From IMG/VR virus record IMGVR_UViG_3300023284_000449, positions 1 through 38,218 of that record: a stretch of 38,218 bases of DNA. One strand, 5' to 3'. Below are positions 1-38,218 of the stretch, piece by piece. A program made the translations under genes and the position numbers. Source of the stretch: a virus. Each line of letters begins with the position of its first letter. Position 1 is the first letter of the stretch. The notes beneath the pieces are model-generated. The model ran no database searches, was not told the DNA's origin, and worked only from the letters and a program-made list of their open reading frames with translations.

Positions 1-530
1 GGTGGTAAGAGACCTCTTGTTGTAGAAACTAAATCCAACAATGCTGAGGCTTCTATATTTGCTGTTCCCGTTCCGAAGATCGTGTCCGTAACTCTTAAAG
101 AACCTTCAATTTCTGTATTTCCAAATATATTTAATTTACCTTCCCCTAAAGGGTTAATGTTTATATCAACATTTGTGTCTGGAGTCAGGCCAGAACTTTC
201 CGAAGACATTGTTGGTGCTCCCCCTAAAGGAGATGGTTCAACAGCAAGAAAGTTTTCAGAGTCGGGAACTCCAGCTTTGACCTTTAGACATTCTACTTCC
301 CCAGCTACAAATACCATATCTCCATCTACATTTAAGAACATCCCTGCATCATCATCTACAGAAAATGAAATGCTAGGTCTTTCTAAAGGTAAAGTTTTAA
401 CTTTTAATGCTCCATTATCAACTAATCTAATACTTGGAATTTCAAGAGGAGAGACATTGATATTTACATTCTTGAGATTATTTAGAGCAGTAGTTGCTCC
501 ACCGCCTCCCGTTGATACTGAAATACCCAT
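1..530 (-). CDS. tail fibre-like structural protein, N-terminal part (runs off window)
   Basis: The frame is open from an ATG at 530 to the window edge, about 176 codons. The ATG overlaps the stop of the LamG gene upstream (TAATG), which implies translational coupling. The N-terminus is Gly/Ser/Thr-rich, followed by beta-rich repeats such as LNNLKNVNINVSPLEIPSIR and IFGNTEIEGSLRVTDTIF. The last visible residues read LLDLVSTTRGLLPP. This 'S-T-T-R-G-L-L-P-P' turn is common in phage fibre and tail-spike proteins ahead of an Arg-Met-Thr segment and, often, an S74 intramolecular chaperone domain; that C-terminus lies outside the window. The likely role is host surface binding. The fibre class is well supported; the exact family is not. 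Confidence 0.72.
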   Translation of the reverse strand, partial: MGISVSTGGGGATTALNNLKNVNINVSPLEIPSIRLVDNGALKVKTLPLERPSISFSVDDDAGMFLNVDGDMVFVAGEVECLKVKAGVPDSENFLAVEPSPLGGAPTMSSESSGLTPDTNVDININPLGEGKLNIFGNTEIEGSLRVTDTIFGTGTANIEASALLDLVSTTRGLLP

Positions 531-1744
531 TATCCCGGTTCTCCTGTTAAGAAGATTAGTTGTGCTCGACCCGCAGTAACTTCCGTAGCTACCGTGAAAG
601 TTGGTGACCCTATAACTTCAGTAGAAGAGGTAACTAAGGCACTCGCGGGAACTGTTACAGTAATTGTTTCTTGTGCTGTAATGTCATATGCCCCTTGGGC
701 ATCCAAAGTTATTGTTACAACCTCATCGCTTGTCCTTACTACTCCGTCAACGCCCTGCTTATCTCGAACTTCTGCATTCCATCCGGTTGATTCGACTTGG
801 GCAGAATCGAGACCGTCGATAATCGCTTGTCGTTGGGCATCGAAAGTTCCCCCCGATGCAACCCATGTATCCCCAGTTAGGGTAATAATTATTGTTTTCC
901 CGCCATCGACAATATCCGATTCTACGATCCCGACTGTTGCTGTGCCTGTGATCGCTGCTGTGATTTGATCTATAGAAAAGAATATTTGTCGTCTTCGCGT
1001 GAAGATTCCACCGGGGCCAAGAGTAAATAGTTGTTTTACATGATTTGGAGATATGGGCTTATTGTATAGTAATACTTCAGCAATATCCCCCTCAAATGTG
1101 TTGCTGGTAAAATATCTCCCTATAAAAACACCTTCGCTACCACCGCCAGCAGCAGGGGCATCTATCGGACCTGCTGCCGATGTAGAACCATCCTCTATGC
1201 CGTCAATATACACCCTCAGTGTAACACCATCGTAGGTTCCCGCCACATGATACCATCGATTGTTTATAAGTACGGTAGCTGATTCTGCGAATGCAAAACC
1301 AGATTTAGCTCTCCACGTCCTGACTTTATTTGAAGTCTCCATTCCCATGAAATAATGGTCAACTGCGACAGTGAATATGCCTGTATTAACTCCTTGAGTT
1401 GCAGTTGGTCGTATCCAAGCAGAGATACCATATGCGTCCTCAACAGTCAGATCGTAGATTGTATTCAGGGATGTCACTGAGACTAATACATGTTGCGTTG
1501 CATCATCTGCGAAATTTAAGGTGTGGCCTTTTTCTCCAACTACCCAATCTGTAGCTGCATCCATGTTCGTGAGAGCGGCGATATTTTTATTTAGACTCTG
1601 ATCTCGCAGTGTTAAACCAGTTGGACCAAGCGACGGAACCCAAGCACCAACCAAACCCTTCCATAAACTTGGAGAAGCAGATTCTCCAGCACTTCGAGCG
1701 AAGCCAGTCTTCCAAGTAGGTTTTCGTCCAGTTCTAGCTATCAT
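530..1744 (-). CDS. LamG/concanavalin-like lectin domain virion protein
   Basis: This 404-residue protein has a laminin-G/concanavalin A-like domain at about residues 25-245. The signs are GISAWIRPTATQG, then WYHVAGTYDGVTLRVYIDG and FEGDIAEVLLYNKPIS, the usual LamG_3 strand pattern. From about residue 255 to the end is a second beta-rich region (GGKTIIITLTGDTW, then DEVVTITLDAQGAYDI) of the type found in phage surface proteins that carry Ig-like segments. There is no signal peptide. It sits between small virion genes and the fibre-like gene, with its stop overlapping the fibre ATG. It is probably an adhesin on the virion that binds host glycans. The LamG call is strong; the ligand is unknown. 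Confidence 0.8.
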   Translation of the reverse strand: MIARTGRKPTWKTGFARSAGESASPSLWKGLVGAWVPSLGPTGLTLRDQSLNKNIAALTNMDAATDWVVGEKGHTLNFADDATQHVLVSVTSLNTIYDLTVEDAYGISAWIRPTATQGVNTGIFTVAVDHYFMGMETSNKVRTWRAKSGFAFAESATVLINNRWYHVAGTYDGVTLRVYIDGIEDGSTSAAGPIDAPAAGGGSEGVFIGRYFTSNTFEGDIAEVLLYNKPISPNHVKQLFTLGPGGIFTRRRQIFFSIDQITAAITGTATVGIVESDIVDGGKTIIITLTGDTWVASGGTFDAQRQAIIDGLDSAQVESTGWNAEVRDKQGVDGVVRTSDEVVTITLDAQGAYDITAQETITVTVPASALVTSSTEVIGSPTFTVATEVTAGRAQLIFLTGEPG

Positions 1745-2203
1745 TTATAATTCCAAGACATCTGATCGCATAACTTCATCATCAAGACCGTTCGGCTCCC
1801 AAGTCAATGATCCTAGTGTAAAGATTTTATTTGCCTCTGCACTCGCATAACCAGAAGCATCTGTTGCCAACTCCCCAGTTGCATCACCTTGAGCAACAAA
1901 GATATCAAACGTGCCATTGGCAAGCGTTCCTTCATCATGTGTGACCTCAAGCTGAACGAAGTGTCCCAGAAACAGATTACTTGAATTGTCAATCTCGTCA
2001 CCGAGTTGTTCCGAGCCGTCTGTTAAAGTGTTAGTTGCAATGAAATTCATATCATCATCGGTTAATTGTGTGTATGTAATTTTGCCCGTACTTGTGTCTA
2101 CAATCCATCCTGTGACTTTCAGATTCAACCGCCCTCCGTTATCGAAGGTTAGGGTTCGTCCTGAGTTGTTTACGACAATATATTTTGTAAATTTAGGAAG
2201 CAT
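1745..2203 (-). CDS. phage structural protein of unknown function
   Basis: This 152-residue acidic protein is predicted to be mostly beta strand (KFTKYIVVNNSGRTLTF, FVQLEVTHDEGTLANGTFDIFVA). It ends one base before the LamG gene starts and begins two bases after the next gene stops. I recognise no catalytic motif, and there is no signal peptide or membrane segment. Its position in the virion gene block, next to the LamG and fibre genes, makes a tail or surface-associated virion protein likely. The function is inferred from context only. Confidence 0.6.
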   Translation of the reverse strand: MLPKFTKYIVVNNSGRTLTFDNGGRLNLKVTGWIVDTSTGKITYTQLTDDDMNFIATNTLTDGSEQLGDEIDNSSNLFLGHFVQLEVTHDEGTLANGTFDIFVAQGDATGELATDASGYASAEANKIFTLGSLTWEPNGLDDEVMRSDVLEL

Positions 2204-2205
2204 TA

Positions 2206-2601
2206 TTAAGCCCTCGCTTGTTGAACATAACCAACTTTTACTTTACCCAGATCAAGTTCAACAAGACGACTTACAGTCTCTGTTTTTAGGGCGAGAAGAT
2301 TATTTCTAGTTACTATGCCTGTTGCCCAAATTGCGGCGATTTGACTCACAGTATTGGCGTTGTTTGGGTCTATTGAATCCGACAAGATTGCTATCCATGC
2401 ACGTTGCTTACCGGCAGATAATGCGTCGAATTCATCCCCAACAACAGCAGCTTGCATTTCTCTCGGACTGATTGAAGTTCGATTGATTATTCGATCTATT
2501 ACATTAGTGAGTGAATCAACAACTTCCTCATCACTCATATTGATATAAGTGCGAAGTATTGGATCACCTACAACTTCTGCCCTTAACTTTGCAATATCCA
2601 T
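2206..2601 (-). CDS. conserved phage protein of the tail region
   Basis: This 131-residue protein is largely alpha-helical. Its centre reads ISPREMQAAVVGDEFDALSA followed by GKQRAWIAILSDSIDPN. I remember this centre as a recurring feature of small phage and GTA-like structural proteins, but I cannot attach a named function. It lies between two virion genes in a continuous minus-strand run with 2-4 base gaps. No membrane segment or cysteine motif is visible. Confidence 0.6.
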   Translation of the reverse strand: MDIAKLRAEVVGDPILRTYINMSDEEVVDSLTNVIDRIINRTSISPREMQAAVVGDEFDALSAGKQRAWIAILSDSIDPNNANTVSQIAAIWATGIVTRNNLLALKTETVSRLVELDLGKVKVGYVQQARA

Positions 2602-2605
2602 AACT

Positions 2606-3151
2606 TTATTCCGGTCCTGTAACTTTCGGTTGTAAAACTCTTAACCCTTCCGAGGTTCCTTCTATGGTTTTCGTTATTGGGTCTTTGTCTTCGCCAAAAA
2701 GGTTAATGATAGAGGGAAGGGCAAACGCCCCTCCCCCCATCAAAACCCCCGCAGTGACCAAAACTGCTTTCTTCAAGGTTCCAAATGTTTTCTTAATCTC
2801 GGGAGAGACTGGAGAAGAAATAGGAGCGGCATAATGATTGGTGGTTGTGTTATTCCCAAGTTGAATTCCACCCATTTTCTCCTCCTCAGATTGTAAATCT
2901 AATAATGCTCCTTTCGAGTCTGATCCATAAAGACGGGCATGATTATCTTGCATCCAAGCACGGGATTGAACATCTTCCAGCTTTGTACCATTCCTAAGTA
3001 TCTCCAGTGCTGTTAGTTCCTGAGCTATCTGAACTTTCTCCAGATCGTTGAACTGTTTCTCTTGTGAAGAGTCTTTCCAATTCTCCTCTTCTTTCGGAGA
3101 GGAGTCTGTTGAGTTCGGTATGGTTTCCGCTGACGGCTGCGATTCTAACAT
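2606..3151 (-). CDS. protein with one C-terminal membrane segment
   Basis: I place the start at the ATG at 3151 because GAAAGG lies 6-7 bases upstream; the frame could extend to 3187. The product is 181 residues. The N-terminal half is polar and helical (FNDLEKVQIAQELTALEILR), and a single hydrophobic segment follows near the C-terminus (AVLVTAGVLMGGGAFALP). It could anchor in the membrane, for example as part of a lysis or DNA-entry apparatus, but no family is recognised. Its first 158 bases overlap the preceding gene out of frame. Confidence 0.55.
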   Translation of the reverse strand: MLESQPSAETIPNSTDSSPKEEENWKDSSQEKQFNDLEKVQIAQELTALEILRNGTKLEDVQSRAWMQDNHARLYGSDSKGALLDLQSEEEKMGGIQLGNNTTTNHYAAPISSPVSPEIKKTFGTLKKAVLVTAGVLMGGGAFALPSIINLFGEDKDPITKTIEGTSEGLRVLQPKVTGPE

Positions 3152-3239
3152 TGTGGTTCCTTTCGATATGAGATCGAATTTGGTCATGGAACTTAGAAAC
3201 GAATTCTAATGATTGGTCTTTTGGGGGTTGCTCTGTCAT
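2994..3239 (-). CDS. small charged protein overlapping the next gene
   Basis: This 81-residue frame has an ATG three bases downstream of the stop of the preceding gene and a weak AGG upstream. The first 60 residues look like a real helical protein (FVSKFHDQIRSHIERNHNVR, then ELNRLLSERRGELERLF). The last 20 are Ser/Gly/Thr-rich. From 3151 to 2994 it is read in a different frame from the downstream membrane protein. Either both frames are translated or one base change has split a single gene. Small phage lysis genes overlap in this way, but no family is recognised. Confidence 0.4.
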   Translation of the reverse strand: MTEQPPKDQSLEFVSKFHDQIRSHIERNHNVRIAAVSGNHTELNRLLSERRGELERLFTRETVQRSGESSDSSGTNSTGDT

Positions 3240-3242
3240 TGG

Positions 3243-3509
3243 TTAAACCTGAGTTGTAGGACTAGCAATAGGAGTAGCCATTACTCCACTATTAGCCCGA
3301 CTCTCAAGAGTTCCGAGTTCATTAAATTTGGTATCCGCACCAAATCTCAAAATTGCGTGACTTGCGGCTCCGTTGTGTTGGATATCAGTCATCAACGCTT
3401 GATAACTTTCCGATCCTGTTTTCATAACAAGATCCATCCAAGCAGGTACTGCGGCCATAGGGGTTTCTCCTTCTTCTAAAGTGATTGTGATTTCCGCATT
3501 GTCATTCAT
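3243..3509 (-). CDS. small virion-region protein
   Basis: The ATG at 3509 overlaps the end of the collagen-like gene by 8 bases and gives 88 residues. The frame could begin at 3545, but that adds only sequence lying inside the upstream gene. The product starts MNDNAEITITLEEGETPMAA and continues with a helical region and an alanine/threonine-rich tail. No motif is recognised. It belongs to the same translationally coupled string as its neighbours. Confidence 0.55.
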   Translation of the reverse strand: MNDNAEITITLEEGETPMAAVPAWMDLVMKTGSESYQALMTDIQHNGAASHAILRFGADTKFNELGTLESRANSGVMATPIASPTTQV

Positions 3510-3957
3510 TCGATTTACCCACTTTGGGTTTCGGATAAGTTTCAACCGGAACTTCTATTTTTGAGCCAGCTTGAACGTTTTCAAGTCTGTATAACTCCTT
3601 GATTTCCCCTGTAGTGGGGTCTTTCTGTTGGATAATAATATCTACCTGACCTTTAATTCCTTGATCGCCTTTGTCTCCCTTTGGTCCTTGCTGTTTTGAA
3701 ATCTCTAAAAGTTTTTGGTTTATGTAATCTCTTAACTGACCAGAGATTATAAAGTTAGGATCGTCTCTCATTCTCTCCATAAGCATCGAGGCTAATTTTT
3801 CATAATCAATTGGAACAGGAGGGGCTACATCAATAATCGTTGGAGGAACAAAAGGATTTGGAATTAGGGGTTGAGGGATTACCCGCCTGCGTACGGGGGG
3901 AGGATAAAAGAAATTCGAGATTCTGTTTCTTAATCGAGGGGCAGACCTACCCGTCAT
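3502..3957 (-). CDS. collagen-like repeat protein
   Basis: This 151-residue protein has a Pro-rich basic N-terminus (residues 18-50). A helical stretch follows (YEKLASMLMERMRDDPNF), then a short collagen-like run of Gly-X-Y triplets, GPKGDKGDQGIKGQ, at about 91-104, and a beta-rich C-terminus (VDIIIQQKDPTTGEIKELYR). Collagen-like triplets in phage proteins usually build trimeric stalks in tail fibres, so a trimeric surface or tail component is likely. The C-terminal segment resembles the small domain that often follows such triplets. The adjacent upstream gene encodes a secreted protease. Confidence 0.6.
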   Translation of the reverse strand: MTGRSAPRLRNRISNFFYPPPVRRRVIPQPLIPNPFVPPTIIDVAPPVPIDYEKLASMLMERMRDDPNFIISGQLRDYINQKLLEISKQQGPKGDKGDQGIKGQVDIIIQQKDPTTGEIKELYRLENVQAGSKIEVPVETYPKPKVGKSNE

Positions 3958-3969
3958 TCTTGCAGGTTG

Positions 3970-4674
3970 TCATCCATAACCCTGCATAACTTTCTGAGGA
4001 GCTAGGCTATCAAGAAATGCAACCATCGTTGAGTAGTAACACGTTTGAGAATCTTTAGAGTAAGGCCAATTGTTCCTTTGAAGATTTCCCCAACCCTCTA
4101 AAATAATTCCCGCAACTTTATGATCTTCAGTTAATACTGGACCTCCACTATCCCCCAGAGTTACACTTCCAGTAAACTCATTTCTATTTCTTACTTTGCT
4201 GCTTTTACAAACAGACCAAAAATGTCTTAGGGAATTTGTTTGATTTCTCTCCCCCACGCCCGGACCACCCCAACCTACGAACTCATATTTTTTATCTAAC
4301 GTAGGTTTGTTTTCTGCTATTTCGAGAGGGGTTAAATTCTTGTTGTAGTATTTGATAAAAGCTAAATCGTTTTGGGGAGTATCCTTAATTACTGATTGAC
4401 AAGCATTAGTAATATGACCTAGATGATCAGTGATTCTGGTATATCTATTTCTCAGAGTATGTCTTGCTGTTAAAACTCCAAACATATTTTTGTATTGGAT
4501 ATAAACTCCACTTCCAAAAGCCCCACCAGAATTTTCTGTATTTCTTTCAGACGATCTAACAATTACAATCGATTTATGATGCTCTTTAGGTTCACTCCAA
4601 TCCCAAGTTTGTCCCTTTACTATTCCTGAGAGAAAGAGAACTAACAGCAGAGAAAATCTTAATGATCGTTTCAT
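3970..4674 (-). CDS. secreted trypsin-like serine protease
   Basis: This 234-residue protein has a signal peptide of about 21 residues: MKRSLRF, a hydrophobic core LLLVLFLSGIV, then KGQ. The S1 chymotrypsin-fold triad is visible: His72 in LTARHTL, Asp103 in NDLAFIKY and Ser176 in LGDSGGPVL. The length matches a bare trypsin-like domain without PDZ repeats. It should be exported from the cell or act in the periplasm. Its ATG overlaps the stop of the membrane protein gene upstream (ATGA). In a phage it could process host surface or virion proteins, or help release. The enzyme class is secure; the substrate is not known. Confidence 0.85.
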   Translation of the reverse strand: MKRSLRFSLLLVLFLSGIVKGQTWDWSEPKEHHKSIVIVRSSERNTENSGGAFGSGVYIQYKNMFGVLTARHTLRNRYTRITDHLGHITNACQSVIKDTPQNDLAFIKYYNKNLTPLEIAENKPTLDKKYEFVGWGGPGVGERNQTNSLRHFWSVCKSSKVRNRNEFTGSVTLGDSGGPVLTEDHKVAGIILEGWGNLQRNNWPYSKDSQTCYYSTMVAFLDSLAPQKVMQGYG

Positions 4675-5021
4675 TGTTTTAACTCCTCTAATGTTTTCAT
4701 TTGGTCGTTGTGGTTGCGTTTTGCTTGGTCCTGCATTGCCTTTTGATTTGCCGCCATTACACTTAGAGCTTTCTCTAATCCTATAACTGCTCCAGCTAAT
4801 TTTTCTACTTGATCTTCAAACGATTGTTTTGTGTACCACTTAGGAGCACCATCTGCATCTCTAGCATTAGCCCCTAAATGAACTTCCCAAAGGTCTTTTG
4901 TTTGCCCCTTAATCCCATAGAGAAATACAACAGCAGCCCCGATAAGAGTTGTTAAAGCCCAAAGTGCCAACTCTGCTCTAAGAGGAATCTCTAAGGCTTC
5001 TTGAGCTAAAAGAAAATCCAT
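4671..5021 (-). CDS. one-pass membrane protein with coiled coil
   Basis: This 116-residue protein has one hydrophobic segment at about residues 17-36 (AELALWALTTLIGAAVVFLY). A charged helical C-terminus follows (QVEKLAGAVIGLEKALSVMA, then heptad-like repeats to the end). This layout fits a holin or spanin-like lysis protein, or an inner-membrane virion protein, but no family signature is present. The stop overlaps the protease ATG, so the two are probably made together. A lysis role is inference. Confidence 0.55.
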   Translation of the reverse strand: MDFLLAQEALEIPLRAELALWALTTLIGAAVVFLYGIKGQTKDLWEVHLGANARDADGAPKWYTKQSFEDQVEKLAGAVIGLEKALSVMAANQKAMQDQAKRNHNDQMKTLEELKQ

Positions 5022-5031
5022 CGGAATCTTT

Positions 5032-5403
5032 CTAGGCTGTTGTTGATAGTCTATCGGATCGTTTAATTAGTCTTACAAATCTTCTTGAAACTCTGTTTTT
5101 TACATCTGGGATTTCGGAATAGGAAACAACTTTTCTTAGAGTGTCCAAAGGACTAGGTAAATCTGCCAATGCCCCAAGTCTCAATATAGAACCGATGACA
5201 ATAACCCGATCTACAAAAGCGATCTCATCAAAGGCTACTACATTGTTTCTTGAATCTGTAAATTCTCCTTGCTTGATTTCCCATCTTGTATTTATCTCAA
5301 TGTTGTTTGCTGTTACTGTTGGTTCTCCCTGATTATCAAATCCCCCCGAGGATGCCCAATAAACAGCTTTTTGATGTAGGTCACTTACTTCAGGATTAGG
5401 CAT
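5032..5403 (-). CDS. head-tail connector / head closure-like protein
   Basis: This 123-residue protein begins HQKAVYWASSGGFDNQGEPT and continues with beta strands (NTRWEIKQGEFTDSRNNVVA, AFVDRVIVIGSILRLG). Small phage neck proteins that report on data-type conversions and units of this shape usually follow the adaptor gene. Here it lies directly after the adaptor-like gene, separated by nothing more than the stop codon. A head-closure role is therefore likely from order and length, but no diagnostic residue is seen. Confidence 0.6.
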   Translation of the reverse strand: MPNPEVSDLHQKAVYWASSGGFDNQGEPTVTANNIEINTRWEIKQGEFTDSRNNVVAFDEIAFVDRVIVIGSILRLGALADLPSPLDTLRKVVSYSEIPDVKNRVSRRFVRLIKRSDRLSTTA

Positions 5404-5829
5404 TTAATCCCGATCTACATAATCGATTTGAGTTGAAGGGGGTTTTCCTAACCATACCATTTGGGGAGTGCTACCACCTTTCTTAGCTTGATCGTTTAAT
5501 TTTGAGAGTGTTCCTGTAATGTCCAATAACATTGCAGTTCTTCCCCAATCGTTTTGTTCTAACGGACCTTCCCCGGCTTTACCTACTTGGAACTTGGCAC
5601 TAGCATCTCCAGTTTTCTTCTCGGAATACTGTTGATCTTTTAATGCGTAGAAATGGGCAGCTAGATAGGCTTCGATGTTTTTCAAAGCATTAGTAGTCAG
5701 TAAACCCTCAGTATCCTGCGTATTTACATGATCTACTAAACTACTAGCTGCATTTATAAACGAGGCAAGGGGAATCGTCGTATCGTTTTGGATAATTGCC
5801 CGTACATCGTCTTCACCTGCACGAGACAT
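5404..5829 (-). CDS. head-tail adaptor-like protein
   Basis: This 141-residue helical protein has the layout of gp6-like head-tail adaptors: an N-terminal helix (EDDVRAIIQNDTTIPLASFI), a helix with AAHFYALKDQQYSEKKTGDA, then LDITGTLSKLNDQ. The 'eaylAaHfyal' helix followed by a K-x-G segment is typical of the connector rings that sit under the portal. It lies between the capsid genes and the closure-like gene, as expected. The family was assigned by pattern and position. Confidence 0.62.
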   Translation of the reverse strand: MSRAGEDDVRAIIQNDTTIPLASFINAASSLVDHVNTQDTEGLLTTNALKNIEAYLAAHFYALKDQQYSEKKTGDASAKFQVGKAGEGPLEQNDWGRTAMLLDITGTLSKLNDQAKKGGSTPQMVWLGKPPSTQIDYVDRD

Positions 5830-5834
5830 AACAA

Positions 5835-6260
5835 TTACCCCATTACGTTTACGATCCTCTGTTTAATCTCGGACTCTTTATCCAGTCCCGAAACGTCAAT
5901 TTCTTCTGATTCAGCTAGGCTTCTAAGATCGTCGATTCCCATATGATCCAAGAATTTTCTAGGATTGATTGCATGTTTGGGTTTTACTGTAACCCCTTGG
6001 GAATCGATCTCTTCAAACTTCTCTTTCCCAAACATCGCAACCAAATCTTTTTCAGTCTCAATAGCATCACCGGGTTCAAATCCTCTACCACCATTGATTT
6101 TCTTATTGGGTTGTAACCTACCCTCAATCCTCACACCCATCTTGATAGTGTTTCCACTCGAATCGATTAGACTGGCGTTGGGGTCTACATGACCTCCCCG
6201 CTTTAATCGGAATCGTCTTTTGGTTTTAGTGGGTTTTTCTTTTGTTGCAGTTGCTGTCAT
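5835..6260 (-). CDS. basic protein after the capsid gene, paralogue of next gene
   Basis: This 141-residue protein has a basic N-terminus (TKEKPTKTKRRFRLKRGGHV). A segment ends with EPGDAIETEKDLVAMFGKEK and FEEID, and a C-terminal SAP-like or rho-N-like helical pair follows (MGIDDLRSLAESEEIDVSGL). The segment from RFRLKRGGHVD to FEEID is clearly related to the complete 60-residue protein at 6296-6478. It may be a capsid accessory or DNA-contact protein of the head. Only the duplication is directly supported. Confidence 0.55.
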   Translation of the reverse strand: MTATATKEKPTKTKRRFRLKRGGHVDPNASLIDSSGNTIKMGVRIEGRLQPNKKINGGRGFEPGDAIETEKDLVAMFGKEKFEEIDSQGVTVKPKHAINPRKFLDHMGIDDLRSLAESEEIDVSGLDKESEIKQRIVNVMG

Positions 6261-6295
6261 AGTATTATCTTCCTTTGGTAAAGAGGGGGTTTAGA

Positions 6296-6478
6296 TTATT
6301 TTATTTCTTCGAATCTGGGTGGTCTGTTTAGACCATTTAATTCATTCAAATCTTTTTCGGTCTCGATAATATCCCCTACATCAAATCCACAAGAGGGGCA
6401 GGGGGAAAATGTCCCATCTGGATTAACGAGTTTTGCGTTTTTATCGTGATGAGACCCGCTGTTTAATTTGAATCGCAT
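6296..6478 (-). CDS. 60-residue paralogue with CPSC motif
   Basis: The product runs RFKLNSGSHHDKNAKLVNPD at the start, then GDIIETEKDLNELNGLN and FEEIK at the end. It aligns with the N-terminal third of the next gene downstream. The only extra feature is a CPSCG in the middle, half of a possible zinc site. It sits between the major capsid gene and its longer paralogue. I read it as a small virion or head accessory protein produced by duplication. No family name is recognised. Confidence 0.55.
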   Translation of the reverse strand: MRFKLNSGSHHDKNAKLVNPDGTFSPCPSCGFDVGDIIETEKDLNELNGLNRPPRFEEIK

Positions 6479-6514
6479 TATATTATCTCTCGAAAAAAGA
6501 TTAGGGGGTTTAGA

Positions 6515-7765
6515 CTAAACAGTTGCTTGGAGAACAGGAAGTTTATCAGCAGTTCCTGTAGTTGCTGGTCCTGTCGTTCCTGTATTAACCGGAACACTCA
6601 TTAGTCTGGGAACCTGAATTCCCATGACCTTAAAGTTCAATTGCATTCCACCTTTGGACATCCATTGAACTGTAGTAATCTCCATACCATTTACAGCTTC
6701 AATCAGTTCGCCATGCTGAACCCAAAGAACTGTATTATCGGTTGTGAGATAATCGAGTCTACGGATTGTGGTAACGTCTTCAATCGACAACAATCGTTCT
6801 CGTAAAGTTCCAGACACTTCGGTCTTGAATTCGTTATCTAAGAACTGATCCCAGTTCGTAGAGACATAGACTACATAAGGACCGAAGAAGTTTTGAGCAG
6901 TTAGAACTTCTCTTTGGGCAAGCCATTCCGTAAGAATTGTAGTTCCGTTAGTTCCATCTGGAGCAGTATTACCTGTAGAAGTTAATCTATCAGCGTGGTT
7001 GGTATAACCAGTAACTTGAGGAGTAGAATCCACATAACTGTTATCGTCACCATAGATAATACCAGCCTGAGTACCAATTAAAGTCTGTTCAATGGTCTCT
7101 CCGATTCTTCTCGCAGCTTGTGCAGCACGAATTCTATCGGAACCAAACGCTCCTCCACCCTTTCTACTAGCAGCTAAAAACCGTTTAGAAAGCCAAAAGT
7201 CAGCATGGGTAATCGGCAGAGGCAAACCTTGCAGTTTGAATTGAGGAGCAGCATTTCTGTTACCTTCGCTCAAAGCATCCATATCTACAATAGCTTCACC
7301 AACATCCGTTAGTTTTTCCCATTCCAAAATCGTAGTAGACATTCCATCAAGCGATAAAGTATTGGATGCTCTAAGATCAGACCAAGCTCTCATCCTCTTA
7401 CGAGCAGTCTCTTTAACGATCCTATCCAAAGTGATCCATTGGTCTTTTCTCAAAACTGTAGCATTATCTGTAATGTTAATTACAGGCAAATCTTTATCTC
7501 TTCTTTCTCTAACTAATTGAGGTTGGGTAACGGGTACCGTTCGAATCTCTCCATTGGTATTACGAACAAATTCACCATCCTTATCTTTTACTTGTTCATA
7601 ATCTACAGTAACATCAACCCAGACTTTTCCTTTATCATCTCGGTAAGGTCGGTCTAAGCCGGGGTCTTCTCTTCCGATATTATCAATGATCTCGCTGCTA
7701 AGATATTGCAAAGCGGTTCCTTCAGGAGTTCGCTCATTTCTAACAAAAGATTCAAGAGTAAACAT
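6515..7765 (-). CDS. major capsid protein, HK97/encapsulin-like fold
   Basis: This 416-residue protein has the features of the encapsulin-related HK97 major capsid group. An N-terminal region contains a DRPYRDDKGKVWVDVTVDYE arm. The helical LPITHADFWLSKRFLAASRK segment follows, then a long helix AAQAARRIGETIEQTLI, then VTGYTNHADRLTSTGN. The GYTNH phrase and the ITHADF phrase both recur in capsid proteins of this group. It lies between the decoration-like gene and the connector genes, the standard order. The Gly/Thr-rich C-terminus may be exposed. The call rests on motif memory plus gene order, and both agree. Confidence 0.85.
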   Translation of the reverse strand: MFTLESFVRNERTPEGTALQYLSSEIIDNIGREDPGLDRPYRDDKGKVWVDVTVDYEQVKDKDGEFVRNTNGEIRTVPVTQPQLVRERRDKDLPVINITDNATVLRKDQWITLDRIVKETARKRMRAWSDLRASNTLSLDGMSTTILEWEKLTDVGEAIVDMDALSEGNRNAAPQFKLQGLPLPITHADFWLSKRFLAASRKGGGAFGSDRIRAAQAARRIGETIEQTLIGTQAGIIYGDDNSYVDSTPQVTGYTNHADRLTSTGNTAPDGTNGTTILTEWLAQREVLTAQNFFGPYVVYVSTNWDQFLDNEFKTEVSGTLRERLLSIEDVTTIRRLDYLTTDNTVLWVQHGELIEAVNGMEITTVQWMSKGGMQLNFKVMGIQVPRLMSVPVNTGTTGPATTGTADKLPVLQATV

Positions 7766-7813
7766 TTCAAATTTCCTTTATTTAGGATTGAATTTGTATG
7801 GGTTGAATTATTT

Positions 7814-8302
7814 TTAATTTCCGGTGTAACGGCAAAGAACGAGAGTATCTACAGCCAAAGCTACTGCTACAGTTTCGATAATTTTGAACGGTTCCATTTC
7901 TGGAGTTCCCGTTGTGGCAATAAGTTTTCCAGTACCATCCTCGATAATCATCTTATCTCCGATAGCAAAAGCATCTCCTGTACCTGAGATATTAGCTACA
8001 AGCATTTGTAGAATGTCTCCCATCTTAGGGAAGTAAACTCTACCCTGAGTTCCGGTAACGTAGGCATCGGTAACTAATTTACCTTGCTGTTCATCCTCTA
8101 ACAAAATTGCAACTTCGTTTTGAACCCCATCAGCAGAATCGTTCCACGGTTCATAACTAAATTTAGCATTAACGGGTTCCGTAGCTGCTAAAGTGCTTAA
8201 AACAGTACCGGGTTTAGGAGTACCAACAACGGTAACTTCCTCGATTCTGGTATGAACGCTCTCGTCGGAGCTAACAACAATTACTCCAAATCGATCTGTC
8301 AT
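7814..8302 (-). CDS. capsid decoration/stabilisation-like protein
   Basis: This 162-residue beta-rich protein lies just before the capsid gene. Its core reads GTVLSTLAATEPVNAKF, then NEVAILLEDEQQG, then AFAIGDKMIIEDGTGKLIAT. The last phrase (F-x-I-G-D-x-…-D-G-x-G-K-L) is typical of lambda gpD-like or DUF2190-like head decoration proteins, which trimerise on the capsid surface. Length and position match. Its leader sequence is shared with the small gene upstream. Confidence 0.7.
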   Translation of the reverse strand: MTDRFGVIVVSSDESVHTRIEEVTVVGTPKPGTVLSTLAATEPVNAKFSYEPWNDSADGVQNEVAILLEDEQQGKLVTDAYVTGTQGRVYFPKMGDILQMLVANISGTGDAFAIGDKMIIEDGTGKLIATTGTPEMEPFKIIETVAVALAVDTLVLCRYTGN

Positions 8303-8380
8303 GGTATTACCTCAATCTAAAAGGTTATATTTGAAATGTTTTACTAATTTATTCCTGAAAGGAATTCCATTTCTGTAAGA

Positions 8381-8611
8381 TTAACTTTCTATCAATTCAT
8401 ATTTTGAAATAATCTTCCAACGATAACCACTTCCTTCTCCACTATTCCAACTCTCCTCATCCAATAATCTTTCCCAATGTAAATCTTCCAATTTATATCT
8501 AGGATCAAAAGGACAAGGCTTACCAATCTTATTGATATGATCTTTTGGAAAAAATCCATTTCTCATAGTGGTTGTGGTTTTAGATTTTGGAATTATTTCT
8601 CGATTTGTCAT
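8381..8611 (-). CDS. small hypothetical protein
   Basis: This 76-residue protein is rich in charged and aromatic residues (KPCPFDPRYKLEDLHWERLL). No family is recognised. It lies between the scaffold end and the decoration gene, where morons or small head accessory genes are often found. The start is supported by a leader nearly identical to that of the next gene, including the first codons ATGACA-A/G-ATCGA. Confidence 0.5.
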   Translation of the reverse strand: MTNREIIPKSKTTTTMRNGFFPKDHINKIGKPCPFDPRYKLEDLHWERLLDEESWNSGEGSGYRWKIISKYELIES

Positions 8612-8656
8612 GGCATTATCTCAATATAATTTGAAATGTTTGTGATCTTAAATTTA

Positions 8657-9265
8657 TTAGTAATCCCAGCTTGGCAGGCCGATTCCCCCGCCTGCGGGAG
8701 CGAGAACTGTATTTTCAACTTCCGAAGAGACATGACCCATACCAGAATAGTTGTAAACTTCTGATTCAATTTCCCGTTTTTCTTCTGGCAAAAGTTTAAG
8801 TAATGGTTGAAGGTCTTCAATTTCTTTACCTTTCAGATTTTCAACCATCGATTCCTTATCTTCATCTTTCAGGTTTTCCGTAAGACGATCAATAAGCTGT
8901 TGTTTGTCTCGTTCCCTTAAAGAGCGATAATGTTTCAGATCATTTTGAACGTCCGTGGGAAAATCTTCAAATTTCATTTCTGTTTTCTCTTCATTCTCGG
9001 TTGGTTTTTCGTCTTCTTCTTTTTTGGGGTCTAACTTGGATTTAACTTCGTTGATTACAAGTTCCTGCTCCTCAATCTTCTCTTTATTCTCAGCGAGAGT
9101 TGTTTCATTCTCAGCTAAAGTTTCCGAGTCGGTTTTGGATTGCTTCGCTGCTTTGTTGAGAGTCTTCAGTTTCTCTACCGAAAATTCGTTAAGAGAATCC
9201 GAATCGTCTTCATTCCAACAGGAACAATTCTCGATAAGATCAGTTACTAATTCTTTTTTATTCAT
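8657..9265 (-). CDS. internal in-frame scaffold protein (Nu3-like)
   Basis: An ATG at 9265 lies in frame inside the protease gene, with AAGGAA seven bases upstream (the codons read AAG GAA ACT GAT ATG). It would give 202 residues starting MNKKELVTDLIENCSC, exactly where the protease domain ends and the coiled-coil region begins. Lambda C/Nu3 and similar phages make a free scaffold from such an internal start. The ribosome site and position are seen in the sequence; that it is used is inference from these precedents. Confidence 0.55.
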   Translation of the reverse strand: MNKKELVTDLIENCSCWNEDDSDSLNEFSVEKLKTLNKAAKQSKTDSETLAENETTLAENKEKIEEQELVINEVKSKLDPKKEEDEKPTENEEKTEMKFEDFPTDVQNDLKHYRSLRERDKQQLIDRLTENLKDEDKESMVENLKGKEIEDLQPLLKLLPEEKREIESEVYNYSGMGHVSSEVENTVLAPAGGGIGLPSWDY

Positions 9266-10108
9266 ATCAGTTTCCTTATTAGTGGTTTCTGTTTTTTCAT
9301 GGCCAGATTGACGGGTTATAATCCTTGGAGGTTCCAATTTTTCTTGAACTAATATATGAGTATGCCCGCGAGAAGGAAGGACTTTGAAATTCTTAATCTT
9401 GTGTTCATGCCCATTAGTTTCCTCAGCAATTCCAAATCCATCTGTATTAACTTTTATTTGGTGAATATGCCCATCGATTTCGGAAAATCCTACAGGCATA
9501 ACTGTTTCACCAACTAGGGTTCCTCCATTTTCAACACCTTCATCATTGTTTACTCCACAGCCATCGTTAATAGAACAGGCTCCTACCTTGTCCACAAAAA
9601 CCGCCAGATGATCAGGGCGATAGTTACGATAGATAGCACGATAGCTGTGACCGCTGTTGGTCGTTCCTTCTGTTTGTTCCTCATCCCCACCTAACCCCGT
9701 AGAGAGTTCGATTTTCTGACCAGTTTCCAAACGATTAAGAATCTCTGGAGAGACTTGTCTTGTTTTTTCTATGTCGAACCATCCTTCAGCAGTTAAACCA
9801 CCTTCAACCGTAGCGTTTAAGATAACTCCTAAACTTTGTCTCTCTAAAATTTCGGGGGTTCTTGCACTGATTGCCATACCGTTATGGGTTGGATGGTCTA
9901 GGACGATGGGAATATGATTCCAAGCACTACGACTCTTTTTGATTTCATCCAAGGGATAATACAGCGACCCCTTACTACCGTTAAGCACTCCCGGCACAAT
10001 CAGCGACATCGGGGCTACGATATATTCTTTACCGTTTAACTTCTTTCTTTGGGTGTTCCCTGAAAAGTTAAACGCAATTCGTTCAAGTTCAATCTCATGG
10101 ATTAACAT
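8657..10108 (-). CDS. prohead protease fused to scaffold (DUF2213-like)
   Basis: The start at 10108 (MLIHEIELERIAFNFSG) is chosen because the frame upstream of it overlaps the wHTH gene. The product is 483 residues. Residues 1-190 match the DUF2213-type capsid maturation protease, with His72 in VLDHPTHNG and Ser136 in ELSTGLGGD as the likely catalytic pair. A His-rich insert (GHIHQI, GHEHKI, GHTHIL) follows at about 213-251. From residue 282 a long Glu/Lys-rich coiled coil follows (ETTLAENKEKIEEQELVINE), which should act as scaffold. The end is Gly-rich. The AGGAG that should serve this start lies only one base from the ATG and sits in a hairpin. Confidence 0.8.
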   Translation of the reverse strand: MLIHEIELERIAFNFSGNTQRKKLNGKEYIVAPMSLIVPGVLNGSKGSLYYPLDEIKKSRSAWNHIPIVLDHPTHNGMAISARTPEILERQSLGVILNATVEGGLTAEGWFDIEKTRQVSPEILNRLETGQKIELSTGLGGDEEQTEGTTNSGHSYRAIYRNYRPDHLAVFVDKVGACSINDGCGVNNDEGVENGGTLVGETVMPVGFSEIDGHIHQIKVNTDGFGIAEETNGHEHKIKNFKVLPSRGHTHILVQEKLEPPRIITRQSGHEKTETTNKETDMNKKELVTDLIENCSCWNEDDSDSLNEFSVEKLKTLNKAAKQSKTDSETLAENETTLAENKEKIEEQELVINEVKSKLDPKKEEDEKPTENEEKTEMKFEDFPTDVQNDLKHYRSLRERDKQQLIDRLTENLKDEDKESMVENLKGKEIEDLQPLLKLLPEEKREIESEVYNYSGMGHVSSEVENTVLAPAGGGIGLPSWDY

Positions 10109-10135
10109 GCTCCTATTATTCGTAAGTTCGGAGCA
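10108..10135 (-). promoter_or_regulatory. hairpin that could mask the protease ribosome site
   Basis: TGCTCC (10135-10130) is complementary to GGAGCA (10113-10108). The second arm contains the GGAG ribosome site and the A of the ATG of the protease/scaffold gene. A six-base-pair stem with a 16-base loop would hide the start and could reduce or time protease synthesis. Stability was not computed. Confidence 0.4.
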
Positions 10136-10181
10136 GTTCGTAAATAGAGAGTTTATAAAGATTATTCTATAAGTAATACCG

Positions 10182-10427
10182 CTAATCAGCAGCGGATATT
10201 TTTCGGAAATGTTGATAATATGTTGCTCTGTAACGTCTAACGGCAACTATCTCTTCATTGCGATGCTCTTTCAATTTCTTCTTTAATCTATGAATAGCAT
10301 TTCGTAGAGCATCTTCATTAACTAGATCATCGTCAAAACATCTATCCATAATCTCTTTCTTACCATGCGGTTCTCCATCACCAAGTAAGGCTAGGATTCG
10401 TCTTTCTGTGGGGGTGAATAAGTTCAT
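10182..10427 (-). CDS. small winged-helix DNA-binding protein
   Basis: This 81-residue protein starts NLFTPTERRILALLGDGEPH. A recognition-helix segment follows (NEDALRNAIHRLKKKLKEHR), then a wing-like AVRRYRATYY. The order and spacing fit a transcriptional-regulator C-terminal-type winged helix, but without a receiver domain. Its ATG overlaps the stop of the gene upstream by four bases. It could regulate late head genes or host genes. Fold assignment is good; target unknown. Confidence 0.65.
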   Translation of the reverse strand: MNLFTPTERRILALLGDGEPHGKKEIMDRCFDDDLVNEDALRNAIHRLKKKLKEHRNEEIVAVRRYRATYYQHFRKISAAD

Positions 10428-10735
10428 ATTCGATTTTTACCATAAGGATTAGGAGATTCAATTCGTCTAAAAGTCTCGGTAACTTCCCATTTTGTAGAAT
10501 TAGGAACAGGCTGAACTGCGATAGCAACTAATTTATAGGGTTCAATACATCCCACAAACCAATGGACAAATTCTTGTTGTTTGAAAAAATGTTTAATTTG
10601 ATCATCGGGTAATTTATTAACACAACTAACTCTGTATTGAGTGATGGGAGATTCCAGATTATAAGGAATTCGTATTCCCAAAATAGTCCCTATAGCTTGG
10701 AGAATTCCCAACCCTAAAAACGATCTACGAAACAT
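10424..10735 (-). CDS. exported protein with twin-arginine-like start
   Basis: The ATG at 10735 has GGAG with good spacing, so I use it rather than the longer frame from 10813. The product is 103 residues. It begins MFRRSFLGLGILQAIGTILG, an RR-x-F-L motif followed by a hydrophobic run, as in Tat signal peptides. The mature part has two cysteines and no recognised domain. It lies between a membrane protein gene and the winged-helix gene. Tat export is possible; the function is unknown. Confidence 0.5.
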   Translation of the reverse strand: MFRRSFLGLGILQAIGTILGIRIPYNLESPITQYRVSCVNKLPDDQIKHFFKQQEFVHWFVGCIEPYKLVAIAVQPVPNSTKWEVTETFRRIESPNPYGKNRI

Positions 10736-10737
10736 TG

Positions 10738-10935
10738 TTACTCCTTTGGGGGTTCTGGGATTGCATTTTTTAATAGTTGGGTGACAGAGAAAGTTGAAGC
10801 AAACCCGAAACAAAGAGAGATGAAAAGTATTGAATACTTATTTTCTATCCCGCAGAGTTCGCAACCATGAAACCAACCTAAAGTTACAAAAGGAAAAATA
10901 TAAATTGCAACTAACAGTCTTACCCGAAATGGCAT
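10738..10935 (-). CDS. small two-pass membrane protein
   Basis: A strong GGGAGG four bases before the ATG at 10935 fixes the start. The 65-residue product has two hydrophobic segments (LLVAIYIFPFVTLGWF and YSILFISLCFGFASTFSV) joined by a CELCG-containing loop, and a short Pro-rich tail. Size and topology would suit a holin-like or superinfection protein, but no signature separates these options. Confidence 0.55.
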   Translation of the reverse strand: MPFRVRLLVAIYIFPFVTLGWFHGCELCGIENKYSILFISLCFGFASTFSVTQLLKNAIPEPPKE

Positions 10936-10990
10936 TGTTACCTCCCTCAATTAAGAATATCTTTTGGTCGTTTCTTCGCAATCTTAGTAT

Positions 10991-11272
10991 CTAAGGGGCT
11001 GTGTTTTCTGGAACTGGGGATAGTTCAGGTAATGACCCCCGTACAATTCTTACGTTTTTACTCCCGAAAATTTGCTTGGCTAATAAATAATATGCTGTAC
11101 CATCCTGCATTATTTCTTGGTTTCTCTTCATCGGACCACCTACAGGACCAATAATACTATTCTTAGTTTCTATTCCCAAAGTTCCAACAACCTCATCGTC
11201 GCCCGTAATAATTCCTTCATTCCATTGAACATTCCAGATTAAATTATTGATTCTGATTTTGAGAGCATACAT
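10991..11272 (-). CDS. hypothetical protein after the minor head gene
   Basis: This 93-residue protein is predicted mostly beta (LKIRINNLIWNVQWNEGIIT), with a short helical patch around QEIMQDGTAYYLLAKQIFGS. Its ATG lies next to the stop of the minor head gene. No family is recognised. It is probably a head-region protein by position. Confidence 0.5.
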   Translation of the reverse strand: MYALKIRINNLIWNVQWNEGIITGDDEVVGTLGIETKNSIIGPVGGPMKRNQEIMQDGTAYYLLAKQIFGSKNVRIVRGSLPELSPVPENTAP

Positions 11273-11273
11273 A

Positions 11274-13787
11274 TTAAAATCCAGCCAATAAACCTAATGC
11301 AAAATCCATTGTTTCATTGTCAAGAAGTTCTCTTCCATGAAACAAATCTTCTACAGCTAACGAAAGAACTTCAGCATGATCTCCATGTTCAATTATCTTT
11401 CCCATGTAGTGCTCCTTGAATTCATTTTTGAATCCGAGTTCTTTACTGCCTTTGTATATTGATGATTTGGTTTCTCCTTTAGCTCTCCTTTTTACAAATT
11501 GTTTTTGTAAATCTCCCATGCTGGTAGCACCTTTTTTAGCCGCTAGTTTTGTAGCCTGTTCTGCTGCATGAGTTAATTCGTGGGCAGCCACCCCTATATC
11601 TTTTGACGATCTGATTGCCAATGAAGTTTGTTGTTTTACTTTACCTGTAATACCATCGTTGAAAAAACCACGCTTACTTTTTTCCAGTTTGATTGAAGTC
11701 TTGTCTTTTATATTATTCAACCAATCCGTAGGTAGATTCTTAGAGGCATCTTGTATTGTAGACTCAAATTCCTTTACCCCCTTTAAGTCCAATTTTACTT
11801 TACCGAAATCCCTTACTTTATTCAATTCTTCAGTGACGGCATTCGTTTTAGCTCTGGATAATTTGGGTTTGAGGTCTCTTCTTTTAGTCAACAATTCTGA
11901 CCATCGGTCTTTATCTTTGGTGCTAGCTGCTGGTTTATTAAAAATTTTGGATTTCAATTGTTTCAATTCTTTAGTTATTTCTTTGGCTTCTGATTCCAAT
12001 TTTTTTAATGCTGGATTATTTTGTACTCTTTTTCTAAGAATGGAACCCACATTTCTCGCTTGAGATTCTGTTTTTATTCCCCCACCAATTTTATCCCAAA
12101 CCTCTTGAGCCTCTTTTGTCTGTTGCCCCGAAAATGATATTTGACTTGGGGGTCCAGTTGGTTTTTTGGGTTTAATGGGTTCTGTTATTTTTGTCGGAGG
12201 CTTAGGTTTTGTAATTGGCTTTTTGACTTTTGGGGTTGGTCTAGGTTTCCGTTTAGGGGTTACTTCTCTAGGTTTGACTGGTCTTGGAAATCCTTTTACT
12301 GGGGGTGCTGGAGCTTCAACAATCGCTGGGGGAGGTTTAGGCAATAATTTTTCTTTAGGAGTTCCTAGAATACTAACAGGTCTTTCTTTCGCAATCTTTG
12401 TATCTGCCCCTTCCCACTTACTCAATTTTTTCTGTTGAGCAATTGTCCTACTCGACTTTTTGGGAATCTCTGCTTTGATGGATTTATCGAAAGCCCCTTT
12501 AACTTGTGTCTTGCTTCTTTTTTGTCCCTTCTTACTCTCGCCTACGTTCTCTGGTACGAAGGAACACCTACACAAAGGATGCCTTGGGATAATCCCTCTC
12601 GCCTCTTTAATTGGCATCACAACTCCATCTAAAGGTTGACATAGAGGACATACACGATCATCACCTGCTGTACTCCATTCAACAGCAACCCCAACTTCTT
12701 CAACTCCCATTGCTTCCAAGGCATCTAATTGTCCTTCTGCATGGCTGCGAATAATTTCTGTTCTAGCAATTACTCTTGCCCGTCTTATCCCGATCTTCTC
12801 GATATTCTTATTGATCTCTCTGGCTATCGTTAATGGGTTCTCCCCTCTTGCCAATCCTTGAGCCAGTTCCCTAGTCAGAGATTGAGCCATTGCTTCTGTC
12901 ACTCCCTTGAGTTCGGTAAACACTCTACTCGTTAGGAGTTTTATTTTTTCTATTGTTTCGGGTTGTCCGAAACTTTGTCTTAGGAATTCTTCTTTTGTTC
13001 CTCCGAAGAAAGACAACTCTTCTGGAGTAGTTGCTAAAACCCTTCTTGCCCTGTTTGTATCGTCGAAAGCCCTGCCTGCCCCTTTCCTAAATCCTTCCTC
13101 TACAAATTGGGTGAAGAATTGATTCTCTAAATTCTCTCCAGCAGCAAGAGGAACAATAAGACTAAATTGAGTCTGTAACCACTTACGGAAAGATTCTATT
13201 TTGTCTGAATCGGATTGGAAGGCGAATCTTTGGTTGATAGTAATACCTCTAATGCCACCGAGACCATTGCGACTTTCAGTTGTAGTATTTCGTAACCCTC
13301 TTTCTCTATTGCCATTGGGATTATTTGTATCATTCTCGCTGCTGACATATCTCCCAGATTTTGAGCGAACTGAATTAAACCGTCTATCGATTGGAATTCT
13401 TTTTCCGTTATCGTTGGCATTTTCTATCTCCTCGTTTCTAGTTTGGTTTTCTCTCTTCAGGCCAAAAGCATCTTCAACTACAAGAAGTTTTAAGACTGCA
13501 CTTTTGATCCCTCGGAATCTCTTGGTAATTTCCCTTGTAAATTTATCCCGTAAAGTCTTGGTTCTCGTAGGATCAGCCAGCAAGGGATTGCTAGGTACGA
13601 TCCTCGTACGTCTAATATGTTTAGCATTCTCTACATTAGCATTGATTGCTCTCGCCTGTAACCCGCAAGCCTTACCCGTAGAATGTCCCCCACCATCTAC
13701 AGCATTCCCCTTTTTGGTCTTTTCGATCTTACCGTTAGGACCAAATATGCGGAACTTGTTACCGATTTTTCTACAGGTTACGGGCAT
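11274..13787 (-). CDS. minor head protein (SPP1 gp7/Mu F-like) fused to a zincin-like domain
   Basis: This 837-residue protein is far longer than typical minor head proteins. Residues 1-50 (PVTCRKIGNKFRIFGPNGKI) form a small N-terminal module. Residues about 285-410 are the SPP1 gp7/Mu F domain: ARVIARTEIIRSHAEGQLDA, then CPLC at 380-383 and HPLCRC at 403-408, the usual Cys-His zinc ligands. Residues 450-555 are a Pro/Lys-rich linker. Near the C-terminus is HELTH at 736-740 and EHGDHAEVL near 806, a likely zinc metallopeptidase site. It lies next to the portal, as minor head proteins do. A fused protease or effector domain might enter the host with DNA; this is inference. Confidence 0.82.
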   Translation of the reverse strand: MPVTCRKIGNKFRIFGPNGKIEKTKKGNAVDGGGHSTGKACGLQARAINANVENAKHIRRTRIVPSNPLLADPTRTKTLRDKFTREITKRFRGIKSAVLKLLVVEDAFGLKRENQTRNEEIENANDNGKRIPIDRRFNSVRSKSGRYVSSENDTNNPNGNRERGLRNTTTESRNGLGGIRGITINQRFAFQSDSDKIESFRKWLQTQFSLIVPLAAGENLENQFFTQFVEEGFRKGAGRAFDDTNRARRVLATTPEELSFFGGTKEEFLRQSFGQPETIEKIKLLTSRVFTELKGVTEAMAQSLTRELAQGLARGENPLTIAREINKNIEKIGIRRARVIARTEIIRSHAEGQLDALEAMGVEEVGVAVEWSTAGDDRVCPLCQPLDGVVMPIKEARGIIPRHPLCRCSFVPENVGESKKGQKRSKTQVKGAFDKSIKAEIPKKSSRTIAQQKKLSKWEGADTKIAKERPVSILGTPKEKLLPKPPPAIVEAPAPPVKGFPRPVKPREVTPKRKPRPTPKVKKPITKPKPPTKITEPIKPKKPTGPPSQISFSGQQTKEAQEVWDKIGGGIKTESQARNVGSILRKRVQNNPALKKLESEAKEITKELKQLKSKIFNKPAASTKDKDRWSELLTKRRDLKPKLSRAKTNAVTEELNKVRDFGKVKLDLKGVKEFESTIQDASKNLPTDWLNNIKDKTSIKLEKSKRGFFNDGITGKVKQQTSLAIRSSKDIGVAAHELTHAAEQATKLAAKKGATSMGDLQKQFVKRRAKGETKSSIYKGSKELGFKNEFKEHYMGKIIEHGDHAEVLSLAVEDLFHGRELLDNETMDFALGLLAGF

Positions 13788-14077
13788 TAAACTGGTTCAG
13801 TTAATTCTACGGTTTTTGGTTTAGCCAATTCCATTTTTCTTTTCCATTCTGGTACTGGCTTAAACCCTCCAACGAATGCTTGAAAATGAGCAATAATTTC
13901 CGAGATACAAGAATGACAAATATCTGTAGGACAATCATCGCAATTAGGATATAGAATTCGTTGCCCCCCTGATTCACATAAATCTTCAACGCGAGAAAAT
14001 TCAATCAATCGTAACTGATTTAATTCTTTCTGAGTTTTCTCTTTCTTACACCTATCACAAAAATGCTTGGTCGCCAT
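13787..14077 (-). CDS. zinc-ribbon-like small protein
   Basis: This 96-residue protein has paired cysteine motifs: CDRC near the N-terminus, then CDDC and CHSC in the middle, which would bind one or two zinc ions. The segment FCDRCKKEKTQKELNQLRLI is typical of small phage zinc proteins. It overlaps the minor head gene by one base. Role unknown. Confidence 0.55.
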   Translation of the reverse strand: MATKHFCDRCKKEKTQKELNQLRLIEFSRVEDLCESGGQRILYPNCDDCPTDICHSCISEIIAHFQAFVGGFKPVPEWKRKMELAKPKTVELTEPV

Positions 14078-14081
14078 TGGG

Positions 14082-14279
14082 TTACTCCTCTTTTTTGGAA
14101 TCTATCTTGAGGTAAATTGCTGAAGCAAACATAAGCAGGGAAACCCCAAAAAGTCTTGATTCTTGAGTTATATCTTCTGGGGTTGTCTCTGTATCCGCCA
14201 ACAAAACAATAACTAGTGGAATTAAAATTCCTCCTCCTATAACCGCAAGGATCATGCTAAACACTCTTTCAATCGTCAT
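14082..14279 (-). CDS. two-pass small membrane protein
   Basis: This 65-residue protein has two hydrophobic segments (VFSMILAVIGGGILIPLVIV and LFGVSLLMFASAIYLKI) with an acidic loop (TETTPEDITQES) between them. It could be a holin or membrane-located accessory protein. No family is recognised. Its start overlaps the end of a 56-codon gene. Confidence 0.5.
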   Translation of the reverse strand: MTIERVFSMILAVIGGGILIPLVIVLLADTETTPEDITQESRLFGVSLLMFASAIYLKIDSKKEE

Positions 14280-14439
14280 TATGTTTTCGCCTTAATTTGT
14301 CTTTATTAGGAATTAAATAACATCTACAATTTGGTGAGTAAACTCGTTCGGGAATTCCATAAAGTAAATTCCAAATTCCTTTTTCTGCTGCATCATTGAT
14401 TGCTTCAAATCGTTTAGTAAGTTCTTTTGTTTTTTCCAT
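14269..14439 (-). CDS. 56-residue protein with Cys pair
   Basis: An ATG at 14439 has AAGGAG five bases upstream and lies 10 bases after the portal stop. The 56-residue frame (MEKTKELTKRFEAINDAAEK, then GIWNLLYGIPERVYSPNCRC) ends inside the start of the next gene, which suggests coupling. The two cysteines in CRC may bind metal. Strong start signals and dense packing support a real gene. No family is recognised. Confidence 0.6.
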   Translation of the reverse strand: MEKTKELTKRFEAINDAAEKGIWNLLYGIPERVYSPNCRCYLIPNKDKLRRKHNDD

Positions 14440-14448
14440 TTCTGCTCC

Positions 14449-15987
14449 TTATGTTAGGGTTACTTCTTTTTCTGGTTCTTCTATTATAGTCGTTCCATCC
14501 GGGTTTAATCCTGCTGCGATATTATCGTTCGCCTCTTCCGTTTCTTCAGCCAGTTTATCCATAGTTGCTTCCAACATTGCCTCAGCCTCTTCCTGAGAGA
14601 AATCTAAGAATCTTGTAAGATAATCCGCCGGGGCAACTATAGCATTTCCCCCACCCGCAACATACTTAGTAAGGGCTTCCGTCTTCTTGAGACCTACTGT
14701 TGCTTTTTCGTCGTTGGTAAGAGTATTCAGATCGGGCCATTTTACAAAATAACCTTCAGCGGGTTCCGGTAAAACTTTAATCTCAATTAGTCTATCGGTG
14801 AAAGGAACAATAATATGAGGAGTGATGTAATCGTTTTGTCTAAGGCTTAATCTCTTATTCCAATCTAATTCATCTTGGGCAGAAGATAGTTCACCACGTT
14901 CGCTACCCACAAATTTACGCTTAGGAATTCCCAACTTGATACAGATAGCTTCAAGATGAACATTAACATGAGCAGTAGGATCGCTTACAGCAGGGGCAAT
15001 AGATTTAACATTCATTCCGTTTAGAAACATCCATTGCTGCAATCCGTTCATCATATTTTCCATCGCATCTCGCATATCCTCTGATTGCGTAGACGATAAT
15101 TCTACATTCGCTCCTAATTGAGGAATTGTTTCGACGAATAATTTTAAGACCGCATTTCTCCAATACGTTTCCCCATCTGCACCATAAATTTTTCTTAGGT
15201 CATAGATTCTGTTGTAGACTGGTCTTAACCGGGGAACACCGAATATCTCATCATTCATTAAATTATCGGCAACATGAATAACCCTTGACCAATGAACTTC
15301 ACTTTCCTTAATAGTTTCTTGAGTGCGGGATAAACCCAAACTATCAGAATCTGTAAACCCCACATTGTATCTTAGAGGTTGCCCGAATCTGGGATTTGTT
15401 TCGTCGTGTTCTATATCGATAATATCGACTTTCGATCTGTCTAAAGGTCGTAAGAAAATCAATTTATTATTTTCGCTGGGAACTACAGGCTCTTGCATAG
15501 CCTTATTATCACTGATGCCCAACAACAATATCCCATAATCCCCGATCCCACTTAGAATATCTATCCGTAACAGAAATTCCCAAATCTGATTACCTTCAAC
15601 ATCCTTAAACCAACTTGGTCCCTTAATCCCCTTTGAAAGATTCTCGAAAGCCAATTCAAATTCTGTTACATCTTCTACTTCTTCCGATTCAAATACTTCA
15701 GGGTTGATCTGCCAACTCTCTTTAGGTAATACTTCTACAACCCTATTTGCGATTGCTTCCCGGTTATAAAGCCTGCTGTAATCGTCTACTCTAATTTCAT
15801 GGGTTTTGGGATAACCACATTCATCGTCAATATCCCTTCTCGGATCAAGGATACCTTCCAATAATTCATTTTGACTTCTCGTAGACTCGTTAAGTACAAC
15901 CCCTAAATCGGTAAATCCCTTTCTCATATTGGCAACGATCTCTTGGAATTCTTTATCGCTGACATTCCCATTGGTTTTTTTATCCAT
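14449..15987 (-). CDS. portal protein (DUF1073-like)
   Basis: This 512-residue protein has portal-type features: YSRLYNREAIANRVVEVLPK and SWQINPEVF at the N-terminus. GIGDYGILLLGI, the LRPLDRSKVDIIDIEHDE segment, and VHWSRVIHVADNL in the middle follow. The LVGSERGELSSAQDELDWNKR-like region further on (FVGSERGELSSAQDE) is typical of the DUF1073/anti-CBASS-related portal group. The length is normal. It forms the DNA entry ring at one capsid vertex and sits beside the minor head gene. Confidence in portal is high. Confidence 0.85.
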   Translation of the reverse strand: MDKKTNGNVSDKEFQEIVANMRKGFTDLGVVLNESTRSQNELLEGILDPRRDIDDECGYPKTHEIRVDDYSRLYNREAIANRVVEVLPKESWQINPEVFESEEVEDVTEFELAFENLSKGIKGPSWFKDVEGNQIWEFLLRIDILSGIGDYGILLLGISDNKAMQEPVVPSENNKLIFLRPLDRSKVDIIDIEHDETNPRFGQPLRYNVGFTDSDSLGLSRTQETIKESEVHWSRVIHVADNLMNDEIFGVPRLRPVYNRIYDLRKIYGADGETYWRNAVLKLFVETIPQLGANVELSSTQSEDMRDAMENMMNGLQQWMFLNGMNVKSIAPAVSDPTAHVNVHLEAICIKLGIPKRKFVGSERGELSSAQDELDWNKRLSLRQNDYITPHIIVPFTDRLIEIKVLPEPAEGYFVKWPDLNTLTNDEKATVGLKKTEALTKYVAGGGNAIVAPADYLTRFLDFSQEEAEAMLEATMDKLAEETEEANDNIAAGLNPDGTTIIEEPEKEVTLT

Positions 15988-15996
15988 GACTGTTCC

Positions 15997-16209
15997 TTAT
16001 AAAGTTCTTCCAAGTCGTCTCATTGCTTTCCGCCATCCGGGTAGCTCGTCTGCGTTGTCTTCTATGGATTCCAAAAATCTAATCTCTGCTGCATGATATT
16101 CAGCATTACGATTCATCTTCTCTTGTAGTTTCTGCCAAATATCTTTTTTCTCTTCTTGAACTTGAAAGGGGAAATACTCAGATTCTTCCTGTTCGTTAAT
16201 CTCTGTCAT
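15997..16209 (-). CDS. small helical protein near the portal gene
   Basis: The ATG at 16209 is preceded by GAGG six bases away and is preferred over the ATG at 16221. The 70-residue product is acidic and then basic, with one long helix (KKDIWQKLQEKMNRNAEYHA). It overlaps the gene before it by 14 bases. No family is recognised. Confidence 0.5.
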   Translation of the reverse strand: MTEINEQEESEYFPFQVQEEKKDIWQKLQEKMNRNAEYHAAEIRFLESIEDNADELPGWRKAMRRLGRTL

Positions 16210-16441
16210 TGTAATCCTCATCTAAACAAAGACCCTCTGCAAATCTAATCCCCCCATACTCATACCTACGAGCGAGAATAACAATTTTCATCGGACTTCC
16301 CGGTAAAGATTGAGTAGGCTGTAATGCAACACTACTACTTACAATACCTTCCAACCGATCTACTTCCCTGTATCGTTCCATCGCATCAGGAGTGTATTGT
16401 TTTTCGCGATTGGCTCTGCTGGGAAAATAAGTATCAGACAT
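16196..16441 (-). CDS. hypothetical protein between terminase and portal
   Basis: This 81-residue protein contains a beta-rich segment (MKIVILARRYEYGGIRFAEG) and an acidic C-terminus. No family is recognised. It lies between the terminase nuclease gene and the portal gene. Confidence 0.5.
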   Translation of the reverse strand: MSDTYFPSRANREKQYTPDAMERYREVDRLEGIVSSSVALQPTQSLPGSPMKIVILARRYEYGGIRFAEGLCLDEDYNDRD

Positions 16442-16489
16442 AGAAATAACTTTACTAAATTTCGATAAGAAAGAAAAGGTTAATTTTTA

Positions 16490-17482
16490 TCACACCCTCA
16501 TCACTCCGATATTACTCAGATTTCGTTTCTTACCTCGAATTCCATAGACAACCAATACTACGGCATCCATCTCATCTGGGCTATGTCCTATTCTTTCTAT
16601 TAAAGTTTTCACTCTGGGTTTATTTTCACTGTTGGGATTAGGATTTGATTTTGGGGGTAATATCAATCTTCCCTCCCCATCATATAATTTCGGGATTTTA
16701 GACAATTGGTATCTAAGAGATTTCTTTCCTTTTGTTTGTTTATCCAACAACTCTTTAGGTAGTCCAAACACTTGACTATTTATTTCTTTATTATTTTCAC
16801 TGATTTCAGCTTTGGGGTCAATTGCCCGAGAAAGTAATCCACACATTTCCGCCCTACGATTTTTGTAAATATAACTTTCCTCAGCATGCTCCTTACGATC
16901 TACAAGAGTCTTCATCGCCGTTGTTTTTTCCATTTTAACAGACTCGCCAAAATGGACTGCCCGAACATTATGTCCATTAGCCCTCAATCTATCTGCATGT
17001 TGTTTACCCCCACCCCCGGTATCAAAATAAATATTTCGACCATCAAGACCCCATTTAGTAATATACTCCATACACATACCAAATATATCGTTTGTATTGG
17101 GGGTCTTTCTACTAACCAATTCAATCAATCCTAAACGGTCAGCAGCAGCAATACAGGTATTATCTCCCCCCTCAGCAGGATCGATTCCTAAATGAGTTGG
17201 TCTTCGATTTGGGTTTAGCTTATCCCCCACCTTCGCGGCATTATCAAGCCAAGTTGGGGGATACAATAACAGTCCCGGTCCAACATACCATTCCGCATCC
17301 AGTCCTACACATTGCATAATCTCATCATAAGTTTCCCTCTGCATCATGTAATCTTGGTAACTGAGTACACCGGGAACCAGAATTTTATGACTGACTTTCT
17401 TTCCTACTTTAAGTTCTGCTTCAGCATACCTTACGTTGGGAGAATCTTCAGCTTTGATCTTGATTACTTTTCTGTAATACAT
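16490..17482 (-). CDS. terL: large terminase, nuclease half
   Basis: This 330-residue protein carries only the RNase H-fold nuclease domain of a large terminase. It has GIDPAEGGDNT with Asp101, IYFDTGGGGKQHADRLR with Asp154, and DEMDAVVLVV with Asp303/Asp306 near the C-terminus, the expected acidic triad for DNA cleavage in packaging. The beginning (MYYRKVIKIKAEDSPNVRYA) is what normally follows the ATPase domain inside one polypeptide. The codon before the ATG is the stop of the 142-residue gene in the same frame, and the upstream ribosome site is weak. The matching ATPase half is 1.75 kb upstream at 19232-19825. Confidence 0.85.
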   Translation of the reverse strand: MYYRKVIKIKAEDSPNVRYAEAELKVGKKVSHKILVPGVLSYQDYMMQRETYDEIMQCVGLDAEWYVGPGLLLYPPTWLDNAAKVGDKLNPNRRPTHLGIDPAEGGDNTCIAAADRLGLIELVSRKTPNTNDIFGMCMEYITKWGLDGRNIYFDTGGGGKQHADRLRANGHNVRAVHFGESVKMEKTTAMKTLVDRKEHAEESYIYKNRRAEMCGLLSRAIDPKAEISENNKEINSQVFGLPKELLDKQTKGKKSLRYQLSKIPKLYDGEGRLILPPKSNPNPNSENKPRVKTLIERIGHSPDEMDAVVLVVYGIRGKKRNLSNIGVMRV

Positions 17483-17911
17483 TTATTTACTGGGAACCCA
17501 TAACTTCAAAAAGTTTGTAATTAGGTATGCCCTAGAAGGATAAAAACCTCTTTTAAATCTTGAGTCTAATTGCAATAATTGTGGATTTTTATTTATCAAC
17601 TCTTCCAGTGAGGTATAAAAAAATATCTTCTCTGTACGAAGATTTTTACTACAAATTTTTAACCCAAACATACCTAAAGGAACTTTATCCATCCAATGAA
17701 GTTGAGGAAAAGCTCTCCTGTGCCATTGTCGATAGTTTTTAATCTTGGGAAATTCAAATTTCCAAGGGATATAGGGATTAAAAAATGTAGCTGTAGGATA
17801 TTTTTCCCTTAATTTATATCGGGCGTGTTTCTTTGAAGAGGCTAAGACAAAAGTAGATTTAACTTTACCATCGGAGAATTTATAATTTGAAAACCACGCT
17901 TGTTTGGTCAC
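17483..17911 (-). CDS. 142-residue protein inserted between terminase halves
   Basis: The start is a GTG at 17911 without a strong ribosome site; the frame ends with a TAA immediately before the terminase nuclease ATG, in the same frame. The protein is basic and aromatic-rich (FEFPKIKNYRQWHRRAFPQL, then RAYLITNFLKLWVPSK). I see no HNH, GIY-YIG or LAGLIDADG endonuclease motif. It might be the accessory protein of an inserted element, but no family is recognised. Confidence 0.5.
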   Translation of the reverse strand: MTKQAWFSNYKFSDGKVKSTFVLASSKKHARYKLREKYPTATFFNPYIPWKFEFPKIKNYRQWHRRAFPQLHWMDKVPLGMFGLKICSKNLRTEKIFFYTSLEELINKNPQLLQLDSRFKRGFYPSRAYLITNFLKLWVPSK

Positions 17912-17937
17912 TTTTTCTCGCCCTAACCTCTCTAAAA

Positions 17938-18117
17938 AGTCTCCCGATGTTCGACGTTCGGATTACCGTAACAGAGCCAACCAAACAAAACACCGGGAGA
18001 ACTGTATGGCGGGGGATGTTTGACGGAATGATCGTGATTTCAAATCCCGGTTTCCGAATTAAAAACATCCCCCAAAATTGTACGATTGGGGCAGGACACT
18101 ACACCCTGTTATTCCCC
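17938..18117. other. strongly structured non-coding segment between terminase halves
   Basis: Three inverted repeats follow one another. TCTCCCG (17940-17946) pairs with CGGGAGA (17994-18000). An 11-base perfect repeat GGGGGATGTTT (18011-18021) pairs with AAACATCCCCC (18063-18073) and encloses a CGGAA/TTCCG pair. GGGGCAGG (18088-18095) pairs with CCTG plus CCCC (18105-18117) around a bulge. On the minus strand the last arm is followed by CTTTTTAG, like an intrinsic terminator. The base composition is GC-richer than the flanks. This could be a structured RNA or the core of an inserted element. No known RNA family was matched. Confidence 0.5.
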
Positions 18118-18153
18118 TTTCGCGTGAGCCTGAGACCATCCCTGTACGTTTTC

Positions 18154-18276
18154 TAGTCTTCCGCTACTCACCCTTAAAAGTTTGATATATTGTATGTACT
18201 CCCATTGGTATAATGCTAAGTATAGCTATCCAATAAAAAAAATCTGCCCACATTGTTTTAGTCCTCCGCTACTCAC
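18154..18276. repeat. two 18-base direct repeats carrying ribosome sites
   Basis: TAGTCTTCCGCTACTCAC at 18154-18171 and TAGTCCTCCGCTACTCAC at 18259-18276 differ at one base. On the minus strand each reads GTGAGTAGCGGA(A/G)GACTA and holds a GGA(A/G)G ribosome site. They bracket the 29-residue peptide gene. They probably arose by local duplication of a stop-plus-ribosome-site unit. Confidence 0.6.
18164..18253 (-). CDS. 29-residue membrane peptide
   Basis: GGAGG lies nine bases before an ATG at 18253. The frame encodes MWADFFYWIAILSIIPMGVH and ends KGE before TAG. It is almost wholly hydrophobic and would span a membrane once. The stop and following bases form a copy of a repeat that also surrounds its own ribosome site. 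A good start signal argues for translation, but a chance frame cannot be excluded at this length. Confidence 0.4.
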   Translation of the reverse strand: MWADFFYWIAILSIIPMGVHTIYQTFKGE

Positions 18277-18564
18277 TATCAGTTTTGATTTTCCTTTCTC
18301 ATAGATTTGTTTAATTTCTTTTGCATTAAGGCACTTCGAATAACCAATTGCGTCGGCACCTTTCCCATTGACATAAATTCTACAGTTTCCTTTACCATCA
18401 ACTGTTTCAGCAACATGAACCCAATCACTCGTTCCATTAAATTCGATGCAGTTGATTATTTCTTTGCGGCTATTAGTCCATACCTTGTGTTCAGACTTCA
18501 ACTTCCCAATAATAGCCGCCAATGGGGTTAGGAATATCGAGCTTAGTAGTGTTCTACGTTTCAT
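18226..18564 (-). CDS. exported small LamG-like remnant protein
   Basis: This 112-residue protein starts MKRRTLLSSIFLTPLAAIIG, a signal peptide with a twin-arginine-like start. The mature part reads FNGTSDWVHVAETVDGKGNC, RIYVNGKGADAIGYSKCLNA, then EIKQIYEKGK. This is the strand and helix pattern at the end of a LamG domain, with most of the domain deleted. It overlaps the zinc protein gene by 11 bases. It may be a minimised lectin or a decaying copy. The last 15 codons read through the downstream repeat and may not be ancestral. Confidence 0.5.
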   Translation of the reverse strand: MKRRTLLSSIFLTPLAAIIGKLKSEHKVWTNSRKEIINCIEFNGTSDWVHVAETVDGKGNCRIYVNGKGADAIGYSKCLNAKEIKQIYEKGKSKLIVSSGGLKQCGQIFFIG

Positions 18565-18820
18565 ATTCTTCTCCTAATACATGTAATCCATTTGGATGTT
18601 TTTCAATAGTTTCATTCCAATCAACATACACTACGTTACCAGTGTGATCAATTAAAGGAATACATCGTGAGTTACAAGCATCGCATCCCCTAGGTCCATA
18701 TTCTGTTTCGTATTCCCCATGTCCCCCACATAAATCGCATTCGGGGATATCCCCTATAAACTTTACTACTTCTTCAGTATTGTCAGGATTTGACTTATAC
18801 GTAATCGATTCATATGTCAT
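18554..18820 (-). CDS. DnaJ-type zinc-finger-like small protein
   Basis: This 88-residue protein contains CDLCGGHGEYETEYGPRGCD followed by ACNSRC. The paired C-x-x-C motifs with Gly resemble one and a half repeats of a DnaJ/RNase-type zinc finger. The rest is acidic. It lies in the insert between the terminase halves. Metal binding is likely; partners are unknown. Confidence 0.55.
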   Translation of the reverse strand: MTYESITYKSNPDNTEEVVKFIGDIPECDLCGGHGEYETEYGPRGCDACNSRCIPLIDHTGNVVYVDWNETIEKHPNGLHVLGEEYET

Positions 18821-18821
18821 T

Positions 18822-19022
18822 TTAATCCTCCCGTAAATGTTCTCGGCACTTCTTATATTTTACCCCACTTCCACAAGGGCAGGGTTTGTTACGATCTATT
18901 CTTTGGATTCCCCTGAGTTGTTTTGTTGGGGGAGTTGTAGGCTTTAACCATTTGAAAGGATCACTAACAAGTTTCTTTGGTCTTTCGTTTGTTCTTTCCT
19001 TGTTAATTGGTTTTTGCCCCAT
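18822..19022 (-). CDS. SEC-C motif protein
   Basis: This 66-residue protein ends with RNKPCPCGSGVKYKKCREHL, the SEC-C zinc motif (C-x-C-…-C-x-x-C/H) found at the C-terminus of SecA and many small proteins. The N-terminal part is basic and Pro-rich. It overlaps the next gene by 20 bases. SEC-C motifs bind zinc and usually mediate protein contacts. Its role between terminase halves is unknown. Confidence 0.65.
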   Translation of the reverse strand: MGQKPINKERTNERPKKLVSDPFKWLKPTTPPTKQLRGIQRIDRNKPCPCGSGVKYKKCREHLRED

Positions 19023-19254
19023 CCTGTTTCTCCAAATAATTTTGTGCCTTATCTAACAATTTTTGATCGGACTCTTCCTTTTCCAATCGTTCTTTTAAGT
19101 CTTCTAAAAGAAGAACCATACCAGAAGCTAGAAAAATAAGCATAGCATCGGTTTTATTAGGTTTTTCAGGAGTTTTTATCTCATTTCTAACATAATTTAT
19201 GAAACCGATTTCGTGAGTAATATCTTCTATTTTACGTCGTAAGGATTTTGTCAC
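19003..19254 (-). CDS. helical protein overlapping the terminase ATPase end
   Basis: I place the start at GTG 19254, nine bases after AAGGAG, giving 83 residues; the frame also extends upstream inside the terminase gene. The product is helical (TKSLRRKIEDITHEIGFINY), with one hydrophobic stretch (AMLIFLASGMVLLLEDL) and a charged coiled-coil end. Its first codons overlap the last codons of the terminase ATPase half in another frame, so the split terminase and this gene share their boundary. No family is recognised. Confidence 0.5.
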   Translation of the reverse strand: MTKSLRRKIEDITHEIGFINYVRNEIKTPEKPNKTDAMLIFLASGMVLLLEDLKERLEKEESDQKLLDKAQNYLEKQDGAKTN

Positions 19255-19825
19255 CTTCTTCAACTCCTTTTCTAAAGAAATTTGAAGTCTCCCAACAATT
19301 ACCAATAATCAATCTTCGGTGAGACCAAGTTAAACAACTCTCGTAAGTAATATCGCCGATTGCAGATGCTTCATCGAATACAACTAACGTGGTTGGTCCC
19401 CCATCTTCCAGCTTCGGTAGATGCCTACCCAATAATCCTTCACCCTGTTGGACTACTTGTCCAATAATTTCACACTTGGGAACGAAGGTTCCATCATTAT
19501 AAATTTGCCTGATGTGCATGTGGTTGACTTGGATCGGAAGGGGGTATTTAGAATTTTGAATAAACCAATTCATCTCCCCCCAAAGTACATCCCTCAATTG
19601 TCTCTCACCTACACTGGTTGTAACAACTCTCGCAGGTCGTCTACTACAAAAGAACCAAAGAACAATAAATGCCGAAATAAAATCCTTACCTAAAGCGTTA
19701 CCAGCAGGTACTAGAGTTTCTATATTATCTCTCACCGAATAGATAATCTCTTTCTGTTCTTTATAGAGATTAACTTGAGGCCAGAACTTTTTCTGGAAGA
19801 CTAAGGGATCGATTGGTTGTTTCAT
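19232..19825 (-). CDS. terL: large terminase, ATPase half
   Basis: The ATG at 19825 overlaps the preceding TGA (TGATG); the frame could begin at 19837. The 197-residue product (or 201) contains only the packaging ATPase domain. In the 201-residue numbering it has a Walker A-like PAGNALGKDF at 44-53, Walker B LVVFDE at 151-156 and a coupling motif IIGN at 177-180. The final DKILTT is unlike terminases, where the sequence would pass to YRKVIKIKA at once. That continuation is found at 16490-17482. The two genes together make a near-complete motor-nuclease. Confidence 0.83.
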   Translation of the reverse strand: MKQPIDPLVFQKKFWPQVNLYKEQKEIIYSVRDNIETLVPAGNALGKDFISAFIVLWFFCSRRPARVVTTSVGERQLRDVLWGEMNWFIQNSKYPLPIQVNHMHIRQIYNDGTFVPKCEIIGQVVQQGEGLLGRHLPKLEDGGPTTLVVFDEASAIGDITYESCLTWSHRRLIIGNCWETSNFFRKGVEEGDKILTT

Positions 19826-20031
19826 CAAGTACACCATCTTGCAAAATCTAAATCATCTGTAGACATAATTAATGCTGCCATATCTTGAATCTCTTTGGGG
19901 ACATCTTGACTGACACTAAGCCAGTTAATAAATCTACCTCTTAGCCCATCTTCTTCAGAATGAGCAGCCTCATCATCTCCTTGCATTCGTTCGATTTTCT
20001 CAACTCTGGTTTTGATATATTCTAAGTCCAT
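19825..20031 (-). CDS. small helical protein upstream of terminase
   Basis: This 68-residue protein (YIKTRVEKIERMQGDDEAAH, then GRFINWLSVSQDVPKEIQDM) is acidic and helical. Its stop overlaps the ATPase ATG. The ribosome site belongs to a GAGGAGTAAATT unit repeated before other genes. Proteins of this look often precede terminase genes in phages, but I cannot name a family. Confidence 0.5.
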   Translation of the reverse strand: MDLEYIKTRVEKIERMQGDDEAAHSEEDGLRGRFINWLSVSQDVPKEIQDMAALIMSTDDLDFARWCT

Positions 20032-20044
20032 AATTTACTCCTCA
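20032..20044 (-). promoter_or_regulatory. repeated ribosome-site unit
   Basis: GAGGAGTAAATT directly precedes the ATG at 20031. The same unit occurs before the ATGs at 20277, 35050 and, with one change at its far end, 35257. It appears to be a reused translation-initiation cassette. Confidence 0.55.
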
Positions 20045-20277
20045 GATTTCTTTGTAAGTATGTTTCGCATCTTCTTCTGTTCTTTGTTTATTCCAGTCCG
20101 TTCATTTCTTGAGATACTAGTTGCCCCTACACAGAACATAACAGGAAACACAACACACGCAGCTCCTAAGTGTGTTTGATCGGACCAATCAAATACTAGA
20201 CCGACTCCAAAAACTAGAAGATTCCCCAACAACGCAAAAATTATAACTGCTACCATCGACGATATATGATCTGACAT
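20035..20277 (-). CDS. two-pass membrane protein
   Basis: This 80-residue protein has two hydrophobic segments (MVAVIIFALLGNLLVFGVGL and GAACVVFPVMFCVGATSI) and a short basic tail ending with KSEE. It uses the GAGGAGTAAATT start unit. Size and topology are holin-like, but it is next to the terminase genes, not lysis genes. No family is recognised. Confidence 0.5.
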   Translation of the reverse strand: MSDHISSMVAVIIFALLGNLLVFGVGLVFDWSDQTHLGAACVVFPVMFCVGATSISRNERTGINKEQKKMRNILTKKSEE

Positions 20278-20316
20278 AATTTACTCCTCATATTTCTTTC
20301 TAAGTTTAACCGAGTT

Positions 20317-20568
20317 TTACCCATTAAGAAAACCTTTAAGATTTAGGTATTCTGTTATTACTCTTTCCAAATCTTTTTTGAATTCTCCGGGTTTTTCTCC
20401 TACATCAACTAAATCTTCTGTAGAAATCCCCTCGCAAGCATTAACACAAGCTACGATTCTTTCCAAGTAAGAATGAGGATGATCTTGATCAACGACTATG
20501 GAATTAGTTTTATCCAGTATTCCATAATCATCATCTAACATCCAAGGTTCAGGTGGGTGTTTTGACAT
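20317..20568 (-). CDS. hypothetical small protein
   Basis: This 83-residue protein begins SKHPPEPWMLDDDYGILDKT and continues VACVNACEGISTEDLVDVGE. The phrase 'RIVACVNACEGI' is common in small phage proteins with a conserved ivaCvNACegi core that accompany replication or packaging genes. I can state only that it belongs to that group by appearance. It overlaps the gene upstream by 20 bases. Confidence 0.55.
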   Translation of the reverse strand: MSKHPPEPWMLDDDYGILDKTNSIVVDQDHPHSYLERIVACVNACEGISTEDLVDVGEKPGEFKKDLERVITEYLNLKGFLNG

Positions 20569-20752
20569 TATCTAATCCCTTTACCATTATTTTGAAATTT
20601 GGTTTAACCTTATTTCTGGTCACTACAGTCAAAATCGTCTTGAGTCGTTTACCCAATAATTCTGCATACTTCCAAGCATCTTCAGGTTTAGTAAACGATC
20701 CCAAAGAATAACCATGACGATTAACGATAACTTGATTATAGAGTATTTCCAT
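20549..20752 (-). CDS. hypothetical small protein
   Basis: I choose the ATG at 20752, which overlaps the preceding stop (TAATG). The 67-residue product (MEILYNQVIVNRHGYSLGSF, then EDAWKYAELLGKRLKTIL) mixes a short beta hairpin and a helix. No family is recognised. Confidence 0.48.
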   Translation of the reverse strand: MEILYNQVIVNRHGYSLGSFTKPEDAWKYAELLGKRLKTILTVVTRNKVKPNFKIMVKGLDNVKTPT

Positions 20753-20973
20753 TATGGATAATGGGAACCCCCATGACCTTTTACCAAAACACAAAAGTCG
20801 TCCGAGCATTGATTCGACTTATCTTCTTCTGTAATAGATGTAATCACTATTTCTGCGGCATGACCAGTAGCTTTGGATTCAGGATTATCTTTTTCAGAAA
20901 TCTCAAGGGGTGAGAAACATTCCAAAACCCAACCGTTTCGCTCTAAAAGTTCATCGGTTTCTTCATAGTCCAT
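20752..20973 (-). CDS. hypothetical acidic protein
   Basis: This 73-residue acidic protein (EETDELLERNGWVLECFSPL) has two cysteines near the C-terminus and ends GGSHYP. Its stop overlaps the next ATG. No family is recognised. Confidence 0.45.
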   Translation of the reverse strand: MDYEETDELLERNGWVLECFSPLEISEKDNPESKATGHAAEIVITSITEEDKSNQCSDDFCVLVKGHGGSHYP

Positions 20974-21012
20974 CTTCTTTCTCCCAGTCTAAAGTAATTA
21001 TAGCTGCGGGGG

Positions 21013-21312
21013 TTATTCGGGGTTCGTCAAAAGTTCGCTTGGTTCAGGAAGAGGTGGTAGCGGTTTATGGGGAAAACCGTATAGTTCAGGGAAAGTTGGA
21101 CGTTCCATTATAAGAGGTTCATCTTTATTGCTATCGGGTATTGTATGTTCTCGGATTTGTTGTCTTACTCCAGTCATTTCATTCAATAGCTTAATTTGGT
21201 CTGCTTGCTCATCGATTACCTCACACAACATAGTTACTTTACAATCCACATTACAGATTAGTGATTTGAGTTCTGTAATTTCAGGATTAGGTTTCTTTTT
21301 TCGTTTGAACAT
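21013..21312 (-). CDS. helical protein with Pro-rich tail
   Basis: This 99-residue protein begins with a basic KRKKKP patch, then a coiled-coil-like helix (CEVIDEQADQIKLLNEMTGV), then a Pro-rich end with LPEPSELL. The last motif also occurs in the protein at 23269-23961. It overlaps the gene before it by 26 bases. No family is recognised. Confidence 0.48.
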   Translation of the reverse strand: MFKRKKKPNPEITELKSLICNVDCKVTMLCEVIDEQADQIKLLNEMTGVRQQIREHTIPDSNKDEPLIMERPTFPELYGFPHKPLPPLPEPSELLTNPE

Positions 21313-21511
21313 TAAGATTATCCTCGATTTCTTGGGCAGGAAAATAAGCAGAAATTGGTTCAGGGATAGAGTAATTTAGTTGTTCCAATAACCCCAAACA
21401 TTTATTAACCACCATCACCGATTCTAATCTAATTTGAGCATTTGCTTTTTCCATAGATTGTTCGTGGGACATAACTATAACTTTTTGTAAATCTTCTTCT
21501 ATACTCATCAT
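21287..21511 (-). CDS. small helical protein after small terminase
   Basis: This 74-residue protein (SIEEDLQKVIVMSHEQSMEK) is helical. Its start overlaps the end of the small terminase gene (ATGA). It could be an accessory to packaging, but no family is recognised. Confidence 0.48.
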   Translation of the reverse strand: MMSIEEDLQKVIVMSHEQSMEKANAQIRLESVMVVNKCLGLLEQLNYSIPEPISAYFPAQEIEDNLNVQTKKET

Positions 21512-22110
21512 TTTACTCCTTCTATTTCGTCTTCGATTTTATCGTCAGGACCACCTAATCCTGCATCCCAGTCAAGTTTCTTCAATTCTTTCCCATCTTC
21601 TCCATGCTCATTAGCCCAACCATTTATTTTGATGAGTTGTTCTTTAGCTGCTGTTCTAGTTGACATTTTTAATTTTATCTTATGTTTCTCTTCTCCAGTA
21701 ATTTCATTCTTAGTAATCTCAATCTCCATTCCATCAATTAATCGTTGAATCTCTTTAGGTAATTCTGTTGGGTGTAATAATACCTTTGTTTCAAAGTCAA
21801 AAAACTCACCCGCTTCATAATAGACATTTTCCCATAATGTCTCCTTCAAATCTTCAAGACTCTTCTCACATTTCTTCTCTTCTCTATCAGAAAAATACTG
21901 TAAAGCCTTTCTGATTTTGGGGTTTTTATCCAACTTACAGGCAATTTGAGCAGCAGTTTTTTTACTATATCCAGCAGCAATAGCAGCTTCTTTTTTATTT
22001 GTAAAACCTCTAGCCATAACCTGATGAACATAACGACGTTGTCTATCGTTTAACACCCTTAAACAATAAGGGTCTTTTCTTGGTTTACTCAACGATCCCA
22101 TAAACTTCAC
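21508..22110 (-). CDS. terS: small terminase subunit
   Basis: This 200-residue protein, started at GTG 22110 with AAGGG upstream, contains the N-terminal DNA-binding helix-turn-helix of the small terminase: RQRRYVHQVMARGFTNKKEA, AIAAGYSKKTAAQIACKLDK, then NPKIRKAL. The T-x-K-x-A-A-I-A-A-G-Y-S core is diagnostic for Terminase_2-type proteins. A helical oligomerisation region follows, then a C-terminal acidic tail. It recognises packaging sites and recruits the large subunit. It lies about 1.7 kb upstream of the ATPase half. Confidence 0.85.
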   Translation of the reverse strand: MKFMGSLSKPRKDPYCLRVLNDRQRRYVHQVMARGFTNKKEAAIAAGYSKKTAAQIACKLDKNPKIRKALQYFSDREEKKCEKSLEDLKETLWENVYYEAGEFFDFETKVLLHPTELPKEIQRLIDGMEIEITKNEITGEEKHKIKLKMSTRTAAKEQLIKINGWANEHGEDGKELKKLDWDAGLGGPDDKIEDEIEGVK

Positions 22111-22292
22111 TTAACCCTTTTACACTTCTTATATAAAGAAAAAACTTTACTTACTTTTCTTGGCATTTCTTAGAACACAAATTGTCCTAAACAAATAAAT
22201 TGAAGTTGCAATAACCATACAACCTGTTTAAATAAAATAACATCATCGAATATGTTTGGCATTTGCTGCTGCTGTTTGAATTAAACTTTCCA
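22111..22292 (-). other. leader region of the terminase operon
   Basis: This AT-rich gap holds a basic 19-codon frame from the ATG at 22166 (PRKVSKVFSLYKKCKRVK) whose stop overlaps the small terminase GTG (GTGA), so it could be a coupling leader peptide. A TTTATATAAG stretch could be a -10 element, but I see no convincing -35. There are no strong hairpins. The peptide is weakly supported. Confidence 0.3.
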
Positions 22293-22613
22293 TCACTCAG
22301 TCTCACTTTCTGTTTTCGGTAGCGGGGGGATTGGCATCCAGTGGGTGAAGCTACGCGGTATTCCCCAGTGCCTATCACAATGAACCACAAAACAGTCTCT
22401 GCCACTTCCATTATCTGTTGCCCAAATAAGACACCAATCACCAACTTCAGGCAACCGCTCCTCGACCGAAATCCAAGACGAGGCTTGCTGTTCGAGGTAG
22501 TCTGTGAGTTCTTCTATCTCACAGCCAAAGGTTGTATCGTAAATTCCTTCACCATTTTTCAGTCGGATCGCATAGGATCGCAACTCATCCGCAGTCATCG
22601 GGCAATCGCTCAT
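22293..22613 (-). CDS. DUF551-containing protein
   Basis: This 106-residue protein ends with a DUF551 domain: WISVEERLPEVGDWCLIWAT, then THWMPIPPLP. The 'W-i-s-v-e-e-r-L-P' start and 'T-H-W-M-P-x-P-x-P-P' end are typical. The first 40 residues are a helix. DUF551 proteins are common in phages and have no settled function. Codon use is GC-richer than in the neighbouring terminase gene. Confidence 0.75.
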   Translation of the reverse strand: MSDCPMTADELRSYAIRLKNGEGIYDTTFGCEIEELTDYLEQQASSWISVEERLPEVGDWCLIWATDNGSGRDCFVVHCDRHWGIPRSFTHWMPIPPLPKTESETE

Positions 22614-22652
22614 GGGTTCTCCTTTGCGGCTGGTTCATATTTCTGAGTTAAC

Positions 22653-22817
22653 TCAAGAGGACCGAGGTTGTAAATTGTGGTGTTGCCCAAGTCCAAGGAA
22701 GGGTGGGGTCAATTGGTCCCATAGCGGGTTTTCAATCCACCGCAGCACAGCCTCCAGCCGATTAGCCTGCATCGCATCGGATTCGCGGGGTGTTAGTTCG
22801 AGAGCTTTAGTTTTCAT
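22653..22817 (-). pseudogene. small gene with probable one-base frame break
   Basis: The frame from the ATG at 22817 (GGAG upstream) gives 54 residues starting MKTKALELTPRESDAMQANR. After LTPP it falls into a His/Gln/Arg-rich end (LGLGQHHNLQPRSS) that does not look native. The adjacent frame reads LGNTTIYNLGPLELTQKYEP before a stop that overlaps the next gene's ATG (ATGA). Joining the two frames near 22705 would give about 75 residues. A one-base deletion in a C-run is the simplest explanation. Confidence 0.5.
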
Positions 22818-23070
22818 TGTCTCCACCCTTAATCCTTTTGTCCCATTCGTTGTCAAAATGAAACATTGCTTCGCTAGGAGATTCGCCAACACCAACAACA
22901 CCGACTTGTAAGTCATCGCCGAACAAGGCAATCCACTTATTTCCATCACGACTAAGAGTTGGCTTGAAAATCACGCTCGGCCTGTCGATGTTAGATACCA
23001 GTTCTTCTATCCGATTAGCAACACGCTCTGCTGCGAAACAAATTGCATTTACGGCCATATCTGTGTCCAT
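22807..23070 (-). CDS. small helical protein
   Basis: The ATG at 23070 with GGG upstream gives 87 residues (MDTDMAVNAICFAAERVANR, then GDDLQVGVVGVGESPSEAMF). The sequence is mixed helix and strand without known motif. A longer frame to 23172 adds only a basic, Asn/Pro-rich segment that is unlikely to be coding. It overlaps the next gene. Confidence 0.5.
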   Translation of the reverse strand: MDTDMAVNAICFAAERVANRIEELVSNIDRPSVIFKPTLSRDGNKWIALFGDDLQVGVVGVGESPSEAMFHFDNEWDKRIKGGDNEN

Positions 23071-23131
23071 TATTTTTCCCTTTCGTCTTGGGTTCAAGTT
23101 TTGGTTAGATTGAGGGTTTTTGTTTCTGTTT

Positions 23132-23239
23132 TCATGCCCTTCCTTCCACTTTTGGATATGAAAGTCTGTCATAAGCCACGGTTTTGGCGTGCTTCGACGT
23201 TAACGCGGAAACGGTTATTGTTTTTCTCTCTCCCGTCAT
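23132..23239 (-). CDS. possible 35-residue protein
   Basis: The frame from the ATG at 23239 (MTGERKTITVSALTSKHAKT) runs for 35 codons, and its stop overlaps a second ATG with strong GGAAGG upstream at 23135 that starts a 13-codon frame. The base composition is GC-rich, unlike the rest of the genome. Both frames are short enough to be chance. No family is recognised. Confidence 0.28.
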   Translation of the reverse strand: MTGERKTITVSALTSKHAKTVAYDRLSYPKVEGRA

Positions 23240-23268
23240 TCGACAATAACCCCGCACTCTGTATTTTT

Positions 23269-23961
23269 TTATGCCGGTTCCTTTGCTATCCAAGATTCGT
23301 CGGGTTGGGAGCCACAGTTAAACACCGGAGAATATGCCTCGCACCCACTTTTGTCACATCTTAGAAAAACACTTGACGCATCACCACATTCGCCAAATAC
23401 GACCTTGCCCTTGCAATACGGACACCGATATTTCGGTTCGGCGGTCTCGGATTTGTAGCGGGCAAATTCCGATTCAACCAATCTTAATCCAGCACAATAC
23501 AACGGGGGCATCATGTCTTTTTCAATTCGCCACTTCAGGAACCCCTCAGCATCCTCCCGCGTATCGAAAGTCAACGGCACGAGGTTCGAGGATTCGATGT
23601 GAATTATTTGCCATAGTTTATTATGCGGTGCTTTCGGTGCGATAAACCACAATGCCACATACTCACTCTCCGTCGATTCTTCCGGCTCGGGTTGTTGCTC
23701 GTCTGGTTTAGATAATAATTCGCTGGGTTCAGGAAGTTCGGCTTCCTTCCGCTGTTCGAGGAATTCGGCGAACGCTAAGCTAAGTGTTTCTGGTGTTGTA
23801 CCAACCCAAGAACAATACCAACCTTCCCCTAGAAACTCCCGACCCATCTCCACGCTCTCGCAAGACTCTGGCAGATTCAGGCCGATCTGTTCGCCATCTG
23901 CGGTGATTGCGTAGATGATTTTACATGAACCTTTTGTATATTCTTCAACGTCGTATTTCAT
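23269..23961 (-). CDS. hypothetical protein with C-terminal zinc ribbon
   Basis: This 230-residue protein has an N-terminal domain (residues 1-75), a Pro/Glu-rich linker (LPEPSELLSKPDEQQPEPEE), a middle domain (YVALWFIAPKAPHNKLWQII), and a zinc ribbon near the end (CPYCKGK and CDKSGCEAYS). The GC content is higher than in flanking genes. Metal binding is likely; function is unknown. Confidence 0.55.
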   Translation of the reverse strand: MKYDVEEYTKGSCKIIYAITADGEQIGLNLPESCESVEMGREFLGEGWYCSWVGTTPETLSLAFAEFLEQRKEAELPEPSELLSKPDEQQPEPEESTESEYVALWFIAPKAPHNKLWQIIHIESSNLVPLTFDTREDAEGFLKWRIEKDMMPPLYCAGLRLVESEFARYKSETAEPKYRCPYCKGKVVFGECGDASSVFLRCDKSGCEAYSPVFNCGSQPDESWIAKEPA

Positions 23962-24239
23962 CGTTCCTCTGCTTCTCCTTCCTCAATCTGTTTAGCGATA
24001 GATTCTCTAGAAACATCCAACCCTTTCTCCTCACTATGACTGAAAGACTTTTCTGCTTCGGTTGGAAAGCAAGAAAGAGACGTATTTGTATTTTCCCTTT
24101 TCTCATGCTCAAAGATTCTTATCTTCTCCCTCAATTCTACAATTACCTGTTGGGCTTCTCTAACCCAAGCAGCATGAGTTCCAGTTCCCCGGCTTCTTAA
24201 CAGATCATAAGTCTTGTCGAGTCGTTCTGTAATATCCAT
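23958..24239 (-). CDS. helical protein beside the tRNA
   Basis: The ATG at 24239 with GGAG seven bases upstream gives 93 residues. The product is a charged helix (LDKTYDLLRSRGTGTHAAWV, then REAQQVIVELREKIRIFEHE) with an acidic end. Its stop overlaps the next gene's ATG (ATGA). No family is recognised. Confidence 0.5.
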   Translation of the reverse strand: MDITERLDKTYDLLRSRGTGTHAAWVREAQQVIVELREKIRIFEHEKRENTNTSLSCFPTEAEKSFSHSEEKGLDVSRESIAKQIEEGEAEER

Positions 24240-24272
24240 TTCATTCTCCTCAAGATTCAAAATAAAAGTAAG

Positions 24273-24354
24273 TGGGGGATACAGGACTCGAACCTGTTTC
24301 TTTCCATTCTAAATCTACGATCTGGAATGCTTTACACCATTAAGCTATTCCCCC
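24273..24354 (-). tRNA. tRNA-like gene with oversized anticodon loop
   Basis: On the minus strand GGGGGAA (24354-24348) pairs with ATCCCCC (24280-24274), with one mismatch at the inner pair. GCTT and AAGC form the D stem with GG in its loop, and ACAGG TTCGAGT CCTGT forms a perfect T arm. The anticodon stem TTCCA/TGGAA encloses 16 bases (GATCGTAGATTTAGAA) instead of 7. The normal middle length is 23 bases; here it is 31. No CCA is encoded. The loop does not permit a safe anticodon, so the amino acid is not called. It may be a degenerate tRNA, an unusual processed tRNA, or a decoy. Confidence 0.65.
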
Positions 24355-24445
24355 AAACCTCCCCCCGCCCAACCTCTAGGAGCAACTCTTTCAACTTGAC
24401 GAGGGGAGTTCACATCATGATTTCTGTTGCCATTTAGGTCTTCAT
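24345..24445 (-). pseudogene. small gene with apparent one-base deletion at its start
   Basis: AAAGGAG lies six bases before an ATG at 24445, but the frame stops after three codons (ATG AAG ACC TAA). One base off, a clean frame runs from 24446 to 24345: DLNGNRNHDVNSPRQVERVA, then PRGWAGGGLGE and stop. If the AA after the ATG were AAA, the ribosome site, ATG and frame would join into a 33-residue protein. The end overlaps the tRNA-like gene. The strength of the start signal argues that a real gene was broken by a deletion or sequence error. Confidence 0.4.
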
Positions 24446-24729
24446 TTCAGTCTCCTTTGTTTCGTTGCTCGTTGTCTTTGTTTCTTCAAGGCATTGCTTC
24501 AGTTAGCTTAGATTACCCTATCTCTGGTTAGTTAAGCATTGTACTGCCTTTTCTCTAAAGTAACGAAAACCATTGATTGATCTACTTTTATTATAGCCTT
24601 TTTTATTTTTAGAAATTCCGAAAATTCTTTCCAAGTAGGGTTGTCTAAAAAAGAGTAGTTTATTATATTTAGGATGGGATAGTCTTTTTTTATTATTATT
24701 TATTAATAGTATATAAGAGTATAGGGGAT
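24446..24729 (-). other. AT-rich gap with a possible promoter
   Basis: This stretch has no convincing gene. On the minus strand GGCTATAAT at about 24597-24590 could be a -10 element driving the broken small gene and the tRNA, although its -35 region is poor. A 71-codon frame across the gap needs a TTG start and reads as Asn/Lys/Tyr-rich translation of AT-rich DNA. I see no repeat or strong hairpin. Confidence 0.3.
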
Positions 24730-24960
24730 TCAAAGATTTAATCTCCCAGACCTAAACCCACAAACGCATAAGTCTGGTGGATGATCGCAATCAGGACAAC
24801 CCCAACCAGAAATAAATTGCTCATCCCATTCTTCAATCTCTTTTTCTTCATCCCGCTTCAAGATTGCTCTAACGGGAATTTTTAGATCGGATTCATTTTT
24901 CTGCGGAGTAAAGTTACAAATCCTTCTGTTATGTATTTTCTTGTATCTGGATTTATTCAT
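24730..24960 (-). CDS. small zinc-motif protein
   Basis: The ATG at 24960 overlaps the stop of the gene upstream and has GGAG close by; the product is 76 residues. It has a basic N-terminus (NKSRYKKIHNRRICNFTP) and ends with CPDCDHPPDLCVCGFRSGRL, which could bind zinc through four cysteines. No family name is recognised. Confidence 0.5.
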   Translation of the reverse strand: MNKSRYKKIHNRRICNFTPQKNESDLKIPVRAILKRDEEKEIEEWDEQFISGWGCPDCDHPPDLCVCGFRSGRLNL

Positions 24961-25150
24961 CTTCTCTCTCCAATCCCAAAACTCTCTGCCTGTGAATTGC
25001 TTCAATCTTGTTTGCCTGCTTCTGGGAAAACCAACCTAACCTGCTGTCGATTAGGTTTGCTATAAAATCTATCTCCCACTCAGTAAGGTCTTCCCCTTCC
25101 TTATCGATTATCTCAATCGTCTCTAAGCATTGATGATCGTTGAGAGTCAT
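24953..25150 (-). CDS. small helical protein of a common accessory type
   Basis: This 65-residue protein has LTEWEIDFIANLIDSRLGWF followed by SQKQANKIEAIHRQRVLG. The 'L-t-x-W-E-…-F-…-l-S-x-K-Q-…-I' pattern occurs in many small phage and chromosomal proteins next to replication genes, and also as a short module in primases. The function is not known. Both ends overlap the neighbouring genes. Confidence 0.55.
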   Translation of the reverse strand: MTLNDHQCLETIEIIDKEGEDLTEWEIDFIANLIDSRLGWFSQKQANKIEAIHRQRVLGLEREDE

Positions 25151-25380
25151 GGCATTTCTCCAAATGCTTTAGTTGCTTCTTGAAGTTCCGCAGAGGAATT
25201 GAACTTGTGTTTTGAGCAAACCACTGAACTACCACCACACCGATATTCCCAACCTATTTTAGGGAACCCTTTCTCCTCCACACCTTTAGTAATCCAATCA
25301 CAAAGAGGTTCATCTCCAACGGTTGTTTTATTTTGGCATTCGGGCCAGTCACATTGTATTCTCCGTTCTAAAACTGTCAT
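25147..25380 (-). CDS. small cysteine-rich protein
   Basis: This 77-residue protein has CDWPECQNKT at the start and CGGSSVVCSKHK in the middle, with spacing suitable for a zinc site. Its ATG is one base downstream of the primase-helicase stop, and its own stop overlaps the next gene. No family is recognised. Confidence 0.5.
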   Translation of the reverse strand: MTVLERRIQCDWPECQNKTTVGDEPLCDWITKGVEEKGFPKIGWEYRCGGSSVVCSKHKFNSSAELQEATKAFGEMP

Positions 25381-25381
25381 C

Positions 25382-27613
25382 TTATTCCTCCATTACAATT
25401 CTATAAAGTTCCTTGGTTGAGTTGGTTAAATCCCATCTATTCAGTTTTCGGATTTTTGCTTTTCTGGTTTTTTCTATAACCTGAATTTTCTTAACTACTT
25501 TTAACCGATGTAAGAATCTCAGCATCGTTCCAGTTTGGGTATCTGTATGGTTGGTGTAGACGCTGATTGCGTTTAGGGCTAATCCTTCCCCATCTTCATT
25601 ATAGAGCCTCTTAACGATCTCTAAGCCCTGCCCCCGGCTGGTATCCTTCGTAACCTTAAAAACTGTCTTCATTACATCGACATCGGGTAGAGATCGATTC
25701 ATAACGACGACAAGACATCTGCAAAGCCTTACCAGTTGCTTGACCAATCTGGCAGAGAATTCCCGATCTGCTTCTGCTTCGGTTGTTCTCTTTCTTCCCG
25801 GTCTCGCCCTCATAATCGCGATGAACTTTGCAAAATGAGTAATCTTCATCAAAATGTCGGGAGGCATTTCTGTTCTTGACATTAACTCTTCTACATTCTC
25901 TCTCAGATAGCCTAAGTAACCCCCAGTTAATTGCATCGCTTTCGTTAACACTTCAGGATTTCGGCTTTCTGCTTTTCCATTACTTTCCACCAACATCGCA
26001 TTAGATTCCTGATTGGCAACTCTCCAAGCTACATCTGCTTCAAACTCCTCATCAATCTCATCCATAATAACAACATCAAGAAATCTAGCCCCTAACTCAC
26101 TATCATCGATTTCCCGTAAAGCAGAAGTACCGCAAAGTAGCCAAGTCATACGATGCCCTTCATATTCGTGAGCGATATCATTTTTATAATGAGTACGCCC
26201 GCAACGGTCGTAAAGCCCTCTAGCTTCGCTTAATATCCCCTCCATATCAGGAGCTTTTAGAAGAGTATCCCCATCTTTCGTTGCCAAAGTTTTACCTTTA
26301 ACTAATGCAGCAATAGAATGGTCTTTTCCATCAGGAGTTTTCCACCCCGAATAGAAACCCCGAATTGTATCTTTACTCAAAACATATTTCTTATTTATTG
26401 CCAACCCTTCAATCAGTGTAGTCTTTCCGCATGATGGAGGACCAATAATCTTGAACCATAATTGCTCCCCGATTAGATTTGTACTCATAGAAGACGCGAG
26501 CATAACGGAAAGTCCAGCGTCCAACCCATCAGTCCATTTCAATGCCTTTTTCCAAGCATTGATCATCTGCTTATAAGAACTACAATCTACAGGCTCAATT
26601 ACTTGTCCGTTTGACTTAGCTTTTTCTGAGGGATTAGAAAGCCAATCCTCATCTACTGGTCTTAACTTGTCATAGAGTTCCGGCAGATGCTTTAACCGAT
26701 TTTCCACACCATCCTGATTCAACAAATCCCGTATGTCGTAACCTCTTGGTAAAGATTTGTCGTACCCTTCCTCACCCCACTTTAGATAATTGATTGACTC
26801 AGGAGGAGTATTTGATTCAGTTAAAATTCTTACAATTCTTTTCATCCCATTAAATCCAGCAGGGAAGGAATTCTCCCCAACAGGTTTATCCGAATCGAAA
26901 AGAATGTAAACTGTAGAATCTTCAAATAATCCTGCCCAATCTTCAAAGAAAGTTCCACAACCGGGAACACCTAATACATTAGCATCTGCCAACAAACTCT
27001 TTTTGATGTTCGAAGTAGAAGAATACTTACCCTCCTCATCAATCTTGGTTCTACTAAGAGTCTCCCAAAGAACCATCGCATCCCATGGACCCTCACAAAT
27101 ATAATTTTCTGGTTTATTAGGATCGAACAGATTCAACCCGAATAGTTTATGACCCATTGTAGGAGTAGGTAATAACAGCTTTATCTTATCTGTAACCAGA
27201 TATTTATAGAGTTGAGTCAACTTCAAAGTTTTATCTTTGAAAGTATAACCCGGAACAATCCAATTCCTATTCCCAGCGGTAGAAGTGTAGTTAAGAAACA
27301 ATCCCCAACTAATCAGAGTTTCGGGATAAGCAACTCCTCGATCTTGAGCTAAGTTTTCATACTCCTCAAATTCTGTTTCCTCAAATCCTTTTTCATACAT
27401 TTTCTTTAGAAAACTTGTTGCGTTCATTCCTTCCGAGCATTTGAAGCATCTTCCCTGACCTGTCTCAATCTTAACGCTAAATTTGTATTCCGATTTACAA
27501 AAAGGGCAATCGCCCAAAGCCTCTTTGTCATTCTTTCCATACTCTAAATCAACTCCATGAAAAATATAAGGTTTTAGATTATCTGGCTGTTCCTTCGATG
27601 GGATTTTTGGCAT
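25382..27613 (-). CDS. primase-helicase with AAA-type ATPase
   Basis: This 743-residue protein starts with a CHC2-like zinc ribbon (Cys36, Cys39, Cys56, Cys59). A TOPRIM-like core follows: EGPWDA with Glu174, LFDSDKP with Asp240/Asp242, and DIRDLL near 293. A long C-terminal ATPase domain has Walker A GPPSCGKTT at 391-399 and GARFLDVVIMD as a likely arginine-finger region. It should make primers and unwind the replication fork. The ATPase differs from the RecA-like helicase of T7 gp4 and looks like the AAA helicases fused to primases in other phages. Its start overlaps the zinc-ribbon gene upstream by 35 bases. Confidence 0.82.
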   Translation of the reverse strand: MPKIPSKEQPDNLKPYIFHGVDLEYGKNDKEALGDCPFCKSEYKFSVKIETGQGRCFKCSEGMNATSFLKKMYEKGFEETEFEEYENLAQDRGVAYPETLISWGLFLNYTSTAGNRNWIVPGYTFKDKTLKLTQLYKYLVTDKIKLLLPTPTMGHKLFGLNLFDPNKPENYICEGPWDAMVLWETLSRTKIDEEGKYSSTSNIKKSLLADANVLGVPGCGTFFEDWAGLFEDSTVYILFDSDKPVGENSFPAGFNGMKRIVRILTESNTPPESINYLKWGEEGYDKSLPRGYDIRDLLNQDGVENRLKHLPELYDKLRPVDEDWLSNPSEKAKSNGQVIEPVDCSSYKQMINAWKKALKWTDGLDAGLSVMLASSMSTNLIGEQLWFKIIGPPSCGKTTLIEGLAINKKYVLSKDTIRGFYSGWKTPDGKDHSIAALVKGKTLATKDGDTLLKAPDMEGILSEARGLYDRCGRTHYKNDIAHEYEGHRMTWLLCGTSALREIDDSELGARFLDVVIMDEIDEEFEADVAWRVANQESNAMLVESNGKAESRNPEVLTKAMQLTGGYLGYLRENVEELMSRTEMPPDILMKITHFAKFIAIMRARPGRKRTTEAEADREFSARLVKQLVRLCRCLVVVMNRSLPDVDVMKTVFKVTKDTSRGQGLEIVKRLYNEDGEGLALNAISVYTNHTDTQTGTMLRFLHRLKVVKKIQVIEKTRKAKIRKLNRWDLTNSTKELYRIVMEE

Positions 27614-27773
27614 CTATAATTTCTTCTTTCTTTATCAGTAAATTACAATTTTTACATTCAAAATACTTACCACCCTGATAGATCATACAATTCTGACACT
27701 GAGGACAATCAGGAGCTATAGGTTTTTGTGAAGCTCTTGGGCTTTCTTTAGAGGATATTTTCTTGTTTGTCAT
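27579..27773 (-). CDS. zinc-ribbon protein
   Basis: The ATG at 27773 follows the MazG stop by two bases. The 64-residue product contains CPQCQNCMIYQGGKYFECKN followed by C, two C-x-x-C pairs at classic zinc-ribbon spacing. It could contact nucleic acid or the replication proteins encoded next to it. Function unknown. Confidence 0.6.
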   Translation of the reverse strand: MTNKKISSKESPRASQKPIAPDCPQCQNCMIYQGGKYFECKNCNLLIKKEEIIDAKNPIEGTAR

Positions 27774-27775
27774 TA

Positions 27776-28375
27776 TTAGATATTTTCGCCAATTAGGATT
27801 GCTAAGCAGGGAGCACAACATTTCAAATAACTTGTTCTACATTCTTCGCAGACGATCTCATTTTGTTCTAGGTTAGCCCCTGCTAAGTCTTTGAAACCAT
27901 ATCCCCGACGTTGCCGTTCGTCTTTTTCTATATTAGCCGCTGTTAAGTCTCTAACCCCTTGCTTACTTCTTGGATCAAAAGTAACAGCTCGTCTTTCAGC
28001 TTTCCGATCTCTTCTCGATTCAGCAGCCCTTTCATCGCTGTACTTATCCGGGTAACGAATTTTTAATTTTTCAATGTTGGCAATCATTGCATCTTCAAGA
28101 TCAATACCGATTGCTTTACAGATTTGAGCTAATCGCCACATGCAATCCCCAACCTCTTCTTTCAGATTTATTTCATCTAATTCTTCCCCATATTCTATAT
28201 ATTTTTGCACGCAAGAGCAAACCTCTCCTACGTCTCCAGCTAAACCCCTAACTGCGGTATCTAATCGGGTCATTTCCAGAGTAGGATTACTTCCATCTTG
28301 AATAATTCTTTTCCAAATTTCATATTGACTCGCTTCGGTCTTCATAGCCAATTCTTGATATTCTCTAGCGTCCAT
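27776..28375 (-). CDS. MazG-like nucleotide pyrophosphohydrolase with repeat tail
   Basis: Residues 1-120 of this 199-residue protein match the MazG-like fold: GLAGDVGEVCSCVQKYIEYG, then LKEEVGDCMWRLAQICKAIG and LEKLKIRYPDKY-type ending (IEKLKIRYPDKYSDERAAES). The acidic residues in G-D-V-G-E and E-E-V-G-D would hold the metal for (d)NTP hydrolysis. The remainder is a tail with two near-copies of a 20-residue unit (RDLTAANIEKDERQRR and KDLAGANLEQNE) and a C-terminal cluster CEECRTSYLKCCAPC. Phage MazG may lower ppGpp or clean nucleotide pools. The tail is unusual for the family. Confidence 0.8.
   Translation of the reverse strand: MDAREYQELAMKTEASQYEIWKRIIQDGSNPTLEMTRLDTAVRGLAGDVGEVCSCVQKYIEYGEELDEINLKEEVGDCMWRLAQICKAIGIDLEDAMIANIEKLKIRYPDKYSDERAAESRRDRKAERRAVTFDPRSKQGVRDLTAANIEKDERQRRGYGFKDLAGANLEQNEIVCEECRTSYLKCCAPCLAILIGENI
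27867..27954. repeat. 60-base tandem repeat inside the MazG-like gene
   Basis: The 28 bases at 27867-27894 and 27927-27954 agree at about 22 positions and are exactly 60 bases apart, so they encode a repeated 20-residue unit in the C-terminal tail. Confidence 0.55.
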
Positions 28376-28379
28376 TTTC

Positions 28380-28694
28380 TTACTCCCTTTTAGTGGTTAA
28401 AAATTTCTTGTCTTGCTCTGTTACTGCCTCCAACTCAATTAACTTATCAATAAAATGTCTCGCTTTCTTTAGGTCTTCTATCCCGTTTTTCTTTTCATAT
28501 CTCTCTACATATTTTGTAATCGATCCAACGAAGTAACCAGAACCAAACATTCTAAATTGTCGATCCCAATGTTCTTCCTCTCCTTCCTTAGTTTTGTAAT
28601 GATCTCCCCCCTCTTGTCTCTCGTTTGCACTCATAGTAATTCCTTGTTGGTTCCACTTTTTTATGTTTTCAACAACTTGATTAACTGTTACCAT
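28380..28694 (-). CDS. DUF3310 protein
   Basis: The product has the DUF3310 core: EGGDHYKTKEGEEEHWDRQF, then GSITKYVERYEKKNGIEDLK and KARHFIDKL. The 'G-G-D-H-Y' and 'K-Y-V-x-R-…-K-x-G-x-E-D-L-x-K-A' strings are diagnostic. Both an ATG at 28694 (overlapping the ThyA-like stop) and one at 28634 with AAGGA upstream are possible. DUF3310 proteins are frequent near nucleotide-metabolism genes in phages and are thought to act as nucleotide kinase-like or pyrophosphohydrolase-linked proteins; no activity is certain. Confidence 0.78.
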   Translation of the reverse strand: MVTVNQVVENIKKWNQQGITMSANERQEGGDHYKTKEGEEEHWDRQFRMFGSGYFVGSITKYVERYEKKNGIEDLKKARHFIDKLIELEAVTEQDKKFLTTKRE

Positions 28695-29823
28695 TCTTTT
28701 TCTCCCAGTTGATCTTTCTTTTGGTAATCCAATTCTTCGCAGCTAATCTCCAATCAGGAGCGGCGATAACACTTACATAATTTAAGGATTTTCTATAGAT
28801 TCTTTGTTTATGGTAATGGAAAGCATTACACATTGGTTGAGCAACTTCCAATAGAAATTTATTCTCCCAAGGGATAAGAACAGGAGCATTTTGAGAATGT
28901 TCAAATACGAAATTTTCTAATTGTTGTTTATCCAACGTCTTCCCATCCAAAGAAATAAAATCTGTTCCGAACTTATCAAAAACGTAATCATAATTTAGAA
29001 TTGGATCGGAGTGCATTGTCCTGTTGACCAGATTATTCAACCATTTTTCCGGTTCCCAATTCTTCTCGTAGACGTGAAGATTATTGCTAAATTGATTATA
29101 CCTTCCTACGTTTATCCCTAAACGGTTTGCAATATATTCCTGAAGGAAAGAGAAGTGAACTACGTTAGCCCCAAGAGTTCCCCAGATTAAATCGTTACTG
29201 CGATTACAAATTGTCATATCAAGATAACTAATTGGATTAACCCAATCCTTATTTTCTTTATCTGTAACCCATTGTTTTCGGATAGAAAAATAAGTGTGAG
29301 TGTTACAGCAAACGTCTTTAGATGTATCAATTCTGTTTAGATCGGAATGAACCGACCACATCTCCAAAACCGCTCTCCTACTATCCGGTTTCTCTTTTAG
29401 GTGATTAACGATTCTTTCCAGTTGATCAACCGATTCCCATTCTTCATAAGTTTCTCCCTCGGAAGTAATTTCTTCTGTAGGTATTTTCCAGTTTCTCCAT
29501 CGCCAACCATAAGCCCCGTTGAAGGTTTCTCCATCGTCAGAAAACTCTCTCATTCCAGAATTGTAATAGGCTAAAGATTCTACATCATTCCTTCCAGCCA
29601 ACATCCAAAGGGATTGGTAAAGGAAAAAGAATGGATTGTGATCCATCTCCCGATTAAACAGAACCCGTCTAAGAGGAAACTCATAAGTGATCGTTACGGG
29701 TTCTTCGATCTGTAAAACATTACCATTCCTGCTGGTAGTTTTTACCGTTGGGATTTCTCCTGAATCGATTCCTTTAACCAATCCAATAAAAGCCTCATTA
29801 ACGTCTTCATACTTTAAGTGCAT
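28681..29823 (-). CDS. thyA: thymidylate synthase-like enzyme
   Basis: This 380-residue protein follows the ThyA fold: FLYQSLWMLAGRNDVESLAY, GAYGWRWR near 104-110, KPDSRRAVLEMW near 145, the active-site region VCCNTHTYF with Cys172/Cys173, RSND at 208-211, and GANVVHFSFLQEYIANRLG. The 'C-N-T-H' after Cys replaces the usual P-C-H, and Asn220 fits the residue that prefers dUMP over dCMP. It should make dTMP with methylene-tetrahydrofolate, although a hydroxymethylase activity cannot be excluded. The active-site loop is unusual for ThyA. It lies in a nucleotide-metabolism cluster with the nucleotidase and MazG. Confidence 0.78.
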   Translation of the reverse strand: MHLKYEDVNEAFIGLVKGIDSGEIPTVKTTSRNGNVLQIEEPVTITYEFPLRRVLFNREMDHNPFFFLYQSLWMLAGRNDVESLAYYNSGMREFSDDGETFNGAYGWRWRNWKIPTEEITSEGETYEEWESVDQLERIVNHLKEKPDSRRAVLEMWSVHSDLNRIDTSKDVCCNTHTYFSIRKQWVTDKENKDWVNPISYLDMTICNRSNDLIWGTLGANVVHFSFLQEYIANRLGINVGRYNQFSNNLHVYEKNWEPEKWLNNLVNRTMHSDPILNYDYVFDKFGTDFISLDGKTLDKQQLENFVFEHSQNAPVLIPWENKFLLEVAQPMCNAFHYHKQRIYRKSLNYVSVIAAPDWRLAAKNWITKRKINWEKKNGNS

Positions 29824-30397
29824 TGGAGAGACTTTCTAAATTGTTAAGGAGATAATTTAATGGAAATTCACTGCGTGAATGTAACAGATTTCCTTGGCTT
29901 GGGAATAGGATTCCGATACCCCCAGATTCGCGAAACTCCCTTATATTTTTCCAACGGTCATCAATCAAAATTACATTTTCTTGAGCAAAGATTTCCTTGT
30001 GTGGAGTTATTGCGAATCGATTGAACTTATCCCCAAACCAGTTCTTCAACCATTTTATCTTACCTGAATAAGAGCAGGGGAGATAACTGGGGGAAGTAAC
30101 GATATGCCAATCGTCGGTTATGTCTTCCACCATTTTAATGAGATCGTCTATCCAAGGCATCTCTTCCAACTCCAACCAAAACTTTTCTCCCCCATCGTTT
30201 ATCTCGTTCCAAAACATTGTTGTATTGAAGGCATCTCGCATCCCGATAGCTCTACCCAATGGAGGAACGATATTCCATTCTCCTAGTGTCCAATGTTTAT
30301 TCAAATCATCCCTTGAAATTTCAAACAATTTGCAGACTCCACCAACAAAATCTACCAAAACTCCATCCATATCCAATAAAATACGAATTTTCTTCAT
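29807..30397 (-). CDS. 5'(3')-deoxyribonucleotidase-like HAD phosphatase
   Basis: This 196-residue protein starts MKKIRILLDMDGVLVDFVGG; DMDGV holds the nucleophile Asp9 and acid Asp11 of HAD phosphatases. Motif 2 is HIVTSPSY, Lys lies in the GKIKWLKNWFG region, and motif 4 is ILIDDRW. The length matches the NT5C family that removes phosphate from deoxynucleotides. The gene begins the metabolic operon after the divergent promoter and overlaps the ThyA-like gene by 17 bases. AAGGAG lies seven bases before the ATG. Confidence 0.82.
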   Translation of the reverse strand: MKKIRILLDMDGVLVDFVGGVCKLFEISRDDLNKHWTLGEWNIVPPLGRAIGMRDAFNTTMFWNEINDGGEKFWLELEEMPWIDDLIKMVEDITDDWHIVTSPSYLPCSYSGKIKWLKNWFGDKFNRFAITPHKEIFAQENVILIDDRWKNIREFRESGGIGILFPSQGNLLHSRSEFPLNYLLNNLESLSNALKV

Positions 30398-30478
30398 TGA
30401 TTTTCTCCTTGTTTTACAGAGGTTTTTGAGATATTTACAGAAACTTTCAGTTTTTACCTGTTTTTATTTGATCTGTAC

Positions 30479-30508
30479 TTGTCTTTTGAACGATAAGGTA
30501 TTATAAAT
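30479..30508 (+). promoter_or_regulatory. candidate divergent promoter pair
   Basis: On the plus strand TTGTCT (30479-30484) and TATAAA (30502-30507) are 17 bases apart, a good sigma-70-like pair leading to the zinc-finger gene. On the minus strand a perfect TATAAT covers 30508-30503, although its -35 is poor. The overlapping -10 boxes suggest mutually exclusive transcription of the two directions. Confidence 0.55.
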
Positions 30509-30552
30509 AGTCTAACTGAAGTTTACTTAACCTTTTCTCTGGGAGCAACAAA

Positions 30553-30921
30553 ATGAACGAAAAAATCAAATGCCCAAAATGTGATGGAAAGAAAAAACTC
30601 TCTTGGGCTGCCCACGTTGCTGATGGAGATTGTTTTACCTGCAATGCAACTGGATTTGTTTTAGTCTCCGAACTTAACATTAAACCTGCTTCCGAACATG
30701 AATTGAAATGCGTTGATTTTATTTTGAATTGTGATGATTCCATGATCAACAAATTAACATTCCGACAAATTTCAAAAATGAGAAGTTTTGCTCATTCTGG
30801 AAACGGTCGTCAAATTCTTTTCCCCACAATGAGAACTGTTTATTTTGAAAGATTTGAAAACCGATTTCAACAATTACAAATAGAAAAATTGGAACAACAC
30901 TACGAGAATAATCCTGTATAA
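30553..30921 (+). CDS. zinc-finger protein, first gene of the plus-strand operon
   Basis: This 122-residue protein begins MNEKIKCPKCDGKKKLSWAA and continues DGDCFTCNATGF. The C-P-K-C…C-F-T-C pattern with Gly resembles half of a DnaJ zinc finger. A helical region follows. GGGAGC lies before the ATG, and a promoter is close upstream. As one of only two plus-strand genes here it may act in early expression control. The fold is inferred; targets are unknown. Confidence 0.62.
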   Translation: MNEKIKCPKCDGKKKLSWAAHVADGDCFTCNATGFVLVSELNIKPASEHELKCVDFILNCDDSMINKLTFRQISKMRSFAHSGNGRQILFPTMRTVYFERFENRFQQLQIEKLEQHYENNPV

Positions 30922-30934
30922 TTAATCAACTTTT

Positions 30935-30957
30935 TCTCCCCCTATTTCGGGGGGAGA
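30935..30957 (+). terminator. hairpin between the two plus-strand genes
   Basis: TCTCCCCC (30935-30942) pairs perfectly with GGGGGAGA (30950-30957) around a 7-base loop. Only TTT follows, so it is more likely an attenuator or processing site than a full terminator. Confidence 0.55.
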
Positions 30958-30989
30958 TTTCTCAACCCCCTTTTAAGAAAGTTAGAACC

Positions 30990-31475
30990 ATGACCACGAC
31001 TGCAACCCCCAAAAAGAAAGTTACCAAGAAGACTGCGAAGAAATCTCCCTTGGTTAAAAAACACAAGGGAAAAGGAACAGGACCAAAAAAGAAAACTGCT
31101 AAGGTTTCAACGAACGGGAAAGTTGAATCTGTAATCGGAAAGTTAAGTGATCTTCAAGTTGGGAGCACCAGAACGAGACTCTTCAAAGCATTGAATAAAT
31201 TTGATGGGGGATTAACTCCCAAAGCAATTAAGGAGAAAACAGGGATGGCTCAAAATAGTGGTCATCTCGCTGTGATTTTCAAAGAAGAACTTGAAAAGAA
31301 ACGAATCAAAATTGAAATCCATGATGTTAAGGATAAGGATGTTCGATTTTACAGAATTACTCCTTCCGGGAGAAAAGACCTGAAAGAAGGGGGCATTGAT
31401 AAGACCACTATGGGTGGGAGGAGAATCGGTCAGAAATGGACTAATAAAAGAAAAGTCGCTGAAAAGAAACGATAG
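30990..31475 (+). CDS. lysine-rich histone H1-like protein with winged helix
   Basis: This 161-residue protein has a Lys/Thr/Ala-rich N-terminal tail (ATPKKKVTKKTAKKSPLVKK) typical of bacterial and phage H1-like proteins. A compact helix-turn-helix region follows (RLFKALNKFDGGLTPKAIKE, then KTGMAQNSGHLAVIFKEELE), ending with a wing (DVRFYRITPSGRKDL). It probably coats DNA or regulates transcription. It lies directly after the zinc-finger gene and before a strong terminator, so the two plus-strand genes form one short operon. Confidence 0.72.
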   Translation: MTTTATPKKKVTKKTAKKSPLVKKHKGKGTGPKKKTAKVSTNGKVESVIGKLSDLQVGSTRTRLFKALNKFDGGLTPKAIKEKTGMAQNSGHLAVIFKEELEKKRIKIEIHDVKDKDVRFYRITPSGRKDLKEGGIDKTTMGGRRIGQKWTNKRKVAEKKR

Positions 31476-31490
31476 ACTTCTATCCAACCA

Positions 31491-31518
31491 AGCCCCCAGA
31501 AATGGGGGTTATTTTTTT
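31491..31518 (+). terminator. rho-independent terminator of the plus-strand operon
   Basis: CCCCC (31493-31497) pairs with GGGGG (31504-31508) around AGAAAT, with two more weak pairs outside, and is followed by TTA and seven T residues. It ends the plus-strand operon where it meets the convergent methyltransferase gene. Confidence 0.75.
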
Positions 31519-32534
31519 GCCTCGTTGCCCCAGCTAGAAAATCCTTTGATCTTTCTTCTTGAGAACATATCCAATCTCTTGCCTTTGGTTACTCTTCTGA
31601 CCATATCGTAAAACTCTTCCGGCTTCTCGCTATGCTTTCCTCTCTTCCATGAATTGCAGGTTTTGAAATCTTTGGTTGTGGTGAATTTTGGAGTTCCTTT
31701 CCTACAGTACAAAATAAATTCTGAGTTGTAGTAAGGCATTCCAATTGGCTGCATTCCTTTGGATTTATGCCAAGTGAAAGTACAGACATATTTGAATCCC
31801 CAACTTGAGGATAATCGAAATGCCATTGGAAGGAATTTTTGGGTAGTCCATAACCACAAATGGCAATCGTCTCCTGCTGGAATTGTGAGAGTCTCCAACT
31901 CATCTTCGGTCATTGTTGGATAATCGAACCCTAAATCTCCCGGTCTTTGTTCCATCTCAATTCGGTTCATATCCCAAGGGGGATCGATCACTAGCACGTC
32001 GTAGGAGCCGCTAGGAGCCTCTATTTGGACTTCTCCGATCCTTTCCCTACGAATCTTCTTCCCTTCCCTTAGAATCGATTGCTGGGTGAAATCCCAGCCC
32101 TTATCGTTGCATTCTTTGCGATGTTTAGCAAACCATTTTGGATCATCCTCAAGCACCTCCGATGCGAGTTGTAATCGTTGGGATTGGTTAGCATTTATGT
32201 CCAAATCCTCCAATGAAGCTGGCTCATTAACTATTGCACCTTGCAATACTTTTGACGATTTTTTGGTTGGTCTTCGATTTTGATTTATTGTTCCATTCTT
32301 CTGACCTTCTTTAATCAATTGCCCCGCCCTTGCTTCCGATAATGCCGCAATTTCCGCTGCCGAGTTTAGGGACTCTCTGGCATCTCCTCTGGCTTTCATA
32401 TAGCTCTTGATAGCCGTTGCTTTATCCCTGATCTCAAGAACAGATTTAAGATCAGTCATTGCCGATAATTGTTGCCTGCATTGCTCTAAAACAATCAATT
32501 CTTTTGGTTGGTCTGGTTTAGATATCTTAGGCAT
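31509..32534 (-). CDS. MT-A70 family adenine methyltransferase
   Basis: I start at the ATG at 32534, which overlaps the end of the upstream Cys-rich gene; the frame could begin at GTG 32552. The 341-residue product has an N-terminal helical ParB-like or regulatory part (SLNSAAEIAALSEARAGQLI, then NANQSQRLQLASEVLEDDPK). A catalytic MT-A70 domain follows with YDVLVIDPPWDM near 184-195; DPPW is the signature for N6-adenine methylation using S-adenosylmethionine. LWLWTTQKFLPMAFR and EFILYCRKGTPKF follow. The substrate could be phage DNA, protecting it from restriction. The N-terminus resembles phage and plasmid versions of this enzyme. Confidence 0.83.
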   Translation of the reverse strand: MPKISKPDQPKELIVLEQCRQQLSAMTDLKSVLEIRDKATAIKSYMKARGDARESLNSAAEIAALSEARAGQLIKEGQKNGTINQNRRPTKKSSKVLQGAIVNEPASLEDLDINANQSQRLQLASEVLEDDPKWFAKHRKECNDKGWDFTQQSILREGKKIRRERIGEVQIEAPSGSYDVLVIDPPWDMNRIEMEQRPGDLGFDYPTMTEDELETLTIPAGDDCHLWLWTTQKFLPMAFRLSSSWGFKYVCTFTWHKSKGMQPIGMPYYNSEFILYCRKGTPKFTTTKDFKTCNSWKRGKHSEKPEEFYDMVRRVTKGKRLDMFSRRKIKGFSSWGNEAKK

Positions 32535-32787
32535 TATTTTTGTATTCTCCACAGGCTTGAGCTTTGTCTAACATAGTTGGATAAATTGCTCTGGCTTGAG
32601 TTCCTACTCCTGTTATCTTTTGGGGAATCCCATGATCCAACATCGTAATCTCTCCAGTTTGAACGAATCCGACAACTGCCGGGGGAAATCGTTTTCACAT
32701 CCCACTGTCAGATAACGTATCATTTTTTATTGGATTCCTAAACCAGAATCTACAACTCTCACAATACTGAACCCTAAAATCTGTCAT
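32527..32787 (-). pseudogene. Cys-rich small gene with in-frame TGA at a cysteine position
   Basis: The ATG at 32787 overlaps the DNA polymerase stop (ATGA). The frame reads MTDFRVQYCESCRFWFRNPI, then DTLSDSGM, TGA (32697-32695), KRFPPAVVGFVQTGE, and ends ACGEYKNNA before TAA at 32529-32527. Ignoring the TGA gives 85 residues, and the end overlaps the methyltransferase ATG by 8 bases. The pattern C-x-x-C-R-F-W … G-x-[C]-K-R-F-P-P … C-G-E is that of a small phage zinc protein; the TGA takes the third cysteine. One substitution (TGT or TGC to TGA) explains it. Readthrough or selenocysteine would need proof. Confidence 0.6.
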
Positions 32788-34766
32788 ACTGCTAATCCTT
32801 CCTTCCAGTTTTGAGGATGATAATCAATTCCGCAGGTTAAAGGAACTCCAATACAATCTCCCATAGACTCCATTATACTTTTAATCTTTCTAACTTTCGG
32901 TAGGTTTCCTAGATTCTTTCTGAGGGGAAAATCTATAACGAGTTCGTCATGCACGTTCATAACAATATGGACATCCAAAGTTAGAGAATCTAAATACTCT
33001 TGAACCTTAATCATCGCTCGGAACATAACCCAACAGGCAGTTCCTTGGACGTGATAAGAGAAAGGAATTGTAGGTGAGATACTTCCCCAATCTGTTCTGG
33101 AACAATAAAGAGGATATCCCCTTTCCGGGTCGATCTCCTTATCTGGTATCGTCTCTACATAACCTTTTTGGTTTGCCATATTGATAAAGTGATCGTTTAA
33201 TTTAGTCCGGTTTTGTAATTTGTTAAGAATCTTAATTTGTGCTCCATCTACATGAGCAGCCCTATCTGCTGTCCCACTTTCAGGTTGTGCCCCATACTGA
33301 TCTGCAAAGTTAAAGTTCTTAGTCCAACTATACCAAGTTGATTTGTATTTCTCTTTCGCTTTTAATAATCCTTCAGGATCGTTCTTATCCCATTTTTCGG
33401 GATGTAATAAATCGAAAATTAAAAGATGATAACTTCCAAAATAAGGAGCCTCATCGGGTTTCTCAAAAATCTCAATCATCATTTCTTCGCCAGCTTCGTA
33501 AGCAGGAATTCTCAACTCGATATTGTCATAATCCAAAGCCCACCATTCTCTATCCTTCGAAGGGCCGAAACAATATCTAAGATTGTAATCCCCATCCTTA
33601 CTAATCTGTTGATTGTTCGGGTTGCTGCTAGACCATCTTAAAGTGTTCGTTCCAGTAGGATTGGATTGACAATTCAAAACCCAATCTATCTGGTATTTCT
33701 GATAAGACTCCAAGAAAGTTAAACAGGTTTTCTGTTTTCGATAGTCTCTAAGATTCTTAACAAAATGGTAGGGTTTATTTTTAGGGTCCAGCGTCAACAG
33801 CCACATTTCTATCTGATATTTATTTATGCTGGGGTTTCCCTTTTTTGTTTTTACATCTGAAGGCAAATTAAAGGTTTCAAACAGCAGTTTCTTAACCGCG
33901 TTACTTGTTCCATTTTTCGGTAGTTTTTCTAACTCATCTCCTCCGATATTGAGGCAGACCTTTTCACATTGGTTGGAACCCTCAGTAAACCGATTTTGTA
34001 ATTCCTTGAATCTCCCTTTATCAATCGTTATTCCGCAATTTTGCATAGAATCAACAATCGGTAATAGTTTAATTCTCTCCCGGTAAATCTTCTCTAACTT
34101 CTTTTCCTTAATTCTCTTTTGATGGTTAAGAAAAATCGCTATCGTTGCTGCTGAGTCTGTATTGGCATATTCTGAAGTTACGGTCCACCATCTGTGATCC
34201 TTTGGATAATTCCTTTCTTTAGTAATTGCTCTGGGCAACCAACAATCAAATTTCCAAACCTTCTCTTCATTCTTTTTCGTAGTTGCCTTAGCACTAGGCA
34301 TACACGAAAAACCTTCTTTAGCAATCATCCAATCGGGATATTCTTTCTTGGCAATTCTTCTAGCCTCTTTAACAGCTTCTTCCATTTCATCTTCGTAAGG
34401 TTGAAGATCAATTCCCAAAGTTCTTAGAGTTAATGCGGTTAGATTCTTCGGTAAGTTACTTTCCAAGAGATGCGAAGAATACAAAGTGTCGTCTATCTTT
34501 GACCAATCCCATTTAAGTTTCGGGAGAATAAGAGAAATTGCTTTGATGTCGAAAGTGGCGTTTTGAAAAACCAGATTTTCTTCTTCTTGAATAACCTTAT
34601 CAATCTCTTTTAGATCAGAATAAATCAACAAAGGTTTTCGGGTTAATGGGTCTACATCCCATTCCCAAAATTGTTGATTCTGTTCGTGATCGCAAACCGT
34701 AACGAGAAATGGAAGTGCTCCATGATGGAAATCAATTCCCGTGGTTTCTGAATCAATTGCAAGCAT
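32784..34766 (-). CDS. DNA polymerase I-like (family A)
   Basis: The ATG at 34766 has GGAG five bases upstream and follows the stop of the gene before it; a longer frame to 34790 is less likely. The 660-residue product has a 3'-5' exonuclease domain (MLAIDSETTGIDFHHGALPF, then NATFDIKAISL and ANTDSAATIAIF). A polymerase domain follows with motif A WALDYDNIELR, motif B-like KNFNFADQYGAQ and motif C NVHDELVI. The usual DYSQIELR is DYDNIELR here. No 5' nuclease domain is present. It is the likely replicative polymerase of the phage. Confidence 0.88.
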   Translation of the reverse strand: MLAIDSETTGIDFHHGALPFLVTVCDHEQNQQFWEWDVDPLTRKPLLIYSDLKEIDKVIQEEENLVFQNATFDIKAISLILPKLKWDWSKIDDTLYSSHLLESNLPKNLTALTLRTLGIDLQPYEDEMEEAVKEARRIAKKEYPDWMIAKEGFSCMPSAKATTKKNEEKVWKFDCWLPRAITKERNYPKDHRWWTVTSEYANTDSAATIAIFLNHQKRIKEKKLEKIYRERIKLLPIVDSMQNCGITIDKGRFKELQNRFTEGSNQCEKVCLNIGGDELEKLPKNGTSNAVKKLLFETFNLPSDVKTKKGNPSINKYQIEMWLLTLDPKNKPYHFVKNLRDYRKQKTCLTFLESYQKYQIDWVLNCQSNPTGTNTLRWSSSNPNNQQISKDGDYNLRYCFGPSKDREWWALDYDNIELRIPAYEAGEEMMIEIFEKPDEAPYFGSYHLLIFDLLHPEKWDKNDPEGLLKAKEKYKSTWYSWTKNFNFADQYGAQPESGTADRAAHVDGAQIKILNKLQNRTKLNDHFINMANQKGYVETIPDKEIDPERGYPLYCSRTDWGSISPTIPFSYHVQGTACWVMFRAMIKVQEYLDSLTLDVHIVMNVHDELVIDFPLRKNLGNLPKVRKIKSIMESMGDCIGVPLTCGIDYHPQNWKEGLAV

Positions 34767-34768
34767 CC

Positions 34769-35050
34769 TTACTCCGTAAACATATGCCAAACAAATGGAT
34801 CTTGCTGAAAAGTAGCTATATGCTTTCCATCAAAATTAACGGGAATTGGATGACCCGTACCGAAGATTCTAAATTTTTGTTTGTCTCCCATTAACCTAGA
34901 AGGATCAGAAATTTCGCCTACGTCCACCATTGCCCAAAGACAAGGTTGATTACCTTGGCATTCTATTTTTAAGATAGTAGAAGTTTTGGGAAAATCAATT
35001 TCAACAAAATCCCCAATCTCGAATTCATATTTGTAGATTCTTCTGTCCAT
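34769..35050 (-). CDS. conserved phage protein (DUF7352-like)
   Basis: This 93-residue beta-rich protein has the conserved strings FEIGDFVEIDFPKTSTILKI, LWAMVDVGE, FRIFGTGHPIP and HIATFQQDPFVWHMF. I recall this combination as a widespread phage protein of unknown function near polymerase genes. It uses the repeated GAGGAGTAAATT start unit. The family label is from memory. Confidence 0.65.
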   Translation of the reverse strand: MDRRIYKYEFEIGDFVEIDFPKTSTILKIECQGNQPCLWAMVDVGEISDPSRLMGDKQKFRIFGTGHPIPVNFDGKHIATFQQDPFVWHMFTE

Positions 35051-35053
35051 AAT

Positions 35054-35257
35054 TTACTCCTCTATAATTCCTTTTTCCAAAACTAATTCTTTTATTCTGG
35101 TTAATTCAAGAATTAATTCCATTTGTGATTTACTAAGGGCGTGGTAAGGTTTCTTTTGGGCTTTGGCATCTTGGGCCGAAAGAATTATATTTCCCGTTTC
35201 AAGATAATTTATCCAACAATCGAGAGCGTGAGCTACAAGAATTTTAGGTTCATCCAT
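35054..35257 (-). CDS. small hypothetical protein
   Basis: This 67-residue protein (KILVAHALDCWINYLETGNI, then SQMELILELTRIKELVLEKG) is helical and has no known motif. Its ribosome site matches the repeated GAGGAGTAAATT unit with one change. The stop is next to the start of the gene after it. Confidence 0.45.
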   Translation of the reverse strand: MDEPKILVAHALDCWINYLETGNIILSAQDAKAQKKPYHALSKSQMELILELTRIKELVLEKGIIEE

Positions 35258-35494
35258 AATTTACTCCTAGAGAAAAAGAAAAGAGAAAGATTGCAGGCTT
35301 CACCTACCTGCTGTGAGAGGCTAATCAATTAGCAGGATCGTTACATCCAAAAGCCCCAAGTTCCACCCACTCTGTGATGGATACCAAGAAAAAGACGGGC
35401 ATCACCTCTCGGCGTTTACGAGGTTTCTTTCTTCGCCTTCCCGTCTAAACCCCATCCTTGGGGTAGCTTAGGTCTCATCCATGAACTGCGGAGA
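35258..35494 (-). other. structured intergenic region
   Basis: This gap holds several inverted repeats. Reading on the minus strand: ACCCC/GGGGT (around 35452-35466), a seven-pair AGACGGG/CCCGTCT stem with a pseudoknot inside and a T-run after it (35389-35446), GTGATG/CATCAC, GCTAAT/ATTAGC (palindrome near 35320-35333), and GCAGG/CCTGC near the end. A 25-codon frame from the ATG at 35402 overlaps the second stem. It looks like an end of one transcription unit with regulatory RNA or sites before the next. Confidence 0.45.
35389..35446 (-). terminator. terminator-like stem with internal pseudoknot
   Basis: AGACGGG (35446-35440) pairs with CCCGTCT (35399-35393), followed by a run of T on the minus strand. 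Inside, GGCG (35437-35434) can pair with CGCC (35414-35411), and ACCTC (35424-35420) with GAGGT (35408-35404), in interleaved order. This is more elaborate than an ordinary terminator. Confidence 0.45.
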
Positions 35495-36552
35495 TTAGTT
35501 AGAAAGTTTAGTCCAAGGAACCTGTTTATACATCGTTCCGTCATCATTATTTTTAAGATTGACGGTTTTCGCTTTTTTGAAAACAGCAGTAACTTCTGCA
35601 TCAACATCTTTCCTTGCTCTCGGCGGTCTGTAATTAAAAACATCCCCCTTATCGGGAACGATTTCTTCAATTTCTTCTCCCACACTTTCTGCCGAATTCT
35701 TTAGAATAATTGCCTTCGCAAAATCAACGTAAAACTCAAAAGTATCTTCCACTCCAGCCTCTTCCCCGGCTTTCGTAATCGCTTCTAAGGCATCCTCATC
35801 CTCAGCATCGGCTTTCTTACCTATTTCTAGGAGATCATCCCCAGAATTGCTCTGAGGGGCTTCTTTCGCGTCCTCAGCGTCTGCTTTAGCATCTCTCGCT
35901 CTGGCTGCTCTGATCTCGTCTGCAACATCATTGAAAGATGCCGCATTTTCTACGAAATTGATACCTACACCAGCTTCGGAAGCAATATCGGCTATTTTAG
36001 CGATAGCTTCATCATCTTTTGCATCTGCCCGATCAGCCAGCATATCAAGATCGTCTCCAACTCCCCCATGAGGAATTTCTTCTGTTGTGGTTTCGGTTTT
36101 ATCGACAACCCCAGAATCGGTATCGGGTTCGTAATCTTCTAATCCTTTTGATCCATTCCAATTTTCCCCATCAAGAAGGGAAACATCGCTATGACCTAAA
36201 TATTGGAAGGTCCAAGCAACCCTTGATGCGAGAGCCCCAAATGTATCATCATATCTGTATCGCAAACCGCTTCCATAATCGAGGTAGGCAATCCGAGAAT
36301 TGTCTGACCATTAAATTCTACTGGTTCTACGACAACTCCATCAGCAAAGAAAAAGTATTCTCCCTTATTATCTCCTTTTTCATACTGCTTGAAGTAGCAT
36401 CTGGTAAGTTTGGCAACTCCCCCTTTAATTCCTCCCGGTAATTGACCATACTGCATTCCAAAACTTGTATCATCTCCACCATGATTGTTCATGGCATCAT
36501 CTAATTTTTTTCCATACTTCGCAGCTAAACCACTCTTGGCTGTTTTAGGCAT
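35495..36552 (-). CDS. ssDNA-binding-like recombination protein, broken by a one-base frameshift
   Basis: The first frame from ATG 36552 (KLTRCYFKQYEKGDNKGEYF, then LPTSIMEAVCDTD) and the second frame to 35495 (YDDTFGALASRVAWTFQYLG) join if one base is regained near 36253, giving about 352 residues. Alone, the first ends in non-native residues and the second lacks a good start. The N-terminal domain resembles the OB-fold-like phage proteins that accompany Sak4 ATPases. The C-terminal part has two copies of an acidic helical unit and a basic end. No X-XXY-YYZ slip site is seen at the junction, so mutation or sequence error is more likely than programmed shifting. Confidence 0.6.
35702..36055. 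repeat. two-copy acidic domain repeat in the broken SSB-like gene
   Basis: Copy 1 (36055-35909) reads DDLDMLADRADAKDDEAIAK, then ASEAGV; copy 2 (35839-35702) reads DDLLEIGKKADAEDEDALEA, then GEEAGV. They are about 50% similar at protein level, so an internal duplication is likely. Confidence 0.6.
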
Positions 36553-36600
36553 AATTCTTTTCTCCGATTAAGTGTAAATCAAAATTGTAAACTACAAACT

Positions 36601-36789
36601 TCATTCTTCTATTTTACCCTTTTTTCCTTCCCTTTTTATTTCGTTATAAATTTCTTCCCGATGTACTGGGATTTCTTTGGGGGCTTCAATTCCTAAACGA
36701 ACTTTGTCCCCCCTCACTTCAACAACCATAATTTTGATATTGTTGTTAATAATTATGGATTCATTCTTGTGTCGAGTCAAAACAAGCAT
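36601..36789 (-). CDS. csrA: CsrA-like translational regulator
   Basis: This 62-residue protein is a clear CsrA: MLVLTRHKNESIIINNNIKI, then EVRGDKVRLGIEAPKEIPVH and REEIYNEIKREG. Residues of the RNA-binding edge (L4, R6 and the R-E-E-I segment) are kept. AAGGAG lies seven bases before the ATG. CsrA dimers bind A/U-NGGA sites, often over ribosome sites, to block or stabilise mRNA. A phage copy could re-route host metabolism or time its own late genes. It lies directly after the Sak4-like gene. Confidence 0.9.
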   Translation of the reverse strand: MLVLTRHKNESIIINNNIKIMVVEVRGDKVRLGIEAPKEIPVHREEIYNEIKREGKKGKIEE

Positions 36790-36791
36790 CT

Positions 36792-37649
36792 CTATGCTCC
36801 TTCAATGAGTTCTAAAATTTTTTCAAAACTAGGGTCTACGATAACGTCGGGCAAAACTACTTCCTTGGGTTTTCTAAACTTGGTTGTGTAAACGTCGTGG
36901 GGTCCAGTTCTTAAACAGTATTCCATTTTTCCTGTTTCGACTTGCCTAGAAGATTCATTGTTTCCAACTTTTACTTTTTTGGTTTTCATTTCCTTACGAA
37001 TAAAAGTTTGACATATAAAGTCCACCGAAGGGTTCAGCCATCCAACAACAGAAGGGGTTAAAGCAGAAGCAACAAAAGGCATAACCAATTCGCTGCTCTC
37101 ATCAGTATTAAAATCTCTTTCTTGAGCGACGATGACAACATGGCAATCGAGGTTAAGAATTGATCTTAAATTTTGTTTCAACTTTAATGCGAGTTGTCCA
37201 TATTGTTGTTGGGTAGCTAACCCCCAAGATAGTTGAACAGGAGCTTCTTCCAATCCGAGGATTGTCATTAAATGCAAATCGCTTAACCCGCTAACATGAT
37301 CTAAAACCACTGTAGCATATTTCCCGGTTTCTTTTTGATAATCAAGAATCTCCGAAAAGTCTTCTGGTTTTTCTATAACAACTTTATCAATCTGTTTTTT
37401 GTCTTTCTTGGAAATCGATTTCAATTCCCCCGGTTTATTTCCCCCACTACAAACCAGAGCAAGAATTGGTTTAGGGAAAGTAGCCCAAAGAGTCGTCTTT
37501 CCACTTCCGCTTCTCCCATATAAATTCATTTTAACAAAATCATCGTCTGCCCCTAAAGCAGATTCGATTCTGTCAATTACGCTTCCTCCAGTTTTTCTCT
37601 TTCTTGCAACTTTTTTCTTTATTGGGGTCTGCTTGTTAATCTTTGGCAC
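36792..37649 (-). CDS. Sak4-like RecA-fold recombination ATPase
   Basis: This 285-residue protein has a basic N-terminus (KKKVARKRKTGGSVIDRI). Walker A is MNLYGRSGSGKTTLWA near 43-57, and Walker B-like YATVVLDHVSGL lies near 112. A Q-rich segment follows (GLATQQQYGQLALKLKQNLR). This is the short RecA/Rad51-core pattern of Sak4-type phage recombinases, which work with a partner SSB. The partner-like gene lies two genes downstream. It probably acts in annealing or repair of phage DNA. The N-terminal extension is longer than usual. Confidence 0.75.
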   Translation of the reverse strand: MPKINKQTPIKKKVARKRKTGGSVIDRIESALGADDDFVKMNLYGRSGSGKTTLWATFPKPILALVCSGGNKPGELKSISKKDKKQIDKVVIEKPEDFSEILDYQKETGKYATVVLDHVSGLSDLHLMTILGLEEAPVQLSWGLATQQQYGQLALKLKQNLRSILNLDCHVVIVAQERDFNTDESSELVMPFVASALTPSVVGWLNPSVDFICQTFIRKEMKTKKVKVGNNESSRQVETGKMEYCLRTGPHDVYTTKFRKPKEVVLPDVIVDPSFEKILELIEGA

Positions 37650-37693
37650 TTGGTTTTACTCCTGTTAATTTTACAAAGAAAATATTTATTGCC

Positions 37694-38101
37694 TCATCTT
37701 AAAACATCCTTCAGTTCTTCGACAATGACGACGCGAGGAGCAACACTGACTTTCGTTGCGTCGATAACCCCGATCAAAAACGTCCCGATCCCAAATCCAC
37801 AGATAATCAACAATCCTACCCAAGACAGAACCTTTCTCTCGTCGTCCCAATAGTCATCACGCTCTTTAGCTGCAAACGGGATGAACCATTTCCAATAAAC
37901 AAACCCCACAAAAAACAACAATAAACCAGTCGCGGCTAGTAAGATTGACGACCAGAAATACCACGCCAGAAACTCCTGCACATACAACGGTGCTTGCTCG
38001 ACGATAAACTCTTTCGCTTCACCAGCCGTCTTTTCTAATCCAACTAGGTAATCAATCAGTTTCTTTTCGACTTGTTTGTCTACATCTGGGTTATTCAACA
38101 T
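37694..38101 (-). CDS. two-pass membrane protein
   Basis: The ATG at 38101 is favoured (MLNNPDVDKQVEKKLIDYLV); an extension to 38191 would cross the divergent promoter region. The 135-residue product has a helical N-terminus and two hydrophobic segments (SSILLAATGLLLFFVGFVYW and WVGLLIICGFGIGTFLIG) around a charged loop. GC content is higher than in the neighbouring genes. No family is recognised. Confidence 0.5.
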   Translation of the reverse strand: MLNNPDVDKQVEKKLIDYLVGLEKTAGEAKEFIVEQAPLYVQEFLAWYFWSSILLAATGLLLFFVGFVYWKWFIPFAAKERDDYWDDERKVLSWVGLLIICGFGIGTFLIGVIDATKVSVAPRVVIVEELKDVLR

Positions 38102-38174
38102 TATTCTTCTAATTCTGGGAACAGGGTATTCGGTCGCTCTAGTCCAACGGTTGAACCGGCTAAGAAGGATTATA
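38102..38174. promoter_or_regulatory. divergent intergenic region
   Basis: This gap separates genes running in opposite directions. It contains the near-palindrome CGGTTGAACCG, a possible operator. AAGGA six bases before the ATG at 38175 serves the plus-strand gene. No convincing -35/-10 pair is seen. Confidence 0.35.
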
Positions 38175-38218
38175 ATGGATGAAGAGAACATCGATTCTTA
38201 CTTCATGCGATGGAAAGT
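38175..38218 (+). CDS. plus-strand gene, N-terminal fragment
   Basis: An ATG with AAGGA six bases upstream opens a frame to the window edge: MDEENIDSYFMRWK. It points away from the membrane protein gene. The product cannot be named from 14 residues. Confidence 0.45.
   Translation, partial: MDEENIDSYFMRWK

Follow-up and report, generated by a model that had tools for sequence, protein, structure and literature searches.

Low-level readthrough of UGA is general in bacteria, and in most selenoprotein families the UGA codon stands at a cysteine position. The accompanying hairpin is described by a published loose model of the bacterial SECIS element (bSECIS), which we use in the form quoted in PMC13188914. 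The window analysed here, 38,218 bases long, is a virus record from IMG/VR, and a single gene of this virus was identified as carrying an in-gene TGA (Table 1). This TGA is very probably a nonsense mutation (or a contig error) in a small four-cysteine phage gene, leaving an inactive or recently inactivated copy.

Table 1. Positions of the small gene, its neighbours and other features of the virus record.
Feature	Position	Strand	Evidence or remark
Small four-cysteine protein frame	32527..32787 (read 32787→32527)	(-)	Translation; 86 codons including the TGA, stop TAA
In-frame TGA, codon 31	32695..32697 (read 32697-32695)	(-)	Translation and alignments; third conserved Cys site in relatives
ATGA overlap, polymerase stop and small-gene start	32784..32787	(-)	
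Small-gene end AATGCCTAA, overlapping the methyltransferase ATG at 32534	32527..32534	(-)	
Hairpin AACGA/TCGTT plus CCGGC/GTCGG around AGTT	32662..32693	(-)	-8.2 kcal/mol
Upstream neighbour, DNA polymerase family A	32784..34790	(-)	PF00476 E=1.1e-29; phrog_17 E=1.5e-61
Downstream neighbour, MT-A70-like DNA methyltransferase	31509..32534	(-)	PF05063 E=1.6e-18; phrog_359 E=3.5e-41
Large terminase, apparently split	16490-19837	(-)	Parts separated by small ORFs over about 1.75 kb
Terminase ATPase part	19232-19837	(-)	Matches annotated terminases
Terminase nuclease part	16490-17482	(-)	phrog_2, Terminase_6C
Portal protein	14449-15987	(-)	Best phage match in haloarchaeal tailed viruses, 31% identity, E=1e-41
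tRNA-Tyr	24272-24354	(-)	Anticodon GTA; sole tRNA of the virus
CsrA homologue	36601-36789	(-)	

The small gene is tightly embedded between its neighbours. As an earlier note on this sequence had described, it overlaps both of them, through ATGA (32787-32784) on one side and through AATGCCTAA and the ATG at 32534 on the other, and GGAAGGAAGGA 5' of its start is a good ribosome-binding site. Minus-strand translation from 32787 to 32527 gives MTDFRVQYCESCRFWFRNPIKNDTLSDSGM before the TGA and KRFPPAVVGFVQTGEITMLDHGIPQKITGVGTQARAIYPTMLDKAQACGEYKNNA between the TGA and the terminal stop, the latter part beginning with KRFPPAVVGF and ending with QACGEYKNNA. Elsewhere in the record, an intron or a homing-element insertion possibly splits the large terminase; no intron was found there by Rfam.

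We built a family profile from 32 relatives, leaving out the window protein, and scored the frame against it with X at the TGA. The whole frame reached 38.7 bits (E=1.6e-10), the part after the TGA 20.3 and the part before it 12.5, against 8.9 bits for the best of 4000 shuffles; because the relatives were gathered via the KRFPP stretch, the profile favours the half after the TGA. The C-x2-C pair was absent from the search pattern, and CGE entered as a later filter only. The homology on the two sides exceeds chance. The family signature consists of an N-terminal C-x2-C, then G-x-C-[KR]-R-x-P-P, and C-G-E near the C-terminus, and the window frame contains every one of these elements save the third cysteine, which is the TGA. 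Two distant IMG/VR relatives have C-x2-C, GMCKRFPP and CGE in common with it. The frame is a single gene, TGA notwithstanding, and the two-sided family match bears out the earlier note's reading of a frame intact on either side of the TGA.

Which residue do the relatives carry at this site? The IMG/VR collection was scanned with matched patterns differing at one base, each requiring K-[RS]-F-P-P. The TGC pattern gave 59 matches, 43 of which were family members with the upstream C-x2-C, and the TGT pattern gave 22, including 8 members. None of the 18 matches to the TGA pattern was a member: the only one flagged automatically (L011) lies in a Ser/Thr-rich stretch without CGE and was rejected. 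Cysteine was likewise retained in all 27 copies found in Planctomycetota genomes, among them a Pirellulaceae MAG and a Phycisphaerae MAG, with no internal stop in any; two copies flagged as having stops inside proved to carry natural C-terminal stops. Thus, cysteine is indeed the residue expected at the TGA, as proposed, in 51 IMG/VR relatives and 27 genomic copies. Neither a polymerase search nor an exact pattern of the local sequence in which the third base was left free returned a near-identical record of the virus, whose relatives in the searched data are distant ones only. In a relative from another virus (L056, 7855-7877), Tyr replaces the second conserved cysteine (KCETYRWW), by its sequence a separate case within the family in which a predicted ligand has been lost.

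The family is a widespread, uncharacterised group of four-cysteine small phage proteins. Among 12 aligned members, 11 match phrog_15838, itself a small uncharacterised phage protein (best E=3.3e-6), and the same four-cysteine layout is found in these relatives. The window protein differs from phrog_15838 in matching weakly another PHROG, phrog_6679 (E=0.022), in a longer insert that separates cysteines three and four, and in the TGA. A search of named-phage proteins gave only marginal matches; the best of these, Gordonia phage gp13, lacks the motif and is a different protein.

With its four conserved cysteines, the protein would be expected to adopt a small fold that binds a metal or a cluster. 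Weak matches point to small [4Fe-4S] proteins of the HiPIP type: PF01355 (Pfam HIPIP) matches 6 of the 12 members (best 3.5e-4), the score given for one member being 18.3 of 22 bits, under the Pfam cut-off, and other [4Fe-4S] profiles, NF033716 (one member) and PF08201 (two members), bring in BssC/TutF and the HPDL small subunit. HiPIP, the HPDL small subunit and BssC-TutF have the pattern C-x2-C ... G-x-C-x2-F-P ... C in common with the family, a likeness that serves as a lead and not as membership. The sole match in a PDB sequence search was a HiPIP (1hpi, E=0.17, not significant), the top match in a fold search was 2y8n_B (E=4.6, not significant), and a fold search with a model of the window protein found nothing; the family model (mean pLDDT 78) resembles uncharacterised phage proteins in BFVD (best E=0.0029, probability 1.00). 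The missing cysteine had been called a zinc ligand; no test favours zinc and the weak profile matches are to [4Fe-4S] proteins, so that nothing more specific than metal or cluster binding by four cysteines can safely be stated.

How is the TGA read? A code in which TGA is reassigned can be rejected on stop usage, since TGA ends 13 of the 50 genes of the virus, in agreement with the earlier note. Alternatively, near-cognate tRNAs (Trp, or Cys or Arg by mis-decoding) could read through the UGA and yield a minor full-length protein, as the intact, family-like frame beyond the TGA and the UGA-A stop context would allow. However, the TGA is not conserved, no suppressor tRNA was recognised in the virus record, and inserting Trp where a ligand is needed would leave the site defective, and we regard such readthrough as highly unlikely.

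A selenoprotein would require that SelB and tRNA-Sec of the host, directed by the hairpin beyond the UGA, decode this codon as Sec; the product would be full-length, and Sec would be its third ligand. One candidate host phylum may be suited to this: of 99 Planctomycetota genomes sampled, 68 have a SelA match that exceeds the curated cut-off, and selenocysteine use may be widespread in the phylum. The link to Planctomycetota comes from the CsrA homologue of the virus, which shares up to 65% identity with Planctomycetota CsrA and 60% with the best phage copy, a likeness that is suggestive only; the presence of relatives of the four-cysteine gene in some Planctomycetota genomes is a weak hint, and the capsid protein of the virus had no homologue in 392 genomes of the phylum. 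On the other side, neither Sec genes nor a tRNA-Sec were recognised in the virus record, with Rfam included in the tRNA search. The site also resembles a structural ligand alongside three other cysteines and not a typical redox motif such as UxxC/CxxU. Finally, the in-frame UGA does align with the cysteine of the homologues, yet a second UGA-bearing homologue was not found among the TGA-pattern matches (0 TGA-bearing relatives versus 51 with TGY).

The remaining argument for selenocysteine is the hairpin. It is present as the earlier note had drawn it, AACGA-6nt-CCGGC-AGTT-GTCGG-AT-TCGTT, with its loop 18-21 nt past the TGA, and it fits the bSECIS model as quoted in PMC13188914: (i) the loop is AGUU, whose second base is G and whose next base is U; (ii) the spacer from UGA to loop is 17 nt and the upper stem has 5 bp; and (iii) the MFE is -8.9 over 41 nt, where the quoted model wants a value below -7.5. 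In contrast to these features, the 71 nt around the hairpin are less stable than shuffled sequences (z=+1.40), and a loose hairpin test succeeds after 47% of the virus's codons. The full model as quoted is passed after 6.3% of codons, 4.7% of TGY codons and 2 of the 13 genuine TGA stops of the virus. This codon background of 6% seemed mildly interesting until the downstream peptide was recoded synonymously with the virus's own codon usage: 34% of the recodings pass the quoted model and 19% match the stability of the hairpin, which is thus expected from the peptide alone. The Cys-encoding relatives, for their part, have a model-passing hairpin in just 4 of 41 distinct sequences, and spacing and loop differ in each. 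Homologues with a cysteine but no conserved hairpin were among the outcomes that the earlier note had named as refuting its idea, and this is the picture that the relatives give. With Rfam at a permissive threshold, the gene gave solely one lncRNA match, implausible, below threshold and on the opposite strand.

Because recodings, cysteine relatives and ordinary TGA stops also pass, the hairpin is uninformative: no bSECIS stem-loop stands out beyond these three backgrounds. We read it here as incidental to the coding sequence of KRFPPAVVGF, and it carries almost no evidential weight for a SECIS element. The earlier note's use of it as such evidence is not supported, since the model is passed no oftener than the peptide sequence predicts, and we consider selenocysteine at this site extremely improbable. 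With no TGA-bearing relatives and no enrichment of the hairpin, the simple nonsense mutation that the note had placed first among its explanations is upheld.

What would the nonsense mutation have done? One altered base, whether in the virus itself or in its assembled contig, would have made a TGA of the codon for the third conserved cysteine. The gene allows 38 possible single-base nonsense changes, of which 4 fall on its four cysteines (about 1 in 10), so that landing on a cysteine is unremarkable; combined with a model-passing hairpin (6% of codons, 34% of recodings), it amounts to a mild coincidence. Translation as written would yield a 30-residue fragment bearing the first C-x2-C pair only. 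Such a fragment would be unable to hold the predicted four-ligand metal site, and the gene would therefore be inactive or recently inactivated. We infer that the TGA terminates translation and that the fragment is non-functional. The change would appear to be recent, because the part after the TGA still matches the family, and the truncated protein is probably dispensable. By inference only, the TGA may also make translational coupling to the methyltransferase gene that follows less effective.

In its present state the locus is an ordinary interrupted phage gene, chiefly useful as a warning: a UGA that replaces a conserved cysteine and a hairpin fitting a loose SECIS model can come about together by chance, because about one in three synonymous spellings of KRFPPAVVGF yields a hairpin of this kind. 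Were Sec to be shown, this would make a notable case of a phage selenoprotein in which Sec serves as a ligand to a metal. Compared with bacterial selenoproteins that have a bSECIS, the gene differs in that a second Sec-bearing member is absent, the hairpin is neither enriched nor conserved, and the typical redox motif is missing; what it has in common with them is a UGA at a cysteine position, followed by a hairpin that fits the loose model.
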